Shown: positions 1-44,926 of the stretch, piece after piece
Layout: the number at the start of each line of letters is the position of its first letter
How positions within the stretch are numbered: position 1 is the stretch's first letter
Source of the DNA: Calidithermus chliarophilus DSM 9957
GTDB lineage: Bacteria; Deinococcota; Deinococci; Deinococcales; Thermaceae
Assembly: GCF_000430045.1 (NCBI RefSeq)
Contig: NZ_KE387023.1
Span: 1,071,575 to 1,116,500 of the forward strand
Length of the DNA: 44,926 nt
Direction: 5' to 3'
The notes under the pieces: model-generated
Told to the model about the DNA's origin: nothing
The model's database searches: none
The model's input: only the letters and a program-made list of their open reading frames with translations
Made by a program: the position numbers and the translations under genes

Positions 1-536
1 GCGTGACCGGCGCGGTGCTGCCGGTGCTGCTGGGGGCGGCGCTCGAGGGCCTCCCCGGCGGGCTGCAACTGCTGGGCTTCGGCGTGGGGCTGCTGGGGGT
101 GTGGCTGGCCTCGAGGCCCGAGGGCGCGGTTCGCCCGGCGGGGCTGTCCTGGGCGCTCTTGGCCGGGCTGGGCTTCGGCGGCTACTTCGTGCTCATCGAC
201 CGGGTGGAGGGGCTGTTCTGGCCCTCGGCCGTAGCCAAGCTCACCGCGCTGGCCCTCACCCTGGCCTACGCCCTGCTCAACCGGCCCCAGCGCTGGCCCC
301 GCCTGCGCGAACTGCCGCTGGTGGGCCTGGCCGGGGCCTTAGACGCCGGGGGCAACCTCTTCTTCCTGGCCGCCGCCCAGAGCGGGCGGCTCGACGTGGC
401 CGCGGTGGTCTCCTCGCTCTACCCCGCCTCGACGGTGCTGCTGGCGAGGGCCGTGCTGCACGAGCGCCTGCGGAGGGCGCAGGGCCTGGGGGTGCTGCTG
501 AGCCTGGGGGCCATCGCCCTGATCTCGGCGGGCTAG
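1..536 (+). CDS. DMT (EamA-type) transporter, 3' part
   Basis: The 5' end lies outside the window; the readable frame begins at base 3 and ends at a TAG. About 177 residues remain, almost all hydrophobic, and they resolve into roughly five to six membrane segments typical of the second half of a drug/metabolite transporter. The EamA half-repeat shows as a run containing LLGVWLAS, then a loop, then SSLYPASTVLLARAVLHERL, where the segment following a conserved proline and the final E-R-L match the end of EamA domains. It would act in the cytoplasmic membrane as an exporter of small metabolites; the substrate cannot be told. No second gene overlaps it; DinB follows after 21 bases under its own promoter. 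Confidence 0.75.
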   Translation, partial: VTGAVLPVLLGAALEGLPGGLQLLGFGVGLLGVWLASRPEGAVRPAGLSWALLAGLGFGGYFVLIDRVEGLFWPSAVAKLTALALTLAYALLNRPQRWPRLRELPLVGLAGALDAGGNLFFLAAAQSGRLDVAAVVSSLYPASTVLLARAVLHERLRRAQGLGVLLSLGAIALISAG

Positions 537-545
537 GGGCAACGG

Positions 546-551
546 TATGCT
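546..551 (+). promoter_or_regulatory. Leaderless-type -10 box for the DinB gene
   Basis: TATGCT sits exactly 6 bases before the ATG at 558, and no Shine-Dalgarno sequence lies between them. This is the TANNNT-N6-start layout of leaderless genes in Deinococcus-Thermus. It argues for the ATG at 558 over the TTG at 552. Confidence 0.6.
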
Positions 552-557
552 TTGAGC

Positions 558-1025
558 ATGAGCCCCTCGCTGATCCGCCGCCTCGAGACCGGCCTCGAGC
601 CCCTCTCCGGCCTGCTGGCCGGCGCCAGCCCCGAGCAACTGCGCCAGCGCCCGCCCAGCGGCAAGTGGTCGGCCCACGAGAACCTGGCCCACCTCGCCCA
701 CTTCACCGCCGTCACCTTGGGCCGCCTCGAGCGCATCCTGACTGAGGAAAGCCCCCGCCTCGAGCGCCTGCGCTCCGACGAGGACCCGGTGTTCCTCGAG
801 CTCTCCGCCCGCTCCACCGAGGCGGTGGTGACCGAGCTGCAAAAGCTGCGCACCGACCTGCTCAACCGGGTGCGCGGCCTGGGCGACGCCGAGCTGGCCC
901 GCGTGGGGGTGCACGGCGCCGCCGGGCCCATGCCCCTGTCGCAGTGGCTCGAGCTCTACGCCGTCCACGAGGCCCACCACCTCTACCTGGCCTTCTGGGC
1001 GGTGCGCCAGGTGATGAACGCCTGA
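558..1025 (+). CDS. DinB-like four-helix protein
   Basis: The 155-residue product has the DinB/YfiT superfamily pattern. An early helix carries KWSAHENLAHLAH, whose histidine is the usual first metal ligand. A C-terminal helix carries HEAHHLYLAFWAVR, with the histidine pair that completes the metal site. Family members are metal-binding bundles, some of them thiol-dependent transferases (for example bacillithiol S-transferases); many have no known substrate. The start at 558 is set by the TATGCT box 6 bases upstream. The stop overlaps the start of the next gene (TGATG), so the two are probably translated together. A second DinB domain occurs in the fusion protein at 43708-44901. Confidence 0.85.
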   Translation: MSPSLIRRLETGLEPLSGLLAGASPEQLRQRPPSGKWSAHENLAHLAHFTAVTLGRLERILTEESPRLERLRSDEDPVFLELSARSTEAVVTELQKLRTDLLNRVRGLGDAELARVGVHGAAGPMPLSQWLELYAVHEAHHLYLAFWAVRQVMNA

Positions 1026-1291
1026 TGGCCGAGCCCTATTCCTCCACCTTCTGGCACCGCGACTGCACCCTGTGCGGGGCCTGCTGCGCCGCCCCCGACA
1101 TCGCCGCGCTGAACAAGCCCTTGGGCGTGCCCTGCCAACACCTGGACCGCGGGTGCAGGTGCGCCATCTACGAGAACCGGCCCAAAGTCTGCCGCAACTA
1201 CACCCCGGACTGGGTCTGCGGCGAGGTGGCCCCGCTACCCACGCTCGAGGCCCGCGTCCGGCGCTTCCTGGAGATCTACGGCCTAGCTTAG
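1025..1291 (+). CDS. YkgJ-family cysteine cluster protein
   Basis: An 88-residue protein whose ATG overlaps the DinB stop codon by one base. It holds CTLCGACC near residue 14, then CQHL and GCRCAIYENRPKVCRNY, then a last VCGE. This C-x2-C-x2-CC ... C ... C-x-C ... C spacing is that of the YkgJ (UPF0153) family, thought to bind zinc or an iron-sulfur cluster. Function is unknown in general. Translational coupling to the DinB-like gene suggests they work together or share expression. Length is normal for the short version of the family. Confidence 0.85.
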   Translation: MAEPYSSTFWHRDCTLCGACCAAPDIAALNKPLGVPCQHLDRGCRCAIYENRPKVCRNYTPDWVCGEVAPLPTLEARVRRFLEIYGLA

Positions 1292-1322
1292 CCACGGCGG
1301 TAAGAGCTGTCCTGGAGGACAC

Positions 1323-1353
1323 TTGCAAGGGAGAAACCACGGCTTTTTAGAAT
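1323..1353 (+). promoter_or_regulatory. Promoter of the DUF5694-type gene (leaderless)
   Basis: TTGCAA at 1323-1328 and TAGAAT at 1348-1353 are 19 bases apart. The -10 box ends 6 bases before the GTG at 1360, and no ribosome binding site intervenes, so the transcript probably starts at or next to the start codon. Confidence 0.55.
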
Positions 1354-1359
1354 AAAAGC

Positions 1360-2379
1360 GTGCTAAAAAGCTACAAGGCTCCCATCGAGGAATCCGAGAA
1401 GACCCAAGTCCTGATCCTGGGAAGCGGGCATCTGGGGAATCTGGGTCAGCAGTTCCGGCCTGCGCTGTTGGACAGCCTGATCGAGGTCCTTAGGGGCTAC
1501 TCGCCGGACGTGATCGGCGTAGAGTCGCTCCCGTCCCAGGTAATTGTCGGGATGGAGGCGGCCCCCGAGAAGTACAGGCAGGCCCTCGAGATCTTCGCCA
1601 AGGACCGGCTCGAACTCGCCCGCCGGGCTCAGGAGGCGCTGGGCGTCTCGAGGACCGAGGCCGAGGGGAGGGCAAAGGGGCTGCTCGAGCAGGCCGTTCG
1701 CGGGGGGCTTTCTCCCGAAGGACGGCTCGACTTAGCCCTCAACCTCCTTGCCGCTTACGAGGTGGAGTCGGCGGTGCTGCAGTGGTCGTACCTGCCTGAA
1801 GTCGGGCAAGAAAGGTTGAGCACGATGGACGGGGGCCTAGCCGGGCAGTTCGACGCTCTTTTGAACTCGCCCGTCGAGAGCTTCTCCATCGGGGTACGGC
1901 TCGCCCGGGTGTTGGGGCTCCAAAGCATCGCCTGCATCGACGACCAGCAGGACACCGACATCTACTTCGAGATCGCCGACCGGCTCGAGCCTGAGCTCGA
2001 GCGCATCGGTTATCACACGGCCATCCGGGAGAGCGAGATCATCCGCAAACACCAGGAAAGCTCCCGGAGAGCCGTGGAGGCGGGCGACTTGCTTCCCCAT
2101 TACCGGTTCATGAACTCCCCCGAGTACGTCCATGCCATCATGGACGCCGAGTACGTCTCCTACCTCCGTCCCAAGCTCCCGTCCCGGCTCGAGCGAACCC
2201 GGCTGGCTCAGCTAGAGGTACGGAACCTCAACATGGCCTCGCACATCCGTCGAGCCTCAGCCCGGCACCCCGGCCAGCGAATGCTGGTGATCGTCGGGGC
2301 CTCGCACAAGCCCCTCCTGGACCTGTACCTGAGCCAGATGCTCGACGTAAAACTCGTGCACCTCGGCGAACTCCTATAA
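1360..2379 (+). CDS. DUF5694-type protein (TraB/PrgY-like fold likely)
   Basis: A 339-residue soluble protein with no signal peptide or membrane segment. The N-terminus has VLILGSGHLGN, then a long helix and DVIGVESLPSQ. The C-terminus has MLVIVGASHKPLLDLYL. This GxGHxxN ... GVE ... GASH arrangement resembles DUF5694 and the wider TraB/erythromycin-esterase-like fold, where the early histidine, the glutamate and the late histidine cluster. The reaction is unknown. The GTG start is supported by TAGAAT 6 bases upstream. Base composition is slightly lower in G+C than in neighbouring genes and codon use is less uniform, which could mean a later arrival. It appears to be transcribed alone. Confidence 0.65.
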   Translation: MLKSYKAPIEESEKTQVLILGSGHLGNLGQQFRPALLDSLIEVLRGYSPDVIGVESLPSQVIVGMEAAPEKYRQALEIFAKDRLELARRAQEALGVSRTEAEGRAKGLLEQAVRGGLSPEGRLDLALNLLAAYEVESAVLQWSYLPEVGQERLSTMDGGLAGQFDALLNSPVESFSIGVRLARVLGLQSIACIDDQQDTDIYFEIADRLEPELERIGYHTAIRESEIIRKHQESSRRAVEAGDLLPHYRFMNSPEYVHAIMDAEYVSYLRPKLPSRLERTRLAQLEVRNLNMASHIRRASARHPGQRMLVIVGASHKPLLDLYLSQMLDVKLVHLGELL

Positions 2380-2414
2380 AGCCGCTATCTGTCGGCGAAG
2401 AACGGGCCAGAAAA

Positions 2415-2434
2415 GGGCGAGCTGGTGGCCGCCC
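2415..2434. repeat. GC hairpin (copy A of a dispersed element)
   Basis: GGGCG (2415-2419) faces CGCCC (2430-2434) and is followed by CTAC. Related hairpins with the same CGCCCCTAC ending lie at 9518-9539 and, inverted, at 22007-22028. In all three places the hairpin adjoins a heptamer array. This copy has lost part of the inner stem. Confidence 0.55.
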
Positions 2435-2438
2435 CTAC

Positions 2439-2487
2439 AGCGTTTCGCGCTTGGCGTTCGACGTTCGGCGTGGGGCGTTCGGCATCC
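2439..2487 (+). repeat. Heptamer array A (7 units)
   Basis: The stretch divides without gaps into 7-base units: AGCGTTT, CGCGCTT, GGCGTTC, GACGTTC, GGCGTGG, GGCGTTC, GGCATCC. The third base is always C. The array fills the gap between the convergent ends of the DUF5694-type gene and the IMPDH-family gene. Confidence 0.75.
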
Positions 2488-2489
2488 AC

Positions 2490-3602
2490 TCAATGCACCC
2501 CCGCCTCCGTGATCGCCGCCGCCGAGTTGAGCGCGAACCGCACGTTCCCCCGGAACTCGTTGAGGTTGGTGGCGTTGACGTAGGTCATGGCGCTTTGCAG
2601 GCCCTCGCGCAGCCTCGAGACCGCCTCGCGGGCGTCCTTGTGGAAGGCCCGCAGCGTCTGGGAGGAGCCCTCGATGTAGTTGCGCTTCTCGGTCACCAGC
2701 GAGGAGGCCATGCCGAAGAGCAACACGCCCTCGAGGTGCCCGTCCTTCTTGATGAGCACCTCGTCCTCGAAGGAGCCGGAGGCGAAGAACTTGCCCATCA
2801 TCACGCCCTCGGCGCGGGTGAGGGCTTTTACGAAGTCGCCCGAGGAGTTCACCCCGCCGTCGGAGATGATCTGGGCGTCGGTGTAGCCGGCGTGGTTGCG
2901 GAATTGCCAGATCTCCTCCAAAAGCGAGAGCTGGCCCACCCCCACCCCGGTGTTGATGCGGGTGGTGCACACCGAGCCCGGCCCCACGCCCACCTTGATC
3001 ACGAAGTGCTTGAAGCCCGAGAGCTTCATCAGCCAGTAGGCGTAGGCGAAGCCCTCGACCGAGCCCACGTTGCCCAGGATGACCCCGCTCTCGACGCCCT
3101 GGGCGCGGATCTTCTCGAGCACCGGCAGCACGGCGGCGTTGGCCCCGTGGGCGATGTCGATGGAGACGAAGGCCAGGTTGGGCTGCTCGAAGAGCTCCCC
3201 CAGGAAAGCCTCCTCCTCGTGGATGCCCAGCGCCACCCCCACCAGGGCCGGGGCGCTGGCCCTCACGTCCTGGATGCGCTGGGCGTCGGAGAGGCCCACG
3301 CGGGGCAGGACATGGATTCCGCCGTGCCCCTCGTCCCACACGTCGCGGGCGAAGCGCGAGCGCATCATGCTCATCGAGGCCCCGAAGGCCGGGAAGGCGT
3401 CCACACTGCCCCGCACGGTGTGGAAGTGCTGGCGCACCTCCACCTGGCTGCGCGAGATGGGGCGGGTGAGGAAGGTGGGAATAATGGTCTTGTCGGCGAA
3501 GGTGTAGTAGGTCTCCAGGCGCGGGTAGGGGTAGCTGGCGATCGCGGCGCGGGCGTGCTCGAGGGCCTCGAGCGACATCTGGTCCAGGGTTTGGATGTTC
3601 AC
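2490..3602 (-). CDS. IMP dehydrogenase/GMP reductase-family enzyme
   Basis: A 370-residue TIM-barrel enzyme. The key block is VGPGSVCTTRINTGVGVGQL, where the cysteine would be the catalytic residue that attacks C2 of the purine nucleotide. Later IISDGGVNSSGDFVKAL and GVMMGKFFASGSFE form the phosphate-binding glycines. There are no CBS domains, and the block after the active site (FGMASSL) is closer to GMP reductases than to full-length IMP dehydrogenases, so it may interconvert GMP and IMP; the exact reaction is uncertain. The GTG at 3602 is chosen because TACACT ends 6 bases upstream. It is transcribed divergently from alaS and converges on the DUF5694-type gene. Confidence 0.8.
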   Translation of the reverse strand: MNIQTLDQMSLEALEHARAAIASYPYPRLETYYTFADKTIIPTFLTRPISRSQVEVRQHFHTVRGSVDAFPAFGASMSMMRSRFARDVWDEGHGGIHVLPRVGLSDAQRIQDVRASAPALVGVALGIHEEEAFLGELFEQPNLAFVSIDIAHGANAAVLPVLEKIRAQGVESGVILGNVGSVEGFAYAYWLMKLSGFKHFVIKVGVGPGSVCTTRINTGVGVGQLSLLEEIWQFRNHAGYTDAQIISDGGVNSSGDFVKALTRAEGVMMGKFFASGSFEDEVLIKKDGHLEGVLLFGMASSLVTEKRNYIEGSSQTLRAFHKDAREAVSRLREGLQSAMTYVNATNLNEFRGNVRFALNSAAAITEAGVH

Positions 3603-3608
3603 CCGACC

Positions 3609-3639
3609 AGTGTAGCGCCACGGCGGGAAGGGTCATCAA
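3609..3639 (-). promoter_or_regulatory. Leaderless promoter of the IMPDH-family gene
   Basis: On the minus strand TTGATG (3639-3634) and TACACT (3614-3609) are 19 bases apart. The -10 box ends 6 bases before the GTG at 3602. No Shine-Dalgarno sequence is present. Confidence 0.6.
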
Positions 3640-3644
3640 ACTCC

Positions 3645-3673
3645 TTTACAAACGCATAAGGCGTTCGTATATT
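3645..3673 (+). promoter_or_regulatory. Strong sigma-A promoter for the alaS leader
   Basis: TTTACA (3645-3650) and TATATT (3668-3673) are separated by exactly 17 bases, close to consensus. The spacer contains the inverted repeat AACGC-ATAAG-GCGTT, which could be a repressor site. Transcription should begin near 3680, about 180 bases before the alaS start codon. Confidence 0.65.
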
Positions 3674-3675
3674 CA

Positions 3676-3858
3676 AAAGCCAGGTACGGCTTTGCGCGCG
3701 AGCCCACGAGAGTCCTCAGGAGCCGACTGAGCCCGATGAAACCCCTCAACCCCGCTCGAGCTACCCGCTGACGGCCTTCTTTCCTTCGGGAAGGAGCCGT
3801 GAGGGTTTGCGAGGGCGGGGAGTCTTTTTTATGCTTCTCTAGGCGAAAGGAACCGGAC
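3676..3858 (+). promoter_or_regulatory. Structured 5' leader of alaS
   Basis: About 180 bases with several hairpins. AAAGCC/GGCTTT (3676-3693) forms a perfect 6-bp stem. AGTC/GACT follows around 3707-3726. A long C/T-rich, A/G-rich hairpin runs from ACGGC (3771) to GCCGT (3800). CCCCGC (3750-3755) can pair with GCGGGG (3815-3820), directly before agtc and six T (3825-3830), which together look like an intrinsic terminator. A second -10-like TATGCT (3830-3835) overlaps the T run. This suggests attenuation or a terminated small RNA ahead of alaS. The T-box consensus is absent, so the class is unknown. Confidence 0.45.
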
Positions 3859-6558
<2,700 letters not shown>

Positions 6559-6690
6559 AACCGAACCCGCCGGGCGGGGCGTCCCGACCAAGGCGCCCCC
6601 CCAACCCGGTGAAAAATTAGAATCTCATCATCCCGTTGTGACAAATAGCCTGGCGGGTAGCTCAGCCTGTTTTACAGTTGGGCTGAAGTC

Positions 6691-9429
6691 ATGCAGTCCC
6701 AATCGCCGTACCACACCATTGAAGCCCCCCCGGCACTGAGCCGGCCGTTCTGGCTCGAGCGCTTCTTCCCAGTGGTCGTGCTCTTCATCGCCGTCACCAG
6801 CCTGTTAGGGGTTATCGCGCTCAACCGCTACGTGGACGACTGCCAGAGGGCCGCTGCCCAGGTCGAGCACGTGCGGGCCAAGGCTTACGCGCTGAAGGCG
6901 CTGGAGCTCGAGGCCGCCCAGGCCTGGCGCCCGGAGCTCGGAGCCGCGCTGGAGCAGGCCAGCCGCCACGCCCGCGCTCACCTGGAAATGCTCTCCCGTC
7001 TGGTGCGGCACAGTGGCTGGCTCGAGCGCTGGCTCACGTCCCCGGACATAGGCTCCGTGGCCGCCCGCATGCAGGCCGCCTGGGAAAATTACGAGGCCGT
7101 GGTGCGGGCCAGCGTCGAGCGCCAACGGCCCGCCCCCGCCACCGGCCCGTCGGGATCGAGCTTTGCCGCGCTCGAGGGGGCGCTCGAGGACGCCGCACGG
7201 CGGTACACCGGCCTGGCCGCGCGCGCGCGGGAGGTCGCCGACTTGGCTACGGTCCTGCTCAGCTTCTCCGCGACCTTGCTGCTGCTGGGGATGGTCTACC
7301 AGATCGACCGCATCCGGCGCATCGGGCTGATGGCGGCCACCGAGCAGCGCGCCATGCGCAAGAGCGCCGAACACTTCAGGGCCCTGGTGCAGCACGCCTC
7401 CGACATCATCGTGCTGCTCGACCGCGAGGCCAACATGCGCTACGTGAGCCCGGCGGCGGAGGCGGTGCTGGGCTTCGCGGCCGGTGAGCTGCTGGGCCGG
7501 AACGTGCGGGAGATCCTGCACCCCGACGACCGGCCCCAGGCCCGCGAAGGGCTGGCCTGGACGCTCGAGCACCCCGGCGCCCCCTACCAAGCCGAGCTGC
7601 GCCTGCGGCACCGCGACGGGGGCTGGCGCCACGTGGAGCTGCGCGGCACCAACCGCCTGGCCGACCCCGAGGTGCGGGGCGTCGTGCTCAACGTGCGCGA
7701 CGTCACCGAGCGCAACCAGGCCCAGGAGGCGCTGCGGCAGAGCGAGGCCACCTTCCGCATGCTCTTCGAGGACCACCCGCTGCCCATGTGGGTCTACCAC
7801 CGCCAGACCCTGCGCTTCCTGGCGGTCAACCAGGCGGCGCAGGACAAGTATGGCTACAGCCGCGAGCAGTTCCTGGGCATGACCATCCTCGACATCCGGC
7901 CCCCCGAGGAGCGGGAGGCCGTGCTGCAGGACGCCCAGCAGGAGCGGCCGCGGCTCCAGCACTCCGAGGGGTGGAGGCACCAGCTCCACGACGGGCGCGT
8001 CATCGAGGTGGAGATCGTCTCGCACACCCTGGAGTTCGAGGGGCAGGACGCGGTGCTGGTGGTCGCCCACGACGTCACCGAGCGCAGGCGGCTCGAGCGC
8101 CAGCTCACCCGGCAGGCCTTCTACGACCCCCTCACGGGCCTCGCCAACCGCACGCTCTTCACCGAGCGCCTCGAGCAGGCCCTGGCCCGCTCGCTGCGCC
8201 GGGGCAAGCCGGTGGCGCTGCTCTTCCTCGACCTCGACCGCTTCAAGCTGGTCAACGACAGCCTGGGCCACGAGAAGGGCGACCAGCTCCTGGTGGAGGT
8301 GGCCCGCCGCCTGCGCGGCTGCCTGCGCGGGGAGGACACCGCCGCGCGGCTGGGCGGGGACGAGTTCACGGTGCTGCTGGAGGAGGTGCCCAACGCCGAG
8401 GTGCCCCGCCAGGTGGCCGAGCGCATCAACCAGGCCCTCGAGGCGCCCTTCGTGCTCGAGGGTCAGGAGGTGTTCGTCAGCGCCAGCATCGGCATCGCCC
8501 TGGGCAGCGGCGTGGGGCAGAGCGCCAGCGACCTGCTGCGCGACGCCGACATCGCGATGTACCGCGCCAAGAACCACGGCCGCGCGCGCACCGAGGTCTT
8601 CGACGTAAGCATGGGCGCCCAGGCCTCGGAGTACCTGCGCCTGGAGAGCGACCTGCGCCGGGCGCTCGAGCGCGGGGAGTTCCGGGTGTTCTACCAGCCG
8701 CAGTACGACCTCAGGAGCGGGAAGATCGTGGGCCTGGAGGCCTTGGTGCGCTGGGAGCACCCCGAGCGCGGCCTGGTGCCGCCCGCCCAGTTCATCCCCA
8801 TGGCCGAGGAGACCGGCCTGATCGTGCCCATCGGGCGCTGGGTGCTCGAGACCGCCTGCCGCCAGGGCAAGGCCTGGCAGGAGGCCTACCCCCACCACAC
8901 CCCCCTGGCCGTGGCGGTCAACCTCTCCATGCGGCAATTCCGCCACCCCCGGCTGGTGGAGGAGGTGGCGGAGGTGCTCGAGCAGACCGGCCTGCCCCCG
9001 CAGTTGCTCGAGCTCGAGATCACCGAGAGCGTGGTGATGGACGACGCCGAGGCCACCGTCGCCACGCTGGGCCGCCTCAAGGCCCTGGGCGTTCAGCTCG
9101 CCATCGACGACTTCGGCACCGGCTACTCCAGCCTGGGCTACCTCAAGCGCTTCCCCGTCGCGGTGCTCAAGATGGACCGTGCCTTCGTGCGCGACCTCAC
9201 CGAGGCCGGCGGCGACCAGGCCATCGTCAGCGCCGTGATGGGCCTCGCCCGCGCCCTGCGCCTGCGCGTGGTGGCCGAGGGCATCGAGACCGCCGACCAG
9301 CTCGAGCAACTGCGCGCCCTAGGCTGCGACATGGGCCAGGGCTACTACTTCGCCAGGCCCATGCCCGGCCCCGCCGTGAACACCTTGCTCGAGTCGCCGG
9401 GCTCGAGCTCGAGGATGCAGTCGAAGTAG
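6691..9429 (+). CDS. Membrane PAS-PAS-GGDEF-EAL protein
   Basis: A 912-residue cyclic di-GMP enzyme. One membrane helix lies near residues 28-50 and another near 185-207, enclosing a periplasmic sensor region of about 135 residues with no family I recognise. Two PAS domains follow (about 225-345 and 350-465). The GGDEF domain (about 470-635) has an intact GGDEF motif and, five residues before it, RGED, matching the RxxD inhibitory site. The EAL domain (about 645-905) keeps EALVRW, ELEITES, DDFGTGYSSL, KMDRAF and VAEGIET, so both synthesis and hydrolysis of c-di-GMP look possible. TCAGCC/GGGCTGA forms a stem-loop just before the ATG (about 6662-6687), and no clear Shine-Dalgarno sequence is visible. 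It is followed by a repeat-filled gap, so it appears to be monocistronic. Confidence 0.95.
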   Translation: MQSQSPYHTIEAPPALSRPFWLERFFPVVVLFIAVTSLLGVIALNRYVDDCQRAAAQVEHVRAKAYALKALELEAAQAWRPELGAALEQASRHARAHLEMLSRLVRHSGWLERWLTSPDIGSVAARMQAAWENYEAVVRASVERQRPAPATGPSGSSFAALEGALEDAARRYTGLAARAREVADLATVLLSFSATLLLLGMVYQIDRIRRIGLMAATEQRAMRKSAEHFRALVQHASDIIVLLDREANMRYVSPAAEAVLGFAAGELLGRNVREILHPDDRPQAREGLAWTLEHPGAPYQAELRLRHRDGGWRHVELRGTNRLADPEVRGVVLNVRDVTERNQAQEALRQSEATFRMLFEDHPLPMWVYHRQTLRFLAVNQAAQDKYGYSREQFLGMTILDIRPPEEREAVLQDAQQERPRLQHSEGWRHQLHDGRVIEVEIVSHTLEFEGQDAVLVVAHDVTERRRLERQLTRQAFYDPLTGLANRTLFTERLEQALARSLRRGKPVALLFLDLDRFKLVNDSLGHEKGDQLLVEVARRLRGCLRGEDTAARLGGDEFTVLLEEVPNAEVPRQVAERINQALEAPFVLEGQEVFVSASIGIALGSGVGQSASDLLRDADIAMYRAKNHGRARTEVFDVSMGAQASEYLRLESDLRRALERGEFRVFYQPQYDLRSGKIVGLEALVRWEHPERGLVPPAQFIPMAEETGLIVPIGRWVLETACRQGKAWQEAYPHHTPLAVAVNLSMRQFRHPRLVEEVAEVLEQTGLPPQLLELEITESVVMDDAEATVATLGRLKALGVQLAIDDFGTGYSSLGYLKRFPVAVLKMDRAFVRDLTEAGGDQAIVSAVMGLARALRLRVVAEGIETADQLEQLRALGCDMGQGYYFARPMPGPAVNTLLESPGSSSRMQSK

Positions 9430-9434
9430 CGGGC

Positions 9435-9511
9435 GGTGGGTGGCGATAGGCTCGTGGCTCATGGTGGACGGCGGTGAGCTTTCAGCCGTCAGCTCGTGGA
9501 TTGTAGGCACG
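9435..9511 (+). repeat. Heptamer array B1 (11 units)
   Basis: Eleven consecutive 7-base units directly after the GGDEF-EAL gene: GGTGGGT, GGCGATA, GGCTCGT, GGCTCAT, GGTGGAC, GGCGGTG, AGCTTTC, AGCCGTC, AGCTCGT, GGATTGT, AGGCACG. This copy is more degenerate than the others but keeps the phase. Confidence 0.55.
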
Positions 9512-9517
9512 AGGAGA

Positions 9518-9539
9518 GGGCGGGCACGGGGGCCCGCCC
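9518..9539. repeat. GC hairpin (copy B)
   Basis: GGGCGGGC (9518-9525), loop ACGGGG, GCCCGCCC (9532-9539): a perfect 8-bp stem with a 6-base loop, followed by CTAC. The inverted copy at 22007-22028 has the same loop and geometry. It separates two heptamer arrays. Confidence 0.7.
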
Positions 9540-9540
9540 C

Positions 9541-9603
9541 TACGTCGTGCGTTTGGCGTTTGGCTATCGGCTATCGACCCTCGACCATCGACCATCGACC
9601 CCA
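9541..9603 (+). repeat. Heptamer array B2 (9 units)
   Basis: Units in phase: TACGTCG, TGCGTTT, GGCGTTT, GGCTATC, GGCTATC, GACCCTC, GACCATC, GACCATC, GACCCCA. The array ends at the promoter region of the HAD gene, where TATCGT (9604-9609) could serve as its -10 box. Confidence 0.8.
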
Positions 9604-9617
9604 TATCGTAAGCCCGT

Positions 9618-10361
9618 ATGCCCTGGATCACCCTCGACCTCGACGGCACCCTGGCCGATTGGCCCTTCCGCCACTGCGTGGGCCCGCTGCTGCGGCCCTA
9701 TTTCCAGCGCCACCCGGACGCCTGGGCCCTTCGTCACCGCGAGTTCGTGGGCCGGATGGCCTCGGCCGAGCCGGTGCGGGCCTTCGACTGGGACGACATC
9801 CACGCGGTGGTCTGCCGGGAGCTGGGCCTGGAGCCCTTCCCCAGCGTGCGCGAGCTGGTCGAGGCGGCGCGGTACGACCCCGCGCTGCTGTTCCCCGACG
9901 TGGCCGCGGCCGTCGAGCTGTGGCGCGAGAGGGGCTGGAAGATCGCGGTCGCCACCAACGGCTACGCGCTTTACCAGGGGGTGATCCTCGAGCGCCTGGG
10001 CTTCGCCTACGACCTCATGCTCGCCCCCGACCGCTGCGGCTACGTCAAGCCCCAGCCCGAGTTCTGGCGCGGGCTGGACGGGGAAGAGGTGGTGCACGTG
10101 GGCGACATCCTCAGCCAGGACGTGTGGGGCGCCAACGCCGCCGGGATCAAGGCGGCGTGGGTGTGGCGCACCATGCCCGAGGAGTGGGCGGTGATCCCGG
10201 CGGCCGAGCGGGCGCAGCGCCCCGAGCTGGGGGCGATCCTCGAGCGCGAGCTAAAGCTGGAGCTCGAGACCCACGGCAAGCCGGCGAACGCCCCCGCCCA
10301 CCTGCCCCGACCCGACTGGGTGGTGACCGACCTGCTCGAGCTGGCCCAGACCATGTCCTGA
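9618..10361 (+). CDS. HAD-family hydrolase
   Basis: A 247-residue HAD phosphatase-like enzyme. Motif I is LDLDGTLADW (nucleophile and acid aspartates), motif II is AVATNG, motif III is the lysine in VKPQPEFW, and motif IV is HVGDILSQDVWGANAAG. A helical cap lies between motifs I and II (about residues 18-95). It would dephosphorylate a small phosphorylated metabolite; the substrate cannot be read from sequence. A C-terminal extension of about 50 residues after the core is unusual and ends in a helix. The ATG at 9618 has TATCGT 8 bases upstream and no clear Shine-Dalgarno sequence. It stands alone between the heptamer array and the next promoter. Confidence 0.88.
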   Translation: MPWITLDLDGTLADWPFRHCVGPLLRPYFQRHPDAWALRHREFVGRMASAEPVRAFDWDDIHAVVCRELGLEPFPSVRELVEAARYDPALLFPDVAAAVELWRERGWKIAVATNGYALYQGVILERLGFAYDLMLAPDRCGYVKPQPEFWRGLDGEEVVHVGDILSQDVWGANAAGIKAAWVWRTMPEEWAVIPAAERAQRPELGAILERELKLELETHGKPANAPAHLPRPDWVVTDLLELAQTMS

Positions 10362-10415
10362 GCGGTAATTTCCCCTGCCTGCACCGGCCTTCGATTTAGG
10401 CTTTTGCTTAATCCT

Positions 10416-10445
10416 TTGGCGAAGGCTTTACGCCGGGCGCATAAT
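10416..10445 (+). promoter_or_regulatory. Promoter of the small protein-ArsR operon
   Basis: TTGGCG (10416-10421) and CATAAT (10440-10445) are 18 bases apart. The spacer contains half of an inverted repeat GGCG-aaggcttta-CGCC, which might be an operator. A strong Shine-Dalgarno sequence (AGGAGG) follows before the ATG at 10466. Confidence 0.5.
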
Positions 10446-10465
10446 CGGGGCACAGGAGGGGGAGC

Positions 10466-10696
10466 ATGTACGGGCTGAACGAAAAAGACTTCCAAGTGAG
10501 CCAACTGCGCCGCGAAGAGTACCTGCGCGAGGCCGAGCAAGCCCGCGAGGTGAAGGCCTACCTGGCCGAAACCCGCCCCTGCCGCACCTGGCGCTTCCGC
10601 CTCGCCGAGTCCCTGCTGGGGGTGGCCACGCGCCTGAGCCCCTACCACCGCGAGCTGATCCGGGGCCTGGGGGTGTCCGGGGTAAGCTTGCGCTAG
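10466..10696 (+). CDS. Small helical protein of unknown function
   Basis: A 76-residue protein with a strong AGGAGG ribosome site ahead of its ATG. The N-terminal part (EEYLREAEQAREVKAYLAE) should be a charged amphipathic helix; a second helix (WRFRLAESLLGVATRL) is more hydrophobic. No signal peptide or known motif is present. It is followed after 7 bases by an ArsR-type regulator, so the two form an operon. The LRxEAExxR pattern is also seen in the 61-residue protein at 43412, which lies next to the other ArsR-type gene of this window. Confidence 0.7.
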   Translation: MYGLNEKDFQVSQLRREEYLREAEQAREVKAYLAETRPCRTWRFRLAESLLGVATRLSPYHRELIRGLGVSGVSLR

Positions 10697-10703
10697 GAGC
10701 CCC

Positions 10704-11717
10704 GTGGTCAACATCCACCTCTCCGCCGAGGACCTCGCCCGCGTCCGCTTCGCCTTCAGCACGCTGTGGGAGGCGGTGGCGAGCTACCGCGCCCTGCGCA
10801 GGCCGGAGAAGTACCCGCTGCACCTGCCCTGGATCCGCGAGGCCCGCGAGGCGCTGGCGGGGGCCGACCTGGGGCCGCTCGAGGCGCTGGTGATGATGGG
10901 GGGGTATCCCGACTTCCTGACCCCCCCACCCACCACGCCCCTGCCCGACTTCGCCGCCGAGGTCGAGCACCTGCTCCAGACCCCCCACGAGCTCGTCGCG
11001 CAGGACATCCGCAACGTCCTCGAGAGCTGGCCGCAGGCGGTTACCCCGGCGGTGCGCGAGGGCTTCGAGCCCTACCTGCGCGACCCCCGCGGCTCGCTCG
11101 AGCGCCTGGCCGACACCCTGCACTTCTACTGGGAGCGCACCCTGGCCCATCACTGGCCGCGCCTGCGCATCCTGCTCGAGGCCGACGTGATGTACCGCGC
11201 CCGCATCTTCGCCCTCGAGGGGCCGGAGAAGCTCTTCAACGAGCTCCACCCCGCCCTGCGCTACCAAAACCGCACCCTTCAGATCGTCAAGCACGGCTGG
11301 GACGCCGAGATTGACCTCTCGGGCCGCGGGCTGCTGCTGATCCCCTCGGTGTTCGCCGACCACACCCTCATGTTCGAGCCGCCCTGGCAGGAGACCCTAC
11401 AATACGGCGCTCGAGGCACCGCCGGGCTGTGGTGCCCCGAACCGCCCCCGGCGGCGGAGGCGCTGGAGAAGCTGCTGGGCCACAACCGCGCCCGCCTGCT
11501 CAAGTACCTGGTCACCCCCTCCACCACCCGCGAACTGGCCTACCTCTTCGACGTCAGCCCCAGCGCCATCTCGCAGCACCTGGGCTGGCTGCGCGAGACG
11601 GGCCTCGTCGCTACCCAGCGCCACGGCAAGAACGTGTTCTACAAGCTCAGCCCCATCGGGGAGAGCCTGCTCGAGGCGTACGGGGAGTTGGAGACGCCCC
11701 TGGCGCTGGTGATTTAA
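10704..11717 (+). CDS. ArsR-type regulator with long N-terminal domain (DUF5937-like)
   Basis: A 337-residue protein. Residues about 1-245 form a domain resembling DUF5937, rich in helices and aromatic residues, with no enzyme motif. Residues about 250-337 form a winged helix: LLKYLVTPSTTRELAYLFDVSPSAISQHLGWLRETGLVATQRHGKNVFYKLS (a recognition helix SAISQHLGWLRE followed by the wing) is clearly ArsR-like. It lacks the metal-binding cysteines of classical ArsR/SmtB proteins, so the signal is probably sensed by the N-terminal domain. The GTG start has GGAG just upstream, within the stop region of the preceding small gene. Function as a repressor is inferred from the family. Confidence 0.85.
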   Translation: MVNIHLSAEDLARVRFAFSTLWEAVASYRALRRPEKYPLHLPWIREAREALAGADLGPLEALVMMGGYPDFLTPPPTTPLPDFAAEVEHLLQTPHELVAQDIRNVLESWPQAVTPAVREGFEPYLRDPRGSLERLADTLHFYWERTLAHHWPRLRILLEADVMYRARIFALEGPEKLFNELHPALRYQNRTLQIVKHGWDAEIDLSGRGLLLIPSVFADHTLMFEPPWQETLQYGARGTAGLWCPEPPPAAEALEKLLGHNRARLLKYLVTPSTTRELAYLFDVSPSAISQHLGWLRETGLVATQRHGKNVFYKLSPIGESLLEAYGELETPLALVI

Positions 11718-11733
11718 GGGGTGAATGCTGGGT

Positions 11734-11810
11734 GCGGGTCGTACGTCGTACGTCGTACGTCCTACGCCGAGCGCTGAACACTGAACGTCGATAGCCGATA
11801 GCGGATAGCT
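11734..11810 (-). repeat. Heptamer array D (11 units, minus orientation)
   Basis: Read on the minus strand from 11810: AGCTATC, CGCTATC, GGCTATC, GACGTTC, AGTGTTC, AGCGCTC, GGCGTAG, GACGTAC three times, then GACCCGC, all in one 7-base phase. It lies just after the ArsR-type gene. Together with the downstream palindrome and AT-rich stretch it fills the 320-base gap before the sulfur operon. Confidence 0.78.
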
Positions 11811-11857
11811 GCGTCGGGGACAGTGATTGGGGTGATCCTGGCCTCGAGCAAGCCCCG

Positions 11858-11880
11858 TACCCTCGCAATATGCGAGGGTA
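11858..11880. promoter_or_regulatory. 23-bp perfect dyad: terminator or operator
   Basis: TACCCTCGCA (11858-11867) and TGCGAGGGTA (11871-11880) are perfect inverted repeats around ATA. Four bases later come five T. It may be the terminator of the ArsR operon or an operator for the sulfur operon. An AT-rich stretch (11881-11960) with TTATCCGATAA and TATCGATA dyads follows, unusual for this genome. Confidence 0.6.
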
Positions 11881-11959
11881 TACATTTTTATTATCCGATA
11901 AATATGGGCTATCTCAGCCAGTAGGCACACGAGAGAATTTTAGCAATATCGATAAAATC

Positions 11960-11998
11960 GGGACATTTTACCTGGGACATACATCCTGGGGGTATAGG
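11960..11998 (+). promoter_or_regulatory. Promoter and tandem direct repeat of the sulfur operon
   Basis: Two adjacent 14-base direct repeats of form GGGACATNNNNCCT (11960-11973 and 11974-11987) lie immediately before TATAGG (11993-11998), the best -10 box ahead of the DsrE-like gene. TTTACC within the first repeat could be a -35 box at a long spacing of 20, so an activator binding the repeats is plausible. Confidence 0.4.
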
Positions 11999-12037
11999 CG
12001 CAGAATGGGGCTCGAGGAAAGGGAAAGGAGCAGGTTT

Positions 12038-12451
12038 ATGGCGGAGAAATTTGCCATGATCATCGAGAGCGGCACCACCGACAAGCTGATGGCGGCTTCC
12101 ATCCTCACGGCGGGGGCGGCGGCCATGGGCAAGGACGTGACGGTGTTCCTCACCTTCGGGGGGCTGATGGCCTTCAAGAAGGGCTACGAGCAGGCCCCCA
12201 TGGTCATGCCCAACGAGTTCAAGGGCATGGAGGGCATGATGGCCCAGACCATGCAGGCCAAGCACATCCCCCACTGGATGAAGAACTTCCAGGACGCCAA
12301 GGAGGTAGGCAACGTTCGCATCCTCGCCTGCAGCGCCACCCTCGACATGTTCGACCTAAAGAAGGACGACCTCGAGCCCATCGTCGAGGACGTGGTGGGC
12401 GTGGCCTACTTCATCAAGGAAGCCGAGGGTGCCCAGACGCTGTTCATCTGA
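12038..12451 (+). CDS. DsrE/F-like sulfur relay protein
   Basis: A 137-residue protein of the DsrE/DsrF superfamily. It begins EKFAMIIESGTTDKLMAASILT, the typical first strand and helix, followed by GKDVTVFLTFGGLMAF. ILACSATLDMFDL holds the single conserved cysteine that could carry a persulfide. A loop rich in methionine (about residues 50-75) is a common insertion in the DsrE2 subgroup. It should act with TusA in moving sulfane sulfur in the cytoplasm. The ATG at 12038 has AAAGGAG seven bases upstream; an in-frame ATG at 11870 lies inside a palindrome and is not a start. First gene of an operon with tusA and the flavoprotein. Confidence 0.88.
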   Translation: MAEKFAMIIESGTTDKLMAASILTAGAAAMGKDVTVFLTFGGLMAFKKGYEQAPMVMPNEFKGMEGMMAQTMQAKHIPHWMKNFQDAKEVGNVRILACSATLDMFDLKKDDLEPIVEDVVGVAYFIKEAEGAQTLFI

Positions 12452-12461
12452 GGAGGCAGTT

Positions 12462-12707
12462 ATGATCCAACCCCTCACCATCGCCAAGGAAATCGACGCC
12501 CGCGGGAGCTTCTGCCCCGGCCCGCTGATGGAACTCATCCGCACCGTGCGCTCGGCCGCCGTGGGGGACGTGATCGCGGTGCTCTCGAGCGACCCCGGCT
12601 CCATCAAGGACATCCCGGCCTGGGTCGCCAAGGCCAACCACGAGCTGGTAGCGCTCGAGGACGTCGGGGGCGAGGTCAAGCGCTTCATCGTGCGCAAGAC
12701 CCATTAG
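12462..12707 (+). CDS. tusA: TusA-family sulfur carrier
   Basis: An 81-residue TusA-like protein with the sulfur-carrying cysteine in ARGSFCPGPLMELIRTV; CPGP is a minor variant of the usual CPxP. The rest (GDVIAVLSSDPGSIKDIPAWV) matches the second strand and helix. It would receive persulfide sulfur and pass it to or from DsrE-like partners. It starts 10 bases after the DsrE-like stop, with AGGAGG 5 bases upstream. The association with dsrE and a sulfide:quinone oxidoreductase-like gene points to sulfide or thiosulfate metabolism and not to tRNA thiolation. Confidence 0.92.
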   Translation: MIQPLTIAKEIDARGSFCPGPLMELIRTVRSAAVGDVIAVLSSDPGSIKDIPAWVAKANHELVALEDVGGEVKRFIVRKTH

Positions 12708-12730
12708 CGAGGAAACCGTGCCGTGAGCGT

Positions 12731-12760
12731 AGCGGGCCCGGGGTCTCCCTGGGCCCCGCT
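12731..12760 (+). promoter_or_regulatory. Intercistronic GC hairpin
   Basis: AGCGGG...CCCGCT with an inner CCC/GGG and one bulged base forms a strong stem between tusA and the flavoprotein gene. No T run follows. It may stabilise the upstream messenger or lower read-through into the third gene. Confidence 0.4.
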
Positions 12761-12774
12761 GCCGAGGAGGAGTC

Positions 12775-13914
12775 ATGAAACAGATTCTGGTGCTGGGCGG
12801 GGGCACGGGCGGAACCCTGGTCGCCAACCTGCTCGCCAAGAAGCTCAAGGACGAGGCCGAGATCACCCTCATCAGCGCCTCGCCCCGCCACCTCTACCAG
12901 CCGGGCTGGCTGTACGTGCCCTTCGGCTGGCAGGACCCCCGGGCGCTCTCGCGGAGCCTCAGGAGCCTGCTGCGCCGGGGGATCCGCCTCGAGGTGGCCC
13001 GCGTCGCCGGGCTGGACCCCGCCAACAACACCGTCGCGCTCGAGGACGGGCGCAAGCTGGGCTACGACTACCTGGTGGTGGCGACGGGCTCCCGCGTGAC
13101 CCCCGAGGACGTGCCCGGCCTGGCCGAGGGCGCTCACCACTTCTACACCGAGGAAGCCGCCTGGCGGCTGCACACCGCCCTGGCCGAGTTCACCGGCGGC
13201 AAGATCGTGGTGGGGGTGGGCGGCCTGCCCCACAAGTGCCCGGTGGCCCCCCTCGAGTTCACCTTCCTGCTCGACGAGTACCTCTCCCGCCGCGGCATCC
13301 GCGACAAAACCGACATCACCTACACCTACCCCATCGACCGGGTGTTCACCATCCAGAGCGTGGCCGACCTCGCCGCCCCCCTGCTGGCCGAGCGCGGCGT
13401 CAGGACCGAGACCTTCTTCAACCTCGAGTCCGTGGACCCCCAGAAGAAGATCGCCTACAGCCTCGAGGGCACCGAGCTCCCCTACGACCTGCTGGTGATG
13501 ATCCCCCCGCACCGGGGCGCGAAGTTCCTCGAGAACTCCCCCATCGCCGACGCGCAAGGCTGGGTCAAGACCGACCGCGGCACCCTCCAGGTGCCCGGCT
13601 TCCCCAACGTCTACGCCCTGGGCGACACCACCGACCTCCCCATCTCCAAAGCCGGCTCCACCGCCCACTTCGAGGCCCCCGTGATCGCCGAGCGCATCGC
13701 TGCCGCCATCCAGGGACGCGAACCCGACGCCCGCCACGCCACCTACCACGGCAAGGTGACGTGCTTCCTCGAGTCCGGCTACGACAAAGCCAGCATCCTG
13801 GCCTTCGACTACGACACCCCGCCCAAGCCCCCAGCCCCGAGCTGGCTCTACCACTACGAGAAGATGGCCTTCAACAAGGCGTATTGGTACTTGGTGCCTA
13901 CGGGGGTGATTTAG
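12775..13914 (+). CDS. Sulfide:quinone oxidoreductase-like flavoprotein
   Basis: A 379-residue two-dinucleotide-binding flavoprotein. The N-terminal FAD site is ILVLGGGTGGTLVANLL. A second block is DYLVVATGS, and the C-terminal FAD contact is VPGFPNVYALGDTTDLP. One cysteine lies in GLPHKCPVAPLE (about residue 160) and one in VTCFLES (about 325); these could form the redox pair that accepts sulfide sulfur. C-terminal aromatic residues (WLYHYEKMAFNKAYWYL) fit a membrane-facing quinone end. It should oxidise sulfide and feed electrons to quinone, handing sulfur to TusA/DsrE. GAGGAGG precedes the ATG. Its stop codon is only three bases before the first degenerate CRISPR repeat. Confidence 0.85.
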   Translation: MKQILVLGGGTGGTLVANLLAKKLKDEAEITLISASPRHLYQPGWLYVPFGWQDPRALSRSLRSLLRRGIRLEVARVAGLDPANNTVALEDGRKLGYDYLVVATGSRVTPEDVPGLAEGAHHFYTEEAAWRLHTALAEFTGGKIVVGVGGLPHKCPVAPLEFTFLLDEYLSRRGIRDKTDITYTYPIDRVFTIQSVADLAAPLLAERGVRTETFFNLESVDPQKKIAYSLEGTELPYDLLVMIPPHRGAKFLENSPIADAQGWVKTDRGTLQVPGFPNVYALGDTTDLPISKAGSTAHFEAPVIAERIAAAIQGREPDARHATYHGKVTCFLESGYDKASILAFDYDTPPKPPAPSWLYHYEKMAFNKAYWYLVPTGVI

Positions 13915-13917
13915 GCG

Positions 13918-15593
13918 GGCAACGTCCCCGCGTGCGCGGGGAAAACGATCAGGTGCAGCGGTGGGTGCAGGCGATGGGCGGTTCATCCCCGCGTGCGCGG
14001 GGAAAACTGGTCTTCATTTCTCCTCCGTATAGCCATAACCGGTTCATCCCCGCGGGCGCGGGGAAAACGGCTCGCCCCTCGTGGGCGTGCCCCGGTCGCA
14101 CGGTTCATCCCCGCGTGCGCGGGGAAAACTCTTTCGTAGTGGACGTGCTCAAGCGCGTCCCCGGTTCATCCCCGCGTGCGCGGGGAAAACGCACGCGCGT
14201 ACGCCCTCGAGTTTTGACCCCACGGTTCATCCCCGCGTGCGCGGGGAAAACGCGGGGCCAGGAGGGGTCGGGCCAGCGCCCGGTGGTTCATCCCCGCGTG
14301 CGCGGGGAAAACGTAAAGAATTGTCCGTAAAAAACATTGTCAATCGGTTCATCCCCGCGTGCGCGGGGAAAACAGCCACGCGTGGTCGTGCCAGGGGAGG
14401 CCGCGCGGTTCATCCCCGCGTGCGCGGGGAAAACGAGCCATGGGTTTTCTCCTTGGGGTCTAGAGGCGGTTCATCCCCGCGTGCGCGGGGAAAACAGCCG
14501 GAACGCCTTACCCCGGTAGATTGAGGTCGGTTCATCCCCGCGTGCGCGGGGAAAACTGCCAGGTGTACGCGAAGTGGGTCTGGCCGGGCGGTTCATCCCC
14601 GCGTGCGCGGGGAAAACGGGCTGGGGGCCAGCTCGCGGGCCACCAGCACCGGTTCATCCCCGCGTGCGCGGGGAAAACGAAAGAGGGCCTAATGAAACCG
14701 TCATCATTTACGGTTCATCCCCGCGTGCGCGGGGAAAACGGTCGGCAACATCACCACCTCCACCACCAAGCTGGTTCATCCCCGCGTGCGCGGGGAAAAC
14801 GGCCACGCGCAGCAGCGGGGTGCCGTACTCGTCGGTTCATCCCCGCGTGCGCGGGGAAAACGCATCGCCAGCAGTTGGCTCTAGATAGGTCCTCCGGTTC
14901 ATCCCCGCGTGCGCGGGGAAAACCCCTCCTTCGGCACGGTGGCCCCGGTGGTGCTCGGTTCATCCCCGCGTGCGCGGGGAAAACTCGAGGTACGTCGCCC
15001 CCGACGGGCGCAAGGGCGGTTCATCCCCGCGTGCGCGGGGAAAACGCCGTCGGAGGCCAGGTACTCGCGGCTGGCCTCGGTTCATCCCCGCGTGCGCGGG
15101 GAAAACTTGGGCTTTCTCCTTTTTCCCGGACGCCCCTGCGGTTCATCCCCGCGTGCGCGGGGAAAACGTGGGGCTCTTGTCGGCGGGGAACACGGTGGCC
15201 GGTTCATCCCCGCGTGCGCGGGGAAAACTGTTTCAGCCACGTGTTTCTTGGCAGAAACTCCGGTTCATCCCCGCGTGCGCGGGGAAAACGACGCCTACGG
15301 CCTCCGCCACAAGGCCGGGGACGGTTCATCCCCGCGTGCGCGGGGAAAACGCGCGGCCCGTCGCGGCCCGTCCCAGGCCCGCGGTTCATCCCCGCGTGCG
15401 CGGGGAAAACAGCTTCTTGAGCTCGGACAGGATGGGCGTCTTCGGTTCATCCCCGCGTGCGCGGGGAAAACGGTCTGCGCAAGAGCCTGAGGCTCAGGGA
15501 GGCCGGTTCATCCCCGCGTGCGCGGGGAAAACTCGGTCATCGTCTTCCCTCGGAAAGCCCCCGGCGGTTCATCCCCGCGTGCGCGGGGAAAAC
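13918..15593 (-). CRISPR. Type I-E-like CRISPR array, 28 repeats and 27 spacers
   Basis: Twenty-eight 29-base repeats with the dyad core CCCCGCG-TG-CGCGGGG. Spacers are 32 bases except number 16 (33) and number 24 (31). The plus strand matches the reverse complement of the E. coli I-E crRNA strand, so crRNA should come from the minus strand, with 5' handle ATGAACCG. This agrees with decay at the left end: the repeat at 13918-13946 has a ruined outer part, and the one at 14040-14068 has a core change (GCGGGCG). Two repeats (14284, 14772) differ at one outer base. The leader is therefore on the right. No cas gene lies within the window. Confidence 0.97.
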
Positions 15594-15707
15594 ACTTGGT
15601 CCTATCGAGCAAAACTGCCCCTCGAGCCCCCGGAAGTGTCTCGAGCCGGTTTTCAAGGATCGCCAACCCCTCGGGCCGATGGACCTATCCTAGCATCGGG
15701 CGGGCGC
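15594..15707 (-). promoter_or_regulatory. Probable CRISPR leader
   Basis: The 114 bases between the last intact repeat and the ABC permease stop codon. Read on the minus strand they contain GCTAGGAT (a TANNNT box), a run GAAAACC and GCAGTTTTGC before the first repeat. The left end has no room for a leader. It must also serve as the end of the permease operon, transcribed in the same direction. Confidence 0.55.
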
Positions 15708-16526
15708 TCAGAGCCTCGAGGCCAGGTTGTCGCGGCGGAACAGGCGGAAGGCCAGGGTGAGCACCAGGGCGTTGAGGGCCCAGACCACCAGGCCCATCAG
15801 CAGGACTAGGCCGGTGCTGACGTACATCACGCCGGTGGCCTGCCCGATCACCAGCGCCACCACCGGCAGCACGATCACCCCGCCGAGCTGCATGGCCTCC
15901 TGGAAGGTGTTCACGCGGGCCGAGACCAGCACGGTCACGCCCAGGCTGAGCGCGGCCACGGCGGGGCCTAGCCACAGCGCGAGCGCGGCCCACAGCCAGT
16001 TGGGGAAGAGCAGCCGGCCCAGCAGGTTCCAGGCCACCAGGTTGCCCACCACGCTGTAGACCGCGAAGCCCAGCAGCCCGATGAGCACGGCGGCCAGCCA
16101 GGGGGAGAGGGCCTTGGCGAGGAAGAGCTCGCGGTCGGAGGTGGGGGTGTAGAGCAGGGCCTCGAGGGTCTTACGCTCCTTCTCCCCGGCGAAGCTGTCG
16201 GCGGCGATCACCGAGGAGACCATCAGCGGCAGGATGAGGTAGAGCGGGGCGAAGAAGTAGACCAGCGCCAGCACCGCGACCTGCTGGGCGGGGCTGTAGC
16301 CCGCCACCGAGGCCTTGAGGGCGGCGGGGGCGCGCTCGAGGAAGGTCTGGAGCTCGGAGAGGGTGTTGCCGGGGAGGTTGCCGAGCTGGGGGGCGAAGGT
16401 CACCAGCAGCGGCAGCAGCACCAGCATCACGACGGGCACCAGCACGATGGGGATCATCACCCCGCGGCTGCGGGTGACGGCCAGCAGGTCTTTGCGGAGC
16501 ACGGCGAACAGGGCGTCGCGGTTCAT
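15708..16526 (-). CDS. ABC-2 type permease (NatB-like)
   Basis: A 272-residue membrane protein with about six helices. The N-terminus has RKDLLAVTRSRGVM followed by a first helix and an extracellular stretch of about 50 residues. The hallmark cytoplasmic block FAGEKERKTLEALLYTPTS precedes the cluster of four helices. It pairs with the ATPase encoded immediately upstream; their genes overlap by four bases (ATGA), a sign of translational coupling. The pair resembles sodium or drug efflux NatAB systems, but the substrate is unknown. Last gene of the minus-strand run before the CRISPR leader. Confidence 0.9.
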   Translation of the reverse strand: MNRDALFAVLRKDLLAVTRSRGVMIPIVLVPVVMLVLLPLLVTFAPQLGNLPGNTLSELQTFLERAPAALKASVAGYSPAQQVAVLALVYFFAPLYLILPLMVSSVIAADSFAGEKERKTLEALLYTPTSDRELFLAKALSPWLAAVLIGLLGFAVYSVVGNLVAWNLLGRLLFPNWLWAALALWLGPAVAALSLGVTVLVSARVNTFQEAMQLGGVIVLPVVALVIGQATGVMYVSTGLVLLMGLVVWALNALVLTLAFRLFRRDNLASRL

Positions 16527-17440
16527 GGGGCCTCCTCGGCGTGCAGGGCGAAGTAGACGTCCTCGAGCGAGGGCTCCTCCAGGCTCACCCGGTACAGCCC
16601 GACCCCGCCCGCGGCCAGGCGGCTCACCAGCGCCGGGACCTCCTCGCGCCGGACGCCGGGCACGCTCAGGCTGCCGTTCTCGCGGCGTTCGGCCTTGGGG
16701 AGCAGGCTCAGGGCGGCGGGCAGGGTGGCGGGGGTGACCTCGAGCACCAGCCGCACGCCGCCCAGCCGCCCGGCCAGTTCCTCCGGGGTGCCGATGGCCC
16801 GCAGCCTGCCGCGCTCGAGCACCGCCACCCGGTGGCAGAGCAACTGGGCCTCGGCCAGGTTGTGGGTGGTGAGGAAGACGGTGCGCCCCGCGGCCTGGAG
16901 CCCGCGGATCAGCTCGTGGACCTCGCGCGCGGCCACGGGGTCGAGGCCGGAGGTGGGCTCGTCGAGGAAGATCAGCTCGGGCTCGTGCAGCAGCACCCGC
17001 GCCAGGGCCAGGCGCTGCTTCATGCCCTTGCTGTAGCCGCCCACCCGCTCGTCGGCCCGCCCGGCCAGGCCGAACTGCTCGAGCAACTGCGCCGCGCGGG
17101 CGCGGGCCTGGGCGGGGCCCAGGCCGTAGAGCCGGGCGTAGATCTCGAGGTTCTCCCGGGCGCTGAGCCGCTCGTCCACGGCGGGGGTCTCGGTGAGCAC
17201 GCCGGTGCGGCGGCGCAGGGCGGAGCCGTCTCGGGCGGGGGAGAGGCCCAGCACGACGGCCTGGCCGGAGGTGGGCTCGAGCACCCCGTTCAAGAGGCGC
17301 ACGGTGGTGGTCTTGCCCGCGCCGTTATGGCCCAAGAAGCCGAAGACCTCGCCCGCGGCGACCTCGAGCTCGAGCCCGTCGAGGGCCAGGATCTCGCCGA
17401 AACGGCGGCTGAGCTGGTGGGTCTGGATCACGGGGTTCAT
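16523..17440 (-). CDS. ABC transporter ATPase (NatA/CcmA-like)
   Basis: A 305-residue ATP-binding subunit. Walker A is GHNGAGKTT, the signature is YSKGMKQRLALAR, Walker B is LIFLDEPTSGLD, and the switch histidine is in LTTHN. A C-terminal extension of about 90 residues ends SLEDVYFAL, the usual end of the DrrA/CcmA-like group. It drives the permease encoded next. Its start overlaps the end of the methyltransferase-like gene by four bases, so three genes are coupled in series. Confidence 0.95.
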   Translation of the reverse strand: MNPVIQTHQLSRRFGEILALDGLELEVAAGEVFGFLGHNGAGKTTTVRLLNGVLEPTSGQAVVLGLSPARDGSALRRRTGVLTETPAVDERLSARENLEIYARLYGLGPAQARARAAQLLEQFGLAGRADERVGGYSKGMKQRLALARVLLHEPELIFLDEPTSGLDPVAAREVHELIRGLQAAGRTVFLTTHNLAEAQLLCHRVAVLERGRLRAIGTPEELAGRLGGVRLVLEVTPATLPAALSLLPKAERRENGSLSVPGVRREEVPALVSRLAAGGVGLYRVSLEEPSLEDVYFALHAEEAP

Positions 17441-17913
17441 GGGGGTTCGCCGAGGCGGGGCACCCAGCGGGGCACGCGGCGGCAGTAGTCGGCGTACGCC
17501 GCCCCGAAGCGCCGCCTCAGGTTAGGTTCCTCGTAGAAAATGACGAAGAGGTGAAAGGCCGACAAGACCAGCAGGGCGTACAGCAGCAGCCTCCACGAGC
17601 CGAAGAGCAGCGCCTCGCCCAGCAGCATCAGCCCCACGCCCAGGTACATGGGGTTGCGCACCCGGCGGTAGAGCCCCTGCACCACCAGCGTTTTGGGCGG
17701 GTCGAGGGGGGCCGGGGTGCCGCGCCCGCGGGCCGCGAAGTCCCACACGCACTCCAGGTAGACCGCGGCGCCCAGGGCGACGGGCAGCAGCCCCAGCCAC
17801 TGCCAGGCGAGGGCGGGGCGGGGGTAGCTCCAGCCCAGCAGCCACAGGGGGACCCACAGCACCATCGTGGCGGGGGCCACCAGGGTGAAGAGCAGGGCCT
17901 TGAGCCAGACCAT
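17437..17913 (-). CDS. Isoprenylcysteine methyltransferase-like membrane protein
   Basis: A 158-residue protein with four to five membrane helices. The C-terminal block GLYRRVRNPMYLGVGLMLLGEALLFGS followed by EEPNLRRRFGAAYADYCRRVPRW is the ICMT/PEMT signature, in which the R-NPMY segment and the E-E-x-L-R segment hold S-adenosylmethionine. It could methylate a lipid or prenylated substrate in the membrane; the acceptor is unknown. It starts 8 bases after the repeat protein stops and overlaps the ABC ATPase gene by four bases. Confidence 0.85.
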   Translation of the reverse strand: MVWLKALLFTLVAPATMVLWVPLWLLGWSYPRPALAWQWLGLLPVALGAAVYLECVWDFAARGRGTPAPLDPPKTLVVQGLYRRVRNPMYLGVGLMLLGEALLFGSWRLLLYALLVLSAFHLFVIFYEEPNLRRRFGAAYADYCRRVPRWVPRLGEPP

Positions 17914-17921
17914 AGCGCCCT

Positions 17922-18416
17922 TCAGCTCGAGGCGGCAGCGCTGGACTGGTGGTCCTGCTCGAGCGCCTCGAAGGCGATCACGGCGGCCAGCGCGGCGACC
18001 TCGAGCGGCGCGGCGGTGGACAGGCGCACGTCCTTGCCGTCCACGCGCCCCCCGATGCGCCCGCTGAGGCGGTTGGGCACGGTGGTCTTGAGGCTCACGT
18101 CGTGCCCGATCTTCGGGCCGCCCAGCCGCCCGGTGAAGCGGGTGCGGCCGAGCTCGAGGCGCAGGTCCTTGCCGAGGGTGGCCCCGCCCAGGCGCAGGCT
18201 CAGGGCCTGGGGCCCCAGGGTGCCCCGCACGTCGAAGCCGACGTGTTTGCCCCCGACCCGCCCGCTCACCTCGCCGTCGCCGACGCTGAGGTGAACGTCC
18301 TTGCCCTGGTGCGCCCCGCCGATGCGGCCCGTGAGGTGGGCGCCGTCCCAGGTCAGGTTGACGTCGTATCCGGTGGCGAGGCCGCCGACCCTCCCGCTGA
18401 TGCGCTGCTTGGTCAT
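17922..18416 (-). CDS. Protein with six 22-residue GRxGG repeats
   Basis: A 164-residue protein of no family I recognise. The pattern [ST]-G-R-[VIL]-G-G-x3-G-x-D-[VL]-x-L is repeated with the paired glycines at residues 11, 33, 55, 77, 99 and 122 and the aspartate at 18, 40, 62, 84, 106 and 129, a strict 22-residue period with one extra residue in the last. Alternating polar and hydrophobic residues suggest stacked beta strands, perhaps a short solenoid. The C-terminal 30 residues form a helix and a polar tail. There is no signal peptide. It starts one base after the ribbon-helix-helix gene stops, so the two are co-translated. Confidence 0.75.
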   Translation of the reverse strand: MTKQRISGRVGGLATGYDVNLTWDGAHLTGRIGGAHQGKDVHLSVGDGEVSGRVGGKHVGFDVRGTLGPQALSLRLGGATLGKDLRLELGRTRFTGRLGGPKIGHDVSLKTTVPNRLSGRIGGRVDGKDVRLSTAAPLEVAALAAVIAFEALEQDHQSSAAASS

Positions 18417-18417
18417 C

Positions 18418-18603
18418 TCAGTCCTCCTCCGCGGGGGCCTCGGACTGGGCTTTCACCCTCAGCCGCCCCGCCCTGCGCACCGACTCGCGCAGCACGAACT
18501 CGATCTGGGCGTTGACGCTGCGGAACTCGTCGTCGGCCCAGCGCTCGAGCGCCTCGTAGAGCTCGGGGTCGATGCGCAGGAGGAATTTCTTCTTCTCGGC
18601 CAT
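18418..18603 (-). CDS. Arc-like ribbon-helix-helix protein
   Basis: A 61-residue protein with [41 protein letters not shown]: a beta strand (FLLRID) followed by two helices and the turn RSVNAQIE, the Arc/MetJ-type ribbon-helix-helix fold. It should bind DNA as a dimer. No toxin gene is adjacent, which makes an antitoxin role unlikely. As far as I recall, Arc-like genes are often found next to SPFH-domain genes, as here, and may act as their local regulator. The acidic tail is short. Confidence 0.85.
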
Positions 18604-18611
18604 AACTACAC

Positions 18612-18661
18612 GGCTCGTGGCGGGTGGCCTGTGGCTTGCGGCTTACTCCGGGCCACGAGCC
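18612..18661 (+). repeat. Heptamer array G with inverted repeat
   Basis: GGCTCGT, GGCGGGT, GGCCTGT, GGCTTGC, GGCTTAC run in 7-base phase (18612-18646). GGCTCGTGGC at the left is repeated in inverted form as GCCACGAGCC at 18652-18661, giving a hairpin between the SPFH gene and the Arc-like gene. Confidence 0.6.
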
Positions 18662-18670
18662 ACCGGCCCG

Positions 18671-19567
18671 TCAGTACAGGCTGCCCGTGTTGATGATAGG
18701 CGAGGCCTCCGACTCGGAGACCAGGGCCACCAGCAGGTTGTTGACCATCGCGGCCTTGCGCTCCTCGTCGAGGTCCACCACCCCCTCGCTCTTGAGCTGC
18801 TCGAGGGCCTGCTTGACCATGCCCACCGCGCCCTCGACGATCTTCTGCCGCGCGGCGATCACCGCCTGGGCCTGCTGGCGGCGCAGCATGGCCTGGGCGA
18901 TCTCGGGGGCGTAGGCCAGGTGGGAGATGCGGGCCTCGAGCACGTCGATGCCGGCGATCTCGAGGCGCTTGTGCAACTCCTTGCGCAGCTCGTCGCCCAC
19001 CTCGTCGGGGTTGCCGCGCAGCGACTCGGTGCCGTCGTGGGTGTCGTAGGGGTAGCGGCTGGCGAGGGCGCGGATGGCGGTCTCGGACTGGATGGCCACG
19101 AACTCCTGGTAGTCCTCCACGTCGAAGGTGGCGCGGGCGCTGTCGGTCACGCGCCAGACGATCACCGCCGCGATCTCGATGGGGTTGCCCGTCGCGTCGT
19201 TGACCTTCAGCCGCTCGGAGTTGAAGTTGTTGACCTTCAGGCTCAGCTTCTGCTTCTTGGCGAAGGGGTTGACCCAGTACCAGCCGTCGCGGGTGATGCT
19301 GCCCGTGTACTTGCCCAAAAAGGTGAGGACCCGGGCCTCGTTGGGCTGCACCACCAGGAAGCCCCCCATCAGGATGAAGCTCAGCACCATCGCGCCCACC
19401 CCGTACAGCAGCGTGGGCAGCTCGGCCTGCTCGTTCGCGCGGCTGCCGATGACCTCGAGGACGAAGTCGCGGAATTGCAAGCCGCCCCAGGCCAGCAGCC
19501 CCAGCACCAGGATCAGGCCCAGAATCCCCGGCAGCGCCAGGGCCCTCTTCTCGCGGGTGACGTTCAT
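18671..19567 (-). CDS. SPFH/band 7 domain protein
   Basis: A 298-residue protein. Two hydrophobic segments lie near residues 12-30 and 52-72, followed by [35 protein letters not shown], the opening of an SPFH (stomatin/prohibitin) domain. The middle holds [24 protein letters not shown] and the last third is a long charged helix with [24 protein letters not shown], typical of the band 7 coiled region. Such proteins assemble in membranes and organise microdomains. AGGAGG precedes the ATG. It follows the alpha/beta hydrolase after 42 bases and precedes the Arc-like gene. Confidence 0.93.
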
Positions 19568-19609
19568 ACGGCCTCCTATAAGCGTTGGTGATAGGCAGTG
19601 TGGGTGTGT

Positions 19610-20581
19610 TTAGAGCGAAGCCTGCAGGAAGCGTACCACGGCCGCCAACAGGCCCTCCGCCAGCGGCAGCTTGGGGTCGCTGTAGGCGGCGATGTTGGCC
19701 TGGGGGTCGGCGGGGGCGCGCTTGAGCACGTGGTTCATGCCCTCGACGAGCACCTTCTGGGCCTTGGGGTTGGCGGCGGCCAGGGCCTCGGCCTCGGCGG
19801 GGCTCACCTGGAGGTCGGTGGTGCCCTGCACGACGAGCACCGGGACGTTCAGCTTGCCGAGCTCCCGGGCCGGGTCGTAGCGGAAGACCGAGATTAAGTA
19901 GGGCTGCACGCGGGCGCGGAAGAGCTGCGCCGTGAGCTGCGGGGGGAGCTGGATGCCGGCCTCGGGCACGGCACGCCCGGCCGTGAGCTCGCTCACCACC
20001 CGCTCGGCCTCCTGGTACATGGCGGGGGGGAGCTGCGGCTTGAGCTGCTCGAGCAGGATCTGCCCCAGCGGGCGGCCCGGCCCCGCCAGCGAGACGAAGG
20101 CGTCGGCCCCGGCCCGCTGGGCGGCGAGCATCCCGATGAGCGAGCCCTCGCTGTGCCCGATCACCGCCCGCTTGCCGAAGCGCCCGTCGCGGCGCAGCCA
20201 CTCGAGCCAGGCCGCCGCGTCCTCGACGAAGCTCTCCAGGCGCACGTCCTCCTCGCGGGCCAGCGCGCCGGCGCTTTTGCCGATGCCCCGCTTGTCCACG
20301 CGCAGGCTGGCGATGCCCCGTGCGGCGAGCCCCTCGGCCAGCAGCTTCAGGCTGTCGTTCTTCCCGGGGAGCAGCGGGCTGTTGCCGTCGCGGTCGGTGG
20401 GGCCGGAGCCGGGGTGGATGAGGGCCACCGGGTACGGCGGGTTGGCGGCGGGCAGCTCGAGGGTGGCGTAGAGCTTGCCGGCGGGGGTCTCGAGCACCAC
20501 CTCCTGGGCGGCGGCCTCGCCCCTGCCCAGCAACCCCGCGGCTGCGGCGATGAATCCTACGACGATGGGAATGCGTGCCAT
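19610..20581 (-). CDS. Exported alpha/beta hydrolase
   Basis: A 323-residue protein with an N-terminal signal peptide (ARIPIVVGFIAAAAGLLG, probable cleavage after AEAAA-type residues near 24). The nucleophile elbow is IGHSEGSLIG, the acid residue is likely in VVQGTTDLQVS, and the catalytic histidine in EGMNHVLK. The oxyanion region is LIHPGSGPTDRDGNSP. It resembles the serine aminopeptidase S33/acyl esterase-type hydrolases and should act outside the cytoplasmic membrane; substrate unknown. The ATG at 20581 has AGGAGG four bases upstream, preferred over a start six codons earlier. First gene of the seven-gene minus-strand run. Confidence 0.88.
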   Translation of the reverse strand: MARIPIVVGFIAAAAGLLGRGEAAAQEVVLETPAGKLYATLELPAANPPYPVALIHPGSGPTDRDGNSPLLPGKNDSLKLLAEGLAARGIASLRVDKRGIGKSAGALAREEDVRLESFVEDAAAWLEWLRRDGRFGKRAVIGHSEGSLIGMLAAQRAGADAFVSLAGPGRPLGQILLEQLKPQLPPAMYQEAERVVSELTAGRAVPEAGIQLPPQLTAQLFRARVQPYLISVFRYDPARELGKLNVPVLVVQGTTDLQVSPAEAEALAAANPKAQKVLVEGMNHVLKRAPADPQANIAAYSDPKLPLAEGLLAAVVRFLQASL

Positions 20582-20598
20582 GATGCCTCCTGTTAGCA

Positions 20599-20628
20599 AA
20601 ATGATATCACTTTGAAAGCGGATGTCAA
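20599..20628 (-). promoter_or_regulatory. Promoter and operator-like dyad of the hydrolase run
   Basis: On the minus strand TTGACA (20628-20623) and TATCAT (20606-20601) are 16 bases apart. The -10 box overlaps the dyad TGATATCA (20602-20609) within an AA/TT-flanked near-palindrome, a plausible repressor site. Confidence 0.6.
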
Positions 20629-20702
20629 CGCCGCGTCCCGCGGAAAGGGCCCGGCGCTGCCGGGGTCCTCAGCCCAGGCAAAGCCGCCCGCTGTAGCCTG
20701 GA

Positions 20703-21389
20703 ATGGCTGTGTGGAGCCGCGTCCTGAAGATCTACCGGCAGAACAGCGGCCGGCTGTTGCTGCTGTTCTTCGGGGTGCTGCTGCCGCTGTTGATCCTGGG
20801 CGACCTGGCCGAGGACGTGCTGCAGCAGGAGGACATGCGCCTCGACCGCTGGCTGAGCGAGTGGGTCAACGGCTTCGCCACGCCCTGGCTCGACCAGGCC
20901 GCCCTCGCGCTGCGCTTCCTGGGCGGCGTGGAGGTGCTGGGCCCGCTGTCGCTGGTGATCTTCGCCTACTTCCTCTCCACCCACCAGCCCTGGAAGGGCT
21001 GGTTCTTCGCCTTCGCCGTCGGGGGCGCGGCCGGGCTCAACCTCCTCGCCAAGGCCTTCTTCGGGCGCGAGCGCCCCGACCTCTTCACCCCGCTGGTGCT
21101 CGAGCCCAACTACAGCTTCCCCAGCGGCCACGCCACCGGCAGCGCGGCCTTCGTGAGTGCGCTCGTCGTGCTGGCCTGGTACACCCGCTGGCGCTGGTGG
21201 GCCGTGCTGTTGGGGGTGCCCTTCGCGCTGCTGGTGGGGCTCTCGCGGGTCTACGCCGGGGCCCACTACCCCTCCGACGTGCTGGGCGGCTGGCTGGCCT
21301 CGGTGGCCTGGGTGCTGGGCCTGCGCCAGGTGCTGCGCTCGCGCATCCGCCCAGCACTCCCCCCTTCCGAGGAACGGGCGGGTTCATGA
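20703..21389 (+). CDS. PAP2-family membrane phosphatase
   Basis: A 228-residue protein with about six membrane helices. The three catalytic blocks are KAFFGRERP, then PSGHATGSA (with the histidine that assists the nucleophile), then SRVYAGAHYPSDVLGG (the nucleophile histidine). It should remove phosphate from a lipid phosphate, such as phosphatidic acid or undecaprenyl pyrophosphate, on the outer face of the membrane. TAGCCT at 20694-20699 is the nearest -10 box, only three bases from the ATG at 20703, so the GTG two codons later may be the true start. It is transcribed divergently from the hydrolase. Confidence 0.9.
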   Translation: MAVWSRVLKIYRQNSGRLLLLFFGVLLPLLILGDLAEDVLQQEDMRLDRWLSEWVNGFATPWLDQAALALRFLGGVEVLGPLSLVIFAYFLSTHQPWKGWFFAFAVGGAAGLNLLAKAFFGRERPDLFTPLVLEPNYSFPSGHATGSAAFVSALVVLAWYTRWRWWAVLLGVPFALLVGLSRVYAGAHYPSDVLGGWLASVAWVLGLRQVLRSRIRPALPPSEERAGS

Positions 21390-21442
21390 AGGCGGGAAAG
21401 TGGCTTGTGTGCCCGGCAGCCTGGGTGTAGGCTTAATTCCCT

Positions 21443-21655
21443 ATGGAGAAGCTGCTGGCCGTTTTGCCCCCAACGGAAGACCCCGAACGGGCGCTGAGCC
21501 AGTTGCTGCCCAAGCTCGCCAAGACCATCGCCTCCGAGATCCGCCACAGCGAAGCGCCTTCCACCGAGACCTTCCTGCTGCTCCTGATGAGCCAGGAACC
21601 GAGCGGCGAACCCCCCGAAGCGGAAGCTCCCGACCCCAGCGTTTACCTCGGGTAG
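21443..21655 (+). CDS. Small protein of unknown function
   Basis: A 70-residue frame with ATG preceded by TAGGCT (21428-21433) and TTAATT. It predicts two helices (ALSQLLPKLAKTIASEI and TETFLLLLM) and an acidic, proline-rich tail. No family is recognised. Its stop lies at the broken end of the Uma2 fragment encoded on the other strand, so the locus may have been rearranged. Codon use is normal for the genome, which supports a real gene. Confidence 0.5.
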   Translation: MEKLLAVLPPTEDPERALSQLLPKLAKTIASEIRHSEAPSTETFLLLLMSQEPSGEPPEAEAPDPSVYLG

Positions 21656-21662
21656 CGGCAGG

Positions 21663-21878
21663 CCCGGCCCACCGGACCCCCTCGGCCGGCGGGGGCCGCA
21701 GGACCTCGTTGACATTGGCCACGATGTCGTTGTGCGCCTGGCTTTCCCCGGCCATCGCGTACACGAAGCCGTCGAGGTACTCGTAGCGCGAGCCGGTCTG
21801 CTTCTCCAGCTCGAGCCACTCCTCCTTGCTCAGTCGGGCGGGGCGAGGGGCACTCGCGGGCATGATCAGTGTGATCAT
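21663..21878 (-). pseudogene. N-terminal fragment of an Uma2-family protein
   Basis: About 72 residues starting MITLIMPAS and including RLSKEEWLELEKQTGSRYEY and LDGFVYAMAGESQAHNDIV match the start of Uma2 (DUF820) restriction-endonuclease-fold proteins. After EGVRW the similarity stops and the frame continues only as an antisense shadow of the small gene at 21443. The part that holds the catalytic D and ExK residues is missing, so it is inactive. A perfect 17-bp palindrome (ATGATCA-gtg-TGATCAT, 21862-21878) covers the start codon and may be an old self-control site. Confidence 0.75.
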
Positions 21879-21892
21879 AGTGCGATCCTGCC

Positions 21893-21976
21893 GAGCGCCA
21901 TGAGCCGTACGTCGTAAGCGATACGCCGAACGCCAAACGCCAAACGCTAAACGCCAAACGCTAAACGCCAAACGCT
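21893..21976 (-). repeat. Heptamer array C (12 units, minus orientation)
   Basis: Read on the minus strand from 21976: AGCGTTT and GGCGTTT alternate three times, then GGCGTTC, GGCGTAT, CGCTTAC, GACGTAC, GGCTCAT, GGCGCTC. Twelve units, no break in phase, the most regular array of the window. It lies between the Uma2 fragment and typA. Confidence 0.88.
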
Positions 21977-22006
21977 GGGGTACGTCTGATCGATTGCCGG
22001 GTGTAG

Positions 22007-22028
22007 GGGCGAGCCCCCGTGCTCGCCC
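22007..22028. repeat. GC hairpin (copy C, inverted)
   Basis: GGGCGAGC (22007-22014), loop, GCTCGCCC (22021-22028). On the minus strand the loop is ACGGGG and the flank is CCCCTAC, identical to copy B apart from a compensating base change in the stem. The heptamer array C follows 30 bases away in the same orientation as in copies A and B. Confidence 0.7.
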
Positions 22029-22070
22029 TTTCTCCCTATAGCTGCCCTATACAAACCCCTTCGCGGCAAG

Positions 22071-22076
22071 TACACT
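22071..22076 (+). promoter_or_regulatory. -10 box of typA
   Basis: TACACT lies directly before an in-frame ATG at 22077, which therefore cannot be translated from this promoter. Transcription would start near 22083 and leave a leader of about 60 bases before the real start at 22143. Confidence 0.45.
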
Positions 22077-22142
22077 ATGAAGGTTGTGCTGTTGCCGTTC
22101 CTCGAGCCGGGGAGAGGCAACCCATCCCCCGAAGAGGACAAT

Positions 22143-23972
22143 ATGGAACTCAGAAACATCGCGATCATCGCGCACGTGGACCACGGCAAGACCACGCTCG
22201 TGGACGCCATGCTCAAGCAGGCCAAGGCCCTCTCCCGCCACGACGTGGAGGGCGAGCGGATCATGGACTCCAACGACCTCGAGCGCGAGCGCGGCATCAC
22301 CATCCTGGCCAAGAACACCGCCGTCGTGTGGAACGACGTCAAGATCAACATCGTGGACACCCCCGGCCACGCCGACTTCGGCGGGGAGGTCGAGCGGGCG
22401 CTGAGCATGGTGGACGGGGTCCTCCTGCTCGTGGACGCCGCCGAGGGCCCCATGCCCCAAACCCGCTTCGTGCTCAAGAAGGCCGTCGAGGCGGGGCTCA
22501 AGCCCATCGTGGTCATCAACAAGGTGGACAAGCGCGACGCCCGTCCTGACGAGGTCCTGAACGAGACCTTCGACCTCATGGCCGAGCTCGGCGCCTCGGA
22601 GGAACAGCTCGACTTCCCCTACCTCTACGCCGTCGGGCGCGAGGGCGCGGCCTGGCTGGGCGAGGCCAAGAAGGACAACCTCGAGGACCTCTTCCAGGTC
22701 ATCCTGACCCACATCCCCGCCCCCCGCATCGAGGAGGGCCCCTTCCAACTGCGCGTCGCCAACCTCGACTACTCCAACTTCCTGGGCAAGATCGCGCTGG
22801 GCAAGGTGCACCGCGGCACCGTGCGCAAGGGCCAGGTCATCACCATCGTGGGCGAGCACGGCAACCGCGACGTCAAGGTGGTGGCGGCCTTCACCCACCA
22901 GGGCCTCGAGCGGCTCGAGGCCCTGGAGGTAACCCCCGGCGACATCGTGGCCATCGCGGGCATGGAGGGCGTGGAGATCGGCGACACCCTCGCCGCCAAG
23001 GAGGCCCCCGAGGCCCTGCCCCGCCTGGCGGTGGACGAGCCCACCGTGAGCATCACCATGACCCCCAACACCTCGCCCTTCGCGGGCAAGGAGGGCAAGT
23101 TCGTCACCAGCCGCCAGATCCGCGAGCGGCTCTTGAAGGAGCTCGAGACCAACGTGGCGCTGCGGGTCATCGAGGTCACGCCCGACACCTTCGAGCTGCA
23201 CGGGCGCGGCGAGCTGCACCTGAGCGTGCTGCTGGAGACCATGCGCCGCGAGGGCTTCGAGTTCAGCGTGGGCCAGCCCAGCGTGCTGCTGAAGGAAGTG
23301 GACGGCCAGGTGCACGAGCCCTACGAGTACCTGGTAGTAGACGTCCCCGAGGCCAAGTTCGGCCCCGTGATGGAGGCGCTGGGCACCCGCAAGGCCCAGA
23401 TGGTGCATATGGAGCAGGAGCCAGGTCAGGTGCGCCAGCACCCCGGCGGAGCCGGTACCCCTGGCGGGCGCGTGCGCGCTGAATTCACCGTCCCGGCCCG
23501 GGCCCTCTTCGGCTTCCGCACCCTTTTCCTCACCCTCACCGCCGGCGAGGGCGTGATGAGCCACAACTTCCACAGCTACGGGCCGCACGTGGGCGCGCTC
23601 GAGACCCGCACCACCGGCAGCGCGGTGGCGATGGAGGCGGGCGTGGCCTTCGCCTACAGCCTCCACCGCCTGCAGGAGCGCATCAGCTTCTTCATCGACC
23701 CCGGCACCGAGGTCTACGTGGGCATGATCGTGGGCGAGAACTCCCGCGACAACGACCTCAACGTCAACGTCTGCATCAACAAGAAGCTCACCAACGTGCG
23801 GGCCGCCGGCTCCGACGAGAACATCCGCCTGATCCCCCCGCGCAAGTTCACGCTCGAGGAGGCCCTGGAGTTCCTGGCCCCCGACGAGCTGCTCGAGGTC
23901 ACGCCCAAGAGCCTGCGGTTGCGCAAGCGGGTGCTCGACCCCAGCCAGCGCAAGCGGGCCGAGGTGGTCTGA
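22143..23972 (+). CDS. typA: Translational GTPase TypA/BipA
   Basis: A 609-residue ribosome-associated GTPase. Domain G opens with [24 protein letters not shown] (P-loop DHGKT), then RGITILAKN (switch I), [11 protein letters not shown] (G3) and NKVDK (G4). Domain II starts around residue 200, followed by EF-G-like domains III and V with [16 protein letters not shown], and the TypA-specific C-terminal domain with [13 protein letters not shown] and [17 protein letters not shown]. It is involved in ribosome assembly and stress adaptation. The start at 22143 has GAAGAGGA upstream and matches the usual family start; a frame beginning at 22077 adds 22 unlikely residues. A good terminator follows. 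Confidence 0.97.
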
Positions 23973-23992
23973 GCCGGCAGTGAGCCAAACCG

Positions 23993-24017
23993 GAGCAGGG
24001 TTTCCCTGCTCTTTTTT
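23993..24017 (+). terminator. Intrinsic terminator of typA
   Basis: GAGCAGGG-ttt-CCCTGCTC (23993-24011) followed by six T (24012-24017), 20 bases after the typA stop codon. Confidence 0.9.
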
Positions 24018-24149
24018 CTTCAGTGTGATACCCGATTCGGTCAGTCCGGCGCCGGACGGCAGCGACCTGACAGGGCCGAAGGGAATGCTCTGGGGTTCAA
24101 AAAGATAGCCCTTCGGATCGGACGATCAGCTTTCTGAACCCGGTATCGA

Positions 24150-24497
24150 TCAGAGCTTGACCTCATCCGGCCCTAGCAACTCGAGCGCGATCGCCAGCGC
24201 GCGGTTTAGCGCTTCGAGCTTTTGGCTCGAGAGCCTGCCGACGTAGTTCGTGAGCCTACTCTTCTCGATGCGGGTCAGATCGTCGCAGCGAATGCTGCTC
24301 TCGTGCTTCAACCCCTCCTCGATACCCACCGGAACCTGTGTGCTGATGCCGTGGTAGCGCGAGAAAACGGGAGCGCAAAGCACCGTGGAGTGGGGCGAGT
24401 CGATCAGGAATTGCCGGCTAACGACGACGTAAACCCGCTGGCGCTTGGGGTCGTCGGAGGAGGGGTTGACCACGCGGTATAGCTCGCCGCGTTTCAT
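24150..24497 (-). CDS. MazF/PemK-type toxin
   Basis: A 115-residue protein starting [29 protein letters not shown], the usual opening of MazF-type endoribonucleases (strand, then the G-x-x-x-RVY/PVVVVS block). [21 protein letters not shown] and [23 protein letters not shown] match the remaining core strands; the D-x-x-x-I segment contributes to the active site. It would cleave RNA when freed from its antitoxin. Its ATG overlaps the antitoxin stop by four bases. The longer upstream frame is an antisense of no value. Confidence 0.88.
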
Positions 24498-24715
24498 GGC
24501 TCCGTCTGGTCTTCCAGCGACTCGAGCGCCTGGGTGTTCAGTTCCTGGGCGTGCCCGGCGTAGAGCTCCGCGTCCCGGGCCTCCCACTCGCGCTTGCGCT
24601 CTTCCCACAGCTCCTTGCGGATGAGCCGCTCGATGAATTCTGAGCGGTTAGGGTAGCGCTCGTCTATGGCCTCGAGCAACTCCCGCTCGAGGGTGATAGA
24701 TGTCTTGACTTTCAT
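24494..24715 (-). CDS. Ribbon-helix-helix antitoxin
   Basis: A 73-residue protein beginning [35 protein letters not shown], a strand-helix-helix DNA-binding domain with the turn NRSEFIER. The acidic tail ([22 protein letters not shown]) should wrap the toxin. It starts leaderless, 6 bases after TATATT, and is translated ahead of the toxin. Autorepression by the complex is expected from the family. Confidence 0.88.
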
Positions 24716-24721
24716 ACCACC

Positions 24722-24727
24722 AATATA
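24722..24727 (-). promoter_or_regulatory. Leaderless -10 box of the toxin-antitoxin operon
   Basis: TATATT (24727-24722 on the minus strand) lies 6 bases before the antitoxin ATG. No good -35 box is seen. Confidence 0.6.
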
Positions 24728-24781
24728 CTCCCTTGACCCTGGTTGGGCTGAACAACGAGAATCTACGCTAGAGGTTCAAGC

Positions 24782-26122
24782 ATGCTCGAGGGGCTCAAAA
24801 GCTGGCTCGTACAGAGCAGTCGTCGCACACCTACGTCTATGGAAGCTCGCTCCTCGGGGGCCGAGTGGCAGAACTGGTCGGGCTATGTCCGGGGCCGCTC
24901 CCGAGCGTTTGCCCAGCCCGCCGACGAGGACGAGCTACGGGCTCTCGTGGCCCAGGCCCCCCGCGTGCGGGCGGTGGGGGCCGGGCACTCCTTCACGCCG
25001 CTGGTGCCCACCGAGCACCTGCTGCTCTCGCTGGACCGGCTCACCGGGCTGCTGGGCCACGACCCGCAGCGGTACACCGCCACGGTGTGGGGCGGGACGC
25101 GGCTGTACGAGCTCGGGCCCATGCTCCAGGAGGTCGGGCAGGCGCTGCCCAACATGGGCGACATCGACCGGCAGAGCATCGCCGGGGCGGTGAGCACCGG
25201 GACGCACGGCTCGGGGTTGGGGCTGGGGTCGCTCGCGGCGGGGGTGGCGGGCCTGCGGCTGGTGCTGGCGGACGGGGGCGTGCTCGAGTGCTCCCCCGCG
25301 CAAAACCCCGAGGTGTTCCGGGCGGCAGGGGTGAGCCTGGGCACCCTGGGGGTCATCAGCCAGGTGACGCTGCAGAACGTGCCGAGCTACCGGCTCGAGG
25401 AGCGCGTGCGGGTGGTGGGGCTGAGCACCCTGCTGCCCCAGCTCCCGAGCCTGGCGCAGGAGAACCGGCACCTCGACTGCCACGTGTTCCCCTTCAGCGG
25501 CCAGACCATCGTCAAGACCCTCAACCCGGCCCAGGAACCCGCCGGCAAAACCGAGGTCAACAGCTTCGTGGAGAACACCGTGCTGCGCTGGGCCTGCGAG
25601 GTCGCGCGCGCGCTGCCCGTCCTCAACGCGCCTTTGCAGCGGCTGGTGGGGGTGCTGGTGGGCTCGAGCCGCCGGGTGGGCGAGTCCTACCGGATCTTCG
25701 CCACGCCGCGCGAGGTGCGCTTCAACGAGATGGAGTACCACGTTCCCGCCGAGCGGGGGCCGGAGTGCTTGGAGGAGGTGTGCCACGCCATCCGCAGGAG
25801 CGGGGTGCAGGTCTTCATCCCGGTGGAGTACCGCTACGTGGCGGGCGACGGCTTCTGGCTCTCGCCCTTCCAGGGCGGGGCGCGGGCTTCCATCGCGGTG
25901 CACCAGTACCACAAGCAGGACCCCTGGCCGCTGTTCCGCGTGGTCGAGCCCGTCCTGCGGCGCTATGGCGGGCGGCCCCACTGGGGGAAGATGCACGGCC
26001 TGAAGGCGGGCGAATTGCGCGAGCTCTACCCCCACTGGGACGACTTCCGGCGGGTGCGGCTCGAGCTCGACCCCCGCGGCAAGTTCCTCAACGCGCACCT
26101 GCGCGAGGTGCTGGGAGCCTGA
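24782..26122 (+). CDS. D-arabinono-1,4-lactone/alditol oxidase-family flavoprotein
   Basis: A 446-residue VAO-type flavoenzyme. The FAD domain holds RVRAVGAGHSFTPLV, where the histidine of GHS is the usual site of covalent FAD attachment, then ALPNMGDIDRQSIAGAVSTG THGSG. The C-terminal ALO domain ends with GRPHWGKMHGL, YPHWDDFRRVRLELDP and GKFLNAHLREVL, all typical of sugar-lactone or polyol oxidases. It would oxidise a sugar acid lactone or alditol with release of hydrogen peroxide. The gene runs directly into the PLP-enzyme gene with no gap, so they act in one pathway. The start could also be the ATG at 24839. Confidence 0.88.
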   Translation: MLEGLKSWLVQSSRRTPTSMEARSSGAEWQNWSGYVRGRSRAFAQPADEDELRALVAQAPRVRAVGAGHSFTPLVPTEHLLLSLDRLTGLLGHDPQRYTATVWGGTRLYELGPMLQEVGQALPNMGDIDRQSIAGAVSTGTHGSGLGLGSLAAGVAGLRLVLADGGVLECSPAQNPEVFRAAGVSLGTLGVISQVTLQNVPSYRLEERVRVVGLSTLLPQLPSLAQENRHLDCHVFPFSGQTIVKTLNPAQEPAGKTEVNSFVENTVLRWACEVARALPVLNAPLQRLVGVLVGSSRRVGESYRIFATPREVRFNEMEYHVPAERGPECLEEVCHAIRRSGVQVFIPVEYRYVAGDGFWLSPFQGGARASIAVHQYHKQDPWPLFRVVEPVLRRYGGRPHWGKMHGLKAGELRELYPHWDDFRRVRLELDPRGKFLNAHLREVLGA

Positions 26123-27334
26123 ATGCTGCGCGACCAGGGCCAGCCCCACACCCCCTACTTCGCCGCCCTCAACCGCCTGCTGCGCGCGGAGGGGCCGGGG
26201 CGGCCCGTGCTGCTGATCGACCTCGAGCGCCTGGAGCGCAACCTCGAGCGCGTGCGGGCCACCTTCCCGCGCCACGCGGCGCTGCGGATCGTCAACAAGT
26301 CGCTGCCGAGCCCGAAGCTGCTGGAGCACGTGCTGAAAGCCAGCGGGACCCGGCGGCAGATGGTCTTTCACCTGCCCTTCCTGCTCCTGACCGCGCGGCT
26401 GTTCCCCGAGGCCGACGTGCTGCTGGGCAAGCCCCTGCCGGCGCGGGCCGTCGAGGGCTTCTACCGACACCTGCCGCCCACCGGCTTCGACCCCGGGCGG
26501 CAGCTCCAGTGGCTCGTGGACACGGCGGAGCGCCTGGGGCAGTACCTCGCCCTGGCGCGGGGCCTGGGGGTGCGGCTGCGGGTGAACCTCGAGATCGACG
26601 TCGGGCTGCACCGGGGCGGATTCCCCGAGCCGGCGGCGCTGGCTCCGGCGCTGCGGCTGATCCGGGAGAACCCCGAGCGGCTGGAGTTCGCCGGGTTCAT
26701 GGGCTACGACGCGCACGTGGGCAAGCTGCCGGGCTTTCTCGAGAAGCCGGAGGTTTCGCTGGCGAAGTCCCAGGCGGCTTACCGGGCCTTCGCCGGCTAC
26801 CTGCGGTCGCAGTTCCCCGACCTGTGGAGTCCCGGCCTCACCTTCAACGGGGCGGGAAGCCCCACCTTCCGGCTGCACGGCGAGGGCAGCCCGCTCAACG
26901 ACGTCGCGTTGGGCTCGGCGCTGCTCAAGCCGCTCGACTTCGACCTGCCCCTCCTGGCCGACCTCGAGCCCGCCGTCTTCATCGCCACGCCGGTGCTCAA
27001 GGTGCTGGAGGGCACCACCCTGCCCGGCCTCGAGCGCTTTGCCCCGCTCCTCTCCCGCCTGAACCCCAACTGGGCCCGCACCCACTTCATCTACGGCGGC
27101 CGCTGGCCTGCCCGGCCGGTTTCCCCCGCCGGGCTCGCCGAGAACCCGCTCTACGGCAAGAGCTTTAACCAGGCCATCTTCAACGGCTCAGGGCGCACCG
27201 CGCTCGAGCCCGACGACTACGTGTTCCTGCGGCCCTACGAGAGCGAAAGCGTGCTCCTGCAGTTCGGTGACTTGCGGGTGGTGCGGGAGGGCCGGATCGT
27301 GGCGACTTGGCCGGTGTTTAGTGAGGAAGCGTAA
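26123..27334 (+). CDS. Fold-type III PLP enzyme (alanine racemase/DSD1-like)
   Basis: A 403-residue enzyme. LLIDLERLERNLERVRATF and LRIVNKSLPSPKLLEHVL form the opening of the alanine-racemase barrel, with the lysine of NKSLPSP the likely PLP base. RLRVNLEIDVGLHRGGF is a conserved barrel strand, and the C-terminal beta domain ends DDYVFLRPYESESVLLQFGDLRVV. Relatives include D-threonine aldolase and D-serine dehydratase. Its ATG follows the oxidase stop codon immediately (TGAATG). Lactone-oxidase and DSD1-like genes are, as I recall, paired in other bacteria, but I know of no established reaction for the pair. Confidence 0.8.
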   Translation: MLRDQGQPHTPYFAALNRLLRAEGPGRPVLLIDLERLERNLERVRATFPRHAALRIVNKSLPSPKLLEHVLKASGTRRQMVFHLPFLLLTARLFPEADVLLGKPLPARAVEGFYRHLPPTGFDPGRQLQWLVDTAERLGQYLALARGLGVRLRVNLEIDVGLHRGGFPEPAALAPALRLIRENPERLEFAGFMGYDAHVGKLPGFLEKPEVSLAKSQAAYRAFAGYLRSQFPDLWSPGLTFNGAGSPTFRLHGEGSPLNDVALGSALLKPLDFDLPLLADLEPAVFIATPVLKVLEGTTLPGLERFAPLLSRLNPNWARTHFIYGGRWPARPVSPAGLAENPLYGKSFNQAIFNGSGRTALEPDDYVFLRPYESESVLLQFGDLRVVREGRIVATWPVFSEEA

Positions 27335-27755
27335 AGCGGCTCGTGGTGAGGAGAGCGCCCGTTCCTGTGTGGGGAGGGGTGGAGGGGTGGGGTTGCGGTG
27401 CTGTGGTTTGGTGACCCCCGCTCCGCCGTCGGAGGGTGTAGGGGGAGGCCATTCCACATGGCGAGGGCATCGCGGTACGCGACCCGGCATACGCCGGAAA
27501 CCTGCTCCCCCTCGCACCCTCCGAGGGACTCGCGGACACGCCGCCGGGCCTCAGTGCCCGCGTACGCGGGGGTGCGGGCCGTACCTTGACCCGGCGGCAT
27601 GCTCGTCTGCGCCACCCCGCCCACCCCCTCCCGCGTGAGCCGCAAGAACACGGCCGGGGACGGGCTCACAGGTCGAGCGGGTGTCCCCTGGGGCGTGGGG
27701 CTGTAGTCGGCTTGTGGGGCGGGATGCGGCCCCAGTGGATGATCGATTTCAACAG
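27335..27755. other. Gene-free stretch rich in nested inverted repeats
   Basis: No convincing gene is seen in about 420 bases. TCGGAGGGTG...GGGGGAG (27429-27447) is repeated inverted as CTCCCCC...CACCCTCCGA (27505-27524), 17 of 19 positions pairing. Inside are two smaller dyads, TCGCG-gta-CGCGA (27470-27482) and CCGGC-atac-GCCGG (27484-27497). A second long inverted repeat GCCGCCGGG (27540-27548)/CCCGGCGGC (27590-27598) encloses the perfect palindrome CCCGCGTACGCGGG (27557-27570). The plan looks like a folded RNA or a small non-autonomous mobile element. No flanking direct repeat was found by eye. Confidence 0.5.
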
Positions 27756-27839
27756 GGCGTTCGGCTATCAGCTATCGGCTATGGGCTATCGGCTATCGAC
27801 CATCGGCTATCGACCATCGGCCATCGACCATCGACCCTC
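27756..27839 (+). repeat. Heptamer array E (12 units)
   Basis: GGCGTTC, GGCTATC, AGCTATC, GGCTATG, GGCTATC twice, GACCATC, GGCTATC, GACCATC, GGCCATC, GACCATC, GACCCTC, all in one phase and ending one base before the glycosyltransferase stop codon (minus strand). Confidence 0.88.
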
Positions 27840-28835
27840 TCACCGCAAACTCGCCCCCCGCGTCCACAGTCCTACCTCCTCCAGCACCTGCCGTCGTACC
27901 CGGCGCAGGGTCTTTACCCCGAAGGCGGCCAGGCAGCGGAGGTAGGTGGTGGGGCGGCCCCAGTGCACGATTTCCTTGGCGTACTGCCAGGCGCGGGCGG
28001 TGGCGCCGCGCTCCCAGGCCAGCAGGGCGGCGCGGTAGCTCGAGTCGGCCAGGTAGCCGCGGCGGCCCGGGCTCAGCAGGTCGCGCTCGCTGAGGCCGGG
28101 GACGGGGTGCTCGCGCAGGAATTCCTGGCTGTAGCGGTAGGTGCCCAGGGCCAGGTCGCGGGCCATGCGCCAGGTGGCCTGTCCGGGGCTCTGCCGCCAG
28201 TAGCCCAGCACCTCGGGGACGTAGGTGTAGCCCTGGCCAGGGTGGCCGAGCTCGAGCCAGGTGGGGAAGTCCACGACCGGCAGGTAGTGCGGCTGGCGGA
28301 ACCCGCCGACGCGCTCGAGGGCCTCCCGCTCGATCATGACGGTGACGGCGGGGATGTAGAAGTCGCCGCGCAGGTAGCCGGCATACAGCTCGCGCGGCGC
28401 GAGCGGGCCCAGGTTGGGGTAGCGCGAGCCCGGGATGGCCTGCCCGGCGGCGTTGACGGCCTCCATACGCCCGAAGCTGAGGGGGCGGCCGCCGGCTTGG
28501 TGGGCCGGGACCTGCCGCTCGAGCTTGTCGGGGGGCCAGAGGTCGTCGCCGTCGAGCAGGGCGACCAGCGAGCCGCGGGCGGCGTGGAGCATTTGCCGGT
28601 AGTTCTCCCCCAGCCGCCATACCCCGCGGTTGTACGGGCTGCGCAGGGGCCGGATGCGCGGGTCGCGGCGGGCGTAGCGCTGCAGCACCTCCCAGGTGTC
28701 GTCGCTGGAGCAGTCGTCGAGCACGAGCAATTCCCAGTGGGGGTAGCTCTGTGCCAGGACGCTCTCGAGGGTCGCGGTGAGGTAGGCGCTCTGGTTGTAG
28801 GTGGGGGTGAGAATGCTAACCAGGGGGTGATCCAT
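27840..28835 (-). CDS. Glycosyltransferase family 2
   Basis: A 331-residue GT-A enzyme. It starts PLVSILTPTYNQSAYL, the usual nucleotide-sugar binding strand, then ELLVLDDCSSDDT and SLVALLDGDDLWPPDKL, where the D-G-D-D is the metal-binding DxD-like motif. DFPTWLELGHPG and the aromatic stretch YWRQSPGQATW resemble acceptor-site blocks. The C-terminal 90 residues are helical and basic. It would add a sugar to a surface polysaccharide or glycolipid; donor and acceptor are unknown. GAGG sits 4 bases before the ATG. No other polysaccharide gene is near. Confidence 0.9.
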   Translation of the reverse strand: MDHPLVSILTPTYNQSAYLTATLESVLAQSYPHWELLVLDDCSSDDTWEVLQRYARRDPRIRPLRSPYNRGVWRLGENYRQMLHAARGSLVALLDGDDLWPPDKLERQVPAHQAGGRPLSFGRMEAVNAAGQAIPGSRYPNLGPLAPRELYAGYLRGDFYIPAVTVMIEREALERVGGFRQPHYLPVVDFPTWLELGHPGQGYTYVPEVLGYWRQSPGQATWRMARDLALGTYRYSQEFLREHPVPGLSERDLLSPGRRGYLADSSYRAALLAWERGATARAWQYAKEIVHWGRPTTYLRCLAAFGVKTLRRVRRQVLEEVGLWTRGASLR

Positions 28836-29017
28836 AGATCCTCGCGCGGCAGGGGAATTTTGGGGAAGCCCAGCCTCCCGGCCGAGCGTAGCAAGCGCAA
28901 CTGTATGCCCGCTGAGCAGGCTGGCCGGGTTCCAAAAACCAGCCTGGCCCGGGGTGTCCTCCCCGGGGTTGGCGCTGCTTTCAGGCGGCTTCGGGTATTT
29001 TTAACCGCGCGGTAATT

Positions 29018-29551
29018 TCAGGCCCGGGGCGAGGGGGCGGCGAGCTGCTTGTAGAAGATCACCGTGTCGCAGTAGCCGTTGGGCTCGAGGGCGAAGTTGG
29101 GGATCACCCCGGCCTCCACCCAGCCGAGCCTGCGGTACAGCCGCTCGGCCGTGTAGCCCCGGCAGGTGTCGAGGACGAGCAGGGTGCGCCCGGCCTCGAG
29201 CGCGGCCTCCTCGACCGCGCGCATCAGCCGCTCCCCGATCCCCCGCCCGCGGGCGCGGCTATGTACGAGCAGCTTCTGCACCTCGGCGCGGTGCGCCCCG
29301 TTGGGGACGCGGGCGAGGTCGAGGGTCACCACGCCCACGACGGCGCCCTCGAGCCGGGCGACGAGCACCACGCGCTGTCCCTCGGCCATGGCCTGCAGGG
29401 CCTGCCGCCAGAAGCGGGCGGCCTCCTCGAGGGGCAAAGGCGGCAGGAAGCTCACCGAGGCGCCGCCGTCGACGGCGTCCTTGAGCAGCTCGGCCAGGGC
29501 GGGGAGGGCGGTCTCGGCGTCGCGGGGGGTCAGGCGCTCGATCTGCACCAT
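29018..29551 (-). CDS. GNAT-family N-acetyltransferase
   Basis: A 177-residue acetyltransferase. VVLVARLEGAVVGVVTLDL and the acetyl-CoA block VQKLLVHSRARGRGIGERLMRAVEEAA (the R-x-x-G-x-G/A loop is RARGRGIG) are clear, followed by TLLVLDTCRGYTAERLYRRLGWVEAG. It should acetylate an amino group on a small molecule or peptide. The ATG at 29551 has CATACT exactly 6 bases upstream and no ribosome site, so it is probably leaderless. An 8-bp inverted repeat (CAGGCTGG/CCAGCCTG) and a GC hairpin lie downstream (about 28915-28965), perhaps a terminator. Confidence 0.92.
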   Translation of the reverse strand: MVQIERLTPRDAETALPALAELLKDAVDGGASVSFLPPLPLEEAARFWRQALQAMAEGQRVVLVARLEGAVVGVVTLDLARVPNGAHRAEVQKLLVHSRARGRGIGERLMRAVEEAALEAGRTLLVLDTCRGYTAERLYRRLGWVEAGVIPNFALEPNGYCDTVIFYKQLAAPSPRA

Positions 29552-29557
29552 TGGGCC

Positions 29558-29563
29558 AGTATG
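29558..29563 (-). promoter_or_regulatory. Leaderless -10 box of the GNAT gene
   Basis: CATACT (29563-29558 on the minus strand) precedes the ATG by 6 bases, as in the other leaderless genes of the window; the first T of TANNNT is replaced by C. Confidence 0.45.
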
Positions 29564-29618
29564 GCACAACAGGCCGAAGCCCGGCCGCGGGGGCCGGGCC
29601 GGAGGGCGGGGAGTGGGT

Positions 29619-29957
29619 TCAGGCGTTGGTCTGCTGGGGCACGTGCTTCTGCAGGCGGGCCTCGAAGTTGCGCTTGGGCTGGGCGCCCACGAGCACCTCG
29701 GCGGGCTCGCCGTTCTTGAAGAGGATGATGGTGGGGATGCTCATGACGCGGTACCTCATGGCCGTCTGGGGGTTGGCGTCCACGTCGAGCTTGCCTACGG
29801 TGACCTTGCCTTCGTACTCCCTGGCGAGCTCCTCGATCACCGGGGCCACCATGCGGCACGGCCCGCACCACTCGGCCCAGAAATCGACCAGCACCAGCTC
29901 GTTGTTCTTCAGGGTCTGCTCAAAATTGGCATCGGTCACTTCGATCGGCTTCTCCAT
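29619..29957 (-). CDS. trxA: Thioredoxin
   Basis: A 112-residue thioredoxin with the redox motif [18 protein letters not shown] and the cis-proline block [26 protein letters not shown] opens the fold. It reduces protein disulfides in the cytoplasm. The ATG at 29957 has GAGGTG six bases upstream; a longer upstream frame contains only leader sequence. The leader (about 29958-30045) has TAGAGT as a possible -10 box near 30036. Neighbouring genes do not suggest an operon. Confidence 0.96.
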
Positions 29958-30111
29958 AGCTTGCACCTCTAGCTTTGCTTTGCGCTGCTGTCCGCTCCCG
30001 AGGACTCCCGGGGTCGAGCGGCTCACACGGCCCACTCTAGCACCGCCCCCCGATCCTAAGGGGAGCAGGGCCACGTTCTGAGCGAGCGGCGCCGCAGGGG
30101 GCGCGCGGGCG

Positions 30112-30732
30112 TCAGTGCGCGGGAGGGCGCTCCTCGAGCCGCCGGCTCCGGCGCCCGCGGCCGCGGGAAAGCCCCCGCCCGGGGAGCACGGGGAGGGCGT
30201 GCATCTTCTCGAGCCACCTCTCGGGGTCGACGCGGGTGTGCAGGATCTCGACGAGGGCCTTGTCCCGGCGGTTCTTGAAGGTGGCGGTGGGCCAGTCGTT
30301 GATGGGGATGCGCTCGGGGCCGAAGAGCCGCACCTCGAAGTGCAGGTGGGCGCGGTAGGGCTTCTTGACGCGGGTGTCCCCCTTGCCGATGGTGCCGATC
30401 TGCTGCCCGGACCGCACCCGCTGGCCCGCCTGCACCAGGACCTGATCGCAGTGGGCGCTCAGCGTCCACACGCCGGGGCCCTCGTGGTGGATGAGGATGA
30501 GGTTGCCCCACACCTTGAAAAAGCCCACCTCTACCACGGTGCCGTCGGTGACGGCGTAGACCGGGTCGCCCAGGTCGGTGTCGCCGCCGCCGCGGCCGTT
30601 GTAGTCGGCCCCGGGGTGCAGCCAGCCGGTGGCCTGCTCGTAGGCGGGGTCGAGGAAGCCACAGCCCGGCTGCACGCTGTAGCGGTGCGCGGGGAGGCAG
30701 GGATGGAAATACAGGCGCTTGACGTTTGCCAC
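30112..30732 (-). CDS. M23-family metallopeptidase
   Basis: A 206-residue protein with the LytM zinc site: HPGADYN (histidine and aspartate ligands) and YRAHLHFEV (the H-x-H ligand pair). [14 protein letters not shown] and the [10 protein letters not shown] strand complete the beta core. Such enzymes cleave peptidoglycan peptides, but some members are regulators without activity. No signal peptide is visible from the GTG at 30732, which has GGAGGT seven bases upstream; export is therefore unclear. The C-terminus is very basic (RGRGRRSRR). Confidence 0.85.
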
Positions 30733-30820
30733 GGCAATACCTCCAAAATGCGATACACCCCGACGGGTGGACGCGCGGCGCAGGCGAAGAGGCGGGGAAA
30801 GGCGGAGGGTGGTTGGACTC

Positions 30821-31201
30821 ATGGTAGGGCAGGGTTCGCCCGGAAGTCCAGACGGCGGGGAAGGGGGCTGGCTCGAGGCCGCCCCCGAGTTCGCCCACGC
30901 CCGCGAGCTGTGGGAGCGCGGGGAGTTCTGGGAGGTGCACGAGGCGCTCGAGCCGTTGTGGATGCGGCTGGAGGGCGAGCGGCGCGAGGCGGTGCACGGC
31001 CTGATCCTGCTGGCCGCCGCGCTGCACAAGGCCCGCTCCAGCCCCACCGGCGGCTGGCGCAACTTCGCCAAGGCGCTGCGCCACCTCGAGGGCCTGCCGG
31101 GCGTCTACGCCGGGCTCGACCTGAGCGAGACCGTGGCCGAGGTGTGGCGGGCGCTCGAGCGGCCCGGCTACCGGCCGCGCCTGTGCAGGGCCTCCCCCTG
31201 A
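30821..31201 (+). CDS. DUF309 protein
   Basis: A 126-residue helical protein with ARELWERGEFWEVHEALEPLW and VHGLILLAAALHKAR, then NFAKALRHLEGLPGVYAGLDL. These are the conserved blocks of DUF309, a family of small helical proteins of unknown function whose W-E-x-H-E-x-x-E-x-x-W residues face a common pocket. No Shine-Dalgarno sequence or clear -10 box lies before the ATG, so the start is provisional. It is divergent from the M23 peptidase, 88 bases away. Confidence 0.85.
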   Translation: MVGQGSPGSPDGGEGGWLEAAPEFAHARELWERGEFWEVHEALEPLWMRLEGERREAVHGLILLAAALHKARSSPTGGWRNFAKALRHLEGLPGVYAGLDLSETVAEVWRALERPGYRPRLCRASP

Positions 31202-31238
31202 AGCGCCCTCTGGCGAAGCATCGGGAGGCGCATCACGT

Positions 31239-31255
31239 TTGACACAGGCCTGACA
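31239..31255 (+). promoter_or_regulatory. Pho-box-like direct repeat upstream of phoX
   Basis: TTGACA (31239-31244), five bases, CTGACA (31250-31255): two 6-base direct repeats with an 11-base period, the layout of PhoB/PhoP sites. It lies about 40 bases before the phoX start codon, where a -35 region would be. No good -10 box follows, as is common in activated promoters. Confidence 0.5.
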
Positions 31256-31296
31256 GCGGGCCTCGAGCATGGCGCTGAGCTCTTTAGGAGGAAGCC

Positions 31297-33264
31297 ATGA
31301 TCCAGCTCGAGCCCGACGCCCAGGAGTTCCACCAGGCCCCCCGCGGCAACCGCAGCCCGGCCACCTGCCGCTGGAAGTGCGGCGACGCCTGCGCCCAGCC
31401 CGTCCACAACCAGAGCGAAAACGCCTACGTGCGCGACGTGATCGAGGAGGCCCTCACCCGCCGCGGCTTCCTCTCGGCCAGCGCCGCCGGGCTGTTCGTG
31501 CTATCGGGGCTGGGCTCGTTGGCGGGGGCCCGGGCGTCCGGCGGCATCGGCTTCAAGGCCATCGAGCTCTCCACCGAGGACCGCCTGGTGCTGGCCGAGG
31601 GCTACAGCTCGGGCGTGGTCATCCGCTGGGGCGATCCCATCGGGCGGGGCGCCCGCCGCTTCGACCTCGCCAACTGGAGCGCCCGCGACCAGGAGGCCGC
31701 CTTCGGCTACAACTGCGACTACATCAGCTACCTGCCGCTGCCCTACGGCTCGAGCCGCTCGAGCCGCGCCCTGCTGTGGGCCAACCACGAGTACACCAAC
31801 CCCGAGCTGATGTTCCCCGGCTACACCCCCGGCAAGCCCACCGAGGAGCAGGTCGGCGTCGAGCTCGCCGCCCACGGCGGCAGCGTGGTGGAGGTGATCC
31901 GCAACGCCGACGGCAGCGTGGAGTACCTGCCCGTCTCCGCCTTCAACCGCCGCATCACCGCCCTCACCCCCATGGAGCTCACCGGTCCCGCCGCCGGGCA
32001 CCCCTGGCTCCAGACCAAGGCCGACCCCAGCGGGCGGCGGGTGCTGGGGATGCTCAACAACTGCGCCGGCGGCACCACCCCCTGGGGCACCGTCCTCACC
32101 GCCGAGGAGAACTTCAACCAGTACTTCGCCTTCAACGACGGCGTGAGCAACGAGACCATCAAGAAAATGCACGCCCGCTACGGCCTGCCCGCCAAGGAGT
32201 CGGGGCGGCGCTGGGAGGCGTTCTACGACCGCTTCGACCTCACCAAGGAGCCCAACGAGCCCTTCCGCTACGGCTGGATCGTGGAGATCGACCCCTACGA
32301 CCCCACCATGACCCCCAAGAAACGCACCGCCCTGGGCCGCTTCAAGCACGAGGGCGCCGAGACCAGCCTGGCCGCCGACGGGCGGGTGGTGGCCTACATG
32401 GGCGACGACGAGCGCTTCGACTACATGTACAAGTTCGTCTCCAAGGGCCGCTTCAACCCCTCTGACCGCGCGGCCAACCTAAGCCTGCTGGACGAGGGCA
32501 CCCTCTACGTGGCCCGGCTCAACCCCGACGGCACCGGCGAGTGGCTGCCGCTGGTCTTTGGCAACGGCCCCCTCACCGCCGCCAACGGCTTCGCCAGCCA
32601 GGCCGAGGTGCTCATCAACACCCGCGGCGCCGCCGACCTCCTGGGCGCGACCAAGATGGACCGCCCCGAGGACTTCGAGCGCAACCCCGTCACCGGCCTG
32701 GTCTACGCGGTGATGACCAACAACTCCCGCCGCACCGCCGCCCAGGTGGACAGGGCCAACCCCCGCCCCGACAACAAGGACGGGCACATCATCGAGATCA
32801 TGGAGGAAGGCAACGACGCCGGGGCTACCCGTTTCCGCTGGGCGCTGTTCCTGGTCTGCGGCGACCCCAAGGACCCCAGCACCTTCTTCGCCGGCTTCGA
32901 CAAGGGTAAGGTCTCGCCCATCGCCACCCCCGACAACATCACCTTCGACCGGGCGGGCAACATGTGGGTCGCCACCGACGGCATGGACGGCTCCAACCTC
33001 AAGGCCCACGACGCCATCTACGCCGTGCCCACCCAGGGCCCCGAGCGCGGCTACGTGCGCCAGTTCCTGTCGGCCCCCAAGGGCGCGGAGGTCTGCGGTC
33101 CGGTCTTCACCCCCGACAACCGCACCCTCTTCGCGGGCATCCAGCACCCCGGCGAGGGCGGCACCATCGAGAAGCCGGTGAGCCTGTGGCCCGACGGCGC
33201 GGGGGTGGCCCGCCCCTCGGTGGTCGCCATCCGCAAGAGCGACGGCGGCGTGATCGGCGGCTGA
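31297..33264 (+). CDS. phoX: PhoX-family alkaline phosphatase (DUF839), Tat-exported
   Basis: A 655-residue secreted enzyme. A twin-arginine motif TRRGFLSASAAGLFVLSGLG begins near residue 54, after an unusually long cysteine-containing N-region. The body carries the DUF839 blocks SRALLWANHEYTNPELMFPG, CAGGTTPWGTVLTAEENFNQYF, GAETSLAADGRVVAYMGDDERFDYMYKFV and TPDNITFDRAGNMWVATDG. PhoX enzymes bind calcium and iron and release phosphate from esters outside the cytoplasm. TAGGAGGAA lies before the ATG. The Pho-box-like repeat upstream suggests induction by phosphate shortage. Confidence 0.93.
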   Translation: MIQLEPDAQEFHQAPRGNRSPATCRWKCGDACAQPVHNQSENAYVRDVIEEALTRRGFLSASAAGLFVLSGLGSLAGARASGGIGFKAIELSTEDRLVLAEGYSSGVVIRWGDPIGRGARRFDLANWSARDQEAAFGYNCDYISYLPLPYGSSRSSRALLWANHEYTNPELMFPGYTPGKPTEEQVGVELAAHGGSVVEVIRNADGSVEYLPVSAFNRRITALTPMELTGPAAGHPWLQTKADPSGRRVLGMLNNCAGGTTPWGTVLTAEENFNQYFAFNDGVSNETIKKMHARYGLPAKESGRRWEAFYDRFDLTKEPNEPFRYGWIVEIDPYDPTMTPKKRTALGRFKHEGAETSLAADGRVVAYMGDDERFDYMYKFVSKGRFNPSDRAANLSLLDEGTLYVARLNPDGTGEWLPLVFGNGPLTAANGFASQAEVLINTRGAADLLGATKMDRPEDFERNPVTGLVYAVMTNNSRRTAAQVDRANPRPDNKDGHIIEIMEEGNDAGATRFRWALFLVCGDPKDPSTFFAGFDKGKVSPIATPDNITFDRAGNMWVATDGMDGSNLKAHDAIYAVPTQGPERGYVRQFLSAPKGAEVCGPVFTPDNRTLFAGIQHPGEGGTIEKPVSLWPDGAGVARPSVVAIRKSDGGVIGG

Positions 33265-33346
33265 GCCGCCGGCGAGGAAAGCGCCTCGAGTGAGGCCGCG
33301 GCACGCGGTCCGGCGGCGAAGACGGGGGTGCGGCCGGGCCCGGGCG

Positions 33347-33820
33347 TCAGCCGGGGGTTTGCAACGCCCGCACGAGCTGCACCATTTCCACGGCGCTGTA
33401 CAGCGCCTCCGCGCCTTTGTTGCCCGCCTTGCCCCCGGCCCGGGCCTCGGCCTGCTCGGGGGTGTCGGTGGTGAGCACGCCGAAGGCGACGGGCTTTTCG
33501 CTGGCGAGCATGGCCTGCATCAGGCCGCCGGCGGCCTGGGCGCTGACGTACTCGAAGTGCGGGGTCTCCCCGCGGATCACCGCTCCCAGGGCCACTACCC
33601 CGTCCACTTCGGGGCGTTGGGCCAGCTTTTTGGCGGCCAGGGGGAGCTCGAAGGAGCCCGGGACCCAGACCGTCCAGGCCTCCTCGAGGTTTCCCCCCAG
33701 GCGGGCATAGGCTTCGAGCGCCCCCTCCAGGAGGGCCTTGGTGACGCGCTCGTTGAAGCGGCTCACGGCGAAGGCCAGGCGGACGTCGCGGGCTGAGAGG
33801 ACGGTTTGAATGCGCCTCAT
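33347..33820 (-). CDS. ribH: 6,7-dimethyl-8-ribityllumazine synthase
   Basis: A 157-residue lumazine synthase that condenses 5-amino-6-ribitylaminouracil with dihydroxybutanone phosphate. AFAVSRFNERVTKALLEGAL opens the fold; VPGSFELPLAAKKLA, GVVALGAVIRGETPHFEYV (with the catalytic histidine) and FGVLTTDTPEQAEAR follow. It is divergent from the riboswitch-controlled ribD operon and has its own leaderless promoter, so it escapes FMN control at the riboswitch. The start at 33820 is fixed by TAGGAT 7 bases upstream; a longer frame adds unlikely residues. Confidence 0.96.
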   Translation of the reverse strand: MRRIQTVLSARDVRLAFAVSRFNERVTKALLEGALEAYARLGGNLEEAWTVWVPGSFELPLAAKKLAQRPEVDGVVALGAVIRGETPHFEYVSAQAAGGLMQAMLASEKPVAFGVLTTDTPEQAEARAGGKAGNKGAEALYSAVEMVQLVRALQTPG

Positions 33821-33827
33821 GCGGGCT

Positions 33828-33833
33828 ATCCTA
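33828..33833 (-). promoter_or_regulatory. Leaderless -10 box of ribH
   Basis: TAGGAT (33833-33828 on the minus strand) ends 7 bases before the ribH ATG. No Shine-Dalgarno sequence intervenes. Confidence 0.55.
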
Positions 33834-33887
33834 CAGGCGGTCGGGCGCTTTTTCGACCGCTGCCCGTCCAAGAAGGCAGCGTGCCCC

Positions 33888-33893
33888 TACAAT
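33888..33893 (+). promoter_or_regulatory. -10 box of the rib operon
   Basis: TACAAT (33888-33893) lies about 35 bases before the riboswitch P1 stem. The -35 region is weak. Confidence 0.45.
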
Positions 33894-33926
33894 CCCGACC
33901 TGGCGGTGAGCTAAGCTTTACGGTGC

Positions 33927-34042
33927 CCTCCTTCAGGGCAGGGTGCGATTCCCGACCGGCGGTGAAAGCCCGCGAAGCCCCCAGGGGCCCGACCCGGTGA
34001 AATTCCGGGGCCGACGGTAAAAGTCCGGATGGGAGAAGGAGG
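33927..34042 (+). promoter_or_regulatory. FMN riboswitch (RFN element)
   Basis: The conserved blocks AGGGTGCGATTCCCGACC, GGCGGTGAAAGCCCGCGA, GGCCGACGGTAAAAGTCCGG and ATGGGAGAAGG are all present in order. The closing stem P1 pairs CCTCCTTC (33927-33934) with GAAGGAGG (34035-34042). The 3' strand of P1 is itself the Shine-Dalgarno sequence of ribD, so FMN binding should block translation directly. There is no terminator between the aptamer and ribD. Confidence 0.97.
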
Positions 34043-34045
34043 TGA

Positions 34046-35224
34046 GTGCCGGGGCGACCCGGCGGCAGCGTGCTTGAACACCCTTCGCGGCGCGCTCTGG
34101 ACGAGCGCTATTTACGACGAGCCTTACAACTAGCAGAACGGGCCCGGGGGCATACCCACCCCAACCCCCTGGTAGGCGCGGTGGTCGTCAAGGACGGGCG
34201 CATCGTGGGGGAGGGGTACCACCCCAGGGCCGGGGAGCCTCACGCCGAGGTCGTTGCCCTGCGCCAGGCGGGGGAACGGGCCCGGGGGGCTACCCTCTAC
34301 GTGACCTTAGAACCCTGCGACCACCACGGGCGCACGCCCCCGTGCTCCGTGGCCCTCCTCGAGGCCGGGGTCTGCCGGGCGGTGGTGGCGACTCGCGACC
34401 CGCACCCGCAGGCCCGGGGAGGGCTGGAGCGGCTGCGGTCGGCGGGCGTGGAGGTGGAGGTGGGCCTGCTCGAGGCCGAAGCCCGGGCCCAGAACGAGGT
34501 GTTCTTCCACGCCCTCCGGCACCGGCGCCCCTTCGTGCTCTGGAAGGCCGCGCTGAGCCTGGACGGCCAGGTGGCTGCCCGCAGCGGCCACGCGGCCTGG
34601 GTCTCGAGCCCCCTCTCCCGCCGGGTGGCCCAGGGCTACCGCCAGTGGATGGCGGCAGTGATGGTGGGCGTGGGCACCGTGCTCACCGACGACCCCTGGC
34701 TCACCGTGCGCGACCCCGACTTCCGGGCTTTCCCCCACATGCTCGAGCCGCCCCCGCCGCGCGACCCCCTCAAGGTGGTGTTGGACACCGAGGCCCGCAC
34801 CCCGCCGTCCGCGCGGCTGTTCGCGCCGGGCCCCAGGGGTGAGCCCGCACGGGTGGCGGTGCTGGTGGGGGAGGGAGCCCCCGCCGCGCGGGTCCGGGCC
34901 CTCGAGCGCCAGGGGGCGGTGGTGGCCGAACTGCCCCGGGCGGAAGGCCGGGTGAGCCCGGAGGCGGCCTTGGCCTGGCTCTACGCCCGGGGGGTCGATG
35001 GGGTGCTGCTGGAAGGCGGCCCTACCCTGGCCGGGTCCCTGCTGCGCGGGGGGTGGGTGGACAAGGCCGCCCTGTTCCTGGCACCCAAGCTGGTGGGGGA
35101 GGGGCGGGGGGCCCTGGCGGGGTTCGCCGCCGGGCGCATGGACGAGGCGCTGGGCCTGAAGACGCGGAGGCTGGAGGTCCTGGAGGGGGACATCTGGCTG
35201 GAGGCTCATCCGGTCTGGTCTTGA
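34046..35224 (+). CDS. ribD: Bifunctional deaminase/reductase RibD
   Basis: A 392-residue riboflavin enzyme. The N-terminal deaminase domain (about residues 15-155) has HPNPLVGAVVV, GEPHAEVVAL and the zinc block TLEPCDHHGRTPPCS. The C-terminal reductase domain (about 165-390) has WKAALSLDGQVAARSGHAAW and GVGTVLTDDPWLTVR, and ends GVDGVLLEGGPTLAGSLL. It deaminates the pyrimidine intermediate and reduces its ribose. The GTG at 34046 follows the Shine-Dalgarno GGAGG at a short distance; the GTG at 34070 is an alternative. Controlled by the FMN riboswitch immediately upstream. Confidence 0.95.
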   Translation: MPGRPGGSVLEHPSRRALDERYLRRALQLAERARGHTHPNPLVGAVVVKDGRIVGEGYHPRAGEPHAEVVALRQAGERARGATLYVTLEPCDHHGRTPPCSVALLEAGVCRAVVATRDPHPQARGGLERLRSAGVEVEVGLLEAEARAQNEVFFHALRHRRPFVLWKAALSLDGQVAARSGHAAWVSSPLSRRVAQGYRQWMAAVMVGVGTVLTDDPWLTVRDPDFRAFPHMLEPPPPRDPLKVVLDTEARTPPSARLFAPGPRGEPARVAVLVGEGAPAARVRALERQGAVVAELPRAEGRVSPEAALAWLYARGVDGVLLEGGPTLAGSLLRGGWVDKAALFLAPKLVGEGRGALAGFAAGRMDEALGLKTRRLEVLEGDIWLEAHPVWS

Positions 35225-35282
35225 ACCGCTGGGTTGCCGCTGTGGCTATCGGCGGCTTACGCGAGAAGCTTGCGAGGTGAGG

Positions 35283-35885
35283 ATGTTTACCGGAATCGTC
35301 GAGGAAGCGGGGGTTATCCGCGAGGCCCGCGAGGTGGGCGGGCTGTGGCGGTTGTTCATCGAGGCTGGCCGGGTGCTGGAGGGCACCCGGACCGGGGATT
35401 CCGTCGCGGTCTCGGGCGTCTGCCTGACCGTGGTGGAGCTGGGGGCCGGCGGGCTCGCCGTGGAGCTGGCGAAGGAGACCCTTCGCCGCACGGCGGCGCG
35501 CTGGGAGGTGGGCCGGAGGGTCAACCTCGAGCGCTCATTGGCGCTGGGTGGCCGGCTGGGCGGGCATCTCGTCACGGGCCACGTGGACGGGCCGGCCCGG
35601 GTGGTGGGGGTGAACCGCGAGGCGGGAGCCTGGGACGTCGCTCTCGAGGTGCCGCGGGAACTGGCCCGCTACGTCGCCCCCAAGGGCTCGGTAGCCCTGG
35701 ACGGGGTTTCGCTGACCGTGGCCGGGGTCCGTGACAACCGCTTCTGGGTGACGCTGATCCCCCACACCCTGGAGGTCACCACCCTGAAGGAACTGGCGGA
35801 GGGGGACGAGGTGAACTTCGAGGCCGACCTGCTGGCCCGTTACCTCGAGCGCCTGGTGGCCGTGCGGGGAGGGGACGATGCTTAG
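35283..35885 (+). CDS. ribE: Riboflavin synthase alpha chain
   Basis: A 200-residue protein with two lumazine-binding repeats. It begins MFTGIVEEAGVI, the usual family start, so the ATG at 35283 is preferred to the GTG two codons earlier. The first repeat has SVAVSGVCLTVVEL, the second GSVALDGVSLTVAGV. GGHLVTGHVDGPARV links them. It dismutates two lumazine molecules into riboflavin. GAGGTGAGG precedes the start. The end overlaps the ribBA start by 8 bases. Confidence 0.95.
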   Translation: MFTGIVEEAGVIREAREVGGLWRLFIEAGRVLEGTRTGDSVAVSGVCLTVVELGAGGLAVELAKETLRRTAARWEVGRRVNLERSLALGGRLGGHLVTGHVDGPARVVGVNREAGAWDVALEVPRELARYVAPKGSVALDGVSLTVAGVRDNRFWVTLIPHTLEVTTLKELAEGDEVNFEADLLARYLERLVAVRGGDDA

Positions 35886-37077
35886 CCCGGTCCCCGAGCT
35901 TCTGGAGGAGCTCAGGGCCGGCCGCCCCGTGGTCCTGGTGGACGACGAGGACCGGGAGAACGAGGGCGACTTGGTCCTGCCCGCCGAGCACGCGACCGCC
36001 GCGTGGATGGCCTTCATGATCCGCTACACCGGCGGGGTGGTCTGCCTGGCGATGACCGAAGCCTGGGCCGACCGCCTCGAGCTGCCGCCCATGGTACGCG
36101 ACAACACCGCCCCCCGGGGCACCGCCTTCACCGTCTCCATCGAGGCCCGCGAGGGGGTGACCACCGGCATCTGTGCCGCCGACCGGGCCGCCACCGTGCG
36201 CCTGGCGGCCGAAGACGGGGTGACGGCCGCGGACTTCGTGCGGCCGGGTCACGTCTTCCCGCTGCGGGCCAGGGACGGCGGGGTGCTGCGCCGCGCGGGC
36301 CATACCGAGGCCAGCGTGGACCTGTGCCGCCTGGCCGGGCTCAAGCCCGTAGCGGCCATCAGCGAGCTCATGCACGACGACGGCACCATGATGCGCCTGC
36401 CGGCCATCCTGGAGTTCGCCGGTCGGCACGGCCTCAAGGTCGGCACCATCGCCGACCTGGTCCGCTACCGCCTGGAGCGCGGCGACCGCTCCGTGGTGCG
36501 CGAGGCCGAAGCCGCCCTGCCCACCCGGTACGGGGAGTTCAGGGTCGTCGGGTACCGCGACGCCCTCACCGGCCAGGAGCACGCCGCGCTGGTGATGGGG
36601 GCGATCACGGACGGCGGGCCGGTGCTGGTGCGCGTGCACTCGGAGTGCCTCACCGGGGACGCCTTCCACAGCCTGCGCTGCGACTGCGGCTTCCAGCGCG
36701 ACCTGTCCCTCGAGCGCATCGCCCGGGAGGGCCGTGGGGTGCTGGTCTACCTGCGGCAGGAGGGGCGGGGCATCGGCCTCATCAACAAGATCCGGGCCTA
36801 CTCCCTGCAGGACACGGGCTTAGACACCGTGGAGGCCAACCTGGCCCTGGGCTTCCCCCCGGACCTGCGCGACTACGGGGTGGGGGCGCAGATCCTCCGC
36901 GAGCTGGGCATTCGCCGGTTGCGCCTCCTCACCAACAACCCCCGCAAGGTGCGGGCCCTCCGCGGCTTCGGCCTCGAGGTCCTCGAGCGGGTGCCTTTGC
37001 GGGCGGGGGATAACCCCCATAACGCGAAGTACCTGGCGGCCAAGCGGGAGCGGCTGGGCCACTGGCTCGGGGATTGA
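35878..37077 (+). CDS. ribBA: DHBP synthase/GTP cyclohydrolase II
   Basis: A 399-residue bifunctional enzyme. The N-terminal domain (about residues 1-200) has VVLVDDEDRENEGDLVLPAE and RRAGHTEASVDL, the acidic metal loop and histidine of 3,4-dihydroxy-2-butanone 4-phosphate synthase. The C-terminal domain has VRVHSECLTGDAFHSLRCDC, which provides the three zinc cysteines of GTP cyclohydrolase II, then YLRQEGRGIGLINKIRAY and LLTNNPRKVRAL. It feeds both branches of riboflavin synthesis. Translated with ribE through an 8-base overlap. Confidence 0.96.
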   Translation: MLSPVPELLEELRAGRPVVLVDDEDRENEGDLVLPAEHATAAWMAFMIRYTGGVVCLAMTEAWADRLELPPMVRDNTAPRGTAFTVSIEAREGVTTGICAADRAATVRLAAEDGVTAADFVRPGHVFPLRARDGGVLRRAGHTEASVDLCRLAGLKPVAAISELMHDDGTMMRLPAILEFAGRHGLKVGTIADLVRYRLERGDRSVVREAEAALPTRYGEFRVVGYRDALTGQEHAALVMGAITDGGPVLVRVHSECLTGDAFHSLRCDCGFQRDLSLERIAREGRGVLVYLRQEGRGIGLINKIRAYSLQDTGLDTVEANLALGFPPDLRDYGVGAQILRELGIRRLRLLTNNPRKVRALRGFGLEVLERVPLRAGDNPHNAKYLAAKRERLGHWLGD

Positions 37078-37111
37078 GGGGTGGGGCGTTCCTCGCCCGC
37101 GTTGTCCGGGA

Positions 37112-37144
37112 TTGACAGGGGGGGGAGGAGGGGCACGATAAGCT
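37112..37144 (+). promoter_or_regulatory. Leaderless promoter of the asparaginase gene
   Basis: TTGACA (37112-37117) and TAAGCT (37139-37144) are 21 bases apart. The -10 box ends exactly 6 bases before the GTG at 37151. Confidence 0.55.
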
Positions 37145-37150
37145 AGGGGC

Positions 37151-38146
37151 GTGCAATCGTACGTCTACGCCTACCGGGGCGGCCTGATCGAGAACCGCCA
37201 CCGCGTCTCCCTCGCCGTCGTCAACCCCGCGGGCGAGCTGCTGGCCCACAGCGGCGACCCCCAGCTCAGCGCCCACCTGCGCTCCTCGGCCAAGCCCTTC
37301 CAGGCGCTGGCGCTGTACCTGAGCGGGGCCGTCGAGCGCTTCGGCATCACCCCCGAGGAAGTGGCGCTCACCTGCGCCTCCCACGACGGCACCGCCCGCC
37401 ACGTCGCGGTGTCGGCGGCCTACCTGCAAAAGATCGGCCTCGAGCCCTCCGCCCTGGTGTGCGGCGTCCACCCGCCCTTCTCCCGCAGCGCGCGCAAGGC
37501 GCTCGAGCAGGCCGGGGAGAAGCCCACCGTGCTGCACAACAACTGCTCGGGCAAGCACACCGGCATGATGGCGGCGGCGCTGGCGCTGGGCGCGAGCCCC
37601 CAGGGCTACGAGCAGCCCACCCACCCCGTGCAACAGCTCAACCTGCGCGTCCTGCGCGACCTCAGCGGCGTGGGGGAGGTGCCCTACGGCGTGGACGGGT
37701 GCAGCGTCCCCACCTTCGTGCTGCCCCTGGCCGCCGCCGCCCGGATGTTCGCCCACCTGGCCGCCCCCGAGACCGCCCCCGAGCCCTACCGGGCGGGCCT
37801 CGAGGCCGTCTACCAGGCCATGCGCGCCCACCCCGACCTGGTGGCCGGCTTCGAGAGCATCGACACCGCGCTGATGGAAAAAGTCCCCGGCCTCGTCGCC
37901 AAGCGCGGCGCGGACGGCTATTACGGCATGGCCCTGCGCGAGAGCCGCTGGGGCCCCGTCGGCGTCACGCTCAAGGTCGAGGACGGCTCGCAGGTCGCCC
38001 GCGAGCCCGCCGTGATCCGGCTGCTGGAACTGCTGGGCGCGCTCTCGCCCGAGGAGCCCCTCGAGTGGCGCCGCCCCCTGCTCAAGAACGTTCGGGGCCT
38101 CGAGGTCGGCTGGCTCGAGCCCAAGCTCGAGCTCCACTGGGCCTGA
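37151..38146 (+). CDS. L-asparaginase, Rhizobium etli AnsA type
   Basis: A 331-residue enzyme of the Asparaginase_II family, unrelated to the E. coli enzymes. HLRSSAKPFQAL carries the serine-lysine pair, LHNNCSGKHTGMMAA the cysteine-lysine pair and YGVDGCSVPTFVLPL the second cysteine; in the rhizobial enzyme these bind zinc and catalyse deamidation. EVALTCASHDGT and ESIDTALMEKVPGLVAKRG are other conserved blocks. It should hydrolyse asparagine to aspartate in the cytoplasm. GTG start set by TAAGCT 6 bases upstream. Confidence 0.9.
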   Translation: MQSYVYAYRGGLIENRHRVSLAVVNPAGELLAHSGDPQLSAHLRSSAKPFQALALYLSGAVERFGITPEEVALTCASHDGTARHVAVSAAYLQKIGLEPSALVCGVHPPFSRSARKALEQAGEKPTVLHNNCSGKHTGMMAAALALGASPQGYEQPTHPVQQLNLRVLRDLSGVGEVPYGVDGCSVPTFVLPLAAAARMFAHLAAPETAPEPYRAGLEAVYQAMRAHPDLVAGFESIDTALMEKVPGLVAKRGADGYYGMALRESRWGPVGVTLKVEDGSQVAREPAVIRLLELLGALSPEEPLEWRRPLLKNVRGLEVGWLEPKLELHWA

Positions 38147-38179
38147 GGCTCGGGGAAGCCTTGGAAAGGCGCACGCGGT

Positions 38180-38228
38180 AGCGTTTTGCGTCCCGCGTTC
38201 GGCGTTCGGCTATCGGCTTTCGACAAAT
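38180..38228 (+). repeat. Heptamer array F (7 units)
   Basis: AGCGTTT, TGCGTCC, CGCGTTC, GGCGTTC, GGCTATC, GGCTTTC, GACAAAT run in phase and stop at the palindrome upstream of the metal ATPase. Confidence 0.7.
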
Positions 38229-38250
38229 CTTGAGTCCAGGACTCAAGATT
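38226..38250. promoter_or_regulatory. 25-bp perfect palindrome upstream of the metal ATPase
   Basis: AATCTTGAGTCC (38226-38237), central A, GGACTCAAGATT (38239-38250). It overlaps a possible -35 box TTGAGT (38230-38235); TATATG (38256-38261) is a possible -10 box at a 20-base spacing, as in MerR-type promoters. Probably the operator of a metal-responsive regulator encoded elsewhere. Confidence 0.75.
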
Positions 38251-38279
38251 GAGGCTATATGTCCTGCGGCCCGGGTGCC

Positions 38280-40223
<1,944 letters not shown>

Positions 40224-40262
40224 CTTCGGCCCCACCCGGTCGCGGCTTTGGTATACCGGGCC

Positions 40263-40295
40263 TTGACCCCCTGCCCCCCGACCCTCGACAATACT
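40263..40295 (+). promoter_or_regulatory. Promoter of aspC
   Basis: TTGACC (40263-40268) and AATACT (40290-40295), 21 bases apart; the -10 box ends 5 bases before the ATG at 40301, with no ribosome site. Confidence 0.45.
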
Positions 40296-40300
40296 CGGGT

Positions 40301-41461
<1,161 letters not shown>

Positions 41462-41467
41462 CCCGGT

Positions 41468-42148
41468 TCAGGCCTCCAGCCGCCAGTCGATCTCGCCCCG
41501 CCCTGCCGCGCGCAGGGCGGCGTTGATCTTGGAGAAGGGCCTCGAGCCGAAGAAGCCGTTCTTGGCCGAGAGCGGGGAGGGGTGGGCCGACTGGATGACG
41601 CTGTGGCGGCGGGCGTCGATGAGCCCGAGCTTCTTCTGGGCGTGAGCGCCCCACAGCACGAAGACCACCGGCTCGGCCTTGGCGCTCACGGCGCGGATCA
41701 CCGCGTCGGTGAACTGCTCCCAGCCCTTGCCCTTGTGCGAGGCGGGCTCGTGGGCCCGCACGGTGAGCGAGGTGTTGAGCAGCAATACGCCCTGCTCGGC
41801 CCAGCGCTTGAGGTAGCCGGTCTTGGGGCGGGGGATGCCGAGGTCGGCCTCGAGCTCGCGGAAGATGTTGAGCAGGCTGGGCGGGGGCCGCACCCCGGGC
41901 CGCACGCTGAAGGCCAGCCCGTGGGCCTGCCCCTCGTCGTGGTAGGGGTCCTGCCCCACGACCAGCACCCGCACCTCGTCGTAGGGCGTGTAGCGCAGGG
42001 CGTTGAACACGTCCTCCTGCGGCGGGAAGACCTGGTGCTGGGCGCGCTCGGCCTCGAGGAAGGCCTCGAGCTTGTCCATGTAGGGCTTGTCGAACTCCTC
42101 CCGGAGGACGGGCTTCCAGGGGGGCGGGATCTGCTCGAGCAGGTTCAT
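41468..42148 (-). CDS. ung: Uracil-DNA glycosylase, family 1
   Basis: A 226-residue repair enzyme. VLVVGQDPYHDEGQAHGLAF holds the water-activating aspartate in GQDPYH, LLLNTSLTV is the uracil-recognition strand, and QSAHPSPLSA holds the catalytic histidine and the minor-groove loop. It removes uracil arising from cytosine deamination, a major lesion at high temperature. GGAGGAG lies before the ATG. Expressed from a promoter that carries a palindrome over its -10 box. Confidence 0.97.
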   Translation of the reverse strand: MNLLEQIPPPWKPVLREEFDKPYMDKLEAFLEAERAQHQVFPPQEDVFNALRYTPYDEVRVLVVGQDPYHDEGQAHGLAFSVRPGVRPPPSLLNIFRELEADLGIPRPKTGYLKRWAEQGVLLLNTSLTVRAHEPASHKGKGWEQFTDAVIRAVSAKAEPVVFVLWGAHAQKKLGLIDARRHSVIQSAHPSPLSAKNGFFGSRPFSKINAALRAAGRGEIDWRLEA

Positions 42149-42173
42149 GGGAGGGCTCCTCCGAACGGCGTGA

Positions 42174-42209
42174 CCTCCGTAGGCTACGGAGGGGGCGCGG
42201 CAGCGTCAA
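42174..42209 (-). promoter_or_regulatory. ung promoter with 19-bp palindrome
   Basis: On the minus strand TTGACG (42209-42204) and TAGCCT (42186-42181) are exactly 17 bases apart. CCTCCGTAG-g-CTACGGAGG (42174-42192) is a perfect dyad centred on the -10 box, suggesting a repressor site. Confidence 0.6.
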
Positions 42210-42263
42210 GCGCGGGGCACTCTCAGGCGCCTCAAACCCGCCTCGAGCCCGGGGTCTGCTAAT

Positions 42264-42279
42264 ATAGGCATTGACCTAT
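42264..42279. promoter_or_regulatory. Operator O1 of the ArsR/AHSA1 locus
   Basis: ATAGGCA-tt-GACCTAT, a 16-bp dyad just after a TAATAT -10 box (42260-42265) and overlapping the regulator start codon; autorepression is likely. Confidence 0.6.
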
Positions 42280-43354
42280 GGACTCGCCGGATATCCTGAC
42301 CTTCAGCACGCCCAAGGTGGAGACGCCTTCGGTCGAGGCGATGCCCTCGCCCACCCTCGAGCTCGCCTACGTCTACTACGTGCTGAACCGTCCCGATAGC
42401 CAGCAGAAGGGCCGCGAGATGCCCTGGCTGGGCCTGCTCTACGAGCAACACCCCGAGCTCGTGGAGCGGGTCCGCACCTTCTGGCCCGAAGCGGAGCGCG
42501 ACTACGCCGGCTTCGACCTCTTCTGGCTCGTGGCCGACCTGGGCTACGCCCGCGACCCCAGCCCCCAGCGCCTGCTCGACGACCTCGCGAGGCTGCCGGG
42601 CCGCTTCGTCAAGCACCTCGAGGCCCAGCGCCGCAAGGTGCTCGCCGAGTGCACGGGCGACGAGGCGCGCCAGAAGAAGGAGACCAAGAAGTTCCAGGGG
42701 CCCCTCGACCGCTTCAACCGGCTCAAGCAGGGCAAGGAGATCCGCCGCTACACCCAGATGCTCGGCGACCTGTGGGCGGTGCTCGAGCCCCTGTGGCTGG
42801 GGGAGGGGCTGGAGGAGGCCCGCCGGGCGAGCGAGCTGTTCCAGGCCAAGTACCAGCACAGCGGGGACGTGCTCGAGGCCCTGCCGCCCCACCACTTCGT
42901 CCAGTTCGAGGCGGCGGTCGAGGAGATCCGGGCCTCCCAGAAGAAGGGCTCGCTGGTGGTGGTGCCGCTGTACTTCGCGCTGGGCGGGGGCTTCAACTTC
43001 GACATGGCCGACGCCCACTACATCGGCTACGGCATCCAGAGCGAGCGCTTCTACGAAGAGCTCAGCGCCCAGGTGGAGGCCAGCGCCGCGCACATGAAGG
43101 CCCTGGCCGACCCCACCCGCCTCATGCTCCTGACCCTCATCGCCCGCTACGAGAGCTTCGCCATGACCGTCAGCGACCTCGCCAAGCAGCTCGGGGTGAG
43201 CCAGCCCACCGCCAGCGGCCACCTCAAGCAGCTCAAGGAGGCGGGCCTGGTCAGCTTCGAGAAGCACGGCAACAAGACCCTCCACAAGGTCAACAGCGCG
43301 GCCTTGGAGGCCACCCTCGAGGGCCTGCGCAAGCTGCTGCTCCACCCTAAGTAG
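42278..43354 (+). CDS. ArsR-type regulator with long N-terminal domain
   Basis: A 358-residue protein. Residues about 20-255 form a helical domain of no family I recognise, with LELAYVYYVLNR, FDLFWLVADLGYA and a late strand pair VVVPLYFALGGGFNFD. Residues about 265-350 are an ArsR winged helix: MKALADPTRLMLLTLIARYES, then LAKQLGVSQPTASGHLKQLKEAGLVSFEKHGNKTLHKV. No metal-site cysteines are present. The dyad at 42264-42279 covers its start, and matching dyads precede the next two genes, so this protein is the best candidate for binding them. The architecture parallels the regulator at 10704, though the N-terminal domains do not look alike. Confidence 0.85.
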   Translation: MDSPDILTFSTPKVETPSVEAMPSPTLELAYVYYVLNRPDSQQKGREMPWLGLLYEQHPELVERVRTFWPEAERDYAGFDLFWLVADLGYARDPSPQRLLDDLARLPGRFVKHLEAQRRKVLAECTGDEARQKKETKKFQGPLDRFNRLKQGKEIRRYTQMLGDLWAVLEPLWLGEGLEEARRASELFQAKYQHSGDVLEALPPHHFVQFEAAVEEIRASQKKGSLVVVPLYFALGGGFNFDMADAHYIGYGIQSERFYEELSAQVEASAAHMKALADPTRLMLLTLIARYESFAMTVSDLAKQLGVSQPTASGHLKQLKEAGLVSFEKHGNKTLHKVNSAALEATLEGLRKLLLHPK

Positions 43355-43362
43355 ATAGCCTA

Positions 43363-43391
43363 TTGACAATATAGCCAACTGCCTATACACT
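43363..43391 (+). promoter_or_regulatory. Promoter of the 61-residue protein
   Basis: TTGACA (43363-43368) and TACACT (43386-43391) are exactly 17 bases apart, close to sigma-A consensus. The spacer is filled by operator O2. Confidence 0.75.
43371..43386. promoter_or_regulatory. Operator O2
   Basis: ATAGCCA-ac-TGCCTAT, a 16-bp dyad lying between the -35 and -10 boxes. An extra half-site-like ATAGCCTAT lies at 43355-43363. Confidence 0.65.
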
Positions 43392-43397
43392 CCTTTC

Positions 43398-43413
43398 ATA
43401 GGAGGTTGGCTAT
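43398..43413. promoter_or_regulatory. Operator O3
   Basis: ATAGGAG-gt-TGGCTAT, the same 16-bp plan, 27 bases downstream of O2. It includes the AGGAGG ribosome site and the start codon of the small gene. Confidence 0.55.
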
Positions 43414-43597
43414 GAAGTTTACGTACGACGTACTGCAAGCCAAGGCCAACGAGCACATCGCCCGGCTCCGCCAGGAGGCCGAGGTAGAGCGCTCGCTGCG
43501 GCAGAAAGTGAAGGAAGCTGTCCAGGTCCTGGCCTCTGCTCGTCGGCGCGAACGGCGCCAGCCCACCTCCGAAGCTCCCTCGCGGCGTTCCGCCTAG
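43412..43597 (+). CDS. Small basic helical protein
   Basis: A 61-residue protein with a strong AGGAGG site. The first 45 residues are predicted helix (LQAKANEHIARLRQEAEVERSLRQ, in part), the rest is a basic, disordered tail with RRRERRQ. No family is recognised. It shares an LRxEAExxR pattern with the 76-residue protein at 10466, which is also encoded beside an ArsR-type gene. It is under tight control by two operators and ends in a terminator, so it is made as its own transcript. Confidence 0.75.
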   Translation: MKFTYDVLQAKANEHIARLRQEAEVERSLRQKVKEAVQVLASARRRERRQPTSEAPSRRSA

Positions 43598-43614
43598 AGC
43601 CGAGCTGAGACGGA

Positions 43615-43653
43615 CCCGGTCAGAATTGAGCCTCCTGACCGGGCCTGTTTTTT
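43615..43653 (+). terminator. Intrinsic terminator after the small gene
   Basis: CCCGGTCAG (43615-43623) and CTGACCGGG (43635-43643) form a perfect 9-bp stem; six T follow at 43648-43653. Confidence 0.88.
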
Positions 43654-43669
43654 AATCCCGCACCCTTGT

Positions 43670-43685
43670 ATAGGCAAGTGGCAAT
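43670..43685. promoter_or_regulatory. Operator O4
   Basis: ATAGGCA-ag-TGGCAAT, one mismatch from a perfect dyad of the same plan, placed between the terminator and the fusion gene. The promoter itself is not clear. Confidence 0.55.
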
Positions 43686-43707
43686 ACAGGATGGAGGAGG
43701 TCAGAGT

Positions 43708-44901
43708 ATGGCTGCCGAGACCCAGGCCCGCACCACCCTTACCCAGAGCGTTCAGGCCCCCCGCGCCTCCGTGTTCGAGGCCTTCACCACTGCCACGCGG
43801 CTGTGCGAGTGGTTCAGCTACGACGCGCAGCTCGAGGCCGCCCCCGGCGGGCGCTTCTACGCCTACTGGCGCGAGCCCGGCTTCTACGCGGTGGGGGAGT
43901 ACCTCGAGGTGCGGGCCCCCGAGCTCATCCGCCTGCGCTGGTCCGACAAGGACAACCCCCAGCCCGTCGAGGTCGAGATCGCCTTCGCCGAGTCGGAGGG
44001 CGGGACCGAGGTGAGCGTGCACCACCCCGCCATGCCGGCGGCGCTCGAGCCCCTGTGGCGGCGGGCGCTGGCGGTGCTCGCGAGCACCCAGGAGCGCGGC
44101 TACCACCTCGACCTGCTCGAGCGCCCCATGCTGGGGGTGCTGCTCAGCGGCGACGTCACCGCGGAGAACGCCGGGCAGTACGGGGTCCCGGTGGCCTACG
44201 GCGCGGCCTTGCAGGGCACGCTGGCGGGCCTGTCGGCCGAGGCCGCAGGCCTGCGGCAGGGCGACGTGATCGTGGGGATGGACGGCAAGGAGGTTCGCAC
44301 CGTGCAGGACATCCCGCCCATCACCCGCCAGCACAAGGCCGGGGACACCGTCGTGGTCGAGTTCTACCGGGGCGCCGAGCGGCACGCCGTGCCGATGGAG
44401 CTTCGGCCGCGCAACCTGCACCCCTACCCCGAGAGCCTGGAGGACCTGGCCCGCACGATGGCCCGCGAGAAGGAGCGGCTCATCGGCGAGCTGCGGGCCC
44501 TGCTGGCGGGCGCCACCGACGCCGAGGCCGAGCGGGCGCCCGCGCCGGGCAAGTGGAACGCCAAGCAGATCCTCGCCCACCTCGTCGCCAGCGAGCGGGA
44601 GAGCCAGGCCTTCATCGCCTCGCTGGCGGTGGGCAACGAGCTCGAGGTCTTTACCGCCAACCTCGACGCCCGTGTCAACGCCCTCGTCCGGCGCTACCCC
44701 ACCCTGGCCGCGCTGGTGCAGGCCCTCGAGGACGCCTACGCCGAGACGCTCGAGATCGTCCGGGGCCTCCCCCAGGACTTCTTAGCCCGCAAGGCCAGCG
44801 TGGTGCGGGTCCAGCTCGCCGCTGAGGCCGACCCCTTCCACGTGCGGCACCACTTCGGCCAGGTCCGGCGCGCGCTCGAGGCCGCCCGCCAGGCGGCGTA
44901 G
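43708..44901 (+). CDS. AHSA1/SRPBCC-PDZ-DinB fusion protein
   Basis: A 397-residue protein made of three domains. Residues about 8-130 form an AHSA1-type START-like domain (VQAPRASVFEAFTTATRLCEWF, then GGRFYAYWREPGFYAVGEYL and IRLRWSDKDNPQPVEVEIAF). Residues about 145-245 form a PDZ domain (AGLSAEAAGLRQGDVIVGMDGKEVRTV). Residues about 255-395 form a DinB-like four-helix bundle with APGKWNAKQILAHLVASE and HVRHHFGQVRRALEAARQ, keeping the histidines. I know of no described protein with this order. GGAGGAGG precedes the ATG. It should be cytoplasmic. Operator O4 places it under the ArsR-type regulator. Confidence 0.88.
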   Translation: MAAETQARTTLTQSVQAPRASVFEAFTTATRLCEWFSYDAQLEAAPGGRFYAYWREPGFYAVGEYLEVRAPELIRLRWSDKDNPQPVEVEIAFAESEGGTEVSVHHPAMPAALEPLWRRALAVLASTQERGYHLDLLERPMLGVLLSGDVTAENAGQYGVPVAYGAALQGTLAGLSAEAAGLRQGDVIVGMDGKEVRTVQDIPPITRQHKAGDTVVVEFYRGAERHAVPMELRPRNLHPYPESLEDLARTMAREKERLIGELRALLAGATDAEAERAPAPGKWNAKQILAHLVASERESQAFIASLAVGNELEVFTANLDARVNALVRRYPTLAALVQALEDAYAETLEIVRGLPQDFLARKASVVRVQLAAEADPFHVRHHFGQVRRALEAARQAA

Positions 44902-44926
44902 GGCGCGCGGCCGTCCGGGGTCGCGG

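Follow-up and report, generated by a model that had tools for sequence, protein, structure and literature searches.

The repeat protein described here is best explained, with a probability of roughly 0.6, as a soluble 12-stranded barrel that closes around its own helix and acts as a non-catalytic accessory or binding module. Its gene lies in a 44,926-nucleotide stretch of Calidithermus chliarophilus DSM 9957, which is called the window below (Table 1). The protein would be cytoplasmic, its six 22-residue hairpins forming an up-and-down barrel around the hydrophobic C-terminal helix. On the outer surface, the arginine of each unit would lie opposite the aspartate of the same hairpin, giving a ring of six pairs, and leucine and glycine would alternate on the inside, leaving space for the helix. 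Such a barrel could serve whichever enzyme operon the gene has joined, and one subfamily, class D below, may be specialised for sulfate assimilation. The fold of the window protein is fairly secure as a prediction; its function we infer.

Table 1. Coordinates of the repeat gene, its parts and its neighbours in the window.
Feature	Position	Strand	Remarks
Six-hairpin repeat protein, 164 aa	17922..18416	(-)	ATG at 18416, stop at 17924-17922
Repeat unit 1, residues 4-25	18342..18407	(-)	Strands 4-10 and 17-23
Repeat unit 2, residues 26-47	18276..18341	(-)	
Repeat unit 3, residues 48-69	18210..18275	(-)	Gly65 in place of the usual inward Leu
Repeat unit 4, residues 70-91	18144..18209	(-)	Leu74 in place of the usual inward Gly
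Repeat unit 5, residues 92-114	18075..18143	(-)	23 residues
Repeat unit 6, residues 115-136	18009..18074	(-)	
C-terminal helix, residues 138-163	17928..18005	(-)	Hydrophobic 139-149; probable barrel core
PEMT/ICMT-type methyltransferase, 158 aa, downstream	17437..17913	(-)	Pfam
Ribbon-helix-helix (RHH) neighbour, 61 aa	18418..18603	(-)	Kept beside SPFH across genomes, not beside the repeat gene
SPFH/Band 7 neighbour, 298 aa	18671..19567	(-)	Band_7, 7.9e-26

The repeats in the window protein are confirmed. Residues 1-134 give 35 identities at an offset of 22; in a control of 20,000 shuffles, each scored by its best value over offsets 5-44, the maximum was 28 and no shuffle (0/20,000) reached 35. 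Units measure 22 residues, apart from the slightly longer unit 5. A sequence-only reading of this DNA had placed glycine pairs at residues 11, 33, 55, 77, 99 and 122 and an aspartate seven residues past each, and the translation bears out both series, with the aspartates at 18, 40, 62, 84, 106 and 129. That reading had also described a regular, beta-rich fold without a named sequence family, and this description held: the window protein matched no Pfam family at E<=1 and no PDB sequence, NCBIfam returned a single row far under its cut-off, and family profiles drew only weak, unrelated rows from the PDB. Elsewhere in the window, open reading frame translations at about 14081-15700 carry a repeating GSSPRARGK/RFIPACAGKT/VHPRVRGEN pattern, which we take to be the usual signature of a CRISPR array when it is translated in frame.

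A query with the single protein recovered relatives in 14 of 101 related genomes; a profile (A1) recovered them in 15 of 111 genomes from the phylum. A plasmid search matched 5 of 72,556 records, all from Deinococcus or Allomeiothermus, and three further family queries against plasmids again returned only these two genera; a scan of genome contigs, which requires near-exact peptides, gave two loci, both in C. roseus. These searches, although not proof, show the family only in Deinococcota, where it is scattered among heat- and radiation-tolerant bacteria. The relatives were sorted by sequence into three classes: class A, which includes the window protein and has six GRxGG units; class C, with a shorter fourth unit and an ending like APGWIGALVAVVAFYALE; and class D, with an N-terminal extension, worn repeats and a longer terminal helix. 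Fifteen class A proteins make up alignment A5, and seven class C and eight class D proteins are in alignment A2 alone. Gene contexts were compared over 32 repeat loci (the window, L033-L059 and L087-L090), some of them short, with contigs ending nearby. Two contig-end fragments from one genome (G015; L058 and L059) are counted among the 32 loci and stand outside the alignments, and a D. ficus match and a G050 match (L072) stand outside both alignments and the 32 loci. Among the publications listed by literature searches, we recognised none as describing this repeat family.

The six-unit layout is common to all 15 aligned class A proteins. Across their units, position 6 is arginine in 98% and position 15 aspartate in 89%, positions 3, 7, 16 and 18 are hydrophobic, and positions 5, 8, 9 and 13 are mostly glycine; the consensus reads hydrophobic-x-G-R-hydrophobic-G-G-x-x-x-G-x-D-V-x-L, with hydrophobicity alternating along the strands. 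In the modelled hairpin register, Arg9 would lie opposite Asp18, which points to one outward Arg-Asp pair per unit. The inward pair between adjoining hairpins is Leu-Gly in 13/15 proteins at junction 1-2, in 15/15 at junction 2-3 and in 14/15 at junction 5-6; at junction 4-5 it is Leu-Gly in 11/15 and Phe-, Ala- or Val-Gly in the rest. Junction 3-4 (residues 65/74) is reversed, with Gly-Leu in six proteins, Gly-Val in five, Gly-Ala in two and Ala-Ala in one, and the D. deserti protein is the sole class A case with Leu-Gly at these residues. The swap may reflect compensation between strands 6 and 7, a reading based on this single protein with the opposite orientation. Between proteins, units that occupy the same place in the array share 48% identity, against 36% for units from different places; the array is therefore old and not freshly copied. 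No conserved catalytic set stands out, conservation falling on structural glycine, arginine and aspartate and on the core.

AlphaFold2, given an input alignment of three rows, modelled the window protein as twelve short strands in six hairpins (4-10, 17-23, 27-32, 39-46, 49-55, 60-68, 71-76, 83-89, 93-99, 104-110, 116-121 and 128-134) followed by the C-terminal helix (pLDDT 87.9, pTM 0.87; five models at 86.4-87.9). The regular beta-rich fold expected by the earlier reading thus stood in the prediction, in the form of a closed barrel and not of a solenoid; the solenoid was rejected on the strength of the twelve strands in hairpins and the high pTM. When the same proteins were cut at residue 135, the strands were nearly unchanged and pTM was 0.64, with model means of 79.7, 65.6, 60.7, 49.5 and 47.1, a drop in confidence that is expected were the helix the core of the barrel. 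We infer from the alignments and this truncation that the helix, itself hydrophobic, sits inside the barrel. That the six hairpins close into a 12-stranded barrel with a helix is, on these models, very probable.

Structure searches with VIA-align, in which a Z near 8 can reflect merely a common arrangement, gave as best matches 4e1s for the full model (Z 9.9, rmsd 3.6, 154 aligned, model range 1-163) and 3qq2_B for the cut model (Z 9.4, rmsd 3.7, 135/135 aligned). Both best matches are outer-membrane barrels, which we take to be 12-stranded with a segment in the pore. An outer-membrane barrel was itself rejected on reading the protein, which has no signal sequence, strands of seven residues, and arginine and aspartate facing out. 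Foldseek gave no PDB match at E<=0.001 for the window-protein model. Tubby, LURP-one-related (LOR) and scramblase chains were absent among the best 50 matches listed by Foldseek and by VIA-align for the full and cut models, an absence that excludes nothing.

The top Foldseek rows were fatty-acid-binding proteins (FABP) and retinol-binding proteins, with a probability of up to 0.97, and it is on these that one would base the idea of a ligand carrier of the FABP or lipocalin kind. The top FABP-like rows, however, have TM-scores of only about 0.37-0.41 and an rmsd mostly of 5-6, and the model has 12 strands and a cavity that would most simply be filled by the helix, all of which makes a carrier quite improbable.

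The neighbours in the window are as the sequence-only reading claimed: the RHH gene stops a single base short of the ATG of the repeat gene, and SPFH lies upstream. From this arrangement that reading had proposed that the repeat protein may be a partner or scaffold of SPFH membrane microdomains, and the window and C. roseus do share a tight, same-strand esterase-SPFH-RHH-repeat-PEMT cluster. SPFH orthologs at E<=1e-40 are present in 27 of 61 genomes, however, and the repeat gene is within 1.5 kb in only two of these 27 loci, both in Calidithermus; conversely, SPFH and RHH genes are near 2 of the 32 repeat loci (the window and C. roseus), so the linkage is lost in relatives. Where both genes are present elsewhere, for example in Allomeiothermus silvanus (G007), they are unlinked. 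As a role for the family, the SPFH partnership is thus largely refuted and is the least probable of the alternatives weighed here. An RHH gene, by comparison, lies within the 1.5 kb flanks of SPFH in 25/27 genomes, and from these two counts the SPFH-RHH pair appears to be the older arrangement, to which the repeat gene was added in Calidithermus. The RHH gene of the window matches RHH_5 at 27.4 bits and Arc at 20.7 bits, both barely over the Pfam cut-offs. The conserved SPFH-RHH pair (window 18418-19567, (-); L123-L149) may be the more interesting linkage; a literature search on SPFH and ribbon-helix-helix proteins in Thermus gave no result.

A different association is kept in class D, which adjoins sulfate-assimilation genes in 8/8 loci, compared with 0/24 for the other loci. 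Six of these loci have the order cysC-cysH-sat and two have DUF4395-sulfite reductase, and in five of the six cysC loci the end of the repeat gene and the start of cysC share 4 nt. Overlaps of this length are frequent among the adjoining enzyme genes cysC, kynB and alr. Class A genes occur as kynB-repeat-kynU on two Deinococcus plasmids, as repeat-alr with a 4-nt overlap, as asnS-repeat, and in other places without a shared partner; no single partner can be named from contexts so diverse. The presence of kynU, alr and, close by, an arginine decarboxylase raised the idea of a PLP-enzyme theme, which was set aside because the evidence was slight. Class C adjoins a Zn_peptidase_2 gene in 2/7 loci and an ArsR-type regulator in 2/7. 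It is because of this gene order that we propose an accessory or binding role, and for class D a tie to sulfate assimilation; we hold the role to be a possibility of somewhat less than even weight.

Two pairs of loci carry segments that are nearly identical across genera. The window genome (L033:5636-7904) and A. silvanus (L038:4990-7258) share a 2.27 kb segment that includes a class A gene and is 99.6% identical in the two, which suggests a recent transfer, and an integrase-type gene lies just past the segment in L038. C. roseus (G001; L037:7396-11683) and a genome of a different genus (G025; L052:3291-7578) have the sulfate cluster, class D gene included, at 99.0% identity across 4.3 kb, a case of transfer or contamination.

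Such segments, together with the plasmid copies and the presence of the family in so small a share of the phylum, would also be expected of a weakly constrained accessory gene that spreads with mobile DNA and has little cell function in most hosts. Between the two Calidithermus, dN/dS by the Nei-Gojobori method is about 0.6 for the repeat gene (dN 0.097, dS 0.163), compared with about 0.10 for SPFH and 0.19 for RHH, from which the repeat gene is weakly constrained. We nevertheless consider this explanation unlikely as a whole, given that the six-unit layout and the R/D pairs are kept across families and that class D stands beside sulfate genes at every one of its loci. We give similarly low weight to a membrane adaptor that uses its rim or arginine belt to bind phospholipid head groups and recruits partners to the membrane. 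The predicted architecture is in common with Tubby-like proteins (as presented in parts of PMC10584680), and several neighbours have to do with membranes or lipids (SPFH, PEMT, G3P acyltransferase, VanW and DUF4395), but each arginine is paired with aspartate, so that the belt would form no free positive patch; by eye, the protein has no signal or lipoprotein motif, and the neighbours of class D are mostly soluble sulfur enzymes. The soluble accessory module thus remains our preferred reading. A wider claim, which we regard as doubtful, is that Deinococcota have here a previously unnamed family of barrels with nearly sixfold symmetry, that the duplication of hairpins behind a Tubby- or beta-flower-like fold is still legible in its sequences, and that it provides metabolic operons, chiefly those of sulfate assimilation, with a dedicated accessory subunit. 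A readable six-unit symmetry and a pathway-tied subfamily offer a way to test the origin of such rings by hairpin duplication, the same family offers a way to test what bacterial helix-wrapped barrels do, and the symmetric unit is a natural template for thermostable design.

Among known systems, MORN-type repeats are glycine-rich hairpins of about 22-23 residues and thus resemble the unit in size and composition. The repeat protein differs in having no Pfam MORN match at E<=1 and in being predicted as a closed ring with a core helix. With FABP and lipocalins it would share an up-and-down antiparallel barrel, and from them it differs in strand number, in its core helix and in the low TM-score.

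Tubby-type proteins have a 12-stranded barrel around a hydrophobic helix, and Tubby-like proteins bind phosphoinositides or act as scramblases (according to sections of PMC10584680). A barrel of this kind is proposed for the repeat protein, and the difference from the Tubby, LOR and scramblase families lies in the short strands, the still visible sequence repeat and the lack of a match to their profile models: a Pfam scan of 26 family members returned no beta-flower, Tub, LOR or Scramblase model, and four other models hit one member each, weakly. A separate LOR protein (PF04525), barely over the cut-off, is encoded in the genome of the window (G000:C3:40011-40193, L092), the only one of 11 genomes searched in which PF04525 was found; searches with it gave no plasmid relatives and no useful PDB match.

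In its predicted design the protein is also like the beta-flowers (PF21784, PF21785 and PF21786, clan CL0395; Durairaj et al. 2023, PMC10584680). As described in the parts of that paper drawn on here, beta-flowers have four-, five- or sixfold hairpin petals with 8, 10 or 12 short antiparallel strands, many enclose a hydrophobic C-terminal helix, longer loops lie on one side, and a semiconserved [DNEQ]XXG marks the hairpin tip; the sixfold forms are likened to Tubby, and those parts give no assigned function for the bacterial ones (PMC10584680). The model of the repeat protein likewise has 12 strands in six hairpins and a hydrophobic C-terminal helix. It differs in its sharp GRxGG...GxD repeat and at the tip, where [DNEQ]XXG occurs in 15/88 units of the 15 proteins and in 0/6 of the window protein. 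When the three beta-flower models were run over the 111 genomes, no repeat locus was among the matches; the true PF21784 members (L093-L102) are other proteins of the same phylum, over the cut-off in 12/111 genomes, and hhalign of the repeat-family profile with nine of them found nothing (Prob 0.1). Because none of the 26 members matches a clan HMM and the tip motif is missing, we do not file the family under beta-flower; going by its model, the repeat protein is constructed in the manner of a sixfold beta-flower barrel and perhaps works in a similar way.

Follow-up and report, generated by a model that had tools for sequence, protein, structure and literature searches.

Our analysis suggests that an ArsR-type regulator gene of Calidithermus chliarophilus and the small open reading frame (ORF) adjacent to it form a compact, self-contained module, in which the regulator would repress its own gene and the small ORF through palindromes at their starts. 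On comparative grounds we consider this reading likely. Conserved local ArsR regulons are a known kind of system; what is new here is the sensor domain, together with the tiny protein that the regulator is predicted to control. The locus lies near the right end of the window, which is the whole stretch of 44,926 nucleotides that was analysed, at G000:C3:1071575-1116500, and comprises the following features.

42257–42265, + strand: extended −10 element TGCTAATAT of the regulator promoter (TGnTAnnnT), at the same position in 22 of 22 operator loci
42264–42279: predicted operator O1, ATAGGCATTGACCTAT, from −14 to +2 relative to the regulator ATG (42278), with conserved position and covarying arms
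42278–43354, + strand: regulator of 358 aa, an N-terminal domain without known family plus an ArsR-type winged helix
42326–43063, + strand: N-terminal sensor-like domain of about 245 aa (residues 17–262), modelled with AlphaFold2
43088–43312, + strand: ArsR/SmtB winged helix-turn-helix, about residues 271–345
43355–43370: a fifth, degenerate dyad, ATAGCCTATTGACAAT, that covers the −35 box of the small-ORF promoter, with similar sites in most relatives
43363–43391, + strand: small-ORF promoter, TTGACA (43363–43368), 17-bp spacer and TACACT (43386–43391), with 10 of 12 matches to consensus
43371–43386: predicted operator O2, ATAGCCAACTGCCTAT, between −35 and −10, its final base overlapping the −10 box
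43398–43413: predicted operator O3, ATAGGAGGTTGGCTAT, across the Shine-Dalgarno sequence and the ATG of the small ORF
43412–43597, + strand: small ORF, 61 aa, basic, with counterparts in 22 loci
43615–43653, + strand: intrinsic terminator, 9-bp stem CCCGGTCAG/CTGACCGGG, 11-nt loop and T run
43670–43685: putative operator O4, ATAGGCAAGTGGCAAT, in the interval between terminator and fusion gene, 23–38 bp upstream of the fusion ATG (43708)
43708–44901, + strand: fusion protein of 397 aa with AHSA1/SRPBCC (residues 17–113), PDZ (177–228) and DinB_2 (259–385) domains

The original prediction had proposed four dyads of the plan ATAGNCA-N2-TGNCTAT, and all four are present where it had put them, at 42264–42279, 43371–43386, 43398–43413 and 43670–43685. 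Their described settings hold as well: the regulator start, the −35/−10 spacer, the ribosome site of the small ORF and the region upstream of the fusion gene. The spacing of 27 bases between O2 and O3 is correct in the window and becomes 26 in the sister species (G001), whose genome was the only other one of the genus in the comparison. The plan itself is exact only in O2, whereas O1 and O3 carry two mismatches each and O4 carries one, and the count missed the fifth dyad (two mismatches). With up to two mismatches allowed, the plan has five matches in the 44.9-kb window, all inside the 1.4 kb from 42264 to 43685, where 100 shuffles of the sequence gave a mean of 0.18 and a maximum of 2. Sequences of relatives yield an improved consensus, AT(A/C)G-N8-C(T/G)AT, which three of the four noted sites fit; O4 is off by one base (CAAT) and is the weakest of the sites. 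The final two bases of the extended −10 of the regulator are the first two bases of O1. The pair TTGACA-17-TACACT is the sole promoter call in the region, its −35 box and spacing being kept in most relatives, and the promoter search of the region found no recognisable promoter beside O4.

Conservation of these sites was followed through 111 Deinococcota genomes. A search with the N-terminal domain alone recovered regulator orthologs at 28 full-length loci in 27 genomes, spread over Thermaceae, Trueperaceae and one further family, and a search from a four-row alignment returned seven related loci, all of them in Deinococcota. Directly behind the regulator, 22 of the 28 loci have an ORF of 26–67 aa. 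The regulator start region of these 22 loci reads TGnTAnnAT(A/C)GG-N6-CC(T/G)ATG at a constant position; the dyad corresponding to O1 is kept at −14 of the start codon in all of them and conforms to the strict consensus in 21. The small-ORF promoter of the relatives has TTGAC(A) and a dyad that reaches the −10, usually exactly 8 bp from the start of the −35, and 14 of the 22 have an O3-type dyad of strict consensus at −14 of the small ORF. An additional dyad lies near or upstream of the −35 in most loci; most relatives, for instance, carry a counterpart of the fifth dyad at small-ORF offsets of −54 to −71. O2 and the upstream sites are variable both in register and in quality, and O3 has been lost in genus g23. 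The six regulator orthologs of genus g20 have neither the dyad nor the small ORF. Altogether the start and promoter regions of the 22 loci, 3801 bp in sum, contain 59 strict dyads, against 0.52 in shuffles (maximum 3). The original prediction had named random occurrence of the dyad inside genes as an observation that would count against it; the 22 regulator ORFs (22.7 kb) contain no strict dyad, a result in favour of the prediction.

The two arms of the dyad change together. At the regulator start the arms are ATAG/CTAT in 9 loci, ATCG/CGAT in 11 and mixed in 2, the third base of each arm changing jointly. Among 20 distinct sequences, 92.5% of the cells are complementary and 14 cells are double-changed. 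None of 500 shuffles, which ignore the kinship of the sequences, reaches the observed level, and sliding of the arms abolishes the signal. Genus g18 contains both arm types (G053, G092 and G093 versus G091 and G094), and therefore the double change must have occurred more than once. The common base-pair position in 22 loci, the covariation of the arms and the enrichment of 59 over 0.5 argue for the proposed operators and for autoregulation.

A genome-wide search with the plan at two mismatches is swamped by 7-bp tandem repeats, which account for most of the near-matches, and stricter composite patterns were used. In each of six genomes ATAGG-N7-CTATG has two to four occurrences, most of them at the regulator locus, and TTGACA-N2-ATAG-N8-CTAT has its exact match at the regulator locus only, in the present genome (G000) and in G001, G044 and G068. 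Similarly, the matches of ATCGG-N6-CCGATG in each of seven Trueperaceae genomes include the regulator locus and few other places. Because the composite sites are nearly confined to the regulator locus, the regulon appears to be local, in line with the self-contained regulon that had been proposed. Several isolated candidates were rejected. Of the two other sites with a single mismatch in the genome, one is a 7-bp repeat upstream of a succinate-dehydrogenase-like gene; the other precedes a LysE-like gene by about 60 bp and has no other support. The palindrome ATCGGCAACCACCGATG upstream of an ABC-exporter-like gene (L187, G082:C235:1653-1669) is absent in relatives and probably due to chance, as is an additional palindrome in G083. 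Many Trueperaceae loci (L064, L067–L070, L072–L074 and L077) have a weaker dyad, for example ATCGGCGCACCGCGAT, about 170–370 bp behind the regulator stop. Its place ahead of the next gene is roughly constant, and that gene is a possible extra target; in G085 it looks by its sequence like a tldD-tldE peptidase pair.

The abundance of the tandem repeats raises the question of whether the sites are themselves their debris, with no regulatory role. The repeat family (ATAGCC-type units, ATAGCCN) is intergenic and scattered, at 27774–27810 of the window, at G000:C3:2546801 and in many other places, and it is indeed what most near-matches turn out to be. However, repeat debris would hardly stand at identical base-pair offsets in 22 loci from several families, the ATCG/CGAT versions are not built from the repeat, and the composite sites are specific to the locus, which makes this origin extremely improbable. 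Alternatively, the palindromes could act in RNA, as start-codon hairpins that hide the ribosome site. A start codon or a Shine-Dalgarno sequence is indeed covered by two of the sites. But O1 shares bases with the −10 through its left arm and O2 is placed ahead of the −10, so the transcript from the respective promoter would include neither, and it is in DNA that the dyad symmetry is needed. Moreover, folding of the RNA around O3 and around the regulator start gave values no better than those of shuffled sequence (z −0.96 and +1.18), and no Rfam family is found at the locus. We regard an action in RNA as very unlikely.

Two other explanations accept DNA operators. Another regulator could bind them while the ArsR protein only co-travels. 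Yet the dyad is found together with the small ORF and the regulator, and O1 sits on the regulator's own promoter; we consider a different binding protein very unlikely. Less remote, though still rather unlikely, is that the regulator binds the sites and activates, or switches between activation and repression. Conservation alone would give the same pattern for a repressor or an activator. The sites are multiple, some of them upstream of the −35 (small-ORF offsets −54 to −71), and Rv2034 of Mycobacterium tuberculosis has been described both as an auto-repressor and as a positive regulator of phoP (PMC3338718). Nevertheless, the most constant sites lie on the −10 and start (O1) and in the −35/−10 spacer (O2), where bound protein normally blocks polymerase, and the −35 boxes are near consensus. 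Repression by the ArsR-type protein remains our preferred reading. Site positions, conservation, covariation, locus specificity, gene linkage and the coding character of the small ORF are established by sequence.

The small ORF looks protein-coding. Its N-terminal motif is M....xLLxxxAxxRxxxLRxEA; the family, although variable in length, retains a pattern of the type M(L/F)xxPxLIxxxAxxRxxxLRR/LRQEA. Significant matches to the family in the 111 genomes are found beside the regulator only. Between the window and G001, two Calidithermus species, the pN/pS of the small ORF is 0.28 and that of the regulator 0.31; between some close Trueperaceae the small ORF has values of 0.6–0.85, computed from few sites. 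In locus L098 (G068:C396) a second similar small ORF (MNLNPILLKTVVDQHMTELL...) follows about 200 bp behind the first, with the dyad ATAGGAGAAGAACTATG across its ribosome site. The small ORF of the window is followed by the intrinsic terminator, whose fold has −26.9 kcal/mol (z −2.5) and whose stem is retained in G001 with altered base pairs.

Judged by its distribution, the conserved target of the predicted operators is the small ORF and not the fusion gene. The fusion protein (AHSA1 59.5 bits, DinB_2 39.8 bits) is present in 2 of the 111 Deinococcota genomes, G000 and G044, with 44% identity, both genes lying directly behind the small ORF; G001 is without it, through loss or because it was never present. 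G044 retains the histidines H291, H378 and H382 of the DinB domain, which have the arrangement of a DinB metal site. In the window the terminator separates the small ORF from the fusion gene. In G044 the fusion start overlaps the small-ORF stop, and the fusion gene should therefore share the operated promoter. The original prediction had counted the fusion gene in the regulon. O4 is indeed present upstream of it, but the site is the weakest one and the link is lineage-specific, limited to those two genomes; the fusion protein is, by this comparison, an occasional passenger of the module.

The regulator is assigned to the ArsR/SmtB family by its DNA-binding domain only, because no metal- or thiol-sensing cysteines (alpha3/alpha3N) are conserved. 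Its winged helix scores 51.7 bits against Pfam HTH_5 (cut-off 22) and 68.4 against NCBIfam HTH_metalloreg NF033788 (cut-off 55), and its best Foldseek matches are 6j05, 4omz and 1u2w (ArsR, NolR and CadC). As in members of that family, an inverted repeat lies over the gene's own promoter, as seen from the O1 sequence, its position at −14 and its overlap with the extended −10. The first 260 or so residues gave no match in Pfam or NCBIfam, a PDB sequence search with the N-terminal domain no match, and a Foldseek search of the PDB no solved fold relative (best E 0.9). The AlphaFold2 model of this domain, built with 25 sequences, has a mean pLDDT of 91.3 and a pTM of 0.90 and predicts a mostly helical fold followed by a small beta element. 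Its invariant residues (D93, R98, W166, H205, H206, F207, E211, P230, G237, G238, G250, G252 and E256) suggest a ligand site. No cysteine is found among the invariant or nearly invariant columns of the ortholog alignment, and a classical thiolate metal site is therefore unlikely. Plasmid matches in tblastn that reach residue 212 are plain short ArsR proteins, their extension being spurious.

The surroundings of the regulator differ among genomes. A uracil-DNA glycosylase gene (window 41468–42148) lies between an aminotransferase gene and the regulator and is missing at that place in C. roseus, so that this flank has been rearranged. In Trueperaceae (L043, L044, L045 and L092) a protein of about 100 aa with the motif RLSKTSEMS is encoded just upstream of the regulator, and in the g20 loci, which have no operator, the regulator stands directly behind it.

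From these observations we infer that the regulator binds the sites as a dimer and represses, that a ligand releases it, and that the fusion gene belongs to the regulon where it is present. A dimer would bind the 16–18-bp palindrome, with its AT(A/C)GG-N6-CC(T/G)AT core, through the C-terminal ArsR winged helix. Without signal, the protein would sit on O1 and so hide the extended −10, the start site of transcription and the ATG, and the gene would be autorepressed. The regulator −10 ends 12 bp before the ATG, which exceeds the 6–7 bp that usually separate the −10 motif from the ORF in leaderless genes of the phylum (PMC12340547), and hence a leader of about 5–6 nt must be assumed. Occupation of O2 in the −35/−10 spacer and of O3 at the start or initial transcribed region would repress the small protein. 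A ligand sensed by the N-terminal domain of about 245 aa may then release the DNA. In Calidithermus the terminator would end transcription of the small ORF, and an operated start of its own (O4) is probable for the fusion gene; in G044 the two are presumably co-transcribed. A bolder reading is that the N-terminal domain founds a new sensor class with the tiny basic protein as its dedicated output, itself a partner in signalling or feedback, for example as an anti-repressor that may bind the sensor domain, enzymes such as SRPBCC-PDZ-DinB being added in some lineages only. We hold this to be a tentative and on balance unlikely extension.

The closest described system is the Rv2034-Rv2035-Rv2036 set of M. 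tuberculosis, and the Calidithermus module appears to work like it, though it is not counted as a member. Rv2034 is an ArsR autorepressor whose footprint extends from −30 to +3 across its own start codon (PMC3338718); it is accompanied by a polyketide_cyc2 protein (SRPBCC-type) and a DinB-like, putatively thiol-dependent metalloenzyme (PMC3338718, PMC8562490). The resemblance lies in an ArsR regulator with linked SRPBCC and DinB types, fused here (G000 and G044), and in a predicted operator across the regulator's own start codon; the Rv2034 inverted repeat has a 4-bp spacer. In contrast to Rv2034, a short single-domain protein with the operator CCGTAAGT-N4-ACTTACGG, the present regulator has 358 aa, including a large extra N-terminal domain, and the operator AT(A/C)GG-N6-CC(T/G)AT. 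Furthermore, the regulator and the enzyme have a tiny protein encoded between them, and a single polypeptide with a PDZ domain combines SRPBCC and DinB.

The operators of classical ArsR/SmtB proteins are imperfect inverted repeats near the transcription start, of the 12-2-12 type (PMC8790569). Like ArsR, SmtB, CadC and AzuR, the regulator has a winged helix above the NCBIfam cut-off and an inverted-repeat operator near the transcription start. It differs from the classical metalloregulators in its length (358 aa versus about 100), in having no conserved cysteine and in its separate N-terminal domain, and no metal-transport or resistance gene lies nearby in the regulon. In size and layout it is like the DUF5937 regulators, in which a helical N-terminal domain of about 240 aa precedes the winged helix, a resemblance that hints at a possible relationship of its N-terminal domain to DUF5937. 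No Pfam DUF5937 match was found among 25 members of the regulator family at E≤10. Comparison with the DUF5937 profile by hhalign gave a score of 21.1, against 19.0 for the reversed profile, and a probability of 1.4%, no improvement on that control and no significant sequence match; the alignment is of low confidence and collinear from end to end. An ArsR regulator of the DUF5937 type (PF19361) is encoded at 10704–11717 of the window and is the only PF19361 match in the genome.

A literature search of incomplete coverage found no paper on the regulator, the operator or the small protein. Our study turns a sequence observation in one genome into a testable, phylogenetically conserved regulatory module, for which the 22 loci provide predictions of the sites and their quality at base resolution, together with a set of naturally occurring compensatory changes in the operators. 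It further points to a Deinococcota family of sensor domains not described before, modelled confidently and lacking a solved relative, as well as to an uncharacterised tiny protein that is the most conserved predicted target of the regulator. The ligand, if found, would tell what ArsR-SRPBCC-DinB gene sets such as Rv2034-2036, which are widespread and poorly understood, respond to.
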